Assembly (NCBI GenBank): GCA_001593935.1
Contig: LUCE01000008.1
Span: 1 to 46,203, forward strand
Direction: 5' to 3'
Length of the DNA stretch: 46,203 nt
Source: Candidatus Bathyarchaeota archaeon B26-2
Lineage (GTDB): Archaea > Thermoproteota > Bathyarchaeia > Bathyarchaeales > B26-1
Made by a program: the position numbers and the translations under genes. This document shows, piece by piece, positions 1-46,203 of the stretch. The notes beneath the pieces were generated by a model. The model ran no database searches. It was given only the letters and a program-made list of their open reading frames with translations, and had not been told where the DNA came from. How positions within the stretch are numbered: position 1 is the first letter of the stretch; the number at the start of each line of letters is the position of its first letter.

Positions 1-2
1 AC

Positions 3-1280
3 GAGGTTCAAGCTCGAAAGCTCGGCATAAACGAGACCGACCTGGAGAAGGGTCCGGTTCCAGTGGTCTTCGAGGGTATGCCGTACCACGTAATCGGGAT
101 CGTCGACAGGGTTATAATGGAAAGGCTGATGGAGATGGACGGAGAACAGGTAACCCCGCTCAAGTTCGACCTAGACTTCAACCCGTGGACAGAACACGTA
201 ACCATGGACTACTGCTTCATAATCCCATACGAGGAGGCCTTGAACTTAGGAGGAGACATAGCGAGTATAAGCATCCAGTTTGATAATGCAAGCATGGTCT
301 TAGAGGCTGCTGCGCGCATCTCAGAGATGTTTCCGTCTTACTTGACATACTTTACTGAGCGCGACCCGGAGACGGGAAAACTTGGGTGTTATATGGCCTC
401 AATGGCGACATCTTACACAGTGCTCGGCTTGGAGTTCCAAGTTGTACCACTAACCATAGTCATATTGGCCATCTTCAACATTGTCATGGGCTCGGTCTAC
501 GAACGAAGACGAGAGATATCAACATACAGCGTGATAGGTTTGTCGCCGTTGCATATCGCCATCATGTTCCTCGCGGAATCGATAGTCCACGCCCTAATAG
601 GAGGAGTCTTAGGTTACCTCTCCGCAATGTTCCTATCGAGGCTTGTGGGCGTCGTCATACCCGTCGGAGTGATAGCCAGAAACTACTCGAGCAGCTGGGT
701 CACGATGGCCTTAGGCCTTTCGATGGGCGCAACCATAATTGCATCCATATACCCAGCGTGGGTCGCGGGAAGACTGGCCACACCAAGCCTAGAACGCGCA
801 TGGAAGATTCGGACGAAACCCATAGGAGATACGTGGGAGATTCCTCTCCCGTTCTATGTTATAGGAGACGACTCGATCGGAATCCTCGAGTACATTAAGG
901 AGTACATGGAAGCCCACGAGTCCTCGGATGCGCCGGACTTCTCCGTTAAGGCCTTAAGGATTATGGAGGGTGAAGTTGAGGGGAGGCGGTATAAAAGCAT
1001 AACAGCCTCCATAAAGCTGGCCCCCTATGAGACCGGAATCGCCGAGGAGACAAGGTTCTACCTAGTCGAGGTTGAGCCGGGGAGGTGGGAGCCTCACATA
1101 GTGGCGAAGAGAATTATGGGGCCGAGGGATCGATGGGCTAGGATGCATAGGCACTACGTAGACCTCTTCAGGAAGCAGCTCCTACTCTGGGGAAGTCTGC
1201 CTCCGACGGAGAGACGGAGATACGTGGAAAGGGTGAAGGAGGCCGCTAAAGGCTATAACCGAGGGGGACGTGAGAGTTGA
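3..1280 (+). CDS. FtsX-type ABC transporter permease, C-terminal part (partial at left edge)
   Basis: The frame is open from the first bases of the window, so the N-terminus lies outside it. What is visible is about 425 residues: the end of an extracytoplasmic domain, then three hydrophobic helices with the typical FtsX/MacB arrangement (a helix, a charged YERRREI turn followed by a G-L-S-P segment, two more helices, ending in a P-A-W-x-A-G-R element). This charged loop after the first helix is the coupling region of FtsX-fold permeases. After the last helix comes an unusual soluble tail of about 150 residues rich in charged and aromatic residues. No ATPase is visible in the window; it may lie to the left. 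The stop overlaps the start of the next membrane gene by 4 nt, so the cluster is probably one operon. The substrate is unknown. Class assignment is fairly safe. Confidence 0.8.
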   Translation, partial: EVQARKLGINETDLEKGPVPVVFEGMPYHVIGIVDRVIMERLMEMDGEQVTPLKFDLDFNPWTEHVTMDYCFIIPYEEALNLGGDIASISIQFDNASMVLEAAARISEMFPSYLTYFTERDPETGKLGCYMASMATSYTVLGLEFQVVPLTIVILAIFNIVMGSVYERRREISTYSVIGLSPLHIAIMFLAESIVHALIGGVLGYLSAMFLSRLVGVVIPVGVIARNYSSSWVTMALGLSMGATIIASIYPAWVAGRLATPSLERAWKIRTKPIGDTWEIPLPFYVIGDDSIGILEYIKEYMEAHESSDAPDFSVKALRIMEGEVEGRRYKSITASIKLAPYETGIAEETRFYLVEVEPGRWEPHIVAKRIMGPRDRWARMHRHYVDLFRKQLLLWGSLPPTERRRYVERVKEAAKGYNRGGRES

Positions 1281-1945
1281 GTATGGGCCCAGTTGAGACC
1301 GGTTTGATGATCTACGCCGCCGTGACGCTCTACTGGAGCCTCCTAGGAACCTACATGCTCGTAAAGACCGACGTGATCAGCGTCAAGGCCGCGCCGATAA
1401 TCATCGGCTACTCCCTCTTCGCGTGGCTAACCTCAAGAATCATGTACATCAACTTTCCTGAGATACCTCCACACCCAATCTTGATCTTGTCAAGGGTCGT
1501 GGACAGCCCTCAAGGAATCCTAACGACAATTTACGTCTATGTGAGAACCAAGGTCATCAAGATCAAGTGGATGCCGTACATCATCGGTTACTCATTCTTC
1601 TTAGCCGTGTCTAGGATAACGATGTACCTACTTCGTGATCTACCCGTCCCTGAGATACTTGTTCTCCCAACGCTCTTGGCTGGCTGGGCTGGCTACCCGG
1701 TCTGGTTCTACGTGTACACCAAGGCCAACCGAGTCTTTACGCCCAAAGCCGCGTATGCCTTAGCTAGTTACCAGGTCATCGTCTGGGCGGTCTCGATCAT
1801 CATGTTGTACCAGCTGGGCTTACCTTACTCCATAATCTCCTCCGTACAGATGCTGATGGAGTATCCGAGCACGATCGTCACGCTGATACTCGTCGATAGG
1901 TACCGGCTGAGAAACCTAGGTGTTTACGCTTCTGACGAGTTGTAG
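1277..1945 (+). CDS. Polytopic membrane protein with three internal repeats
   Basis: About seven hydrophobic helices in 222 residues. I do not recognise a named family. Three successive segments of about 55-60 residues look alike: each begins with a basic T-x-V-I-x-x-K-like stretch, continues with a helix containing I-G-Y-S-hydrophobic (residues about 35-50 and 97-110, degenerate at about 150-165), has a short proline-containing loop, and ends in a second helix followed by a V-Y-x-x-T/R-K turn. This points to internal triplication, as in small repeat transporters or scaffold proteins. The start is TTG at 1277, inside the stop of the permease gene, with an in-frame ATG at 1283 as alternative. 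Translational coupling to the permease suggests a common complex. Confidence 0.75.
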   Translation: MSMGPVETGLMIYAAVTLYWSLLGTYMLVKTDVISVKAAPIIIGYSLFAWLTSRIMYINFPEIPPHPILILSRVVDSPQGILTTIYVYVRTKVIKIKWMPYIIGYSFFLAVSRITMYLLRDLPVPEILVLPTLLAGWAGYPVWFYVYTKANRVFTPKAAYALASYQVIVWAVSIIMLYQLGLPYSIISSVQMLMEYPSTIVTLILVDRYRLRNLGVYASDEL

Positions 1946-1956
1946 GAAGTGTCCTC

Positions 1957-2511
1957 ATGTACGTGGAGTACGAAGGACTGTGGGTTGCGGGCGGCACGTG
2001 GATATTCACGTTCGCGTACATGTACTGGGTCTGGGAGGACTCGCAGAGGCACAAAAAGCGGGTTTGGATATGGCTCCTGCTGTTACTCTTGGCTGGGGAC
2101 CCCTTCTCCACACTTGTGGGTGAGGTCCGCACTCTGGGAGACCCCTTCTCCACGTTCGTGTCTAACTTCTATCGATATGAGTATCTGCCCAGCAGAGGGA
2201 TCTATCCATATTTGGTGCCTCTCTTCAAATATGATGCGTCCCACTTCGTGGAGCCCATATGGGTGCTAGACACGATCTTCTTCTGGAACCTAGCTCTCAG
2301 CCTCGTCGATGGAACGGTCACGTACGCGGTTATGTTCTGGATTTACAGGGACTGCAGGAAGGTTGGTGAGAGGGCGACCCCTTGGATATGTGTGATGAGG
2401 TTCATACAGAATCCGCCCTTCCCCATAGGTTACCTGATTCCCCTTGGCGGTTACACCGGCCAGATCTTCGTCTTGGTGGCTTACATCCTACGTAAGTTCG
2501 GGTACATCTAG
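1957..2511 (+). CDS. Small polytopic membrane protein
   Basis: 184 residues with about four hydrophobic helices (near residues 8-27, 36-47, 103-130 and 155-180) and aromatic-rich loops. No family recognised. A short tandem duplication is visible in the loop after the second helix: the peptide G-D-P-F-S-T occurs twice about 15 residues apart, and the matching DNA (GACCCCTTCTCCAC) is nearly identical in both copies (about 2098-2111 and 2140-2153), so the duplication is recent or under conversion. It starts at ATG 1957, 11 nt after the preceding stop, and is followed 13 nt later by the next gene; it belongs to the same presumed operon. Confidence 0.7.
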   Translation: MYVEYEGLWVAGGTWIFTFAYMYWVWEDSQRHKKRVWIWLLLLLLAGDPFSTLVGEVRTLGDPFSTFVSNFYRYEYLPSRGIYPYLVPLFKYDASHFVEPIWVLDTIFFWNLALSLVDGTVTYAVMFWIYRDCRKVGERATPWICVMRFIQNPPFPIGYLIPLGGYTGQIFVLVAYILRKFGYI

Positions 2512-2524
2512 AGGTGGATGAACC

Positions 2525-3217
2525 GTGGATAGACGGAAGGTAGGTTTGGGGCGTGTCCGCTTTCCCTTAGCCGTCACCCTACTTATGGTCTCGGCTCTAC
2601 TCCTGAGCATCAACGAGGGAGACTCCTCTCTCAGCGATGTAGAGGGAATCTTGAGGGCGTCTATGGGCACAGTTAACGTGCACAACAATGATACGGAGCC
2701 TCCAACGATCACGAACGTGACCCATATACCCCGTTACCCACAGCCCAACCAGAGAGTAAACATAACGGCGAGGGTTGTGGATAATTTCAGCGGTGTGAGA
2801 AAGGTCTTCTTGGTTTATCGGGAGAAACTGAACTACAACTGGTATGGAGTACATCAGTACTGGGGCGTATACGAATGGGTGTGGGAGCCCTTAACATGGA
2901 ACGTTTACACTGAGTGGATCACGGTTGAGATGAACCGTGTTGGAGACGACACTTACAGTGTGGAGCTCCTTGAGCTGCCTTACTACAGCACCGTATGGTA
3001 CACGGTTCGCGCGGTCGACGCCGCTGGAAACACTGCTGTTTCGGAGGTCCATGTATATCACGTTGTCCGCGGCACCGAGTACGTGATATACATGCAGATC
3101 AGCACCATAATATCCCGGGTTCTCTACGTGGCGGTCGGCCTTGTACTGGTACGCGGACTGGGTAGGAGTGGACAATCTGAAAGTATGGAGGGTGAGGATG
3201 CAACATCCAAAGGTTGA
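2525..3217 (+). CDS. Membrane-anchored extracytoplasmic protein with Ig-like domain
   Basis: Starts at GTG 2525 behind a good purine-rich site (GAGGTGGA at 2512-2519). Residues about 9-28 form a signal anchor. It is followed by an N-D-T-E-P-P-T-I-T motif and alternating hydrophobic strands of about 110 residues (with V-D-N-F-S-G-V-R and V-D-A-A-G-N), a pattern typical of bacterial/archaeal Ig-like or fibronectin-like beta-sandwich domains on cell surfaces. A second hydrophobic helix near residues 188-210 and a short charged tail suggest both ends are held in the membrane with the beta domain outside. Several N-x-S/T sites fit archaeal N-glycosylation. It lies between membrane genes of the same strand and could be the surface component of that complex. 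Confidence 0.75.
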   Translation: MDRRKVGLGRVRFPLAVTLLMVSALLLSINEGDSSLSDVEGILRASMGTVNVHNNDTEPPTITNVTHIPRYPQPNQRVNITARVVDNFSGVRKVFLVYREKLNYNWYGVHQYWGVYEWVWEPLTWNVYTEWITVEMNRVGDDTYSVELLELPYYSTVWYTVRAVDAAGNTAVSEVHVYHVVRGTEYVIYMQISTIISRVLYVAVGLVLVRGLGRSGQSESMEGEDATSKG

Positions 3218-3235
3218 AAGTCAAGTGAGGTTTGG

Positions 3236-5122
3236 ATGATGGCGAGAGAAGAATCTCCTGAATATCCCGAATACAAAGGCGGCTTCACTTGGAGAGTTCT
3301 CCTCATAATGCTCTTCATAATCTTCGTCGTCACCCCGATTAACATATGGACAAACATATCGATAGGGGCCGGCGCGTTGTCCAGCTTCGCCATCCTCGTG
3401 ATCGCCGTTGAGCTGGCAAGCCTCTTCGGTAACCCCCTCACCGTGCAGGAGATAGCTACGTTACTCGTTGGGATGGGCGGCCTATACTTCTATTACGGCC
3501 TCTCACGGATTGAGTCCGCCTATTTCTCTCAGAGTCCCCTCTTAACGCTCTACGGGATCCGCGGGATTCCCTACTGGGTAGCCCCCCTCCCAGAGTCAGG
3601 TTTCTACTCGTCACGGTCTTTCTGGCATCCGGTGACGAGAGGAATATGGCTCAGACTCGATAACATTCTGTTGCCGAGCATGACCGCGCTCGCCGGCCTA
3701 TCCCTCGGCATCCTTAATAAGATACTCTATGTGGACCAAGAGAAGCTCCCATATCCAGGAGCCCAGATCAACGCTGTCCTCTGCTCAACCATCGCGGAGA
3801 GGGAGGAGTCACGTTTCTTCGTCTTCTCGGTCTCCCTGCTCGCAGCCTCCTTCTACGGAGTCTTCATGTACATATTTCCCATCCTACTCAACGTACGTGT
3901 CATTCCATCCCTATGGTTCGACATGAGCCCTTGGATACAAGCGTATCTGCCGGGAGCCTGCTTCGGCATAGCTACAAACCTACCAACGCTCTTGCCAGGC
4001 CTTTATCTCCCGCCATCTGTTATCTTCTCTCAGCTTATAGGTTCGGTTCTCGTATGGGTCGTTGGGAACTGGTTGGTTGTGACTCATGGGATAACGGAGT
4101 ACTCGAAGCTGTACACTCCAGGTATGCCCATATATTACATCTACATGTTTGCTTATCAGTACGTCTGGATGATGCCTATAATTGGGTTCGGCTTCTTCGT
4201 TGGCTTATCAGCCTTGAAGCCTCGAGCCGTCCGTAAGGCCTTCTCAACGTTGGTGAAGTCTGGGAAGACCCGCGGGCTGGGTGTGGAGAGAATCTTCTCG
4301 ATATGGCTCGTCATCATACCCTTCGCCTGCGTCATCCTCAGCAATCTCCTCTCCATATGGTATTGGGCTCCAGACTACCCCCTATTCCCGTGGCTTCCAG
4401 CCGCCTTCAGCATACTCGTCTCGTTAGCCCAGGCCCTGCTCATCGGCAGGGCTACAGGAACCGGTATCAGTGTGAGTTTCCCCGGGAACCTTGACAAGCT
4501 CGCTCTGATAGCCACAAACTACAAGGGGATCAACGGATGGTTCCTCTCCCCGGTTATAATCACCCCCAGCTTCGGGGGCGACGTAGCCTTCAATTTCAAA
4601 TTCTCCCAGCTTACACGGAGCTCCTTCACAGACTTCCTGAAGATATTCTTTGTAGTCGGCCCCATCTCTATAGCCTTCTCCATAATCTTCACGCAGGTCC
4701 TCTGGAACATGGCGCCGATACCTTCGGCGGCTTACCCATGGTCCTCCGTCGAGTGGCCCCGGAGAGTTATGTACCGAGCTGTCTGGATTACCAGACCGCC
4801 CGGCGTTTTCCGGTTAGACTGGATCGTCTACGGCGCCCTTGTAGGCCTAGGCTCCCACCTGCTACTCTCAGCCGTCGGGCTTCCAGCCAACACGATCTTG
4901 GTGTCAGCCCTAGCCGGAATGAGCACGCTCCCCCCAATCGCAATGAATATGCTCATAGGATACGTTTTAAGGCTCATCCTCGAACGGATCGTCGGAAAAG
5001 AGAGGTACAACAAGTATAAGTTCATAGTTGTCGCCGGTGTAAGCGCGGGAACAGGCCTCGCAGTCACCATGGGAATCAGCGGCTTCCTCATCTTAAGATC
5101 GATCACTCTATGGTTCTATTAA
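3236..5122 (+). CDS. Large polytopic membrane protein, OPT-like transporter (DUF6785/DUF6784-like)
   Basis: 628 residues with roughly 14 hydrophobic helices and no clear N-terminal signal. The stretch around residues 160-185 (E-K-L-P-Y-P followed by an A-Q-I-N-A helix) resembles the L-P-F-P-x-G element of oligopeptide transporter (OPT) family proteins, and the segment with P-G-x-C-F-G-I-A-T-N-L-P-T is also OPT-like. I infer a secondary transporter of peptides, metal chelates or a cell-envelope intermediate; the substrate is unknown. ATG at 3236 follows GTGAGG at 3225-3230. It ends the membrane cluster that begins with the FtsX-like permease and is followed by the tRNA on the other strand. Confidence 0.7.
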   Translation: MMAREESPEYPEYKGGFTWRVLLIMLFIIFVVTPINIWTNISIGAGALSSFAILVIAVELASLFGNPLTVQEIATLLVGMGGLYFYYGLSRIESAYFSQSPLLTLYGIRGIPYWVAPLPESGFYSSRSFWHPVTRGIWLRLDNILLPSMTALAGLSLGILNKILYVDQEKLPYPGAQINAVLCSTIAEREESRFFVFSVSLLAASFYGVFMYIFPILLNVRVIPSLWFDMSPWIQAYLPGACFGIATNLPTLLPGLYLPPSVIFSQLIGSVLVWVVGNWLVVTHGITEYSKLYTPGMPIYYIYMFAYQYVWMMPIIGFGFFVGLSALKPRAVRKAFSTLVKSGKTRGLGVERIFSIWLVIIPFACVILSNLLSIWYWAPDYPLFPWLPAAFSILVSLAQALLIGRATGTGISVSFPGNLDKLALIATNYKGINGWFLSPVIITPSFGGDVAFNFKFSQLTRSSFTDFLKIFFVVGPISIAFSIIFTQVLWNMAPIPSAAYPWSSVEWPRRVMYRAVWITRPPGVFRLDWIVYGALVGLGSHLLLSAVGLPANTILVSALAGMSTLPPIAMNMLIGYVLRLILERIVGKERYNKYKFIVVAGVSAGTGLAVTMGISGFLILRSITLWFY

Positions 5123-5286
5123 ACCCAAGTCTCTTGAGGCCCGCAGGCCTCCTCAAAGCCCTCATCACACACGGGGTTAACCCCACGCTTCAAAACGGAG
5201 GCTTCAACCACTCGCAAGTAGGTTTCACGGAAGACCTTGAAACAGGCTTCTTTCAAGGAAGGAAGTGCAGAAACGTAGTTTCTGCT

Positions 5287-5408
5287 TGGTGCGGGGGGTG
5301 GGATTTGAACCCACGAAGGCCTTCGCCAGAGGATCTTAAGTCCTCCCCCTTGTCTTGGGGTTTTGGCCCCTTTTTCTCCCCATTTAGACCTGGCTCGGGT
5401 ACCCCCGC
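5287..5408 (-). tRNA. tRNA-Leu (anticodon UAA) with a 34-nt intron in the D-arm
   Basis: Read on the minus strand from 5408: acceptor GCGGGGG pairs with CCCCCGC, T-arm GTGGG/CCCAC with loop TTCAAAT, anticodon stem GAGGA/TCCTC around CTTAAGA (anticodon TAA), a 14-nt class II variable arm, discriminator A and an encoded CCA (5287-5290). Between D-loop and anticodon arm the gene is 34 nt too long. Removing 5350-5383 restores a standard 88-nt tRNA-Leu with D-stem CCC/GGG. The excised piece folds with its flanks into a relaxed bulge-helix-bulge: exon GTCT pairs with intron AGAC (4 bp), a 3-nt bulge AAA lies on the 5' side, a 3-nt bulge AAG on the 3' side, and the inner helix is TGGGG/CCCCA. Cutting both bulges after the second base gives the sizes stated. 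A TATA-like AGTTTAAG lies about 30 nt upstream. Confidence 0.93.
5350..5383 (-). other. Non-canonical tRNA intron (about position 22/23 of tRNA-Leu)
   Basis: 34-nt insertion placed by the bulge-helix-bulge fold described for the tRNA. Exon 1 is 5384-5408 (25 nt), exon 2 is 5287-5349 (63 nt). The outer helix next to the 3' bulge does not form contiguously, so the motif is of the relaxed type that needs a heteromeric splicing endonuclease as found in many TACK archaea. Exact junctions are inferred from symmetry of the two bulges. Confidence 0.8.
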
Positions 5409-5534
5409 CTATTATCTTTCTTGGCTTCTTGTTCAACTTAAACTTTACCTCGCTCTTGTGGTTTCTGTTGCGAGGGGTTAGGAAGGCTTATGTAGGGGTT
5501 TGATGAAAACTCGAGGGTTAGGGGAGGGATTGTA

Positions 5535-6350
5535 TTGAAGGTTTATGTCATGACCGACTTGGAGGGAGTGGCCGGGGTCGTTAACTTCGACGATTATGCG
5601 ACTCCTGAGGGTAGGTACTACGAGGTTGCGCGTGAATTGACCACTATGGAGGTGAACGCCGCTGTTGAGGGCCTCTTGGAGGCCGGGGCCGACGAGGTTC
5701 TCGTCGTGGACGGGCATGGACACGGCGCCATCAACCCGTTACTCCTCCATCCCGAAGCAAAACTCTTGGCTGGGAGACCTTTGGGGTATCCCTTCGGATG
5801 TGATAAGACCTTCGACGCAGCCCTCATTATAGGACAACACGCCAAGTCCAACACCGACGGAGGCCACCTATGCCACACAGGCTCATTCGTCGTCGAAGAC
5901 CTCCAGATAAACGGAATCTCGCTCGGGGAGCTCGGATGCAACATGCTCTTCGCCGCTTACTTCGGCGTCCCAACAGTGATGGTGAGCGGGGATAAAGCCG
6001 CATGCGAAGAGGCCTTAGCGCTCGTCCCGAACATAGAGGTTGCACCCGTTAAGGAGGGAATGAAGAGAGGCTCAGCCTCAGGCCTCACAGCCGAAGAGAA
6101 CAAACTCTACAACGGAGCCGCCGTTCATCTCCACCCAAAGAAGGCGCGTGAACTCATAAAGGAGAAGGCTAAGAGAGGCCTAGAGAGATGCGAAGAGATA
6201 AAACCCTTCTGGATAGAGCCTCCATACGAACTCGTAGCCAAGCTACGGCCTGAAGAACCCGGAAAACCGGGGAGAATAGCCCACGTGAGATCGAACGACC
6301 TTCTGGAGCTGCTCCGAGCCCCAAGGAGATACAAGACGATCGAGACATGA
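5535..6350 (+). CDS. M55 family peptidase (DppA-like D-aminopeptidase)
   Basis: 271 residues, the normal length for M55. The zinc-site residues of DppA are in place: D8 and E10 in the M-T-D-L-E-G start motif, H61 in D-G-H-G, H102 in G-Q-H-A, and E132 in G-E-L-G. The family removes N-terminal D-amino acids from short peptides or acts on D-Ala-D-Ala-type dipeptides; here it is presumably cytoplasmic since no signal is visible. TTG at 5535 is preferred because it gives the conserved N-terminus and is preceded by GGGGAGGG (5521-5528). A TATA-like element precedes it. The next gene follows after 53 nt with a promoter of its own, so the link to the catabolic island may be only positional. Confidence 0.88.
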   Translation: MKVYVMTDLEGVAGVVNFDDYATPEGRYYEVARELTTMEVNAAVEGLLEAGADEVLVVDGHGHGAINPLLLHPEAKLLAGRPLGYPFGCDKTFDAALIIGQHAKSNTDGGHLCHTGSFVVEDLQINGISLGELGCNMLFAAYFGVPTVMVSGDKAACEEALALVPNIEVAPVKEGMKRGSASGLTAEENKLYNGAAVHLHPKKARELIKEKAKRGLERCEEIKPFWIEPPYELVAKLRPEEPGKPGRIAHVRSNDLLELLRAPRRYKTIET

Positions 6351-6403
6351 AGTAGGAAAGACTTAAGTAATTTTTCCTCTCAGTGAGGATGGAGGGTTAA
6401 CCT

Positions 6404-7246
6404 ATGCTTCCGAGACCTGTCCTAGATATACACGCCCACATAGGGAAGATCTTCCGCGCATACCCCAAGTTCACGGTTAAGAAGCTCCTAAAGAGGATGG
6501 ACGAGCTGGGGATAGATATGGCTGTCGTCCTCTCGATAGAGAACCCTGAAGAGACCGACTTCTACCTGCCAACCGAGAACGTTCTGAGGGCCGTTAGGAA
6601 ACATAGGGATAGGCTTATACCTTTCTGTAACGTGGACCCGCGCCGTGGAAACCCCGGGGCCTTCGATCCATACCCGATAATAGAACGGTACGTCTCTAGA
6701 GGCTGCAGGGGCTTCGGCGAGGAGCTCGCAGGCCTCATGATAGACGACGAGAGGCTTCAGAGGATATACGAGGCCGTAGCCAAACTAGGGATACCCATAC
6801 TTCTCCACCTAGACCGATACCGAAACATAGACGAAGTCGGGCTTCCGAGATTCGAGAGAATGCTCAGAGAACACCCGAAGACGATCTTCATAGCTCATGG
6901 ACCCCACTGGTGGGCTGAGATCTCAGGAGACTTGAAGCCGGAGATGATGGGCGGCTATCCGAAGGGGCCGGTGAAGCCGGGTGGGAAGGTTGAGTACCTC
7001 CTGAAGAACTACGACAACGTGTATGGAGACCTCTCAGCCGGTTCGGGTTTGAACGCCCTCGCCCGGGACCCTGAACATGCCAAGGGATTCTTGGAGAGGA
7101 ACCGTAAGAAGCTCATCTTCGGAACCGACATAATCTACGAGACGCAAGAGATAAGGATACTCGAGTTCTTGGAGAGCCTCGAACTGAGCGACAGGACGTA
7201 TAGGGACATTCTCTACGGAAACGCCGAAAGGCTGCTGAAACTTTAG
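6404..7246 (+). CDS. Metal-dependent amidohydrolase (amidohydrolase_2 type TIM barrel)
   Basis: 280 residues. Metal-site motifs of the amidohydrolase_2 (ACMSD/decarboxylase/lactonase-like) group are present in order: D8-x-H10-x-H12 at the end of strand 1, a histidine in I-L-L-H-L-D after strand 5, a histidine in F-I-A-H-G, and the aspartate of F-G-T-D near residue 245. Members hydrolyse lactones or amides, or decarboxylate ring acids; the substrate here is unknown. A TATA-like stretch (GACTTAAGTAAT, about 6359-6370) and a GGAGGG site (6391-6396) precede the ATG, so transcription of the island can start here. The URO-D-like gene follows after 27 nt. Intact relative of the other amidohydrolases at 12979 and 30459. 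Confidence 0.88.
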   Translation: MLPRPVLDIHAHIGKIFRAYPKFTVKKLLKRMDELGIDMAVVLSIENPEETDFYLPTENVLRAVRKHRDRLIPFCNVDPRRGNPGAFDPYPIIERYVSRGCRGFGEELAGLMIDDERLQRIYEAVAKLGIPILLHLDRYRNIDEVGLPRFERMLREHPKTIFIAHGPHWWAEISGDLKPEMMGGYPKGPVKPGGKVEYLLKNYDNVYGDLSAGSGLNALARDPEHAKGFLERNRKKLIFGTDIIYETQEIRILEFLESLELSDRTYRDILYGNAERLLKL

Positions 7247-7273
7247 GAGGCCCTCACTTCTAAGGCGAGGGGA

Positions 7274-8413
7274 ATGACCCCGAAGGAGAGGGTTCTAGCC
7301 ACATTCGAAGGTGAGCCGACCGATAAGGTTCCGGTACATCACGTGGGTTTCTCTAGCAAGGCTGCCCAGATGATCTTGGGACGCGAGGCTTACGTGGGGT
7401 TCGGAATACAGCGTTGGAGGGAGGCTAGGGCTCTCTGGGAGGGGGAGGAGGCCCACCGCAGGTTCCTAGAGAGGTCTCTTAGAGATGCCTACGAGCTGGC
7501 CGAGGCTACAGACCAAGATATTCTACGTCTCCAGTATTGGCGCCTGAAGGAGAGGCCTACGAGGAAGGTCGACGATTACACCTTCTTTTACGGAGACCCG
7601 GAGGGAGCTTGGCGCCTTATGAAGTTCCACCCCTCCTTCGAACTCTACGGGGTCGTGGACCAGCACCCCAAAGAAAGGACAACATTTGAGAGCATAAAGG
7701 AGACAGTCTTCGAGATGGAGGAGATGCTAGACGAGGCGCCTTCCACCCCGGACATCTCAGAGGAACGAAACCTCATAGAGACCTTCGGCGACAGATATGC
7801 AGTCAGGGTTCACGGAGGCTTTCTACAGGTTCCGTTGAAGTCCACGTGGTTGGCGGCCGTAGTGGCGAAGCCCAACCTTATAGCCCGTTACTTGGACGTC
7901 CAGACAGAGTTGGCGCTGAGGAGAATAAGGGCTTTGGCAGACGCCGGAGCCAAATTCATTTTCGGCGGAGGAGACATGGCGGGAAACGACGGACCCTTCT
8001 ACTCGCCCAAAGCCTTCAGGGAACTTATGGTACCTCGGTTAAGGATTATCGCTGAGGAGTGCCACAAGTACGGGATGTACTACCTCTTCGCGAGCGACGG
8101 AAACTTGTGGCCGATAGCCGACGACCTCTTTGGAAGGACTGGGGTCGACGGATACTACGAGATCGATAGAAGGGCGGGCATGGACCTAGCTAAGCTGAGG
8201 AGACGCTTTCCAGAGCTGGTCTTGGTAGGGAATATCAGCTCCCACACTCTAAGCGAAGGGACAAGAGAGGAAGTCATCCGAGAGACCCTCTCATGCCTCA
8301 GAGAAGCGAAGAGAAGCCGAGGAATAATAGTAGGAGTCTCAAACTGCGTCCTACCCTCCACACCAGAAGAAAACGTAAAAGCTATGATCGAGACCATAAG
8401 ACGGAATAGGTAA
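7274..8413 (+). CDS. URO-D superfamily protein (uroporphyrinogen decarboxylase/MtaA-like fold)
   Basis: 379 residues beginning with the M-T-P-K-E-R-V-x-A-x-F-x-G element typical of the URO-D/methylcobamide methyltransferase superfamily and ending with the E-E-N-V-K-A-M motif of these proteins. A G-G-G-D-x-A segment near residue 235 and a G-N-I-S-S motif near 317 fit the barrel. True heme uroporphyrinogen decarboxylases carry a conserved N-terminal arginine-rich R-Q-A-G-R motif that I do not see, so heme biosynthesis is unlikely. Related proteins often sit in carbohydrate-catabolic clusters of bacteria and archaea with no assigned reaction. It starts at ATG 7274, 27 nt after the amidohydrolase, in one apparent transcript. 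Confidence 0.85.
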   Translation: MTPKERVLATFEGEPTDKVPVHHVGFSSKAAQMILGREAYVGFGIQRWREARALWEGEEAHRRFLERSLRDAYELAEATDQDILRLQYWRLKERPTRKVDDYTFFYGDPEGAWRLMKFHPSFELYGVVDQHPKERTTFESIKETVFEMEEMLDEAPSTPDISEERNLIETFGDRYAVRVHGGFLQVPLKSTWLAAVVAKPNLIARYLDVQTELALRRIRALADAGAKFIFGGGDMAGNDGPFYSPKAFRELMVPRLRIIAEECHKYGMYYLFASDGNLWPIADDLFGRTGVDGYYEIDRRAGMDLAKLRRRFPELVLVGNISSHTLSEGTREEVIRETLSCLREAKRSRGIIVGVSNCVLPSTPEENVKAMIETIRRNR

Positions 8414-8509
8414 CCTAAAGGACAAAGCGGCGTATGCTTCTTCAACCTCTGAAAAACCTTTTATTTGTGGTCCGTCCAACCTCAATTAAAAAGGAGATGA
8501 GGCGAAGAG

Positions 8510-9379
8510 ATGTACCTTATCAGTTCGACCGCTCTAGTCTTCAGTAAACTGACCTTCGAGGAGTCCTTGAAGAGGCTGAAGGAGATAGGTCTGGACGGCT
8601 TCGAACTCTACAACCCCTTCTTCTATAAGGGGATATTCCAAGGAACCTTGAGCTTTGATCCAGATGGGCTGAAGAGGGCGGAGGAGCTCGCAGACTCTTA
8701 CGGCCTCAAGATAACGAGCGTGAACGCTGGGAACAACTTCGTCCAGAAGAGTAGAGACCTCTTCGAGAGCCAAGTTGAGGGCGTCAAGATGTGCGTCGAC
8801 GCGGCTGCGAGGCTCGGAACCCCGGTTGTGAGGGTCTTCGGAGGGGAGCCCTCCGAGGGGAAGACCGAAGAAGAATGTGTGAGAGCCATAATAGAGGGCT
8901 TCAAGTTGGCGGCACCCCACGCAGAGGATAGAGGGGTTGCCCTCGCCCTAGAGAACCATGGGAGAATAACGAACAACGTGGACATCCTCTTGAGGATTCT
9001 AGACGAGGTGAACTCCGAAGCGCTCAAAGTCAACATCGATACGGGTAACTTCTACTGGTACGGGTACCGGTTGAGTGAGGTTGAAGAGATATTCGAGAGG
9101 CTGGCTCCGCTGACGGTTCACACTCACATGAAGAACGGAACAACGGAGAGGAAGGAGGAGAGGAGGGGAATCGGCGAGATAAGGTTCACGCCCTTGGCTG
9201 AGGGAGACATAGACCTCTTGAAGGTTGTTAGGATGCTCAAGGAGAAGGGCTACAAGGGCGTAATCTCGATGGAGGACGAGTTCGAGGGGTGGACGACCCT
9301 ACCGCAAGAGAAGGTTATAGAGATATTGAAGAGAGACGTCGACTACTTGAGGTCCGCTTCTGAAACCTTAACCTCCTAA
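8510..9379 (+). CDS. Sugar phosphate isomerase/epimerase-like TIM barrel protein
   Basis: 289 residues of the xylose isomerase-like TIM-barrel superfamily (AP endonuclease 2 family). Typical signs: an early L-K-E-I-G-L-D-G-F-E-L motif, V-V-R-V-F-G-G at the strand-4 region, A-L-E-N-H-G with the conserved metal-binding glutamate, N-I-D-T-G-N with aspartate, H-T-H-M-K, and a final S-M-E-D-E-F-E. These residues coordinate a divalent metal for ketose/aldose or keto-sugar epimerisation. It has its own TATA-like box (TTTTATTTG, about 8459-8467) and a GGAGATGAGG site before ATG 8510. The product is presumably a cytoplasmic enzyme acting on a sugar or sugar acid made available by the neighbouring heparinase-like enzyme. 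Confidence 0.88.
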   Translation: MYLISSTALVFSKLTFEESLKRLKEIGLDGFELYNPFFYKGIFQGTLSFDPDGLKRAEELADSYGLKITSVNAGNNFVQKSRDLFESQVEGVKMCVDAAARLGTPVVRVFGGEPSEGKTEEECVRAIIEGFKLAAPHAEDRGVALALENHGRITNNVDILLRILDEVNSEALKVNIDTGNFYWYGYRLSEVEEIFERLAPLTVHTHMKNGTTERKEERRGIGEIRFTPLAEGDIDLLKVVRMLKEKGYKGVISMEDEFEGWTTLPQEKVIEILKRDVDYLRSASETLTS

Positions 9380-9418
9380 TTTTTTCACAAAGATCTTCTT
9401 CTGGAGGTAAGTGAACTA

Positions 9419-12118
9419 TTGAAAAGAGGGCTTCCACCACTTGTAGCCTTCAAACATCTCGTCGACAACTTTCCGGACAGGTACCACTGGGAGGGAGCCT
9501 TGGAGTCCAGCGTCAGGAAGGTTATGGAGATGGGTGAGGAGGAGATGCTCTCCCTCATCCCCGACAGGTCCGGTTTCCTCTTCGTAGGGTGCCCCAACTG
9601 CGGTATGGGATGTCAAGAGAGGCAGCTCCACTGGAGCGTAGAGGACCCTGACCACGTCTACTGCATCTACTGCGGTATGACCTTCCCGAATGAGCGTTAT
9701 CCCGAGACTGGGGTCCTCAAGGTTGTGAACCCAAGAGGCGAGGTTCAAGAGTACCCATACTGGGAGGACGAGAACGGTTACAGGTACTTCTTCAGGGCTA
9801 AGGCTTGGTATGCCGCCCGGGAATACTTCGCGATGATGGCTGGAAACTTAGCTCTCTTGTACCATCTGACGAAGAGCATAGTGTACGCGTGGAGGTCAGC
9901 CCTCATCATAGACAAGTTCGCCACGGTCTATCCTGGATATTGCGTAACCATTGATAGGCCGTTTCAGCAGAAGGAGCTCCTCGAGAGGGATGAGCCCCCT
10001 TACCCAATCTACGGCGGGAGGTGGAGCCGTTGGGGACCCTTCAGGGACATCCCCGCCGACCTCGCCTTGGCCTACGAGCTGATCAGGAATAGCGGAGTCT
10101 TTGAGAGGCTCTCTAAGGAAAGGGGGGTGGATGTCAAGAAACGGATAGAGGAGATGTTTAGGGCGTCGGTGGAGTTCATAAGGGCGTACCCCGTCTACCT
10201 TGGCAACGTCAGCCCCTACTACCTGAAGGGGATGGTGATCGTCGGCCGAGTTATTGGGGAGCCCGAGTACATCCATGACGCCGTAGACCGGGTGAAACGT
10301 CTGAGCAGACACTTCTTCTTCGATGGGGTGTGGCGTGAAGGAGCCCTAGGATACCATAAACTCACCGTAGACGGGTTACGCAGGGTTGTAGAACTTCTGA
10401 AGGGGTACTCAGACCCGCCTGGATACGTCTGCCCAAGAGACGGAGAGCATTTCGAGAACCTCGACTTGGCTAGGGAACTCCCGATCTTGAGGAGGGCTGA
10501 AGAGGTGACGAGGGCTTTCTGCTACCCTGACGGAACCCCCGTGACGATTCATGACACTCCTTGGAGCAAACCGAGGAAGGGCTGGAGAACCCTATCTCTG
10601 AGAAGCCTCGGAACTAGAGCATCGAAGCCTATGCTCTTCGCAGGGGTCGGCCACGCGTGGCTCGGGATGGGAGAAGGCCGAGACCAGGTTCAGGTGCACC
10701 TCCACTTCTCCGGTGGACACGGACACCAACACTTGGATAACCTGATGCTCATCCTATACGCAAAGGGTCATGAACTCATCTCGGATATAGGGTACACGCA
10801 TACCAAGTACAGACAATGGTCCGTCTCAACCCTCAGTCACAACACGGTCATGGTTAACGGCCTAGAACAGAACAGGGGGAGGAGTTGGGAAGGGAGGGGA
10901 GAGCCTTCCGATGGAGACCTCCTACTCTTCCAGTCTGAGAACCCATATGTTCAGGCCGTCGAGGCGAGGGGTGAGAAGGCTTACCCCGGGATAGTGGACG
11001 AGTATAGACGCCTCTTAGTCCTCGTAAGGGTCTCGGAGGGAGACGCCTACGTCTTAGATATCTTCAAGGTCTCGGGCGGAGAGAGACATGAATGGGCCCT
11101 TCAAGGGGACGCAAGCCACGGCGGAAGCATCGAGACGAGCCTAGAGACGAGGTATTACGGACCGAACCTCCTCCCGGCGGGGGTTAAAGTAGTTCTTCCA
11201 AAGAACGAGAGTGATCATGGGTCGGCTGAAGGCCATAACATAGCCTACGCCTTCATCCGGAACGTCAGGAGAGGCGAGCCTAGAGGTTACTGGTCAGCGG
11301 TCTTCAGAACCGGAGGCGAAGAACCCGCGTGTCTAAGGGTTCACAGCTTGGCTGAAGATGGGACTGAGGTCTTCTTCGGGGAGGCTCCTTCGATTCGGCC
11401 GGCTGGGGAGAACGATGCGATGCTGGACGATTATACGATGCCCATCCTTGTGGCGCGTAGGAGCGGGCCGAGGCTGTCAAGCGTCTTCCTCTCGGTTCTC
11501 GAACCTTACAGAGGGTCCCCGTTCATCAAGTCAGTTGAGAGGCTGAGCGTGAAGGGTTCCGGGATAGCCTTGAAGATCTCACATTCGGACGCCGTAGACT
11601 ACTTAATCGTCGGGAGTGACGACTCTACATTCGTCGAGGTGGCTGAAGAGGGATTAAAACTTCAGGGGAGGCTTGGTTTCGTCAGGGTTGAAGGCGGCAG
11701 AGCCCGAGCCATGTACCTCGTAGGCGGAACCCTCCTAGAGGGAAAAGGACACTCCCTAAAGGCAGCCGGCCCGTTGAGGGGCATAATCAAGTCTGTCGGG
11801 CGGAGCGGAGACTTGAACGGTTACTTCGAGGTCGACTGCAAGGTTCCGAAGGACTTTAAGGGAGCAACAGTCATCGTGGAGCATCCCGACGGCACAACCC
11901 ACGGGTACAAGATCAGAAAGGTCTTAGAGAGTGAGAAGGGTTCCCGGATAGAGGTTGAGGGAGAACCAGGCTTCGAGATCGAAGGGAACATAACAAGGTT
12001 CACGTACTATCCTCAACATGAGGTTGAGGGGGAGAACAGTTTCTACATAGCGAACTCAGCCTACATCCTACTCGACGAGTCAGGTAAGAAACCCATTAAA
12101 AGTTTAAGCGCCCATTAA
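9419..12118 (+). CDS. Heparinase II/III-like protein with N-terminal zinc ribbon
   Basis: 899 residues. Residues 58-85 carry a zinc-ribbon pattern (C58-x2-C61, C82-x2-C85, extra C65), followed by an alpha-rich region to about residue 400 and then the heparinase II/III C-terminal beta domain starting with a G-G-H-G-H-Q-H-L-D-N motif (about residues 434-443) and an I-S-D-I-G-Y strand, with S-H-N-T-V after it. This layout (alpha toroid plus beta sandwich) is that of PL12/15/17/21-type polysaccharide lyases, which cleave uronic-acid glycosidic bonds by beta-elimination. No signal peptide is visible, so it probably acts inside the cell on oligosaccharides. TTG 9419 follows GGAGGT at 9402-9407, 39 nt after the isomerase-like gene. 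The exact glycan is unknown. Confidence 0.85.
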   Translation: MKRGLPPLVAFKHLVDNFPDRYHWEGALESSVRKVMEMGEEEMLSLIPDRSGFLFVGCPNCGMGCQERQLHWSVEDPDHVYCIYCGMTFPNERYPETGVLKVVNPRGEVQEYPYWEDENGYRYFFRAKAWYAAREYFAMMAGNLALLYHLTKSIVYAWRSALIIDKFATVYPGYCVTIDRPFQQKELLERDEPPYPIYGGRWSRWGPFRDIPADLALAYELIRNSGVFERLSKERGVDVKKRIEEMFRASVEFIRAYPVYLGNVSPYYLKGMVIVGRVIGEPEYIHDAVDRVKRLSRHFFFDGVWREGALGYHKLTVDGLRRVVELLKGYSDPPGYVCPRDGEHFENLDLARELPILRRAEEVTRAFCYPDGTPVTIHDTPWSKPRKGWRTLSLRSLGTRASKPMLFAGVGHAWLGMGEGRDQVQVHLHFSGGHGHQHLDNLMLILYAKGHELISDIGYTHTKYRQWSVSTLSHNTVMVNGLEQNRGRSWEGRGEPSDGDLLLFQSENPYVQAVEARGEKAYPGIVDEYRRLLVLVRVSEGDAYVLDIFKVSGGERHEWALQGDASHGGSIETSLETRYYGPNLLPAGVKVVLPKNESDHGSAEGHNIAYAFIRNVRRGEPRGYWSAVFRTGGEEPACLRVHSLAEDGTEVFFGEAPSIRPAGENDAMLDDYTMPILVARRSGPRLSSVFLSVLEPYRGSPFIKSVERLSVKGSGIALKISHSDAVDYLIVGSDDSTFVEVAEEGLKLQGRLGFVRVEGGRARAMYLVGGTLLEGKGHSLKAAGPLRGIIKSVGRSGDLNGYFEVDCKVPKDFKGATVIVEHPDGTTHGYKIRKVLESEKGSRIEVEGEPGFEIEGNITRFTYYPQHEVEGENSFYIANSAYILLDESGKKPIKSLSAH

Positions 12119-12139
12119 GTTCCAGAAAGGAATAAACTA

Positions 12140-12982
12140 GTGAACGGCTTTGGAGACTCTTCACAGGACTCAGCCATAGGTGCAGCATCGAGTCCGAAAT
12201 CCTTTAATGACCTTTTCAGGTCTACTATGAATATGCAGGTGGAGAACGAGGTTATAGACGCCTTCTGCATCGTCGGTTTCTGGCCTAAGAGGAACGTGGA
12301 TGCATCTCCCAAGAAACTTTTGGAATGGATGGACAGGTACTCGATCGATAGGGCGTGTGTAAGTCACACTAGGGGAATCTTGTACGAGCATGATGAGGGA
12401 AATAGGCTCACGGCTGAGATCGCCTCCGGGAACGAGAGGTTCATAGGCTGCATGACCGTCAACCCCTTGAAGTCCTTCGACCCTACACCGAGCCTCGAGA
12501 TGGGAAAGAGGTTGGGGTTGAGGATGCTTACCCTCTTCCCGGACCTCTGCTATGCTCCGTTCAGCCCACGTCAGAACCATGTTAAACCGATTATTGAAGG
12601 GGCGGAGGAATTAGGTCTCCCAGTGATGATCCCTGGTGAAGGCAGGCTCTACACCGTGACCGATATGGGCGAGGTTGCTGAAGAGCACGCAGACGCGGTG
12701 TTCCTCCTAAGGGACATCGGGTACGTGCAGATCGCCGAGTTCATCGCAACGGCTAAGGCGGTCGAGAACATCTATTTGGTCTTGAATAAGGTGAATACTC
12801 CAGACTGCATAGAACTGATGGCGAGGGAGATCGGAGCTGACAGGATTGTGTACGGCTCCAACGCCCCCTTAGAGTATCCCAAGCCCGTACTCGAGATGAT
12901 CGAGAGGGCGGGGATATCAGAAGAGGAGAAGACGCTCATAAAGGGCGGCAACATGAAGAGGATTCTGAGGGAGCGGAGATGA
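12140..12982 (+). CDS. Amidohydrolase-fold protein lacking the metal ligands (probable pseudoenzyme)
   Basis: 280 residues with the same fold signature as the neighbouring amidohydrolases, but each metal-site position is replaced: the D-x-H-x-H motif is D-A-F-C-I, the strand-5 histidine position is in L-P-V-M-I-P-G-E, the next histidine position is in V-F-L-L-R-D-I, and the last aspartate (usual G-T-D or G-S-D) is N in Y-G-S-N-A-P. The frame is intact and codon use matches its neighbours, so this is not decay by frameshift. Its stop overlaps the start of the intact amidohydrolase by 4 nt, suggesting coupled synthesis and perhaps a heteromer. GTG 12140 is the outer start; ATG at 12227 or 12233 would remove a poorly conserved N-terminal stretch. 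Confidence 0.8.
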   Translation: MNGFGDSSQDSAIGAASSPKSFNDLFRSTMNMQVENEVIDAFCIVGFWPKRNVDASPKKLLEWMDRYSIDRACVSHTRGILYEHDEGNRLTAEIASGNERFIGCMTVNPLKSFDPTPSLEMGKRLGLRMLTLFPDLCYAPFSPRQNHVKPIIEGAEELGLPVMIPGEGRLYTVTDMGEVAEEHADAVFLLRDIGYVQIAEFIATAKAVENIYLVLNKVNTPDCIELMAREIGADRIVYGSNAPLEYPKPVLEMIERAGISEEEKTLIKGGNMKRILRERR

Positions 12983-13707
12983 AGAGGATAATCGACGTCC
13001 ACGGACACTTGAGTAAGTTCTGGCTCCCGATGCCTTGGAGGAACCGGGATATAGTAGCCTACCTCGACAGGTTCTCCATAGAGAAGTACGTGGCCTCGTC
13101 GCTTCTAGCGATCACCGAGAACTTGATCGAAGGCAACAGGGAGACTTGGGAGTTTGTCAAGGAGTATCCGGGTAGGGTCTACGGCTACGTGGTGGTCAAC
13201 CCACACTACGTCGAGGCATCCCTGAAGGAGATCGAGAGGTACTCCAGGGCCGGAGGGTTCGTCGGCGTAAAGGTTCACGACGGATACTACATGAATATCG
13301 GACCCTTCTATTCGCCAAACTGGAGGAGAATACTGGGCCTAGTCTCAGACCTAGGATGGACCGTCCTCTGCCACGACTCACTCCTCTCGCTATCAGAGAT
13401 AGCGCCGGATTATCCCGAAGTCAACTTCATATCTGCCCATGCGGCCAACTCAACCCTAGCCGTCAGATACGCTCAAGGAGAGACTCAACCCAACATCTTC
13501 CTTGATGTATGCGGCACCCCGAGGAACTACGGGATCATAGAGAGGATCGTTGAACTTCTAGGCTCCGCTGACAACATCCTCTTTGGAACGGACCTCCCGC
13601 TCTTGAGTCCAGCCTCGGCCATAGGTAAGGTCGAGAACGCAGAGATCTCCCAAGAGGAGAAGGAGAAGATACTCTACAAGAACGCTCTCAGAATCTTCAA
13701 CTTCTAG
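12979..13707 (+). CDS. Metal-dependent amidohydrolase (amidohydrolase_2 type)
   Basis: 242 residues, slightly short for the family. Metal motifs are intact: D-V-H-G-H near residues 6-10, T-V-L-C-H-D after strand 5, F-I-S-A-H-A, and L-F-G-T-D near residue 200. ATG 12979 lies within the end of the preceding dead paralogue (ATGA-type overlap), so the two are translated together. Expected role is cytoplasmic hydrolysis (lactone or amide) or decarboxylation of a small acid. It is the last gene of the plus-strand run; a convergent dehydrogenase gene follows 90 nt later. Paralogues: 6404-7246 and 30459-31253. Confidence 0.86.
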   Translation: MKRIIDVHGHLSKFWLPMPWRNRDIVAYLDRFSIEKYVASSLLAITENLIEGNRETWEFVKEYPGRVYGYVVVNPHYVEASLKEIERYSRAGGFVGVKVHDGYYMNIGPFYSPNWRRILGLVSDLGWTVLCHDSLLSLSEIAPDYPEVNFISAHAANSTLAVRYAQGETQPNIFLDVCGTPRNYGIIERIVELLGSADNILFGTDLPLLSPASAIGKVENAEISQEEKEKILYKNALRIFNF

Positions 13708-13797
13708 TCGTGGAGAACGCTCTCCTAGAGGGAACACCCTAACCCTCCTCGAGTGACTAGAGAAGCATGGATAGGGGAGTTAGGGGCGTAACGCCGG

Positions 13798-14718
13798 CTA
13801 TGTCTCGACTCTCTGTTCGGCTCCGTCTTCTCTGGCAGACTTTAAGGCGGCCTCCATGAAGGCCATAATCTCAACGGTCTCTTCGATGCTGATCGGAGGC
13901 TTACCCGTCTGGAACATTCCTATTATCCTCTTCAGCAGCTCCAAGTAGATGTACCGCGTATCGATGGTTGAGGGGACGATTCCCTTCTCACAGAAGGCTG
14001 TGAAGCCGTACCCCCGCGCGCCCTCTCTTATCGCCCTAAGCGTCCCAATGCGGCCGTCTTCCCACAGCCCGATGACCTTCTCCCAACGCCCGTCCCAGAT
14101 GCACCTGACCGACCTGCATCCCTGTCCCATCAGGGCGTAGATCATCTCGACGCCGTGAATCCCATAGTTGAAGAGCCCAGGGTTCTTCGGATGAGATGGC
14201 CCGGGGCTGTACACGTCCACTCCTAGGATCGCGCCGAGGTCCGTTCTCGACTTCAAGTTCTGAACCTCTAGAGCGTATCTGAGCGAGGAGGAAGAGAAGA
14301 CTGGAACCCCTTTCTCGCGGGCGAGTTCTGCGATCTTCTTGGCGTCGGCGACGCTGCACGTGAAGGGTTTATCGATGAAGAGGGGGATGCCGGCCTCTAT
14401 GAAGGGCCTCGCTTGTTCGAGGTGTTGTCCACCGTCTTGGAACTCCAGCAGGACCGCGTCGACGTTCCCTATGAGGGCTTCGGCGGAGTCGACTATCTGA
14501 ACTCCCGCGTCCCTGATCACCTCGGTTCTCTCAGCGATAACCTCGTCTGTGACGAAGCTCGACGGGCCTCCTGGATAGCCCATCACGACCCTTGCGCCTT
14601 CAACCCACTGGTCTTCAGAGATGCCGACGTGGTTTATCCTCTTCGTGAACTGGACCGCGTGGGACGTATCGAAACCGAGTATCCCTATTCTTATCAAGGG
14701 GAGATTCACCTCACGCAT
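13798..14718 (-). CDS. Gfo/Idh/MocA family NAD(P)-dependent oxidoreductase
   Basis: 306 residues from ATG 14718; a longer frame to 14778 exists, but the Rossmann strand (I-R-I-G-I-L-G-F-D) begins a few residues after the chosen start, and the longer form would run through the operator. The catalytic D-K-P (E-K-P in relatives) sits near residue 118 in F-I-D-K-P-F, and a conserved G-I-H-G-V-E-M-I helix in the C-terminal half carries the usual catalytic histidine. The family oxidises hydroxyl groups of sugars, inositols or sugar acids. It is transcribed toward the amidohydrolase run and away from the aminotransferase gene, with which it shares a 104-bp intergenic region containing an inverted repeat. 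This supports joint regulation of the two. Confidence 0.86.
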   Translation of the reverse strand: MREVNLPLIRIGILGFDTSHAVQFTKRINHVGISEDQWVEGARVVMGYPGGPSSFVTDEVIAERTEVIRDAGVQIVDSAEALIGNVDAVLLEFQDGGQHLEQARPFIEAGIPLFIDKPFTCSVADAKKIAELAREKGVPVFSSSSLRYALEVQNLKSRTDLGAILGVDVYSPGPSHPKNPGLFNYGIHGVEMIYALMGQGCRSVRCIWDGRWEKVIGLWEDGRIGTLRAIREGARGYGFTAFCEKGIVPSTIDTRYIYLELLKRIIGMFQTGKPPISIEETVEIMAFMEAALKSAREDGAEQRVET

Positions 14719-14740
14719 CCTATTGAACCTAAGCAAAGAT

Positions 14741-14770
14741 AACGTTTTCCTAAAGAAGATGGGAAACGTT
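14741..14770. promoter_or_regulatory. Inverted-repeat operator between divergent genes
   Basis: Two 10-bp arms, AACGTTTTCC (14741-14750) and GGGAAACGTT (14761-14770), are reverse complements with one mismatch and are separated by exactly 10 bp, so equivalent bases are 20 bp apart (about two helical turns). It lies 22 bp upstream of the dehydrogenase start and 52 bp upstream of the aminotransferase start, where it would cover the promoter of the former. Inferred to bind a dimeric regulator; the regulator is not identifiable. Confidence 0.6.
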
Positions 14771-14822
14771 TTTAACAAGACTGAGCGATAATAGGTTACC
14801 CGTAAGTTCGGAGGTTTGTTCG

Positions 14823-16061
14823 TTGCGTCTCGCCATCGAGGGAGGGGAACCCGTCAGGAAGGAGCCTTTCCCGCGTCGAATACAGATCGGCCAAGAGGAG
14901 TTTGAGGTCGTAGTCAACCTCATGAAGAAGTATATGAAAGAAGGTGGGGCCTTTGACCGTTACGGTGGAACCGAGGTAGATGCCTTCGAGGAGGAGTTCG
15001 CAAAGTACTTCGGAGTCAAGTACGCTACAGCCGTGAGTTCCGGGACAGCTTCCATTCACTCGGCGCTAGGAGCCTTAAGGCTCGATGTTGGAAGCGAGGT
15101 CATCTCTTCGCCGATTACAGACCCCGGAGCCGTCGCCCCGATCCTCTTCCAGAACTGCATACCTGTCTTCGCCGATGCGGACCCCGAAACCTTCAACATG
15201 GACCCGAAGTCTCTGGAGGAGCGGATAACCGAAAAGACGAAGGCTGTGATCGTTGGGCACATAGCTGGGCAACCATGCGACATGGACCCCATAATGGAGA
15301 TAGCCGAGGAGCATAACCTAACGGTCATAGAGGACTGCAGCCAAGCCCACGACGCTCTCTACAAGGGGAGGAAGGCCGGCACGATAGGGCACGTCGGATG
15401 CTTCAGCCTCATGAGCGGAAAACACACGACTTCGGGCGGGCAGGGAGGCATGGTCATAACGAACGATGAGGAGCTCTACTGGAATGCGAAGAGGTTTGCC
15501 GACAGGGGGAAACCGTTCGGCACAACGGCTACGGGAAACCTCTTCTTGGGCAACAACTACCGCATGACGGAGCTCCAAGCCGCGATAGGGAGAGTCCAGC
15601 TCAAGAAGATGCCTAAGATCGTGGAGGCCCGCCGCAGGGTGGTCGCGAGGCTTGAGAAGGAGATGAGAGACTTAGAGACCGTCCGCCTCGGCAAGATAAT
15701 CGAAGGCGCAGTCTCCTCGTACTGGTTCGTCTTCCTCCGAGTATACGAGTCTAGGCTGAAGGTGACGATGGAAGAGTTCGGGAAGGCCGTTAGAGCTGAG
15801 GGCATACCGATAGGGGGGAAATACGATCACTTGGTCTACGAGAAGCCTTGGATAAGAGACCGGCAGACCTACGGCAACTCACAGTGTCCATGGGCCTGTC
15901 CGTTCTGGGGCAAGACCATAAAGTACGAAGGGTCATGCCCAAACGCCCGGAAGGCCATTGATACACACCTAGTCCTACCAGTACATGAATGTTACACAGA
16001 TAGAGAGGCCATAGACATAGCCGAAGCCTTGAGGAAGGTCGAGTCCCACTACATCAAATAA
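14823..16061 (+). CDS. DegT/DnrJ/EryC1/StrS-type PLP aminotransferase
   Basis: 412 residues. Family features in order: A-V-S-S-G-T-A-S-I-H near residues 68-77, V-I-E-D-C-S-Q-A-H-D (the PLP ring-binding aspartate) near 174-183, S-G-K-H-T-T with the PLP lysine near residue 199, and G-N-N-Y-R-M-T-E-L-Q-A-A near 243-254. These enzymes transfer amino groups to keto-sugars or carry out related sugar dehydrations; a dehydrogenase next door (Gfo/Idh/MocA) would make the 3-keto or 4-keto substrate. A late cysteine-rich stretch (C-P-W-A-C-P-F-W-G and a further C) is unusual. TTG 14823 is chosen because GGAGGT at 14810-14815 precedes it and the family N-terminus starts there. Confidence 0.87.
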   Translation: MRLAIEGGEPVRKEPFPRRIQIGQEEFEVVVNLMKKYMKEGGAFDRYGGTEVDAFEEEFAKYFGVKYATAVSSGTASIHSALGALRLDVGSEVISSPITDPGAVAPILFQNCIPVFADADPETFNMDPKSLEERITEKTKAVIVGHIAGQPCDMDPIMEIAEEHNLTVIEDCSQAHDALYKGRKAGTIGHVGCFSLMSGKHTTSGGQGGMVITNDEELYWNAKRFADRGKPFGTTATGNLFLGNNYRMTELQAAIGRVQLKKMPKIVEARRRVVARLEKEMRDLETVRLGKIIEGAVSSYWFVFLRVYESRLKVTMEEFGKAVRAEGIPIGGKYDHLVYEKPWIRDRQTYGNSQCPWACPFWGKTIKYEGSCPNARKAIDTHLVLPVHECYTDREAIDIAEALRKVESHYIK

Positions 16062-16183
16062 GTGAAGACTTCACCCTCCAATTTTAATTATCTTGGTTAG
16101 GTTTGGCCATGAGTTAATTAGTCTCCACCCTGACCTCCATTACCCGAAATTGAAAAGACGCCGACCGCGACGTGAATTATAAC

Positions 16184-16191
16184 ATTTAATA
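16184..16191 (+). promoter_or_regulatory. TATA box of aRF1 gene
   Basis: ATTTAATA inside an AT-rich stretch; predicted transcription start about 25 nt downstream, near 16210-16216, giving an untranslated leader of about 100 nt, long for this window. Confidence 0.5.
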
Positions 16192-16211
16192 GGATCGGCT
16201 TCGTTACTTGG

Positions 16212-16266
16212 ATGGCTGATGGGTTGGTCTTACCCCGTCTTGGGTTGAGGACCAGTAACCAGCCAT
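16212..16266 (+). other. Bulged hairpin at the 5' end of the aRF1 leader
   Basis: Four stacked helices: ATGGCT/AGCCAT (16212-16217 with 16261-16266), GGTT/AACC (16222-16225 with 16257-16260), GGTC/GACC (16226-16229 with 16250-16253) and ACCC/GGGT (16232-16235 with 16242-16245), with a 4-nt bulge on the 5' side and a 3-nt bulge on the 3' side. It begins at the predicted transcription start. It may be a leader structure of the release-factor mRNA or a small RNA; neither is proven. Confidence 0.45.
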
Positions 16267-16310
16267 TGGCCTATTGATTAGTTTGGGAAAAGTCGGCGTG
16301 TGAGGCTTCG

Positions 16311-17573
16311 ATGGGTGAGAGGAGGACTTCGCTCGAGAGGTACCGCTTGAAGAGGGTACTGGAAAGGCTATCAGCCAAGGAGGGTAGAGGCACGGAGCTC
16401 GTCTCGTTGTATATTCCTCCAGGCCGGCAGGTGAGTGAGGTCATCTCGATGCTCAAGGATGAGTGGGGGACAGCTTCAAACATAAAGTCCAACACGACGA
16501 GGAAGAACGTCCAAGACGCCATCGTGAGGGTTATACAACGCCTCAAACTCTTCAAGAAGGTCCCCGAGACCGGCTTGGCGATCTTCTGCGGAGCCATTCC
16601 TCAGAACGGTCCCGGAAGCGAGAGGTTGGAGACCTACGTCGTGGTGCCTCCTGAACCGGTCAACATCTACCTATACCGTTGCGACTCTAGGTTCCATATA
16701 GAGCATCTTCAAGAGTTCTTGAAGGAGAAGGAGACTTACGGCATACTCGTCCTAGACTCCAGCGAGGCCACCTACGCTATTCTAAAGGGGAGGAGGCTCG
16801 ACGTGGTTAAGGAGATAACATCCGGCGTGGCTGGGAAGCATAGGGCTGGAGGCCAGTCCGCTAGACGCTTCGAGAGGCTGAGGGAAGCCAGGCTCATCGA
16901 GTACTTCAAGAGGGTTGGAAGCCACGCCGACGAGATATTCCTCCCGATAGAGGACCTTAAGGGCATAATAATCGGCGGGCCGGGACCCACAAAGTACGAC
17001 TTCGAGAAGGGCGGATACTTGAACTACATGTTGAGGAAGAAGGTTATCGCAACCGTGGATACAGCCTACACCGGCGAGCAGGGAGTCAAGGAGGTCGTCG
17101 CCAAGGCGCCAGAGATCATAAGGCACATCAGATACGTGGAGGAACGGAGGATTATGCAGGACTTCCTCTATGAGATCGGTCACGATACGGGTCTGGCGAC
17201 GTACGGGGAGAACGACGTTAGGAGGGCCCTAGAGGCAGGGATCGTGAGGCTTCTCCTCCTCTCGGAGGCCTTGGACGCTGTTCGTGTAACCGTTAAGTGC
17301 TCCTCCTGCGGCCACAAGTACCGCGAGACTGTTAAGACTTCTAAACTCCAAGAGTTCGAGGCGGACATCACCAGTAAGCTCTGCCCAAAGTGTAACCTAC
17401 CGACGCTTCAAGTGGACGAGAAGAAGGACGTGATCGATGAACTCGCGGAGCTGGCAGAGAAGACTGGGGCGGACGTCGAGATGATCTCGGCCGAGACTGA
17501 GGAGGGCCAGATGCTGAAGAGCTCCTTCGGCGGCGTAGCAGCTATCCTGAGATTCAAGATGACGGAGAGTTGA
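16311..17573 (+). CDS. prf1: Peptide chain release factor subunit 1 (aRF1)
   Basis: 420 residues, normal for archaeal aRF1. N-terminal domain with the stop-codon recognition motif N-I-K-S at residues 57-60, central domain with G-G-Q at 180-182 in a G-K-H-R-A-G-G-Q-S-A-R-R-F loop that triggers peptidyl-tRNA hydrolysis, and a C-terminal domain binding aEF1A-type GTPase with a C-S-S-C ... C-P-K-C zinc-like motif (about residues 331-367). It terminates translation at all three stop codons. ATG 16311 follows GTGAGG-like purines. The leader holds a large hairpin, and a second hairpin sits at the stop. PDCD5 and an MFS gene follow on the same strand. Confidence 0.97.
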   Translation: MGERRTSLERYRLKRVLERLSAKEGRGTELVSLYIPPGRQVSEVISMLKDEWGTASNIKSNTTRKNVQDAIVRVIQRLKLFKKVPETGLAIFCGAIPQNGPGSERLETYVVVPPEPVNIYLYRCDSRFHIEHLQEFLKEKETYGILVLDSSEATYAILKGRRLDVVKEITSGVAGKHRAGGQSARRFERLREARLIEYFKRVGSHADEIFLPIEDLKGIIIGGPGPTKYDFEKGGYLNYMLRKKVIATVDTAYTGEQGVKEVVAKAPEIIRHIRYVEERRIMQDFLYEIGHDTGLATYGENDVRRALEAGIVRLLLLSEALDAVRVTVKCSSCGHKYRETVKTSKLQEFEADITSKLCPKCNLPTLQVDEKKDVIDELAELAEKTGADVEMISAETEEGQMLKSSFGGVAAILRFKMTES

Positions 17574-17592
17574 GCGGTTTGAACCGCGGCTC
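17571..17592 (+). terminator. Hairpin at the aRF1 stop codon
   Basis: TGAGC pairs with GCTCA, enclosing GGTT/AACC with a 2-nt loop (alternatively GCGGTT/AACCGC). The stop codon is part of the stem. It precedes the TATA-like GATTTATGAG (about 17599-17608) of the next gene. A termination or mRNA-end role is inferred; no U-run follows. Confidence 0.35.
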
Positions 17593-17662
17593 AGAAAAGA
17601 TTTATGAGTTGTCCTTTACCTTGAATCCTAAGTGAACACTCCCTGGAGAAGGGTACCGTGTC

Positions 17663-18055
17663 ATGAGCGGTTCCGAAGAGGACTCTGAACTCGAGATGCT
17701 GAGGAGACGTAAACTCATAGAGATGAGGCGTCTCCTAGAGGCTAAGAGAAAAGAGGTGGAGAAGCCTCAAGAGAGACCGAACCCCAGAGAGGTTCTGAGC
17801 CGCCACTTCGTCGGGAGGGCGTGGGAGGTCATGAGAGCGGCCCGCCTCCAGCACCCCCAAGTCGCGGAGTACGTCGAGAGAGCATTAGCCAAGATGATAA
17901 TGGACGGAAAGATAAAAGGCAAGATAACCGGAGAAGAACTCTACGGGCTCTTCTACCGGCTAGGCTTCAAGGTTAGACTCCAGACGAGGATAAGAATCCT
18001 AGAAGACGGGAAGGCCAAGAGCCTCCACGAAAAGATAAGGGAGAGCCTCTCCTAG
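17663..18055 (+). CDS. PDCD5/TFAR19 family DNA-binding protein
   Basis: 130 residues: a charged, helical, E/R-rich N-terminus (residues 1-50) followed by the compact three-helix PDCD5 core with the P-R-E-V-L-S-R-H-F start, A-R-L-Q-H-P-Q-V-A-E-Y-V-E and G-K-I-K-G-K-I-T-G-E-E-L motifs. The family is universal in archaea and eukaryotes; archaeal members are annotated as DNA-binding proteins and human PDCD5 binds chaperonins and acetyltransferases. It follows aRF1 by 89 nt with a likely promoter of its own. ATG 17663 is the only sensible start. Confidence 0.93.
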   Translation: MSGSEEDSELEMLRRRKLIEMRRLLEAKRKEVEKPQERPNPREVLSRHFVGRAWEVMRAARLQHPQVAEYVERALAKMIMDGKIKGKITGEELYGLFYRLGFKVRLQTRIRILEDGKAKSLHEKIRESLS

Positions 18056-18088
18056 AGAGACCGCCACTCGCATGACCGGTGGTCACCG

Positions 18089-19306
18089 TTGGTCGAGAAC
18101 CGTGGAATCTCGTTCTTCGTAACGCTATGCGTCCTAGGAGCCTTCGCCATCCTCAGCTCAACTATGTCAAAGAACCCTGTGCTGAATCCCTTCGCTGAAA
18201 GCCTCGATACGCCTACAGCCCTCATGGGAGTCGTCGCAGCTGCCTCGACCGTCCCAGGAATCATCATAAGCTTACCGGCTGGGATGCTCTCAGACATACT
18301 TGGCAGGAGGAAGGTCTTACTCACCTCAGCCTTGATCTTCGCTTCGGCACCCATACTCTACATCCTCATCGACTCTTGGTGGCAGCTCATCTTCGTTCGG
18401 TTCTACCACGGATTCGCAACAGCTATCTTCGTCCCCGTCGCGAAGGCCTCCATAGCCGAACGGTTTCCTTCAAAGAAAGGCGAGAAGATCTCGACCTTCA
18501 CCTCCGCAACCCTTGTAGGGCGGAGCATAGCCCCCTTCTTGGGAGGGTTCATCCTCTCCGTAACCCTATGGAACTACGACATACTATACGCGGTTGTAGG
18601 CGTCGCCGGAGCAGCCGCCCTCCTCACGGCTTTGTCCTTGCCTAGAGAGGAGCCGATTAGGGGAGAAGGAGCCGCGTCCTCAGACCGTTCTGAGAGGGCT
18701 ACAATGCGGGAGCCGCCTCCTAGGTGGAGCGAGGTCCTCAGGAATCCCGGAATCTTGTCTGTGAGTGTTGTTGAGGCCTCTACTTTCTATGCCTATGGGG
18801 CGCTTGAGTTTTTCTTGGTTGGATATCTGAATGATGTCGTTAAGCTTGACCCGTTCCTCATCGGAGTGATCTCTGGGACACAGCTCGTCTTCATCCCCTT
18901 GGTTAATCCGTTCATGGGGAGGCTCTCGGACAGGATTGGGAGGAGAACCCCCATCCTCGCTGGGCTGACCTTGGGAGGCCTCATCTTAACCTTGATCCCG
19001 TACACGACGAGCTTTCCGGTGTTACTGGCCATCTCGGTGACCTACGGGTTGAGCTTCTCCATGGTGACCTCCTCTACTTCGGCCCTTGTGGGAGACCTCT
19101 CACGTAGAGACCTCTACGGGGCGTCCATGGGCTTCCTCGCAACGATAATGGATGTAGGCCAAGCGCTTGGACCCGTCATAACTGGGCTGATCCTAGCCGT
19201 GACACCCGGGTATACGGGCTCCTTCATATCCTTGGGGGCGATCCTCTTCGGGTCATGCCTTCTCTTCGGAGCATATAGAGGGGTGACGAGGAGACCTAAC
19301 GACTGA
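18089..19306 (+). CDS. Major facilitator superfamily (MFS) transporter
   Basis: 405 residues, 12 predicted helices in two halves separated by a charged loop at about 188-215. The MFS motif A (G-x-x-x-D-x-x-G-R-R) occurs in both halves: G-M-L-S-D-I-L-G-R-R-K near residue 70 and G-R-L-S-D-R-I-G-R-R near 280. It resembles drug/sugar efflux or sugar uptake members; the substrate is not assignable. TTG 18089 begins 33 nt after the PDCD5 stop. It may bring in or export products linked to the catabolic genes in the window, but there is no direct evidence. Confidence 0.9.
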   Translation: MVENRGISFFVTLCVLGAFAILSSTMSKNPVLNPFAESLDTPTALMGVVAAASTVPGIIISLPAGMLSDILGRRKVLLTSALIFASAPILYILIDSWWQLIFVRFYHGFATAIFVPVAKASIAERFPSKKGEKISTFTSATLVGRSIAPFLGGFILSVTLWNYDILYAVVGVAGAAALLTALSLPREEPIRGEGAASSDRSERATMREPPPRWSEVLRNPGILSVSVVEASTFYAYGALEFFLVGYLNDVVKLDPFLIGVISGTQLVFIPLVNPFMGRLSDRIGRRTPILAGLTLGGLILTLIPYTTSFPVLLAISVTYGLSFSMVTSSTSALVGDLSRRDLYGASMGFLATIMDVGQALGPVITGLILAVTPGYTGSFISLGAILFGSCLLFGAYRGVTRRPND

Positions 19307-19330
19307 AGGCTTACCTATTCCTCTCCAATT

Positions 19331-20524
19331 TTGTCAAATTCTCTTCGCAAAATTCTTTTTAAAATAAAGAGGGGATGGAATTTAAGGGATGGAGAGTTGA
19401 GAGAACGGGAGATTGTGTCAGATATTCTTCAAGGAGTCTCTCATCAGTTAAGAATCAAAATAATTGAGACGCTGGAAACTCAGCCTAAAACCTTTTCTGG
19501 GATCATGGTGTCCTGTGGTCTCGATCCAAATTTTGATTCTGGACTCTTCTATTATCATCTCTCTGAGCTTATCGAGAGGGGAATCGTTGAGAAGGGCGGA
19601 GATGTCTACCGCCTGACAGACTTTGGACTTGTAGTTCTAAAGGTTCTGAAGACCGTGAGAACCGAATATTCCTCTTTCACGAAGAGAAAGGGAGGTAAAG
19701 CCTACAAGGAGGTGAAAAGATTGGAGAAGAAAGTTGAGATTGTTCCCGTTGAAAGGCCTGATTTGGCTATAGAGAAGGAGGATTGCAGACTTGAGCTAGG
19801 CAGGGTCTACTGGGGAGTTACCTTGAAGACTATGGGAGTTGACAAGGTAACAGCGGTGTGGCCTCTATCGGACGGCTCGGTCATGTATGAGGTAAGAGAC
19901 CCCGGATACAAACACGAGGGATACAGCATTCTCCATCTAACCGATAAGGGACTCTATGTAATTGAGACGGTTTTCCAGATGGAAAGGGGTGGAGAGAAGA
20001 CTACTATCTGGTTCGGAGATAGAGAGACTCCAGTCTTACCTCTTCCTCTTAGTGTCGGTAGAAGAATTGAATACGAATCGCAGAGCCTACAGTTATCGAC
20101 AAACGCCAAGGCGACGGGTTGGAAGAGCATCGAGGGAGAGAGAAGAGTGAAGGGCGAAGTGATTGGGCAGTTCAAAGTCTACATCGACAACAAAGTCTTC
20201 AACTGCCTCCTTCTCAGGGAAGTCATCGAGACTGCCGGAGTCGTGACCCGAGAAGACGGCTCCCGAGAGAGGTACGACCCGATGATCAGGGTGATGATGG
20301 ACCGATATTTGAACGAGAACGGGAGGCTTAGACTTGAGCACTTATGGTACTGCGAGGATGGAGGTAGAAGGTCCATGACCAGAGAGGAAGCGAAGAAGAG
20401 GGCTGGCCCCATCTTCCGAGAGACAACCTACGCTGGAACACGGTGGTTCAGAGTCAACCAAGTGGAACTCGATGAGCCCCGACCTGAAGAGGCGAAAGCC
20501 TACATTGAAAGAGAAAAGATATAG
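19331..20524 (+). CDS. Winged-helix domain protein with large C-terminal sensor-like domain
   Basis: 397 residues. The N-terminal 110 residues look like an ArsR-like winged helix: a helix pair with S-H-Q-L-R-I-K-I-I-E-T-L, a recognition region with L-F-Y-Y-H-L-S-E-L-I-E-R-G-I-V and a wing ending in Y-R-L-T-D-F-G. The remaining 270 residues are mainly beta strands with aromatic residues and no family I recognise; it could be a ligand-sensing domain. The first half of the gene is AT-richer than its neighbours, a sign of a different history. Start TTG 19331 has no clear ribosome site. A 12-bp palindrome lies 69 bp after the stop and could be related to autoregulation. Confidence 0.75.
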   Translation: MSNSLRKILFKIKRGWNLRDGELREREIVSDILQGVSHQLRIKIIETLETQPKTFSGIMVSCGLDPNFDSGLFYYHLSELIERGIVEKGGDVYRLTDFGLVVLKVLKTVRTEYSSFTKRKGGKAYKEVKRLEKKVEIVPVERPDLAIEKEDCRLELGRVYWGVTLKTMGVDKVTAVWPLSDGSVMYEVRDPGYKHEGYSILHLTDKGLYVIETVFQMERGGEKTTIWFGDRETPVLPLPLSVGRRIEYESQSLQLSTNAKATGWKSIEGERRVKGEVIGQFKVYIDNKVFNCLLLREVIETAGVVTREDGSRERYDPMIRVMMDRYLNENGRLRLEHLWYCEDGGRRSMTREEAKKRAGPIFRETTYAGTRWFRVNQVELDEPRPEEAKAYIEREKI

Positions 20525-20589
20525 AGGGAGAGGCTATCGAGAAAATTTAAAACTCGCAATAACATCTTTATCTTTTCTCTTCATTCATA

Positions 20590-20608
20590 CCCTTGACCGG
20601 TCAAAGGG
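20590..20608. promoter_or_regulatory. Palindrome CCC-TTGACCGGTCAA-A-GGG
   Basis: TTGACCGGTCAA (20593-20604) is a perfect 12-bp palindrome, extended by CCC on the left and GGG on the right with one extra A. It could be a protein-binding site for the adjacent winged-helix protein or a terminator-like hairpin of its gene. Confidence 0.45.
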
Positions 20609-20768
20609 TTTTTGATGATGGGTCAAATCGGATGATTGAGCAAGGTCTCCTCACCCACACTCTTTTGTCTGACAAAGGGAAATTTTCATTATCTGGACTA
20701 TGAGACATAAAACACTGCCTTAAGGAGGAGAAACGCTTATTTATCTTCGCGTGGAGATAATTCGAAGT

Positions 20769-20870
20769 TCACGTATTGACGTGAGGAAGGGGGAAGGCTT
20801 GCCGATCCGCCGAAACCGCCAAGTAGATTAACCATGCCCGAAATCTTCCTAGGCTTTAGGCTCGCCTTCC
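20769..20870 (+). ncRNA. Candidate structured RNA or leader upstream of valS
   Basis: A TATA-like CTTATTTATC (20737-20746) would start transcription near 20770. The following 100 nt have a hairpin TCACGT-ATTG-ACGTGA (20769-20784), a terminal stem GGAAGGC (20792-20798) with GCCTTCC (20864-20870), and an inner CCTA/TAGG hairpin (20849-20860). No known RNA family is recognised, and C/D or H/ACA box motifs are not convincing. The call rests only on fold and promoter placement. Confidence 0.3.
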
Positions 20871-20927
20871 ATCTTGAATTCCTCTCGTCTAAACTTTTAT
20901 GGTGTGATTGTTATAGGGTGGAGAGTA

Positions 20928-23399
20928 GTGAGCACCATGCCTTCCAGCGGTAGGACGAAGTTCAAACCCAAGCTGAAGGAGAAGACTTGGAATCCGGAGA
21001 TTGAGCCCCTCCTCTTCAAGCGGTGGCAGGAGGAGGGAATCTACAGGTTCAAGAAGGAGAGCGGGAGACCCGTCTTCAGCATCGATACCCCTCCGCCCTA
21101 CGTGAATACTCCGATCCATATCGGGCAGGCTTACACCTACGTCTGGATGGACGTCTTCGCTAGGTATAGGAGGATGGCCGGTTACAACGTGCTCTTCCCG
21201 ATAGGCCTCGACAAGAACGGGCTTCCAGTTGAGGTCCAAGCCGAGAAGACCTTCAAGATAGCGATGCATGAGACTCCCCGCGAGGAGTTCATAGAGAAGT
21301 GTAAGATCATACTTCAGGAGAGCGGGGACCGCTCCTTGGACACCTTCAAGAGGCTCGGTTTGAGTTGTAACTCTTGGAGGCTTCAGCACGAGATCGGAGG
21401 CCTCTACGAGACGGACGATCCTGAGTATAGGAGGCTCACCCAGGAGACCTTCATAGAGTTCTGGAGGAGAGGCCTCGTATACGAGGACGAGAAGACGACC
21501 AACTACTGCCCAGTCTGCCGCACAACGATCTCCGACGCAGAGGTCGAGTACGTCGAGGAGGAGACAACCCTTAACTACATAAAGTTCAGGGTTGAGGAGA
21601 CTGGTGAAGAGATAGTCATCGCCACGACTAGGCCTGAGCTCCTCTGCTCATGCAGAGTCGTTCTATACAACCCATCAGACGATCGGTACCAACACTTAGA
21701 GGGGAAACACGCCGTTGTCCCGATATATGGACATAGGGTCGAGGTTAGGCCTCACCCCTACGCGAAGCCGGAGTTCGGCTCAGGTCTTGTGATGATCTGT
21801 AGTTTTGGGGATTACAGTGACGTGAGAATCTTAAGGGAACTCAACTTAGACCCGATATACGCTATAGAGCCGGATGGGAGGATGAACGAGAACGCTGGAG
21901 CCTACAGAGGGTTGAAGGTAGAGGAGGCTAGACGCCGAATTATAGAGGACTTGAAGGCTGAGGGTCTCATAGTGAAGGCTGAGAGAATCCGTCAGAGGAG
22001 GCCCATCTGTTGGAGGTCGAAGAACCCGATAGAGTTCGTCCCGATGAAGGAGCTCTACCTAAAACAGGTTGAGTTCAAGGACGAGATGCTCAGGATCGCC
22101 GACGAGATTGAGTTCTTCGCGCCCGAGAGCAAACAGATACTGATCGACTGGATTAACTCCGTGGATATAGACTGGGTCATCTCAAGAAGGAGATACTACG
22201 GGACGGAGATACCTCTCTGGTACTGTGAGGGTTGCGGATACACTTACGTGCCCGAGCCGGGGAGGTACTACCAGCCTTGGAGGGAGAAGCCGCCGATCGA
22301 TAAGTGTCCTAACTGTGGCTGCGTGGAGTTCCGTGGCGAGGAGAGGACCTTCGACACCTGGTTTGACTCCGCAACCTCAGAGGTCTACATACTCGGCTAC
22401 CTCTGGGATAAGGAGTTCTTCCACAAGAACTTCCCATGTACCTTGAGGCCTCAAGGGAAGGAGATCGTTCGGAACTGGCTCTACTTCACGATGTTGAAGG
22501 CTTACCTCCTCTTCGGGAAGGCTCCCTTCAAGAAGGCTTGGATTCATATGCACGTCGTCGACGAGGAGGGCCGTAAGATGAGTAAGAGCCTAGGGAACGT
22601 GATAGACCCTCAGGAGGCCATCGAGAGGTTTGGCGGGGAGGCCTTCAGGGTTTGGTCGGCTTTGGAGGGCAACATAACGAGGGGCGACATACGGTGTTCA
22701 TTCGAGAGGATAAAGGGGAACTCGAAGTTCCTAACCAAGATATGGAACATAGCGAGGTTCATCTCGAGCTTTCCACAGGTCTCTGAGGATTACGAGCTCG
22801 CGTCTCTAGACCGCATGATCTTGGCCGAGCTGAATAGGCTGATAGAGAAGTGTAGGCTGGGCTATGAGGGGATGGATGTCCACGCCTCGGCTGAGGCGAT
22901 CAGAACCTTCACTTGGAGCGTCTTCGCAGACCATTACATAGAAGCGGTCAAGTCCAGAGCGTACAATCGAAGCGGCCGCTTCAGCCCGGAACTCCAGCGT
23001 GGAGCGTGGTACACCCTTCACACCTGCCTAAAGGTCCTCTTGAAGCTGTTAGCCCCGATCTGTCCCTTCATAACGGAGGCTATATGGCTCGAACTCTACT
23101 CCGAGAAGAGCATACACCTCCAAGCCTTCCCTGAAGAGAGGCCCGAATGGGAGAGCGAGATGGTTGACATCCTAGAACAGTTCATGGAGTTCAACAACTC
23201 CATCTGGAGATACAAGAAGGAGGAGGGCATAGCCCTAAGCCAAGAGATCGACGCGACGGTCTACGCCGCAGAGGACCTAAAGCCTATAGCCCAAGACTTA
23301 GAGGCTATGCATAGGATTAAGGAGCTTAGGTTCGGGAAGCCGAATCTTGAAAGCGTGGAGGCCATCCCTCTCTCAGAGACTGTGTTCATCATGAAGTGA
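20928..23399 (+). CDS. valS: Valyl-tRNA synthetase
   Basis: About 823 residues, a class I synthetase. The HIGH motif appears as H-I-G-Q in T-P-I-H-I-G-Q near residue 63, and K-M-S-K-S in G-R-K-M-S-K-S-L-G-N near residue 550. L-R-P-Q-G-K-E-I-V-R-N-W-L and the W-V-I-S-R-R-R-Y-Y-G-T-E-I-P segment fit archaeal ValRS rather than IleRS or LeuRS. It has the CP1 editing domain and a zinc knuckle C-E-G-C ... C-P-N-C before KMSKS. The C-terminal coiled coil of bacterial ValRS is missing, as usual in archaea. GTG 20928 (behind GGTGGAG) or ATG 20937 is the start: the TATA-like box at 20892-20900 would put transcription start near 20922, which excludes the longer frame from 20874. Confidence 0.94.
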   Translation: MSTMPSSGRTKFKPKLKEKTWNPEIEPLLFKRWQEEGIYRFKKESGRPVFSIDTPPPYVNTPIHIGQAYTYVWMDVFARYRRMAGYNVLFPIGLDKNGLPVEVQAEKTFKIAMHETPREEFIEKCKIILQESGDRSLDTFKRLGLSCNSWRLQHEIGGLYETDDPEYRRLTQETFIEFWRRGLVYEDEKTTNYCPVCRTTISDAEVEYVEEETTLNYIKFRVEETGEEIVIATTRPELLCSCRVVLYNPSDDRYQHLEGKHAVVPIYGHRVEVRPHPYAKPEFGSGLVMICSFGDYSDVRILRELNLDPIYAIEPDGRMNENAGAYRGLKVEEARRRIIEDLKAEGLIVKAERIRQRRPICWRSKNPIEFVPMKELYLKQVEFKDEMLRIADEIEFFAPESKQILIDWINSVDIDWVISRRRYYGTEIPLWYCEGCGYTYVPEPGRYYQPWREKPPIDKCPNCGCVEFRGEERTFDTWFDSATSEVYILGYLWDKEFFHKNFPCTLRPQGKEIVRNWLYFTMLKAYLLFGKAPFKKAWIHMHVVDEEGRKMSKSLGNVIDPQEAIERFGGEAFRVWSALEGNITRGDIRCSFERIKGNSKFLTKIWNIARFISSFPQVSEDYELASLDRMILAELNRLIEKCRLGYEGMDVHASAEAIRTFTWSVFADHYIEAVKSRAYNRSGRFSPELQRGAWYTLHTCLKVLLKLLAPICPFITEAIWLELYSEKSIHLQAFPEERPEWESEMVDILEQFMEFNNSIWRYKKEEGIALSQEIDATVYAAEDLKPIAQDLEAMHRIKELRFGKPNLESVEAIPLSETVFIMK

Positions 23400-23472
23400 G
23401 ATAGCGGAGAAGAGCCCGAAAGGATGAATCCTAGGCTTGTCTACGCATTTAAATAATCTTTGAGGTATTTGT

Positions 23473-24115
23473 ATGATGCTTATTCTTCTAGCTCTTCGGA
23501 TTCTAGCAGTTGTTTTGCGGTGATTGTTGCGTGAGTTCTTTTATTAAAATCAGTTAGACGTTTCTGGAAGTTTCCCATACCCGCAGTTTTAACGAGTTTA
23601 ATAGATAATCCCCTCCGAAGAAAAGTGCAATCTCCAAGAAAACTTGCTGATAGGATGCGTCTGAGATCGGATATGCTTGTGCTCGAGGTCGGGCCTGGGA
23701 AAGGGTCCTACAACTTTGAAGTTGCGAAACGAGTGCCCGATGGGAAGGTTATAACGATCGACATACAGGAGAGCGTTATCCAAAAATTAAAGAGGAAATG
23801 TGAAGAGTTTGGCATCACCAATGTAGAGCCGAAGGTTGAGAACGTCTACAACTTAAGATTCAACGATGAAACGTTTGATCGAGTCTTCTAGTTTGCTGTC
23901 TTCTTCCAGAGGCCCCGGATCCAGTTCATGCGCTTCAGGAGTTACGCCGCGTATTGAAGCCGAATGGACTTCTCTCTTTGGCGGAGTTCTTCCCTGATCC
24001 CAATTACCCTCTTAGGCGAACGGAGATCAGATGGGCAAAGGACGCCGGGTTCACACTCGACTCTAAGCACGGAAACTGGTTCGCATATCACCTAAACTTC
24101 TCTAAAACAGTTTAA
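23473..24115 (+). pseudogene. Broken membrane-anchored SAM-dependent methyltransferase
   Basis: Pieces of one class I methyltransferase lie in successive frames. ATG 23473 opens a hydrophobic helix in frame 1; the similarity passes to frame 0 near 23510, meets an in-frame TGA at 23532, continues with R-F-W-K-F-P-I-P and the SAM-binding V-L-E-V-G-P-G-K-G motif (about 23677-23703), then reaches a stop at 23889. The C-terminal third (P-E-A-P-D-P-V-H-A-L, R-V-L-K-P-N-G, ending at TAA 24113-24115) is in frame 2. At least two frameshifts and one stop are needed. A strong TATA-like box (ATTTAAATAATC, about 23448-23459) still lies 14 nt before the ATG, so the loss looks recent, or reflects sequencing errors. 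Open subframe 23625-23891 could give a truncated product. Confidence 0.8.
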
Positions 24116-24126
24116 CCCGTTCCTAA

Positions 24127-24136
24127 GGTGCGCACC
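24127..24136. promoter_or_regulatory. Perfect palindrome GGTGCGCACC abutting a TATA box
   Basis: A 10-bp perfect palindrome lies directly before the TATA-like CTTATATT (24138-24145) upstream of the LarA-family gene, in the place of the TFB-recognition element. A regulator bound here would block or help TFB/TBP, so it is a likely operator. Confidence 0.5.
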
Positions 24137-24186
24137 ACTTATATTCTCCCAAAGTTTCCTTAGAAAATAAGCTGTTCGAGATTAAC

Positions 24187-25509
24187 TTGTGGGAAGGGAG
24201 ATTGGCTCGACGTATCAGTGTTCCCTACGGAACTGACAACCTAGACTTCGAGTTGCCCCCAGACAAGATCGTGGCAGTCGCTGACTTGCCGGCCGCCGCG
24301 GCTGCTGAGAACCCTTTATTGGAGGTTGAGAGAGCCCTAAAGGCTCCGGTCTCCTCTCCACCCCTCAGAGAATTGGCGAAGAAAGGCCATAAAGTGGTCA
24401 TAGTTGTGAACGACATCACTAGACCGACGCCCACAGCGTTGATCTTGCAGCCCATCCTCGACGAGTTGAAGCAGGCAGGGATACGGGAGGCTGAGACTCA
24501 AATCATCGTTGCCACAGGTCTACACGAGGCCAACAGCGACAAGGAGATGGAGAGGGTAGTCGGCCCCTTCGTCTTCGACCGCTACGAGGTGACATGCCAC
24601 AACCCAGAAGAGAAGACCGTCTTCCTCGGAACCTCGAGCCGTGGAACGCCGCTTGCCTTCAATAGAGACGCGGTGAAGGCCGACCTACGAATCTTGACGG
24701 GAAGCATCGAGCCGCACCAGCTCGCCGGGTACACCGGCGGTGCCAAGAGCCTTCTCCCCGGATTATCCTCCAGAGAGACCATAGAGAAGAACCACTCCCT
24801 ACTCTTAGACCCCAACGTCGGGGCTGGACTGATCACGGAAAACCCTCTCAGAAAGGAGATCGATGAGAGCGTCGGACTGTTCGGGGCAACCTTCCTCTTG
24901 AACGTCGTCTTGAACCTCCGAGACGAGATCGTGGGAGCCGTCGCCGGCGACGTGATAGAGGCCCACCGACAGGGAGCTGAGGTCTGCAACAGAGTCTCAA
25001 GGGTCTACGTGCCAGGCTTAGCCGACATAGTCATCGCCTCGCCGGGAGGCTTCCCAGAAGACATCGACTTATATCAGGGACAGAAGGCCGTAACCCAGGC
25101 TGAGAAGGCTGTGAAGAGGGGAGGCGTAATCATCCTAGTCTCCAAGTGTGAGAGGGGGCTCGGCGACGGCCTCTTCAGGGAGTGGATGTGCGAGGAGAAA
25201 AGGCCGGAAGACATAATCGAACGCATGAGAAGGGAAGGCTTCAAGATGGGCGCCCACAAAGCCTTCCTATTCGCCAGAACTATGCTGAACGTAGATCTGA
25301 TCGTAGTCTCGGATATCCCCGACAAGGCCTTAGAAGAGATGCACCTGACCCCGGCGAGCAGCATCGAAGAGGCCTTGGAACTGGCCTATAGGAAGGTTGG
25401 GAGAGATTCTAAGGTAACTGTGCTTCCAAACGCGTCTAGGAGCCTCGTCTCCGTCACGCCGAGCCGAGGAGAAGCGGAGAGTTCACATGCTCTTCCAGAA
25501 GCGGGTTAA
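24187..25509 (+). CDS. LarA family protein (nickel-pincer racemase/epimerase-like)
   Basis: 440 residues. LarA signature residues are recognisable: N-D-I-T-R-P-T-P near residues 75-82, H113 in A-T-G-L-H, H177 in E-P-H-Q-L-A-G-Y-T-G-G-A-K187 (the lysine position that carries the nicotinic-acid-derived nickel pincer in lactate racemase) and H203 in K-N-H. The family racemises or epimerises alpha-hydroxy acids; many archaeal members act on sugar acids. It is convergent with, and overlaps by 27 bp, a UxaA-type dehydratase gene, which suggests a hydroxy-acid or sugar-acid pathway. The start is TTG 24187. No LarB/LarC/LarE cofactor genes are in the window. Confidence 0.87.
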   Translation: MWEGRLARRISVPYGTDNLDFELPPDKIVAVADLPAAAAAENPLLEVERALKAPVSSPPLRELAKKGHKVVIVVNDITRPTPTALILQPILDELKQAGIREAETQIIVATGLHEANSDKEMERVVGPFVFDRYEVTCHNPEEKTVFLGTSSRGTPLAFNRDAVKADLRILTGSIEPHQLAGYTGGAKSLLPGLSSRETIEKNHSLLLDPNVGAGLITENPLRKEIDESVGLFGATFLLNVVLNLRDEIVGAVAGDVIEAHRQGAEVCNRVSRVYVPGLADIVIASPGGFPEDIDLYQGQKAVTQAEKAVKRGGVIILVSKCERGLGDGLFREWMCEEKRPEDIIERMRREGFKMGAHKAFLFARTMLNVDLIVVSDIPDKALEEMHLTPASSIEEALELAYRKVGRDSKVTVLPNASRSLVSVTPSRGEAESSHALPEAG

Positions 25510-26640
25510 CGCAAACTCGTTATGTCCCAGTATCTCAGCGGAGGGCAGCTTCCCGGAGGCGGTCTTCAATAGAGCGTCCAATATCAGTTCTCCAGCCTCG
25601 TCGTAGCTCATCTTCCCTCTCAAGATGTCTGAGACGTCGACGTCTATATTCTCCGGCATCCTCTCGGCGGTTATCTCGTTCGCAGTTATCTTTATCACCG
25701 GCTCTATCGGGTGGCCTACAACGTTGCCTTGCCCTGTTGGAAAGAGATGAACGACTGCGCCGGCCGCAGCGAAGAGGGTGACGGCCTCCTGTGCGGAGGC
25801 GCTCGTGTCCATGAACCAGAGGCCCCTCCCCTTAGGCCTCTCGGCGGGCTTCAAAACTCCTTGGATAGGCTTCGTCCCTGTCTTCTGTATGTTCCCGAGG
25901 GCCTTCTCCTCTATCGTTGAGAGGCCTCCCGCTATGTTCTCAGCTGTGGGCTGTGAACCCAGTATGTCGACGCCTTTCGACACGGCGAAGTCTATGTAGT
26001 CCTTAACCGTCTTGAGGAAGGCCTCACGCACCTCCTCGTTCACGGCTCTACGTGCGAGGATGTGCTCAGCCCCAGCCAGCTCCGAAGTCTCGCCGAAGAT
26101 CACTGTTCCCCCCTCGTCGATTATCCTGTCGACCGCCCTGCCAACCGCGGGGTTCGAGGCCATACCGGAGGTCGTGTCGGAGGCTCCACACTTTATGCTG
26201 ACTACGATGTTAGAAAGATGGAATGGCTCCCTTCTGATCTCTGAGGCTTCCGAGACCATCCTCTGGGCTATGCGGGCTCCCTTCTCCAAGGCTTTGTGGT
26301 CCCCGTTGCCGATTATCGTCACGGATTCGACCGGTTTCTTAGACCTCGATACTCCTTCGGCTACTATACTCGTCCAAGAAGGCTCTAATCCGACTATCAG
26401 CGCCGCCGCGACGTTGGGGTTACTCCCCGTCCCGATGAGCGTTCTGAACGTCAAGTCTAGGTCCTCACCGAACTGGAGCCTCCCGTAAGGATGGGTTATC
26501 GGAACGGTGTTCTTGACGAGCTTAGAGATGCCCTCAACAGTCCTGTTCGCAAGGGCGTCGACTGAGATCAAAGCGACGTGGTTCCTAACCCCGACGGTTC
26601 CGTCCTCCCTCGCGTAACCGTAAAACTCCATACCATCCAC
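25483..26640 (-). CDS. UxaA/SuyB family dehydratase or sulfo-lyase, large subunit
   Basis: 385 residues. It matches the C-terminal domain of altronate/galactarate dehydratases and the large subunit of (R)-sulfolactate sulfo-lyase: G-Y-x-R-x-D-G-T-V-G-V-R-N-H at the N-terminus, T-H-P-Y-G-R, G-C/S-N-P-N-V-A-A near residue 73, K-C-G-A-S-D-T-T-S-G (about 150-159), and a late F-P-T-G-Q-G-N motif. It eliminates water (or sulfite) from an alpha-hydroxy acid with an iron cofactor. The small SAF-domain subunit is encoded 12 nt upstream on the same strand. The GTG at 26640 is followed by an ATG three codons later. The exact substrate (altronate, galactarate, sulfolactate) cannot be told from sequence alone. 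Confidence 0.88.
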   Translation of the reverse strand: MDGMEFYGYAREDGTVGVRNHVALISVDALANRTVEGISKLVKNTVPITHPYGRLQFGEDLDLTFRTLIGTGSNPNVAAALIVGLEPSWTSIVAEGVSRSKKPVESVTIIGNGDHKALEKGARIAQRMVSEASEIRREPFHLSNIVVSIKCGASDTTSGMASNPAVGRAVDRIIDEGGTVIFGETSELAGAEHILARRAVNEEVREAFLKTVKDYIDFAVSKGVDILGSQPTAENIAGGLSTIEEKALGNIQKTGTKPIQGVLKPAERPKGRGLWFMDTSASAQEAVTLFAAAGAVVHLFPTGQGNVVGHPIEPVIKITANEITAERMPENIDVDVSDILRGKMSYDEAGELILDALLKTASGKLPSAEILGHNEFALTRFWKSM

Positions 26641-26652
26641 CTCTAAACGCTT

Positions 26653-26928
26653 TCAATACCTTAGGCTCTTGATGTTGTGGATGTGCACGTGGCTGCCCAC
26701 CGCTATGTCCTCCGTGGCTACGCCTATGACCTCCCCATACTTGATTATCTTTGAGCCCCTCTCTATGTCTCTTATGGCGACTTTATGCCCGTATGGGATG
26801 TCTTCCCTCAGCTCTATCTTGTAGGTCTTTTCACGCACTTTAACCTCGACAACATCGCCGGCTTTGAGGTTCTCCAAGGCGACGGCTACATTATCTGAGC
26901 CGTTATGCAGAAACAATCGTCTCCCCAA
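26653..26928 (-). CDS. UxaA/SuyA family small subunit (SAF domain)
   Basis: 91 residues forming a single SAF-type beta-clip domain: H-N-G-S-D-N-V-A-V-A-L-E, then I-P-Y-G-H-K-V-A, I-x-K-Y-G-E-V-I-G, and the ending V-G-S-H-V-H-I-H-N typical of the altronate dehydratase N-terminus and sulfolactate lyase SuyA. It pairs with the large subunit 12 nt downstream; in many bacteria both are one fused protein. Start TTG 26928; a TATA-like TTTATCTT on the minus strand (about 26962-26969) gives the pair its own promoter. Confidence 0.9.
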   Translation of the reverse strand: MGRRLFLHNGSDNVAVALENLKAGDVVEVKVREKTYKIELREDIPYGHKVAIRDIERGSKIIKYGEVIGVATEDIAVGSHVHIHNIKSLRY

Positions 26929-27008
26929 GGGACAACACCCACCGTTATCTCACAGAGACTGAAGATAAAGGTTTTGGGCGGGGGAAGCCCCACGACTCCC
27001 TTAAGAGA

Positions 27009-27551
27009 CTATACGAGAAATTCTGGCTTCTTGGAGAACCTCTGCAAGGCCCGTTTAAACTGTTCCAAGTCGCATACAGTATGGTTTATGAGGCTTATAT
27101 GAGAGTTCAGAAGCTCATATATCTCTGACTCCGAGTCGGCCTCCAAGATGTCGTTCCTAATCTGATCGACGATGAGCTGAGTGAGGTTGCTCCTCTGTGT
27201 AACAGCGTTGAAGACCTCCAAGATCTTCGCTCTCAGCTTCTCAGCCTCCGGGTTTGGGAGTTCACCCTTGCTTATCCTGTCGGTAACCTCGTGGATAACC
27301 TTTACGTCCGAGAGTGAGGCCGACCTCCTAGCGGCAACCTCCCCATTAGACGTCAGGAAGATCATAACCGGGACCGCGCTTACACCGTAGAGTTCCGTTA
27401 TATCCTCGTTACTCGAGTCTTCGATATTGACCAAGTGTATCTTAACGCTCCCGATCTCCTCCCGAATCTTCTTGCTCAACTTCGAGAGTTTACGGGCGCT
27501 CTCATATAGGTCAGAATAGAAATACATGATCTTTATCTTCGGCTTATTCAT
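27009..27551 (-). CDS. Thioredoxin-fold protein without a CXXC motif
   Basis: 180 residues. The first 95 residues show a thioredoxin fold: strand K-I-K-I-M-Y-F-Y, then S-D-L-Y-E-S where the redox C-x-x-C would be, V-N-I-E-D strand, and the cis-proline loop Y-G-V-S-A-V-P-V-M-I-F followed by G-E-V. With no active-site cysteine there it cannot do disulfide exchange by the usual mechanism; a binding or chaperone role is possible. The second half is helical and contains one cysteine. It lies 98 nt downstream of the EF-1 alpha gene on the same strand. The start is ATG 27551. Confidence 0.75.
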   Translation of the reverse strand: MNKPKIKIMYFYSDLYESARKLSKLSKKIREEIGSVKIHLVNIEDSSNEDITELYGVSAVPVMIFLTSNGEVAARRSASLSDVKVIHEVTDRISKGELPNPEAEKLRAKILEVFNAVTQRSNLTQLIVDQIRNDILEADSESEIYELLNSHISLINHTVCDLEQFKRALQRFSKKPEFLV

Positions 27552-27649
27552 AGAGACCCTTCCAATCTATATACATTCATCCTTAACGCAAATCATCCAA
27601 CATGAATAAAAAAGGGAGGAAGACGCACCAACGAACATAGGGTCTCCGT

Positions 27650-28951
27650 TCACGCCTTCTTGGTGATCTCTCTAACGACTCCAGCCGCGATCGTGGTCCC
27701 CATATCCCTGATGGCGAACCTACCAAGCTCTGGTATCTCGGTGTAGACCTCGAGGGGTATCGGCCTCAACGGCTCGAATCGAACTATCGCTCCATCCCCA
27801 GTCTTGAGGAAGGACGGATGCTCCTCAACCACCTGACCGGTCCTTGGGTCAAGCTTACTTATGAGCTCAGCGAACCTACACGCGACTTGAGCCGTGTGGG
27901 CGTGTAGGACAGGCGTGTACCCGACTGCCAAGGCTGTCGGGTGGTAGATCACTATGATCTGTCCTATGAACTCCTTGGCTACCGTCGGCGGGTTGTCTGG
28001 GTGGCCGCAGACTTCGCCTCTCCTTATCTCCGTCCTCGAGACACCTCTAACGTTGAAACCTATGTTGTCGCCGGGCTCAGCCTTCGGTATCCTGACGTGG
28101 TGAATCTCGATTGACTTAACCTCGCCTGTCTTCCCTGAGGGCATGAAGATAACCTTATCGCCTTCCTTGAGGACCCCTGTCTCAACCCGTCCAACCGGAA
28201 CTGTTCCAACGCCCCTGATCGTGTAGACGTCCTGTATCGGTATCCTCAGCGGCTTATCGATCGGCTTCGGCGGAAGCTCGAAGGCGTCCAACGCCTCGTA
28301 GAGGGTTGGACCCTTATACCAAGGCATCTTGTCGCTTCGTTTGACAAGGTTGTCCCCGGTCCAGCCGGAGGTCGGCACGAAAGCTATCCTATCGACCTTG
28401 TAGCCGACCATCCTCAACATCCGGGCGACCTCGTTCTTAACCTCTTCGTACCTCTCTTCACTCCAGTTAACCGTTGGGTCGTCCATCTTGTTTATGGCGA
28501 CGGCGAGCTGCCTGACGCCCAGCGTGAAGGCTAGGAAGGCGTGCTCCCTAGTCTGGCCTCCAGGGCCTATACCGGCTTCGAACTCGCCCCTCTTAGCCGA
28601 GACGAAGAGGACGGCTGCGTCGGCTTGGCTGGCTCCGGTGATCATGTTCTTGACGAAGTCCCTGTGTCCCGGCGCGTCGATGATTGTGTAGGAGTACTTA
28701 GGGGTCTCGAACTTCAGGTATCTAAGGTCTATGGTTAGGCCTCGCTCTCTCTCCTCTCTCAGGTTGTCTAGAATCCAAGCGAACTTGAACGTCTCTTTGC
28801 CGAGTCGTCTAGCTTCCTCTTCGTACTGCTTGATGATCCGGTCGTTTACGACCCCCACTTGGTACAGTAGATGCCCCATGGTCGTCGACTTGCCGTGGTC
28901 AACGTGTCCGATGACGATGAGGTTCATGTGCGGCTTCTCAGCTCTGCTCAT
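27650..28951 (-). CDS. tuf: Translation elongation factor 1 alpha (aEF1A)
   Basis: 433 residues, full length. GTP-binding motifs: G-H-V-D-H-G-K-S at residues 15-22 (G1), D-A-P-G-H at about 93-97 (G3), N-K-M-D at about 155-158 (G4); domains 2 and 3 follow with the [11 protein letters not shown] and R-x-G-D motifs. It delivers aminoacyl-tRNA to the ribosome and in archaea also helps aRF1 terminate translation. ATG 28951 follows GGAGAGAAGGGG. The usual archaeal partner rpsJ is not next to it; the next gene on the strand is the thioredoxin-fold protein. A strong palindromic TATA element lies 125 nt upstream. Confidence 0.98.
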
Positions 28952-29281
28952 CCCCTTCTCTCCTCCAAACCTACAATGCTGTTCTCCGTTTTTATTGGAA
29001 TCACTAGGAACAATAACGTTCGGTTATTTTAAGTTTTTCTCATAACTAGGTGGGATTAGGCCGGGTTAAGGGCGGGAATTTATATATAAATTCGTGTCAA
29101 CCCCTCAAACCCTTTATCTAGTAACTGGATAAGCCACCCACTCACCCCAACGAGTTTTCTCATACATCCCTCAAAGGTCTACCCGTCAAGCCGGCGAAGA
29201 ACCCTTCATGAACGGCTCAGCCACCCACTCAAAACTGATTTAAAAATGTGGACAGACTTAAGAATTGGAGCGGCCTAAAAG
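28952..29281. other. 330-bp intergenic region between tuf and tmk
   Basis: No credible gene. It holds the tuf leader, a second AT-rich element (AACTTAAAATAA on the minus strand, about 29024-29035), the palindromic TATA at 29077-29092, two copies of GCCACCCACTCA (about 29133-29144 and 29220-29231) and the tmk TATA-like box TTTAAAAATG (about 29239-29248). Confidence 0.6.
29077..29092 (-). promoter_or_regulatory. Palindromic TATA element upstream of tuf
   Basis: AATTTATATATAAATT is a perfect 16-bp palindrome matching the archaeal TATA consensus in both orientations. It is placed to drive tuf with a leader of about 100 nt. The symmetric sequence cannot by itself set direction; flanking TFB-recognition bases would. 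Confidence 0.6.
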
Positions 29282-29935
29282 GTGAAGCGATGCGGATTGT
29301 CCGTCGCTAAGTCAGGGAGAACGAGAGGCAGAGGCCTCCTAGTATGCATCGAGGGGCTCGACAAAAGCGGTAAGACCACGCATTCACGTCTCCTCGTCAA
29401 GGACCTCAACGAGATGGGTTACGACGCGGTCTACACTCGTGAACCGAGCCTAGGAGAGGTTGGACGCCTAATAAGGAAGATTATACTCCACGGATGGAGA
29501 CGCGCCCCACCGGTCCTAGAGGCTGTCCTCTTCGCCGCCGACCGGTTTGACCATGTCGAGAAGGAGATAAAACCCGCACTGGAGGAAGGCAAGATCGTCG
29601 TCTCGGACAGGTATCTCTACTCTTCACTGGCGTATCAAGGTGCCTCTGGACTCGACTTGGACTGGATCATGGAGATCAACAGGTTTGCGCTTCCCCCAGA
29701 CTTGGCCATCTACATAGATGTTCCGGTTGAGGTTCTAGCTAAGAGGATGGGGGAAAAAAGGTCTGTAATGGAGTGGCCGAGGATACAGTCGGAGGTCCGG
29801 AAGGTCTATTTGAAGCTGGTTAAGAAGGGGTTTCTCGTGCCCGTTGACGGGAACCGTCCTGTGGAGGAGGTCTCGAGGGAAATTCTGTCTCTCGTCTTGG
29901 AGAGACTGAAGGGGAAGGGTCGGTTGAGGGTTTAG
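29282..29935 (+). CDS. tmk: Thymidylate kinase (dTMP kinase)
   Basis: 217 residues. P-loop E-G-L-D-K-S-G-K-T-T at about 24-33, the Y-T-R-E-P motif (dTMP binding), S-D-R-Y-x-x-S-S-L-A-Y-Q-G, and a short LID region with R-M-G-E-K-R. It phosphorylates dTMP to dTDP for DNA synthesis. GTG 29282 is about 30 nt after a TATA-like box, so the mRNA is probably nearly leaderless. The first 17 residues are basic and not conserved; translation from a later start would need a different codon, none of which is better. Its 3' end overlaps the convergent zinc-finger gene by 4 bp. Confidence 0.93.
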   Translation: MKRCGLSVAKSGRTRGRGLLVCIEGLDKSGKTTHSRLLVKDLNEMGYDAVYTREPSLGEVGRLIRKIILHGWRRAPPVLEAVLFAADRFDHVEKEIKPALEEGKIVVSDRYLYSSLAYQGASGLDLDWIMEINRFALPPDLAIYIDVPVEVLAKRMGEKRSVMEWPRIQSEVRKVYLKLVKKGFLVPVDGNRPVEEVSREILSLVLERLKGKGRLRV

Positions 29936-30303
29936 GTCTTCCCTCTCTTCTTCATCCTTCTTACCCTCTCGAGGCTCTCAAGCATCGTGGAGAGGACCTC
30001 TCCAAGCCTTTGGAGCTGCCCGATCTCGTTCTCGCCGCGTATCTTCTCGTTGAGCTCCTCTATCTTCCTTATCAGGGTGGATTCTAAGGCCTCTAGGAGG
30101 GGCGTGGCCACGGCTTCAGCGATCTCTCCGTCCTCCTTCACGACTACTACTCTCTTCTTACATCGGGCGCACCAGAGCTCTCCGCTCCTCATCTTGAAGA
30201 GGGGCGATGCACATGCTGGACACGAGAGGCTCGTTAAGGTTGCTCCGCTTCTGAGCAGGTCCGCCATGGAACGGAGCTCATTTGCCTCAGACATCGTTGC
30301 CAC
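29932..30303 (-). CDS. SSSCA1 (autoantigen p27)-type zinc-finger protein
   Basis: 123 residues. Residues 1-27 form a helix with M-A-D-L-L-R-S-G-A-T-L-T, followed by a zinc ribbon C-P-A-C ... C-A-R-C (about 28-50) and a long helical tail with coiled-coil heptads (E-S-L-E-R-V-R-R). This order is that of the archaeal/eukaryotic SSSCA1 family, function not established. Start ATG 30303 with ATG four codons later; a bidirectional TATA-like TTTATAAG is centred near 30357. Confidence 0.87.
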   Translation of the reverse strand: MATMSEANELRSMADLLRSGATLTSLSCPACASPLFKMRSGELWCARCKKRVVVVKEDGEIAEAVATPLLEALESTLIRKIEELNEKIRGENEIGQLQRLGEVLSTMLESLERVRRMKKRGKT

Positions 30304-30458
30304 CCTTTTCTCCCGGAGAAGGCTTCTCGAAGACTCAGAAGGAGAAACAACGATTTATAAGTATCTGAAAGGAAAGGGCAGCCGACGCGATAATCTTTAA
30401 AGAACTTCAAGCCTAGGAGTTTCTGTACGTAACTCTTTGGGGGTGAGGGACAGCCAAG

Positions 30459-31253
30459 ATGAAGGTGATAGACTTCCACCAACACGTACTGGTCAAGAGG
30501 GACCCGGAAGGAGAGCAGCTCATCCGGTATATGGACCTGAATGGAATTGAGAGGGCCGTGGTCCACGGGACTCCGACTTCGGTCTGGTCTTGGTGTGGAG
30601 ATAACGAGGCGGTCTTAAAGGTTGTGGGTAGGCATCCGGACCGTCTAGTTGGGAGCGTTCACATAGACCCTCGAGACGCTAGAGCCTTGGAGGACCTTGA
30701 CCGTTACCATGAGGAAGGCTTCAAGTGGGTTAAACTCTTCCCGAACCTAGGGTTCTACCCGGATGACCCAGCGTACATGGAGTTCTTCACCGAAGTCTCT
30801 AAGAGACGGATGGGAATCCTTCTCCACATGGGAACAGTCTCCCTAAGCGACACCGGTGCAGAACTCAACTCTAAGTACGCCCGCCCGATCTACGTAGACC
30901 TGTTAGTTCGAAGATTTCCGGAGACGAATTTTGTGTTGGCTCATATGGGGAGCACGTGGTACTCGGAGGCTATCTGTATGGCTATGAGCTACGAGAACGT
31001 CTACTTAGACTCGAGCTCCAGCAGAGCCCAACCGATCTTTCTGGCTATGAAGTATCTTCCTTGGTATTACCACCCACACTTCAAGGAGTTCTACAGCAAG
31101 GTTCTTTGGGGTTACGACGGCTATCCTCCAACGGCCTCCCAAGCCGAAGGCATCGTTCAAGGCTGGGAAAGGTTCCTAAAAGAGTTTGGAGTGAGCCCAG
31201 AGGACAGGAGAAAGATCTTCTACGAGAACGCTGCTAGGCTCCTAAGCTTTTAA
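30459..31253 (+). CDS. Metal-dependent amidohydrolase (amidohydrolase_2 type)
   Basis: 264 residues. Motifs: D-F-H-Q-H at residues 5-9, G-I-L-L-H-M-G after strand 5, F-V-L-A-H-M-G, and L-W-G-Y-D (usual G-T-D) near residue 222. It is the fourth member of this family in the window and keeps all metal ligands. It ends one base into the start codon of the following acetyltransferase gene, so the two are coupled. ATG 30459 is preceded by GGGGGTGAGGG (30438-30448) and a TATA-like ATCTTTAAAG (about 30392-30401). Confidence 0.87.
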   Translation: MKVIDFHQHVLVKRDPEGEQLIRYMDLNGIERAVVHGTPTSVWSWCGDNEAVLKVVGRHPDRLVGSVHIDPRDARALEDLDRYHEEGFKWVKLFPNLGFYPDDPAYMEFFTEVSKRRMGILLHMGTVSLSDTGAELNSKYARPIYVDLLVRRFPETNFVLAHMGSTWYSEAICMAMSYENVYLDSSSSRAQPIFLAMKYLPWYYHPHFKEFYSKVLWGYDGYPPTASQAEGIVQGWERFLKEFGVSPEDRRKIFYENAARLLSF

Positions 31254-32455
31254 TGTTCATGGGGGAGGTTAAAGGCATGGCTAAGATGAGAAACCCTAGG
31301 AGGGATGAGCTAGATTATCTCTTCAACTTCTCCAACAGAATCTTCAAGTACGAGAGAGGTGGATGGAACCTCACGTTCGTGAGGGGACAGCTCGAAGCCT
31401 TCAGTATGGACGATATCTTGGTCATCGAAGAGGATGGTAGAATCGTGAGCGGCCTCTACATGAAGCCTTACAAGGTGTATATCTGCGGGGCTGTCCTCGA
31501 AGGCGCTGAGGTCGGGGGCGTAGCCACAGACGAGAGGTATAGGGGCAGAGGCTTCGCCTCGACGATATTAAGGGAGGCCGTTCGCCAGATGACGGCTAGA
31601 GGATGTGACATCTCAACTTTGGGCGGGTATAGGGACAGATATGCAAGGTGGGGATGGGAACACGGGGGAACAACACGCACATACACCATCACGGAGAGAT
31701 CTGTAAGATACGCAGGTGATCACTCCGGGATAGAGATGACCATGTATGAACCTCCAGACCCAACCTTGAAGAGAAAGATAATTAAAGCCTACGAAGGACA
31801 GGCCATCCACATGGTCCGTCCGAAGGTTGACCACGACCTAACATACGATGTGAAGAAGTTCGTAGGGATGGAGGTGTGGGCCTTCGAGTCTGAGGAGGGT
31901 GGGTTCGCCTACATGGTCGCCCTTAGGTCACAGGACGGAGGAAGCCTATCGGTCCTCGAGCATGGAGGTGACCCCGAAGTTCTGGCTCCCGGCCTTAGGA
32001 AGGCCTTCGAAGAGTGGGATCTCAAGGAGATTAGGGTTCCTTCACCGGGCATATACACAGAGTTTACGCCCTTCTTGGAGCAGATGAGCATGAGTTGGGT
32101 GTTACATCCCTCTCGACAACTCAACATCCTAAGTCTGAGGGGCTGCTTGGAGAAGCTGCTTCCCGTAGCTGAGAGGATGGCAGGAGCCGTTCTAGAGGAT
32201 ATCTCTAAGCCTTACTCGGTAACTTTGGGGGTCGCCGAGACGGGTGAGAGGGTGACCGTCCTCTTCGACCGAGGATGCGAGGTCACGGATGAAGATGGTG
32301 AGGAGAACCTCGTCTTGGGTAGGTGTCAGATGGTTAGGCTTCTCTTCGGTCAGGAGAGGCCGAGCAGTGCCTTAGGATTGAGCGGAAGGAAGGCCTCATA
32401 CCTAGACTTGGTCTTCCCGCTGCCCTTCCATGAGTGGAGAACCGATACGAGGTAG
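31253..32455 (+). CDS. GNAT N-acetyltransferase, Eis-like with SCP2-type C-terminal domain
   Basis: 400 residues. The N-terminal GNAT domain has E-V-G-G-V-A-T-D-E-R-Y-R-G-R-G-F-A (acetyl-CoA pyrophosphate loop, about residues 86-102) and G-G-Y-R-D-R-Y-A-R-W-G-W; a second, degenerate GNAT-like domain spans about 165-280; the last 100 residues resemble the sterol-carrier-like domain of Eis proteins (V-L-F-D-R-G). Eis-type enzymes acetylate amines; small-molecule substrate unknown. Start ATG 31253 overlaps the amidohydrolase stop; ATGs at codons 3, 9 and 12 are alternatives. The overlap suggests the acetyltransferase and the amidohydrolase handle one compound. Confidence 0.82.
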   Translation: MFMGEVKGMAKMRNPRRDELDYLFNFSNRIFKYERGGWNLTFVRGQLEAFSMDDILVIEEDGRIVSGLYMKPYKVYICGAVLEGAEVGGVATDERYRGRGFASTILREAVRQMTARGCDISTLGGYRDRYARWGWEHGGTTRTYTITERSVRYAGDHSGIEMTMYEPPDPTLKRKIIKAYEGQAIHMVRPKVDHDLTYDVKKFVGMEVWAFESEEGGFAYMVALRSQDGGSLSVLEHGGDPEVLAPGLRKAFEEWDLKEIRVPSPGIYTEFTPFLEQMSMSWVLHPSRQLNILSLRGCLEKLLPVAERMAGAVLEDISKPYSVTLGVAETGERVTVLFDRGCEVTDEDGEENLVLGRCQMVRLLFGQERPSSALGLSGRKASYLDLVFPLPFHEWRTDTR

Positions 32456-32586
32456 AACCATTTTAGCAGATCGGACGCCTTCATCTCTTCATTCTGTTTA
32501 ACATCGGCTTGGGCGCGTTTGGGAGTCTAGTGACTACGAGGTTAACGCGTTGGGATTGAATCGTTGAGACTTATCTAAGGCTGGCC

Positions 32587-33933
32587 TCAGGTTTCTTTGA
32601 GCCACTCTACCGGATGCCTTTCGATGAACGTGTCGAGAATCTTCTCCGCCTTTTCCGGGGATGGAGTCAAGGGGTCTAGGGCTATCGCCTGCGTTATGAG
32701 TCCCTTGTCGCGCTCTAGGATTCCGTCGACGAGTATCTCAAATTTCTGTAGATGCTGGTTCAGTATGCTGAGGACGGCGTCTGGAACACGGAACCTCCCG
32801 ACGGGCGATGGTCCGTGCTTACTCATCTCGGCTGGAACCTCAACGATGTGGTCTGGGTTCACACCCTCTATTACTCCATCGTTCGGAATGTTCACGGCTT
32901 GGAGTGTGATAGTCCTCTCGTTCACAATCGCAGAGATTATATCTAGGGCGTACTCTCCTGAAGGAACTATCCTTGCCTCCTCTTTTCCTTCGGCCATGCG
33001 CTGGAGCCCCTTCATCCGGTCTTCCTCTCGTTTGACCGCGTCCTTCCTCAAAGTTCTAAGATCATAATCGATGTAGCCGCTCTTCCCCTTCAGTATGGGT
33101 CCATACTTTGGGTCCTCCATCCATTCGTAAAGATAATGGAAGAACTCTGAGGTGTGTCTATCACTGAGGGTTGGAGGCACGTTGAAGACCTTGCAGAGTT
33201 CTCTCCCGATCATGTATGGATGTTTCGTTATGACGCTCTCAAACTCCTCCATGAAGAGACGACTCAAAAACTCTTCGTAGACGCTCTCGCTTTCATACTT
33301 GATGTCGAGGGTCCATGTGAGATGATTTATGCCAACAGCGGCGATCTCCAACCTCTCGATGGAACACGACCGCTCCTTTGAGGTGAGGATGTTAGATGCT
33401 AGCCTACGGATGTGGTTGAAGCCGTGGCAGAGGCCTAGAATCTCTAGGTTTGTGGCCTTCCTAACTGCTCTACATATGGCGGTCATGGGGTTTGTGAAGT
33501 TGATCATGACGGCGTAGGGGGCTATATCCTTCAGTCTGTAGGCTACGTCAAAGATTGCGGGTATCTCGAGCAAGCCTTTGAGCAATCCGCTTGGGCCGAC
33601 TGTGTCCCCAACCACCTCTACGACGCCGAGCTTTAGGGGAACCTCGAGTATCTCCTTGAAGGCCTCTAGGCCGCCGACCCTTATCGTCAAGATGACGAAG
33701 TCAGCGGTCTCTAGGGCCTCCTCGAGACTTGTGGTGGCCACAACCTCTAGATCGACCTCTTTTTCCTTAACGATATTACTCACAATCCTATTCATGACTT
33801 TCAGTCTCTCTTCGTTAATGTCCATAAGGACGAGCTCGCTTCCCCAGAGGTCGTCTACCCTGAAGAAGTCTCCGAAGAGACCTAAGGTGAAGTGGCTTCC
33901 AGCGCCAACGATGACTATTCTAGGGGCGTTCAT
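32587..33933 (-). CDS. Glycoside hydrolase family 4 (alpha-glucosidase/galactosidase/galacturonidase type)
   Basis: 448 residues. N-terminal Rossmann fold I-V-I-V-G-A-G-S for NAD, then M-D-I-N-E-E-R-L, N-F-T-N-P-M (about residues 145-150), the C-H-G motif near residue 169 and G-I-N-H-L-T-W near 200; these residues bind NAD and the divalent metal of GH4. The family cleaves glycosides by oxidation at C3 and elimination, including galacturonides. Cytoplasmic. The gene is alone on its strand between convergent GNAT and the transglutaminase-like gene, which follows upstream with 105 nt between them. Substrate is not predictable, but a uronide would fit the rest of the window. Confidence 0.9.
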   Translation of the reverse strand: MNAPRIVIVGAGSHFTLGLFGDFFRVDDLWGSELVLMDINEERLKVMNRIVSNIVKEKEVDLEVVATTSLEEALETADFVILTIRVGGLEAFKEILEVPLKLGVVEVVGDTVGPSGLLKGLLEIPAIFDVAYRLKDIAPYAVMINFTNPMTAICRAVRKATNLEILGLCHGFNHIRRLASNILTSKERSCSIERLEIAAVGINHLTWTLDIKYESESVYEEFLSRLFMEEFESVITKHPYMIGRELCKVFNVPPTLSDRHTSEFFHYLYEWMEDPKYGPILKGKSGYIDYDLRTLRKDAVKREEDRMKGLQRMAEGKEEARIVPSGEYALDIISAIVNERTITLQAVNIPNDGVIEGVNPDHIVEVPAEMSKHGPSPVGRFRVPDAVLSILNQHLQKFEILVDGILERDKGLITQAIALDPLTPSPEKAEKILDTFIERHPVEWLKET

Positions 33934-34038
33934 GGCATCAGCTACGGAACCTCTCCATATATTAGTTTCTTCAGCGTCAACCGGCTCGTTTAAGGGGTTC
34001 CCTAGGGCGTAGCAAGTCTCCCTCAGACCGTCGGCCCA

Positions 34039-35097
34039 CTACTCTTTTTTTGAGTACCGGAAGACTTGGTCCCTCTTGAAGTATTTGGTAAGCGGACTCT
34101 TATTCTTGCTCTCGTTTAGGGGGACGAGCTGCTCCTCCTTGAGGTGTGGGTCGTACTCGAGGAGGCGGAGACGCTCAGCCCTATTAGGCTCGTTCAGATG
34201 TAGGTAAAGCTCAACCATGTTTATCGGGCCTAAGTTGTCCAGGTACGCCCCGAGGATGCGGAAGGTCGGGTCCATCCATACCCATTGATTTAGAGACTCG
34301 CTGAAGACCTCGGTCGTCGAGTGGCCCTCAGCCAAGAGTATGCGGTATCCCGCGTCCTCGTCTATTCCCCCTTCTGGAGGCCATGGACGGTTCATCCCTA
34401 TCCTGCGGCATGGTATCCCTAAGGCGTTACAGGCGTAGGAGAAGATGGCGGCTATATTTCCACACCAGACCCTATCTTTGCCGGCTATGGTCCTCTCGTA
34501 CTGTTGGAAGGGTGTGAGTCCACTCATCTCGTCGGAAGGAATCCCCCTATATGGCTCGAGGTCGTCGATTATGGCTTTTGCTAAGGATTTGGCGGCCTCG
34601 TAGTCCGAACTTGCGTCGGCGATTAGTCTGCCCCACCTCTTTCGGGCGTAAGACCGCTCCTCATGGGTTGGGTCCTCTGTAATCCATTCCTCGACGCGTC
34701 CCTGATGTAGATGCAGGTCGCTCTCTTGGATTATGACCCAGCTCGGACTCGTTCGACCCCTAGCGGCGTAGATAGCGCTTGGGTAGTAGCCTACAACCAT
34801 CGTGTAGGTCCTCGTCTCAGACCCCTCTCTCGATACAGCCTTAACCTTGAGCGTAGAGTGTTGAGGTTCTCGAGCTGGGGTCTCTCTGAAGAGTATCTTT
34901 ATCTTCCCGTCCCGGCTCTCTTTAGGAGGACCGTCATCGAAGGCGTAGACGAGGTGGGAAAAACCCCTAACTTGGGGCTCTAGGGTTACCTCTATGCCCA
35001 CGCCATCCTTAAGCCCCTCAACGGACTTGAGCGTTAAATCCTCCCTCCTAGGATAGAGGCGCCAATAGTTCGTCCTAAACTCCACGGTCTCCACCAA
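34039..35097 (-). CDS. Transglutaminase-like cysteine protease-fold protein
   Basis: 352 residues. An N-terminal beta domain of about 110 residues precedes a transglutaminase core with catalytic-type triad positions: C in R-V-W-C-G-N near residue 213, H in E-G-H-S-T-T-E near 257, D in W-M-D-P-T near 274. No signal peptide or membrane helix is visible. Such proteins cleave or cross-link peptides or amides. The minus-strand start (ATG 35097) faces a 465-bp intergenic region. Its partner gene is unclear; it precedes the GH4 gene on the same strand. Confidence 0.8.
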   Translation of the reverse strand: MVETVEFRTNYWRLYPRREDLTLKSVEGLKDGVGIEVTLEPQVRGFSHLVYAFDDGPPKESRDGKIKILFRETPAREPQHSTLKVKAVSREGSETRTYTMVVGYYPSAIYAARGRTSPSWVIIQESDLHLHQGRVEEWITEDPTHEERSYARKRWGRLIADASSDYEAAKSLAKAIIDDLEPYRGIPSDEMSGLTPFQQYERTIAGKDRVWCGNIAAIFSYACNALGIPCRRIGMNRPWPPEGGIDEDAGYRILLAEGHSTTEVFSESLNQWVWMDPTFRILGAYLDNLGPINMVELYLHLNEPNRAERLRLLEYDPHLKEEQLVPLNESKNKSPLTKYFKRDQVFRYSKKE

Positions 35098-35562
35098 GTT
35101 ATCACCGCCTCAAAGCATAACAACAAATTATCGATATCTGGGTTATATGTAGCTAAGGGCAAGTGGGGTATACATTAATGTAATGAGGCTAGAAAGCGAT
35201 TTTTCTGTTAAAGGTCCTTTACCTTTTCAACCAGCAATAAATCGACATTTATCTCAAGGTGCATTTGAAAAGAATTAACGACTTGATATGATTGGGAAAT
35301 GATACCTCACTAAGATTATCTCATCATCCTTGCGAGTACTGATGGAGTATACTAAGAGTTTCATCGGCCTCATAAAGGTACAAGGATTCTCCGCAACGGT
35401 ACCTTCAATCGTAAGATGTAGAGATGAACAGTCGTATGAAAAGAAGAAATTAAAGCCTCGATAAATAATAATTGATGTGCGGACTGATGGTCCTCGAGGG
35501 GGTTAGAATCTTCCGTTACCTACGCAATTACACATGGATGGACGAGCCTTGGGGGTGAATGT
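35098..35562. other. 465-bp AT-rich divergent intergenic region with several inverted repeats
   Basis: No long frame in either strand. Visible: palindrome TACATTAATGTA (35171-35182), hairpin AAAGGT-CCTTT-ACCTTT (35210-35226), and AAGGTAC ... GTACCTT (7-bp arms, about 35376-35406). A 23-codon frame at 35486-35557 ends just before the reductase gene and could be a leader peptide, but support is weak. Confidence 0.5.
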
Positions 35563-36306
35563 TTGCGTAAGGTGGCCTTGGGCGGTACCGGCCTTGAGGT
35601 CTCGAGGCTCTGTATAGGGACGGATTACTCAAGTGTTTATGGAAGTTCACCCTTAGGCCTGAAGATACTCCTAAGAGGGTTCGAATTGGGTGTAAACTTC
35701 TGGGATACTTCTGAGAGCTATGGTTCCTACCCAGCTATAAGGGAAGCTCTCAAGAGGCTGAAGAGGAGCGACGTCATAATCACGAGTAAGAGCTACAGCC
35801 AGAATAGGGCCGGGGTTGAGAGGCACCTGGATGAGGCTCTACAAGGCATGGACACAGATTACGTGGACATCTTCATGCTCCACGCGGTGGACAGCATAGA
35901 AGAGTTTAAACGTAGAGGAGAAGCCTTAGAGTTCCTCTTAGACGCGAAAGAGAAGGGCCTAATAAGGAGTGTAGGCCTCTCAACCCACTCAGCCGAGACG
36001 GCTTGGGCCTTAGCCGAGGTTCCTGAGGTTGAGGTCGTCCTAGCGGTCCTGAACATGGAGGGGCTTAGAATCCGTGAGGGAGACGTAGAACTTATGCGCT
36101 CAGCCTTGAGGAGGCTTCACCAAGCTGGGAAAGGGGTCTATCTCATGAAGGTTCTGGCCAGAGGGAGGCTGGCGGATAGGGCGGAGGAAGCCCTAAGGTA
36201 CGCGTTCAACATTCCTTACGTTCACTCGGTCTCCGTCGGCATAAGAACCTTGCAAGAACTAGAGTTCGCCGTCAAGGTGGCGGAAGAATCTGAGGGAGGC
36301 GGGTGA
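35563..36306 (+). CDS. Aldo/keto reductase
   Basis: 247 residues, short by roughly 30-70 residues against typical members, mainly in the C-terminal part. The catalytic tetrad is present: D48 in F-W-D-T, Y53 in S-E-S-Y-G, K76 in I-T-S-K-S and H106 in F-M-L-H-A. An NADPH-binding S-V-G-I-R-T segment is near residue 225. It reduces carbonyls of sugars or aldehydes. TTG 35563 is chosen because the family start (G-G-T-G-L-E-V-S-R) lies directly behind it, after the purine-rich GGGGGTGA. The following helical gene begins just at or after its stop. Confidence 0.87.
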   Translation: MRKVALGGTGLEVSRLCIGTDYSSVYGSSPLGLKILLRGFELGVNFWDTSESYGSYPAIREALKRLKRSDVIITSKSYSQNRAGVERHLDEALQGMDTDYVDIFMLHAVDSIEEFKRRGEALEFLLDAKEKGLIRSVGLSTHSAETAWALAEVPEVEVVLAVLNMEGLRIREGDVELMRSALRRLHQAGKGVYLMKVLARGRLADRAEEALRYAFNIPYVHSVSVGIRTLQELEFAVKVAEESEGGG

Positions 36307-36307
36307 G

Positions 36308-36790
36308 ATTCAGGCCGACGGCCTAATCGGGAGGCTTAGGAGGCTCTTACACTCCATAGCTCTAGAGACTGTCATCTTCATGTGTGGTATCGAGGCCGCT
36401 GAGAGGAACCCGGAGGCCGCAGTTCAGCTCGCGAAGGCGTGTATGAAGCTCGTCTCAGAAGCTACGTCACAACTAAGGAGAGAATATGCGAGAGAAGAGG
36501 CCGCGAGGAGGGCGTATGAGGACCTAGAGACGGCTGAGAGACTCTTCAGGTCGGTGGTAGCTGGGAGACTCATCTCCAAGGACGCTGAGAAGGTGATTCC
36601 CCACGGAGCCGACGCCAGCAGAGTCTTGATCTTGGACGTGGCCCACAGCTACGTCCATAAGGCGATCAACCACCTGAAAGAGTCGGAGAACGTCAGAGAT
36701 TACAGCGAGGCCATAGAGCTCCTAAACGAGGCTAGAAGAACCTCGGCCCCAAAGACCCTATACAAACTCGTATACGAGATAGCCGGATAG
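36308..36790 (+). CDS. Helical protein of unknown function (start codon uncertain)
   Basis: The safe part begins at ATG 36380 (136 residues). The same frame is open upstream and reads as plausible protein (an amphipathic helix with G-R-L-R-R-L-L-H-S-I-A-L-E) back to 36308, where ATT follows GGGAGG (36294-36299) at good spacing and directly overlaps the aldo/keto reductase stop region; ATT is a rare but known archaeal start. The product is all-helical and charged, possibly a four-helix bundle of the HEPN-like kind, but the HEPN R-x4-6-H motif is not clear. No family recognised. A hairpin follows its stop. Confidence 0.65.
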   Translation: MQADGLIGRLRRLLHSIALETVIFMCGIEAAERNPEAAVQLAKACMKLVSEATSQLRREYAREEAARRAYEDLETAERLFRSVVAGRLISKDAEKVIPHGADASRVLILDVAHSYVHKAINHLKESENVRDYSEAIELLNEARRTSAPKTLYKLVYEIAG

Positions 36791-36805
36791 GGAGAGAGCC
36801 TCTCC
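36791..36805 (+). terminator. Hairpin directly after the helical-protein gene
   Basis: GGAGAG-AGC-CTCTCC: 6-bp perfect stem with a 3-nt loop right after the TAG stop (36788-36790). It could end transcription or protect the mRNA; only two short pyrimidine runs follow. Confidence 0.35.
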
Positions 36806-36808
36806 TCT

Positions 36809-37000
36809 ATGGATATCTCCAAGCTTAAGGAGCTCTTTAACCATCCCCTCCATTCTGATATTGTAAACCTTGAGTCTCTCATCCTCCACCGCCCTCTTTA
36901 TGGTCAGCGAATCTGGGTGCCGGTGCATAGATCGACACCACATCTTACGATGCCGGACGAAGAGGTGTCTATGATAATCTCGATAGCGGACTACGGATAG
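36809..37000 (+). CDS. Doubtful small ORF
   Basis: 63 residues with no recognised motif. The frame lies in a 281-bp stretch with no other gene; arginine codons differ from the AGG/AGA-rich use of neighbours. An opposing minus-strand frame (36758-36943) is equally possible. Either may be chance. Confidence 0.2.
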   Translation: MDISKLKELFNHPLHSDIVNLESLILHRPLYGQRIWVPVHRSTPHLTMPDEEVSMIISIADYG

Positions 37001-37071
37001 CTGAAGGGGAGCGGCTCTATCACCCTTATTATTAAGGTATTATGTGAGAAAGTTATAAATGGGGGGTTTAG

Positions 37072-37857
37072 GTGGTTCGTTGGGAGAGGACAGTTAATCT
37101 CCCAGCTGAGAAGGTCTACAAAGCCATCTTAGATTATATTAGGGCTGGCTCCATAAATTACGGTGATAAAGTTGAGCGTTTCTCTGAACCATCATATATC
37201 GAGGTTAAAACTGCAGAGTCCTACATTCTAAAGGTATACGTAACCCCTCAAGGGCCCGATAGGTGCCAAGTTCTGTTCGACTTTTACGATCGCTATAAAA
37301 CTGGAATTATAGTTTCATTGTTCCTCGGTTTGATTATGGGAATTGCCCTCCGTAACCCGTGGGTCCTAATTTTTAGTTTAGTAGTAGGGGTCTTAGGTGA
37401 AATGAAGTGGACGCAAATAAGCTGGATTCGTTATAAGAATAGGATTTTGGGTCTTCTCGAGTCTGCAGAGCGTAGTGGTGTTGTACCGGAGTTTGGGGTT
37501 AAGGTTGAGGTGGAGGTTCCAGACGATGTTGAAGCCCTGTATAAGCGATTGGTTGACGCCTACAACAGGCTTTATGGCAGCGGTAAACTCCTCGTCGAAC
37601 ACGAGATAAAACCATACATGAGTAAGGGCCTAAGCCGCGAAGAAGCCATAACCAAACTGGCAGAGAGGGAGGGAATAGCTGGGAGGATTAAGGTTAAGAA
37701 GACTCTTCCAGTAGACGACCTTTATAACCGGCTGATGCGTGTATACATTAGCAGAAGTAGAGAGATTCTTGAACGTAAGATAGAAGAGTACATAGATAAG
37801 GGACTGAGCAGGAGGGAAGCCATAAAGAGAATAGCAGAGGAGGAGGGGATAACCTAA
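37072..37857 (+). CDS. Membrane protein with duplicated helical C-terminal motif
   Basis: 261 residues. Residues 1-78 resemble a small START/SRPBCC-like alpha-beta domain (V-N-L-P-A-E-K-V-Y-K-A-I-L near the start). Two hydrophobic helices (about 83-100 and 102-118) form a hairpin in the membrane. The cytoplasmic-looking tail carries a repeat of about 60 residues twice: L-Y-K-R-L ... K-G-L-S-R-E-E-A-I ... E-G-I and L-Y-N-R-L ... K-G-L-S-R-R-E-A-I ... E-G-I, reminiscent of SHOCT-type short C-terminal motifs. GTG 37072 is close to a TATA-like TTATAAAT (37052-37059), so probably leaderless. Base composition is AT-richer than neighbours. Function unknown. Confidence 0.75.
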   Translation: MVRWERTVNLPAEKVYKAILDYIRAGSINYGDKVERFSEPSYIEVKTAESYILKVYVTPQGPDRCQVLFDFYDRYKTGIIVSLFLGLIMGIALRNPWVLIFSLVVGVLGEMKWTQISWIRYKNRILGLLESAERSGVVPEFGVKVEVEVPDDVEALYKRLVDAYNRLYGSGKLLVEHEIKPYMSKGLSREEAITKLAEREGIAGRIKVKKTLPVDDLYNRLMRVYISRSREILERKIEEYIDKGLSRREAIKRIAEEEGIT

Positions 37858-37971
37858 AAACACCAATTCTCCGCGTGCTCTTTAATCCTCGCATAAACTC
37901 TTATGTGCTGAAGCCTCCGGCCTAAATCGATGGACATGGTTGATGCCTCGGATTTCAGCCTCGTTAGGCTT

Positions 37972-38434
37972 CTACTTCTCCACCGGCTTAACAATGACGG
38001 CCGTTCCGTAGGCTGAGAAGATAGTGATCGCTGGGGTTCCGCTCGTCTCGAAGTCCACCTTGATGAGGGCGTCGGCCCCCAACCTCTTGGCGTGTAGTAT
38101 CAGCCTCGCGAGAGACTCGTTTCTAGCCTTCACACACTCGGAGACGAAGGAGGTTATCTCGCCTCCAACCAACGTCTAGAGCGAGGCTGCAATCTGCCCT
38201 CCAAAGCCCCTAGCCCTCACGGTTAAACCGTACACTGGACCGATAACCCTGATAATCTCGTAGCCTGGAATGTAATCCATCGTAACCACGGGGAAGGTGC
38301 ATGTTCCTCTTCCTCCCTCTGCGCCCTAATAGGCTTCAAGGCTTCGAGGCCTAGGGCCTCCCACACCAAGGACACGACAACCCTTCCCGTATCTCACTCA
38401 CACCTAGATCATGCCTACAATAAGGACATCTCAT
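37972..38434 (-). pseudogene. Broken zinc-ribbon/YbjQ (UPF0145) protein gene
   Basis: On the minus strand, ATG 38434 opens a zinc ribbon (C-P-Y-C ... C-P-W-C-G-R-P) that ends at TAG 38351. After a frame change, the frame has a TAG (GCC-TAT-TAG) and then a full YbjQ domain from GTG 38289: P-G-Y-E-I, I-G-P-V-Y-G, then TAG at 38176-38178, then G-G-E-I ... A-R-N-E-S-L-A-R-L ... L-G-A-D-A-L-I-K ... Y-G-T-A-V-I-V to the stop at 37972. YbjQ proteins of about 105 residues are otherwise intact at this length, so one frameshift and two TAG codons interrupt what was a ribbon-YbjQ fusion. The 3' part (37972-38172, 66 residues) might still be translated from TTG, but it lacks the first half of the fold. 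Confidence 0.72.
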
Positions 38435-38483
38435 AACTATATCAACCGGAACTCGGCATAAACCTTTCTACGGTAAACCTTTA

Positions 38484-40478
38484 ATGAGGTTCCTCCATAA
38501 AGGAATGTTCAGGGTTCTCCATCGAGGTAGGGAAGCCAGCATGAACATTATGGAATACCTCTGTAGAGAAGCTAAGAGGATAACCGACCTCTCGCTAAAG
38601 GAGGTTGGAGACCCAAACCGCTGGGTCGAGACCGAAGAGGAGAGACGGAGAATCTTCATCGATATGCTCGGGTTAACCGAGTACATGAAGATGGAGAAAC
38701 GGCCTCCCCTCAAATTAACCGTTACGGGCAGACTACAACGTGGAGACTACATCATCGAGAAGGTTCACTTTCAGAGCCTCCCAAGGCTCTACGTAACAGG
38801 AAACCTCTACATCCCAAAAGACTTGGAGAAACCAGCTCCAGCCGTGCTCTACCTCTGCGGCCACTCGCTGGAGCAGAAACACCATTACCAAGCCCACGCC
38901 CGAAAGTTCGCCCAGCTCGGCTTCGTCACATTCATAATCGAAACCATACAACGCGGCGAAATCCGCGGCCACCACCACGGAGCATACCACTACGGATGGT
39001 TCAACTGGTACAGCCTAGGCTACACACCGGCAGGGGTCGAGGTCTGGAACAGCATTAGAGCCCTAGACCTCCTCCAGTCCAGACCCGAAGTCGACCCCCA
39101 GAGGATAGGCGTAACCGGCATCTCAGGCGGAGGCGCCATGAGCTGGTTCCTAACAGCCGTCGACAAGAGAGTGAAGGCCGCCGCACCCGTCTGCGGAACC
39201 GCCACAATAGCATCCCACGTCTGCAAAAGAACGATAGAAGGCCACTGCGACTGCATGTTCTGGATAAACAACCACATGTGGGACCTAACAGACGTAGGCG
39301 CCCTGATAGCCCCCAGACCCCTCCTAATAGCCTCAGCCGAGAGAGACTGGATCTTCGATATCCAGTCGGTCAGGCTGATATACCGTAGACTCAAGAGGCT
39401 CTATGAGGCTTTAGGCCGTTCGGATGATATACTTCTAGTCGAGACCCCGGGAGGCCACTCCTACCACAAGAACTCGAGACTCCTCATATTCGCTTGGTTC
39501 CTTAGACACTTGAAGGGCGTCGAAGCCTCACCCGAGGAGGTAGGCGACATAGATGAGAGCCCAGAATCCCAAGAAAACCTAGAAGACTTGAGAGTCTTCA
39601 AGGAGGGGCTTCCACCCGACGAGCTGGTGACAACCGTCCAAGAATGGTTCATAAAGCCGGCTGAGCCGCCGAGGATCGAGACCTCCAAAGACCTAGAAGA
39701 GTACAGGCGGAGGCTCGTAAGTAGGCTACTCGAGAAGACCTTCAACTCCTTCCCGAAGGAGCCGTGCAACCTCGATGTCGAGGTTGAACTCGTCCAAGAG
39801 TCGGGAGACTGGATAGGCTACCGCGTAGGCTTCACGCCGGAGGAAGGCTGGAGGCTACATATCCATCTCCGAAGGCACAAGGAGACTCGTGAACCCGTTC
39901 CCGTAGTCGTATCCTTGGCTAGAACGGCTAGGACACTGAACTTCGGAGACGAAGCCATGCGTGGACTCAGGAATAGATGGGCGAGGGCCTTCTTGGAGGT
40001 CAGAGGCATAGGCGAAACCTCTTGGTCCCAAGATTTACAGTGGCTGATAAGGAGGTCAGCCATGCTGACCGGTAGAACCGTGGCCACCATGAGGGTCTAC
40101 GACACTCTCAGGGCAATGGAAGCCCTAACCACCCTGAACTGGATAGACAAGGATGGGATAGCGGTGATGGGGAGCGGTGAGATGGCGGCCATAACCCTCT
40201 ACGCCGCCCTAATTAAGGGAGGGCTAAGAGCCGTCATACTGCAGAGCCCGCCGCCAACACAGAACGTAAGGTCGAGCCCAGACGGTTCAGGACCCGCGAT
40301 AGAGATGCTCAACTGCTTAAGGTATACGGACCTACCATACGTGGCGGGGCTCCTCTGGCCGACAGACCTCATATTTCTAGGCCCGAGACCGGAGACATAC
40401 CGGTGGGCAGAGGACCTATACATCAAGCTGGGACCGCCGGGAACCGTAAAACACGTAAAAAACCTATCAGTGTTGTGA
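38484..40478 (+). CDS. Tandem alpha/beta hydrolase (acetyl xylan esterase-like), second domain degenerate
   Basis: 664 residues. The first domain (about 60-350) is an alpha/beta hydrolase of the acetyl-xylan esterase/dienelactone hydrolase type: oxyanion strand V-L-Y-L-C-G-H, nucleophile elbow G-I-S-G-G-G near residue 213, acid in A-E-R-D-W near 285, H in G-G-H-S-Y-H near 327. A second domain of the same kind (about 440-664) follows, but at its elbow the order is V-M-G-S-G-E-M-A, in which the aligned serine position is glycine. The acid and histidine cannot be placed confidently there. No signal peptide. It would remove acetyl or other ester groups from imported sugars. ATG 38484; later ATGs at codons 8 and 20 are possible starts. 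Confidence 0.85.
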   Translation: MRFLHKGMFRVLHRGREASMNIMEYLCREAKRITDLSLKEVGDPNRWVETEEERRRIFIDMLGLTEYMKMEKRPPLKLTVTGRLQRGDYIIEKVHFQSLPRLYVTGNLYIPKDLEKPAPAVLYLCGHSLEQKHHYQAHARKFAQLGFVTFIIETIQRGEIRGHHHGAYHYGWFNWYSLGYTPAGVEVWNSIRALDLLQSRPEVDPQRIGVTGISGGGAMSWFLTAVDKRVKAAAPVCGTATIASHVCKRTIEGHCDCMFWINNHMWDLTDVGALIAPRPLLIASAERDWIFDIQSVRLIYRRLKRLYEALGRSDDILLVETPGGHSYHKNSRLLIFAWFLRHLKGVEASPEEVGDIDESPESQENLEDLRVFKEGLPPDELVTTVQEWFIKPAEPPRIETSKDLEEYRRRLVSRLLEKTFNSFPKEPCNLDVEVELVQESGDWIGYRVGFTPEEGWRLHIHLRRHKETREPVPVVVSLARTARTLNFGDEAMRGLRNRWARAFLEVRGIGETSWSQDLQWLIRRSAMLTGRTVATMRVYDTLRAMEALTTLNWIDKDGIAVMGSGEMAAITLYAALIKGGLRAVILQSPPPTQNVRSSPDGSGPAIEMLNCLRYTDLPYVAGLLWPTDLIFLGPRPETYRWAEDLYIKLGPPGTVKHVKNLSVL

Positions 40479-40612
40479 TCAACAGGGTAACCGCCCATAT
40501 CTCCTAAAGCATTTGGGGCTATTCGTCAAGAGGCCCGGTAACCTTCAGCATCGCATCTAGGTTGAGATTATACAGTTTATTTATTCGTATCTTGTTGTCT
40601 TAAGACTCTTTC

Positions 40613-40849
40613 GTGCACATTTATATGGTTACTCGAGGAGAGGGTATTTTCGGGTTGGGAGAGATGAAGGGTTCTGACGGAGAGGACGTTCTGGACTTGA
40701 ATGATCGTTGGGTTAGGTATCTGGAAGAGGACGACCGGTTCTGGAAGGTCTGTCTCAAGGTGGCGAGGGCTAAGCCTCACTTATGTGCTGAGGAGGTTGA
40801 GGCCGAAGCAACCTTGATAGTGCTCGGGTTAAGGCCTGAACCGGAATAA
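40613..40849 (+). CDS. Small protein of unknown function
   Basis: 78 residues from GTG 40613 or 74 from ATG 40625. No family recognised; the second half is helical with K-V-A-R-A-K-P-H and A-E-E-V-E-A-E-A. A TATA-like TTTATTTATT (about 40577-40586) lies about 30 nt upstream, which fits a leaderless mRNA starting near GTG 40613. The cupin gene follows 50 nt later on the same strand. Confidence 0.6.
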   Translation: MHIYMVTRGEGIFGLGEMKGSDGEDVLDLNDRWVRYLEEDDRFWKVCLKVARAKPHLCAEEVEAEATLIVLGLRPEPE

Positions 40850-40899
40850 TCCTTTATCAAGAGAAAAGAAGATTAAATACTGCTCTAGGGTGTGGATGA

Positions 40900-41247
40900 A
40901 TGAAGGTGGTTAAGGGCAAGGATGTGAGGGCCTTCCCCATATTTGGCGGCGTCTCGGGGAGGGTTGTCTTCAGCAGCGACAGAGTCATGTTCCTGCTCGT
41001 GGAGATACCTCCTAGAGGGGTTGTCCCTGAGCATAGCCACCCCCACGAACAGATGGGGGTCTGCCTCAAGGGTAGAGCCGAGTTCATTTCGGGAGAGGAG
41101 AGGGTGACGGTCGAGGAAGGAACCTTCTACTGGATAAGGCCCGGGGAGAGACACGGCGTTGTATCTCTAGTCGATGAGCCGAGCCTCTTCTTAGATGTCT
41201 TCAACCCTCCTAGAGAGGATTACTTAGAGAAAGCAGGGCTTCGGTGA
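40900..41247 (+). CDS. Cupin domain protein
   Basis: 115 residues, a single cupin barrel. Metal-binding motif 1 reads H46-S-H48-P-H-E51-Q (within E-H-S-H-P-H-E-Q-M-G-V-C-L-K-G) and motif 2 has H87 in R-P-G-E-R-H-G-V. Such small cupins bind sugars, phytochemicals or metals, and are often sugar-acid isomerases, oxidases or regulators' partners. ATG 40900. It may belong to the same transcript as the upstream small gene; otherwise isolated. Confidence 0.87.
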   Translation: MKVVKGKDVRAFPIFGGVSGRVVFSSDRVMFLLVEIPPRGVVPEHSHPHEQMGVCLKGRAEFISGEERVTVEEGTFYWIRPGERHGVVSLVDEPSLFLDVFNPPREDYLEKAGLR

Positions 41248-41394
41248 GAGAACTTTCTTGTAGTCCTTGGTTTAAGAGATCAACCCATTCTCGAAACTAT
41301 CGATCTAAAGACTCGTAAACTAGATTTTAAGTTCATAAATCTTTAAAGTATCTCGTAGGATACGTTCTGTTGTGTCGGCATTTATGGTGATTGT

Positions 41395-41490
41395 ATGAAG
41401 ACATCAAAGATTATACTTAGTCTACTCTTTCTTCCTCTGTACCAGTATTTTATCCTTGTGAACTGGCTGGTGCGTTATCTAGAGAGGTAA
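41395..41490 (+). CDS. 31-residue single-helix membrane peptide (tentative)
   Basis: ATG 41395 to TAA 41488-41490 encodes a peptide with a basic start (M-K-T-S-K), a hydrophobic helix of about 18 residues containing L-F-L-P-L-Y-Q-Y-F-I-L-V, and a charged end (R-Y-L-E-R). The topology is that of a small membrane protein. A TATA-like ATAAATCTTTAAAG (about 41335-41348) is upstream. Not recognised; chance remains possible. Confidence 0.35.
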   Translation: MKTSKIILSLLFLPLYQYFILVNWLVRYLER

Positions 41491-41526
41491 CTACGATCAG
41501 GCCGTTCCGGAATAGGTTTTATGCTC

Positions 41527-41709
41527 TCACCTAGGTGTTATCTTTACCATTACTCTATGCGTCATATCGTCATCTCTTGAAGCCTTCGTTATGTTCCTCA
41601 GAAGCCTTATCTTATCGAGAATGTGTTCTAGTTCCTTCATGTTCAATGACCCTAAGATTCGAAGGGTCTCGTTAGGTGTTACTGGAAGAACCTCAATTTC
41701 TGCATTCAT
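41527..41709 (-). CDS. Small protein, possible orphan antitoxin-like
   Basis: 60 residues: a beta-like start (E-I-E-V-L-P-V-T-P), a helix N-M-K-E-L-E-H-I-L-D-K-I-R-L-L-R and a basic end. The composition resembles VapB/AbrB-like antitoxins, but no toxin gene is adjacent and no diagnostic motif is present. Start ATG 41709; it diverges from the zinc-ribbon gene at 41925. Confidence 0.45.
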   Translation of the reverse strand: MNAEIEVLPVTPNETLRILGSLNMKELEHILDKIRLLRNITKASRDDDMTHRVMVKITPR

Positions 41710-41858
41710 AACATTCTTGTATCGTTTAAAATCACACGGTTGAAAAGTCTTGTGAATTCAAGGTCCATGTAAGGTCGAACCAGAAGTTTCATAATGCAAT
41801 TAATAGCCGGGAACGTTCTGAAAGGTGAGCTAAGCTCGCTTATCACGTACCATTCTTA

Positions 41859-41878
41859 AATTTTATGTATTTAAAATT
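41859..41878. promoter_or_regulatory. AT-rich inverted repeat between divergent small genes
   Basis: AATTTTA (41859-41865) and TAAAATT (41872-41878) with a 6-bp spacer. It lies between minus-strand gene 41527-41709 and plus-strand gene 41925-42194, near the TATA-like AAGATTTAAAAGG (about 41882-41894) of the latter. Possibly an operator, possibly a by-product of AT-richness. Confidence 0.3.
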
Positions 41879-41924
41879 CTTAAGATTTAAAAGGTGAGGC
41901 CGCTTGTTGCATTAACTGAGCACA

Positions 41925-42194
41925 GTGGCGATGATGAAGATGAGGACGGCCTCCGTCTTCAAGTTAGACCTGAAACAGATCGAGGGGGAAGGCGACTTTC
42001 CCTGTCCCTCCTGCGGAAACACGATCTCCCCAGACGACCTCTCAGAAGAGTCTTACAAGATTTTAGAGGTCAAGTCTAAGGGAGACCGCTTAGAAGGTCT
42101 CACAATCCTCTGCAACAAGTGCGGAAGCATAATCCACCTAGTCGGCTTCGAACTGCTAAATGAGTACGAAGAAGAGTTTTCTACCGACCCTTAA
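41925..42194 (+). CDS. Zinc-ribbon protein of unknown function
   Basis: 89 residues from GTG 41925; ATG 41931, 41934 and 41940 are alternatives. A zinc ribbon is formed by C-P-S-C-G (about residues 27-31) and C-N-K-C-G (about 63-67) with a 30-residue loop, the remainder is beta-rich. Similar small archaeal proteins are conserved but uncharacterised. It precedes a winged-helix gene on the same strand. The overlapping frame 41894-42079 is out of phase and is a shadow. Confidence 0.75.
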   Translation: MAMMKMRTASVFKLDLKQIEGEGDFPCPSCGNTISPDDLSEESYKILEVKSKGDRLEGLTILCNKCGSIIHLVGFELLNEYEEEFSTDP

Positions 42195-42246
42195 CCCTTA
42201 AAAATCCAGCACCGATTCTCTAATGTATAATCAAGGTGGGTCCAGA

Positions 42247-42438
42247 ATGGGGAAGGTTGAGGACGAGATTCTCCGGTTACTTGGGGAAGGGACGCCCCTA
42301 ACCCTCATCGAGATATCTGAAAGGCTTGGGAAGAAACCGAAGACTGTGTTCAGGTCGTTGCGTAAACTCTTCGAGAAGGGCAAGATCGTCTCAGACCCGA
42401 GAACGAGAACCTACACGCTCGCAGAAGACGAGGAATGA
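42247..42438 (+). CDS. Small winged-helix DNA-binding protein
   Basis: 63 residues from ATG 42247, chosen over 42223 because AGGTGGG (42234-42240) precedes it at correct spacing. The product is a single winged helix: E-D-E-I-L-R-L-L, T-L-I-E-I-S-E-R-L-G-K, recognition helix K-T-V-F-R-S-L-R-K-L, wing G-K-I-V. Probable transcription regulator with no effector domain. It is convergent with the PIN-like gene. Confidence 0.85.
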   Translation: MGKVEDEILRLLGEGTPLTLIEISERLGKKPKTVFRSLRKLFEKGKIVSDPRTRTYTLAEDEE

Positions 42439-42463
42439 GGCAATCGGCTTAGAACGCGGATAT

Positions 42464-42754
42464 TCAGCGACCCGCCTCTCCGGCTTTTGGGTACTTCTCC
42501 CTGATCTTAGCGTCAGCTATCTTGGCGATCAACGCGTTGGAGATGAGCACGTACTTGACCCCTAAGAGCTCAGCCAGCTCAGCCGGTTTCTGATCCTGCG
42601 TCACGAGTATTAGGTCTCTCTTCTTCGCGTACTCCACGATCTCCCTGTCCTTGGCTCCCTGCAGCCCCAACTCTTGGACTGTGAGCGCCTCCCATCCCAA
42701 GACCTCGAAGTACTCTTTGAGACCCGCATACATCTCGTCGAGTAGAAGCCTCAT
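42464..42754 (-). CDS. DUF5615-type PIN-like domain protein
   Basis: 96 residues. L-L-L-D-E-M at the N-terminus, A-K-D-R-E-I-V-E-Y-A-K-K-R-D in the middle, and L-I-L-V-T-Q-D-Q-K are the acidic motifs of DUF5615/Mut7-C PIN-like proteins, often toxins of type II modules or RNases. No antitoxin lies next to it on its strand; the winged-helix gene is tail-to-tail. ATG 42754. Confidence 0.82.
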   Translation of the reverse strand: MRLLLDEMYAGLKEYFEVLGWEALTVQELGLQGAKDREIVEYAKKRDLILVTQDQKPAELAELLGVKYVLISNALIAKIADAKIREKYPKAGEAGR

Positions 42755-42825
42755 CCGGTTCCCCTCACTAGGGTTTTGTTACGTTGTTCTTAATAATTGT
42801 AAAGTTGGGCTAGGGGTTCTTTGCT

Positions 42826-43341
42826 GTGCTGGATACGCCACAAGGCTTAAGAACCGGTATGTACATCCCCATGGAGAGAAGTGGATTAGATATGTCAAGT
42901 GAAGGAGTATCTGAGGGTAAAGAACTCATAAAGGTTGAGGAACTGACTCCGAGCTCGAGAGGCGTGAACATAATCGTTAAGGTGGTCTCTAAGAGCGAGG
43001 TTAGGAATGTGACGGGGAGAGGAGGCCCACACAGGGTTGTGGACGCTCTCGTCGGAGATGAGACGGGGTGCTTGTACTTGACGCTGTGGGACGACAACAT
43101 CGACCAGATAGATGAGGAAGACACTATCAGCATCACCAACGGATACGTAAACCTCTTCAGAGGGAACATGCGGCTGAACATAGGGAGGTACGGCAACTTC
43201 GAGGTTCTAGAAGTATCCCCGATCACAGAGGTTAACACCGAAAACAACCTATCCCTAAAGAGGTACGAACAGGAGAGACGGTACCGTCCTTACCAGCCTA
43301 GATACGGAGGAAGAAGAGGCTACCAGAGAAGAAGATACTGA
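42826..43341 (+). CDS. ssb: Single-stranded DNA-binding protein (single OB fold)
   Basis: 171 residues from the outermost GTG. The core (about residues 35-135) is one OB fold like Sulfolobus SSB and human SOSS-B: V-E-E-L-T-P, V-x-V-V-S-K-S-E-V-R, V-D-A-L-V-G-D-E-T-G, L-T-L-W-D-D, N-G-Y-V-N-L-F-R-G. The tail is rich in R, Y and G and would bind nucleic acid or partners. The start is unsure: the TATA-like TTCTTAATAA (42787-42796) allows leaderless GTG 42826, while ATG 42859 or 42892 would give a more family-like N-terminus; I favour 42892. It protects ssDNA in replication and repair. Confidence 0.9.
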   Translation: MLDTPQGLRTGMYIPMERSGLDMSSEGVSEGKELIKVEELTPSSRGVNIIVKVVSKSEVRNVTGRGGPHRVVDALVGDETGCLYLTLWDDNIDQIDEEDTISITNGYVNLFRGNMRLNIGRYGNFEVLEVSPITEVNTENNLSLKRYEQERRYRPYQPRYGGRRGYQRRRY

Positions 43342-43520
43342 ATTAGAGTATCACAAAACCCCTTTAGGGAGTTTCCTATCACTCAAGTGATGAATGGAAT
43401 AGTGTTAAAAATTTATTTTGTTAGTATCAACACTTTTTCTCCGGGTTTTTCGCCGCTGGCTTGAGGTATGTAAAGGTATTTAAGTGGCGGCCTTTATACT
43501 GGTGGAGAGAAGGTCTTGGT

Positions 43521-43832
43521 TTGGGTAAGAGAAAGGTAGTCAGCGAGAAGGAGTATAAACCCTTAGTTCTGCCCGGAGGAACAGATGTCCTAGGCGTAGC
43601 TGAGAAGCTTCTCGGCTTCGACAGGGTTCTGGTAAAGTGTCAAGACGGTTACCAGCGGCTCTGCAGAATCCGCGGAAAGATGAAGAGGAGAGCCTGGGTG
43701 AGACGCGGCGACATAGTTCTAGTCTCGCCCTGGGACTTCCAGTTCGAGAAGAGAGGCGACATAATCTGGCGTTACAAGAGGAACCAAACAGGATGGCTGA
43801 GGGAGAAGGGATACTTAAAGAACGAACCCTAA
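43521..43832 (+). CDS. eif1A: Translation initiation factor 1A (aIF1A)
   Basis: 103 residues from TTG 43521, chosen over 43461 because GGAGAGAAGG (43502-43511) precedes it and the family's basic G-K-R-K start follows. The S1-like OB fold is visible: L-P-G, D-R-V-L-V-K-C-Q-D-G, R-L-C-R-I-R-G-K-M-K-R-R-A-W-V, R-G-D-I-V-L-V-S-P-W-D. It helps ribosome recruitment and start-codon selection. A TATA-like TATTTAAG (about 43477-43484) lies upstream. Confidence 0.95.
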   Translation: MGKRKVVSEKEYKPLVLPGGTDVLGVAEKLLGFDRVLVKCQDGYQRLCRIRGKMKRRAWVRRGDIVLVSPWDFQFEKRGDIIWRYKRNQTGWLREKGYLKNEP

Positions 43833-43957
43833 ACCTTCGTTATTCAAAACGAAATCGAAGGATACGGTGACGCCGCAGATTTAAACGCCTGTTTCTCACT
43901 AAAAAACCGTTAAATAGGATCTTTCCCAAGAGCCTTCGTCGTCTTCGAGGTGTCCAC

Positions 43958-44500
43958 ATGGACGAGAGGGTTTATGCGCTCTTCGGAATAGCCGCTTTCC
44001 TTGTGGCTTACATCTCTATTGGAGTGGCGATAGCGCTATCGCCGTGGTTCAGCTGGCAGAAGAACGCCCTAAGCGACCTCGGACACTCAACGAGAAGCGA
44101 GGTTGCACCAGTATTTAATCTCGGCCTGTTACTGGCCGGTTCCCTCTTGACCGTCTACGCGGTCACAGCCTTTAGGAAACACGCGAGGTATACCAGCCTC
44201 TCCGTCGCGGTCTCAGCTTTTCTACTCCAATCGGTGGCGACGTTCGACGAGGTCTACGGGTTCCTCCACTTCGCCGTCTCGGTGCTATTCTTTACATCTC
44301 TAGGCGTGACATCCATCCTCTACGCCGTCGAGAGAAAGTCCTTACTAGCCGTGATCGCCTTCACAATAGGAATCGGCTCCTGGCTACTCTACGGACTGGG
44401 AATATACCGCACGGGCATAGCGGTGCCAGAAACAATATCATCACTAGCCATCGTAGCGCTGCTCGCATCTTCCGCCATCAAGATATACATCGGCAAATAA
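43958..44500 (+). CDS. DUF998 family membrane protein
   Basis: 180 residues, six hydrophobic helices. The DUF998 signature W-Q-K-N-A-L-S-D-L-G-H lies near residues 33-43 after the first helix. Function of the family is unknown. ATG 43958 follows GAGGTGTCC. It is the last gene before the AT-rich defence-like unit and is transcribed toward it. Confidence 0.88.
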   Translation: MDERVYALFGIAAFLVAYISIGVAIALSPWFSWQKNALSDLGHSTRSEVAPVFNLGLLLAGSLLTVYAVTAFRKHARYTSLSVAVSAFLLQSVATFDEVYGFLHFAVSVLFFTSLGVTSILYAVERKSLLAVIAFTIGIGSWLLYGLGIYRTGIAVPETISSLAIVALLASSAIKIYIGK

Positions 44501-44624
44501 GTCATCGATCACATCCGTCTCATCCACACTGAAAAACTTCAATTCAAAGAAGATAATCACTCGATTTCTCGTTATTTTATTATCTGTCTCGGTAGAGCGA
44601 TTAAAGAAGGTGTAAACGAATATA

Positions 44625-45164
44625 TTATGGATCCATTAAATAATTGAGGAACGTCCTGAAAGAGGGAGCTTTTTCTGAAACTTTATCTAGGTCAGCTTCC
44701 TCCATTATCCTTGCGCCTGCTTTCTCTGATTTGATATATTTCTTCCCGTATCTCTCTAGTAATCTCGTTAGTTCTTCAGCCGGATCCTCAATTTCTTCTG
44801 GATTCGTAATTTCTCCTTCGATTCTGCAATTGTATGTTCTATTCAGTGCGTTAATATCGGCGAGAAACCAAGCTTCTATTGCGTGTCTAACTATAAGAAA
44901 CTTGGTTCTCTCTCTAAAGTGAGTATCCAAAGCCCTTAGTACGTCATTGTACCTCCTTCTTAAAGTATCCTCTTGATACGTATGGAGATCCTTCAGTACG
45001 ATAAATTTATCATATCCTGTAGCATGCGCTCTAATTGTTCCTGTAAGTTTTTCTAATCTGTTTCCGTGCATAGGGTTTACTCTAACTCTAATACGCAATT
45101 TACTTGCTATTGATCTTATCGCTCCCCTCTCAGTCATTCCTTCAGATAGAACTAAGATGCTCAT
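44625..45164 (-). CDS. DUF4276-like Toprim-type protein
   Basis: 179 residues. An acidic strand-end pattern fits a Toprim fold: E8 in V-L-S-E-G-M-T-E, D59 in V-L-K-D-L-H, and E97/D103 in A-I-E-A-W-F-L-A-D. C-terminal helices with N-P-E-E-I-E-D-P and K-K-Y-I-K-S-E-K-A-G-A fit the DUF4276 family. In known systems such proteins pair with an OLD/AAA_21-type ATPase; that gene lies 26 nt upstream on the same strand. The AT-rich composition and sharply different codon use indicate transfer. A nuclease role triggered by the ATPase is inferred. Confidence 0.8.
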   Translation of the reverse strand: MSILVLSEGMTERGAIRSIASKLRIRVRVNPMHGNRLEKLTGTIRAHATGYDKFIVLKDLHTYQEDTLRRRYNDVLRALDTHFRERTKFLIVRHAIEAWFLADINALNRTYNCRIEGEITNPEEIEDPAEELTRLLERYGKKYIKSEKAGARIMEEADLDKVSEKAPSFRTFLNYLMDP

Positions 45165-45190
45165 CTATTGATTTGCACCTTGTGGTATCA

Positions 45191-46203
45191 TTAATCTTGG
45201 AGTTCACCCATGTACCAAATTTCTCCGAGAGGAATCCCTTCTTCCAATAGTCTTCTTACTTTGTCTAAGTTATCTACTGGCTTTATTGTGGTCTTTCCTT
45301 TATCCTTTCCAACTAGGAGGATTTCTTTTGGGTCTGAGACTTTACTTATTAGATAGGGGGAGTGAGTTGTTACGGCAACTTGTACGGGAGCCTTTCTGCA
45401 CAGATCAACTACTGTCTCAAAGAGGTATGGGTGGACACAGTTCTCTGGTTCCTCAAAAGCTATGATTGTGCTCTCTAGATAGAGAGCGGTTACGAAGGCT
45501 AATATCCTTAGAGTTCCATCCGAAATATTATGGTATTTTAGAGGTTCTGGGATTCCCTCCTCCTTTATTGATAAGTATACCTGTTTTCCATCTTCTGTAG
45601 GAGGAACATTTATCTCCTCGATCTCTGGGATGAGCTGCTTCATTACATCCTCGATTTGGATGAAAATCTTTCTTTTATAAGTCAATAAAGAATGTAGAGT
45701 TTGAGCTAAATTAGAGCCATCACGTAACAGGAAAAGATTAAACCCTGACGAGGAAGTAGACCTTATTCTGTCCGCCTCAAATGAATATGTACGAATGTTC
45801 CCAAGGATATCTTTCATTTTTCTAATTGAGGGATCGATATCCCTAGGCATATACAAAATAGCTGGAAAATTGTCTTCTAAATTTCTTCTGACAAACTTCC
45901 CATCTTTTTGCAGGTGTGCTATTTTTCCTCTTTCAGGACGGGTAAGTAGTAGATTTTTCCCAAGCATTACCTCCTCTCTGTTTATTAAGCCATTTGAATT
46001 GAAGGAGATTTCATAAGATGCGTTTTGACCTTTGACCTTGAGATCAACTTTAATTGTTAGTTCTTTATCTGGGTCATGGAAGAGTTGTCTGATTGATTCG
46101 ATCTTAAGGAATTCTCTACAAATCATTTGAATGTTTGTGAGAGATTCTATTCTACCTATACCGCTTAGAAGCGTTAAAGCCTTTATAATGTTGCTCTTTC
46201 CGC
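45191..46203 (-). CDS. OLD/AAA_21-type ATPase (partial at right edge)
   Basis: The frame runs to the last base of the window; just at the edge it reads G-K-S-N (46190-46201), the end of a Walker A loop, so the first 30-40 residues are missing. Further features: G-T-L-R-I-L-A-F signature-like segment, Walker B I-I-A-F-E-E-P-E-N near 45455, and the switch histidine in V-T-T-H-S-P-Y. This is the layout of SMC/ABC-like OLD-family and AAA_15/AAA_21 ATPases. The stop at 45191 lies 26 nt before the DUF4276 start, so they form an operon. A shorter frame from ATG 46126 would lack Walker A and is not the real start. Composition is AT-rich. Confidence 0.9.
   Translation of the reverse strand, partial: GKSNIIKALTLLSGIGRIESLTNIQMICREFLKIESIRQLFHDPDKELTIKVDLKVKGQNASYEISFNSNGLINREEVMLGKNLLLTRPERGKIAHLQKDGKFVRRNLEDNFPAILYMPRDIDPSIRKMKDILGNIRTYSFEADRIRSTSSSGFNLFLLRDGSNLAQTLHSLLTYKRKIFIQIEDVMKQLIPEIEEINVPPTEDGKQVYLSIKEEGIPEPLKYHNISDGTLRILAFVTALYLESTIIAFEEPENCVHPYLFETVVDLCRKAPVQVAVTTHSPYLISKVSDPKEILLVGKDKGKTTIKPVDNLDKVRRLLEEGIPLGEIWYMGELQD

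Follow-up and report, generated by a model that had tools for sequence, protein, structure and literature searches.

The contig end analysed here carries an AT-rich pair of genes, encoding an ATPase and a DUF4276 protein, and raises the question of whether this pair is a transferred defence system and, if so, to which of the known systems it is related. The source genome, a member of Bathyarchaeia (Candidatus Bathyarchaeota archaeon B26-2), comprises 1.89 Mb in 73 contigs. The window, i.e., the whole stretch of 46,203 nt that was studied, is the entire contig C21, and its right edge is a contig break within the ATPase gene.

The gene pair and the limits of the AT-rich segment

A preliminary description of this DNA had named an ATPase and a DUF4276 protein. 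Both open reading frames were confirmed (Table 1), and both products exceed the Pfam cut-offs: the ATPase matches AAA_21 (PF13304; E=1.3e-20, 75.2 bits vs a cut-off of 27), and its partner matches DUF4276 (PF14103; E=8.6e-16, 59.2 bits vs 30.2). The gap between the two genes contains a ribosome-binding-like AGGTG motif, and the arrangement is bicistronic. The GC content of the pair is 38.5% (GC3 33-35%), whereas equal-sized sliding windows over the remaining window give a mean of 52.8% (sd 2.4%, minimum 45.3%). The GC3 of neighbour genes is about 60-67% (60-65% for the three genes directly to the left), and the DUF998 gene left of the segment has 53.8% GC. This contrast, together with the patchy distribution presented below, agrees with the transfer that had been proposed and with an accessory character.

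The C21 copy of the ATPase is devoid of approximately 37 N-terminal codons, as the contig ends exactly at the lysine of the Walker A GKS. Another contig of the same genome, C72, begins with the 62-codon 5' opening of the same ATPase gene or a close allele, and encodes the N-terminus absent from C21 (MSEQVTVKSLAVKNFLSLDEVKVNFGKLTIFVGPNASGKSNIIKALTLLSSIG...). Combined, the two contigs give an ATPase of 373 aa, compared to 371 aa in the relatives; the start on C72 is intact and preceded by a GGAGGAG motif. The overlap of the contigs consists of 51 bp at 94% identity followed by a diverged 26-bp tail, and this divergence at the break suggests, at the sequence level, strain alleles. The presence of two ATPase 5' versions in one MAG may reflect allelic variation between strains in a defence gene that evolves fast, or else a duplicate of the gene.

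On C72 the GC content is 38% up to approximately position 230 and 54.5% beyond, in metabolic DNA. A tRNA-Met(CAT) gene lies about 50 bp from the ATPase opening and points towards it with its 3' end. Since the AT-rich stretch ends just before this tRNA, the foreign segment is probably a two-gene cassette of about 1.9 kb between the DUF998 and tRNA-Met genes, joined across a C21-C72 junction that we infer. The island that had been expected to continue past the right edge therefore probably does not exist: the AT-rich DNA apparently ends at the tRNA-Met. No att-like copy or direct repeat of the tRNA-Met was found at the left boundary, where the best match was at shuffle level, and thus an integrase-type insertion is not supported. 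Synteny with the congener G001 was considered as proof of the C21-C72 junction and rejected, as gene order is not conserved; in G001 the DUF998 gene and the tRNA-Met/FAH segment each have different neighbours, and the G001 gene beside the tRNA has an 82% match on contig C61 of the source genome.

Two side observations concern this neighbourhood. In G001, an ORF that looks transposase-like lies between the eIF-1A and DUF998 genes, in the cassette's own neighbourhood, and this locus seems prone to insertion. In the window itself, a solitary DUF5615/PIN-like gene with no evident antitoxin partner is located near the Ssb and eIF-1A genes. No further defence genes were recognised in the flanks (the window and C72, inspected by eye and with a few Pfam scans), and no second copy of DUF4276 was found in the source genome.

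Table 1. Positions of the gene pair, its borders and the related loci discussed in the text.
Feature	Sequence	Position	Strand	Basis
AT-rich left boundary of segment, 35.5% GC, directly after DUF998 gene	window (C21)	44501..44624	.	composition
DUF4276 protein, 179 aa, intact, probable Toprim-like nuclease effector	window (C21)	44625..45164	-	Pfam, PADLOC, alignment, model
Intergenic gap, 26 nt, ATPase stop to DUF4276 start	window (C21)	45165..45190	-	sequence
OLD/ABC-type AAA_21 ATPase, 3' 336 codons	window (C21)	45191..46203 (ORF 45191-46201)	-	Pfam, PADLOC, motifs
Overlap with C72:1-77	window (C21)	46127-46203
DUF5615/PIN-like gene	window (C21)	42464-42754	-
ATPase 5' opening	C72	1-186	-
tRNA-Met(CAT)	C72	241-319
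Transposase-like ORF	G001, L047	4163-4789		by eye
DUF4276-related protein	L087	2689-3210
Tandem ATPase-effector pairs	L087	184-1895 and 2689-4336
ATPase-DUF4276 pair	L083	856-3375
C-terminal part of DUF4276	L086	4420-4698
BREX locus with two ATPase-effector pairs	L091 (Oceanisphaera plasmid pA)	6905-14332

The ATPase and its probable Toprim-like partner

The ATPase contains a Walker A motif (of which C21 retains GKS at its edge, while C72 has GPNASGKS), the signature ISDGT, the Walker B motif IIAFEEPEN and the H-switch TTHSP; ISDGT, EEPEN and TTHSP are invariant across three aligned archaeal ATPases. PDB sequence searches gave nothing useful. When the predicted structure of a homologous ATPase (from G046, pLDDT 75) was compared with known folds, the top matches were retron and Septu PtuA ATPases, followed by SMC/Rad50 heads. 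PtuA is a defence ATPase; judged from this model, the match is one of superfamily and not of system membership.

Toprim enzymes carry a Glu after strand 1 and a DxD motif after strand 3. The predicted model of the DUF4276 protein is confident even from three sequences (pLDDT 90, pTM 0.87), and its elements (beta3-7, alpha10-23, beta27-31, alpha37-46, beta53-59, alpha65-78, beta87-92) follow the Toprim order beta-alpha-beta-alpha-beta-alpha-beta. In this model, E8 directly follows strand 1 and D59-L-H61 directly follows strand 3, while E97 is a further conserved acidic residue; E8, D59 and E97 are retained in at least 90% of the 12 aligned sequences. His (H61) thus stands in place of the second DxD aspartate. 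At this third motif position, the clade of the window protein has H and bacterial members have D, Y or E; direct reading gives D for L083 and R for L082. The KDLH sequence does not vary among the three closest homologues and occurs in the related archaeal locus L087 too.

The window DUF4276 protein gave no match to a Toprim HMM or to an AriB model (AriB up to E=1). The related protein of L087 has weak, sub-cut-off matches to DUF4276, RloB, DUF3226, OLD-like_TOPRIM and Toprim. In a fold search of a viral library, the sole match at E<=0.001 was an RloB-like protein; the PDB fold search retrieved generic alpha/beta folds only, none of its top 50 matches being a Toprim protein and none reaching E<=0.001, and AriB was not among the fold-search matches. 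On the basis of the modelled topology, the motif, the RloB-like fold match and the weak Toprim matches of the related protein, DUF4276 is likely a Toprim-like nuclease. The Toprim label given previously is therefore plausible, although no Toprim or AriB model recognises the protein. In the literature searched, no paper mentions DUF4276 by name.

Distribution of the pair and its relation to known systems

Relatives of DUF4276 were identified in 3 of 61 closely related genomes (the source genome included), in 4 of 398 genomes of the phylum when the Pfam model is used, and in 7 of 257 genomes of the class with a profile built from the three closest proteins, two weak matches being counted. The nearest congener and the sampled genomes of the same genus and family are without the pair; the two named relatives that have it are 'Candidatus Bathyarchaeota' MAGs from the same order as the source. 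In all eight archaeal loci having the ATPase, a DUF4276 or DUF4276-like gene lies directly downstream: contiguous or overlapping in the window, L024, L025, L082, L083, L084 and L087, and adjacent in L086. The partner in L084, a DUF4276-like protein, has no Pfam match. A weak match in G487 (L085), without an adjacent ATPase, was left out of the pair count. The identity of both proteins falls in parallel (55/56% to one relative and 37/38% to another), as would be expected if the unit moves together; from these alignments, we take the ATPase and DUF4276 to travel as a unit.

Some of these archaeal loci have peculiarities of their own. In L086, only the C-terminal 92 aa of DUF4276 are in frame beside a long ATPase fragment, possibly owing to a frameshift or decay. 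L087, from another archaeon of the same phylum, bears tandem ATPase-effector pairs, one partner being a DUF3226/OLD-like Toprim protein and the other DUF4276; two acylphosphatase-like coiled-coil proteins lie between and beside the pairs, and a PIN-domain gene is nearby. In L083, the pair is divergent to an adjoining ParA-type gene on a 4.1-kb contig, which suggests that this contig is a plasmid or an integrated element.

Plasmids often carry homologues of the ATPase. A tblastn search with the ATPase retrieved 150 plasmid records, 95 of them predicted to be conjugative, and we inspected 16 loci of bacterial homologues by hand. In six (Meiothermus, two Aeromonas, Pseudanabaena, Nostoc, Streptomyces), the gene after the ATPase is annotated as DUF4276; several more have an unnamed protein in this place that can be aligned or is of similar size, and two have no partner. 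Six of the 16 loci, sampled by hand and counted with no background rate for comparison, have recognised or apparent defence genes around them: type I restriction; SNF2/WYL/methyltransferase; AIPR; BREX between pglX and pglZ; BREX with two ATPase-effector pairs; and methyltransferase/helicase. A further locus lies in a prophage, and about 10 of the 16 have no obvious known defence neighbour. On an Oceanisphaera plasmid (L091), a single BREX locus houses two ATPase-effector pairs; the effector is unnamed in one and a DUF4435 (AriB-like) protein in the other. Among viral contigs, the DUF4276 profile found no match and the ATPase profile one (25%); neither tblastn of plasmids with DUF4276 nor tblastn of phages with a relative's DUF4276 gave any match.

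Among the catalogued systems, the candidate system HEC-01 (ATPase HEC-01A plus DUF4276-type HEC-01B, PADLOC-DB 2.0) is the best PADLOC match of both proteins. The ATPase, incomplete at the contig end, matches the HEC-01A models PDLC04182 (1.3e-42) and PDLC04176 (4.5e-38) across the whole available protein, and DUF4276 matches the HEC-01B model PDLC04191 (4.7e-10), the partner genes being 26 nt apart. Gene order and adjacency are common to HEC-01 and the archaeal pair. The bacterial relatives L066 and L074, with HEC-01 model matches down to 1e-182, are located in restriction or BREX loci, whereas the archaeal pair has diverged and is solitary, apparently next to a tRNA; the DUF4276 of the relative L025 has no PADLOC match at 1e-5. 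HEC denotes a Hma-embedded candidate and stems from a guilt-by-embedding approach (PMC12988326 and its reference 15); some HECs are said to be validated, in a passage that does not name HEC-01 (PMC12988326). Two models in PADLOC-DB seem to bear each other's names, as DUF4276 proteins are matched by PDLC04143 ('HEC-01A') and ATPases by PDLC04144 ('HEC-01B').

PARIS, AbiL/RloAB and MADS were each considered as the identity of the pair and rejected on at least one defining feature. The layout noted earlier as resembling PARIS and AbiL, with a split ATPase and an adjacent Toprim-like partner, is indeed present, and the PADLOC comparison bore out an affiliation with defence models, but with HEC-01 and not PARIS, AbiL or MADS as the best match. 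PARIS (AriA ATPase plus AriB Toprim tRNase; 'class 4 OLD') likewise has an OLD-type ATPase and a Toprim-like partner encoded by two neighbouring genes, but an AriB-type effector was not recognised. The ATPase does match AriA (PDLC02980, 5.4e-23), far less well than HEC-01A, and the AriA model has the length and boundaries of the generic AAA_21 domain. Class 4 OLD proteins have been reported from bacteria only (PMC12796447). AbiL/RloAB (ATPase plus RloB-like protein) shares the layout, and the best viral-library match of the DUF4276 model is RloB-like; however, DUF4276 scores 15.3 bits against the RloB Pfam cut-off of 31.5 and has no AbiLii match. The ATPase is related to MAD3 of MADS, and a relative's DUF4276 matches mad4 at 8.8e-9, but the curated NCBIfam cut-offs are missed (MAD3, 83 bits vs 420; MAD4, 13 vs 160), and no further MADS genes were recognised near the pair. 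WonAB and other OLD-ABC/nuclease dyads (PMC12137116, PMC12839542) share an OLD-ABC ATPase with a downstream nuclease; WonAB acts by abortive infection, and WonB is a PD-(D/E)xK protein, not DUF4276 (PMC12137116). In terms of sequence, the pair looks like an ordinary new archaeal member of the already catalogued HEC-01-type modules, with a modest active-site peculiarity.

Possible role of the pair and alternative explanations

We consider that the pair is probably a horizontally acquired two-gene anti-virus or anti-plasmid module that combines an OLD-type ABC ATPase with a Toprim-like effector, and that HEC-01 is the nearest catalogued system. The suggestion of a defence module made in the preliminary description is strengthened by the best PADLOC matches of both proteins and by the homologues embedded in BREX and restriction loci. 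By analogy, an ATPase multimer would hold DUF4276 inactive and serve as a sensor; a cue from the invader would alter the ATPase, DUF4276 would be freed or activated, and, as a metal-dependent nuclease, it would stop the cell or destroy the invader (abortive infection). In PARIS, AriA keeps AriB inactive until a phage protein triggers its release, and AriB is a two-metal Toprim RNase cleaving tRNA (PMC12409363). In WonAB, the OLD-ABC ATPase is required for nuclease toxicity and phage is blocked via a translation stop (PMC12137116), while TOPRIM-linked OLD-ABC dyads have been described as backup effectors in BREX loci (PMC12839542). As in the case of AriB, tRNA or other RNA is somewhat more likely than DNA to be the target of DUF4276.

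The pair could instead be a toxin-antitoxin-like or plasmid-maintenance unit, in which freed DUF4276 is toxic, the ATPase restrains it and mobile elements, not the cell, benefit. The frequency of ATPase homologues on plasmids, the ParA gene adjoining the archaeal copy in L083 and the Pfam text on AAA_21, which describes a putative AbiEii toxin/type IV TA domain, are consistent with this possibility, but several copies lie within BREX or restriction loci, and the ATPase of WonAB is needed for toxicity, which rules out simple antitoxin action there (PMC12137116). We regard it as unlikely, and in practice it overlaps with abortive infection.

Quite unlikely, in our opinion, is a housekeeping or chromatin/cell-cycle function of the OLD family, like that of Cran1 of Sulfolobales, exerted through a split ATPase and nuclease. 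Cran1, the sole characterised archaeal OLD protein, acts in cell-cycle progression and apparently not in defence (PMC12796447), and the window locus has no recognised defence neighbours. However, Cran1 (class 5 OLD) is a single fused ATPase-Toprim protein that is vertically conserved throughout its order and follows the species tree (PMC12796447), whereas here two compositionally foreign genes occur in few genomes of the class and are absent from the nearest congener. This phyletic pattern is opposite to that of Cran1, and thus argues for an accessory, defence-like role.

That the pair is a decayed, non-functional remnant of a transferred module is very unlikely: the degenerate DxH site, the contig end inside the ATPase gene and the diverging C72 allele might be read in this way, but neither frame is disrupted, E8, D59 and E97 have been retained, the conserved KDLH looks selected, bacterial members vary at the H61 position, and C72 provides an intact start behind a GGAGGAG motif.

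A more far-reaching reading is conceivable, although we hold it doubtful: the pair may be the archaeal equivalent of PARIS, a branch of the split OLD-type systems in which DUF4276 would be a nuclease of Toprim origin whose metal site is altered (DxH) and which may have a target of its own.

The locus adds a well-delimited example from Bathyarchaeia to a widespread type of split OLD-ATPase plus DUF4276 module. As the module is compact, with two genes only, and its active site is altered yet conserved, the activity of DUF4276 is readily testable, and this activity bears on whether split OLD systems, unlike the sole archaeal OLD protein studied, defend archaea.
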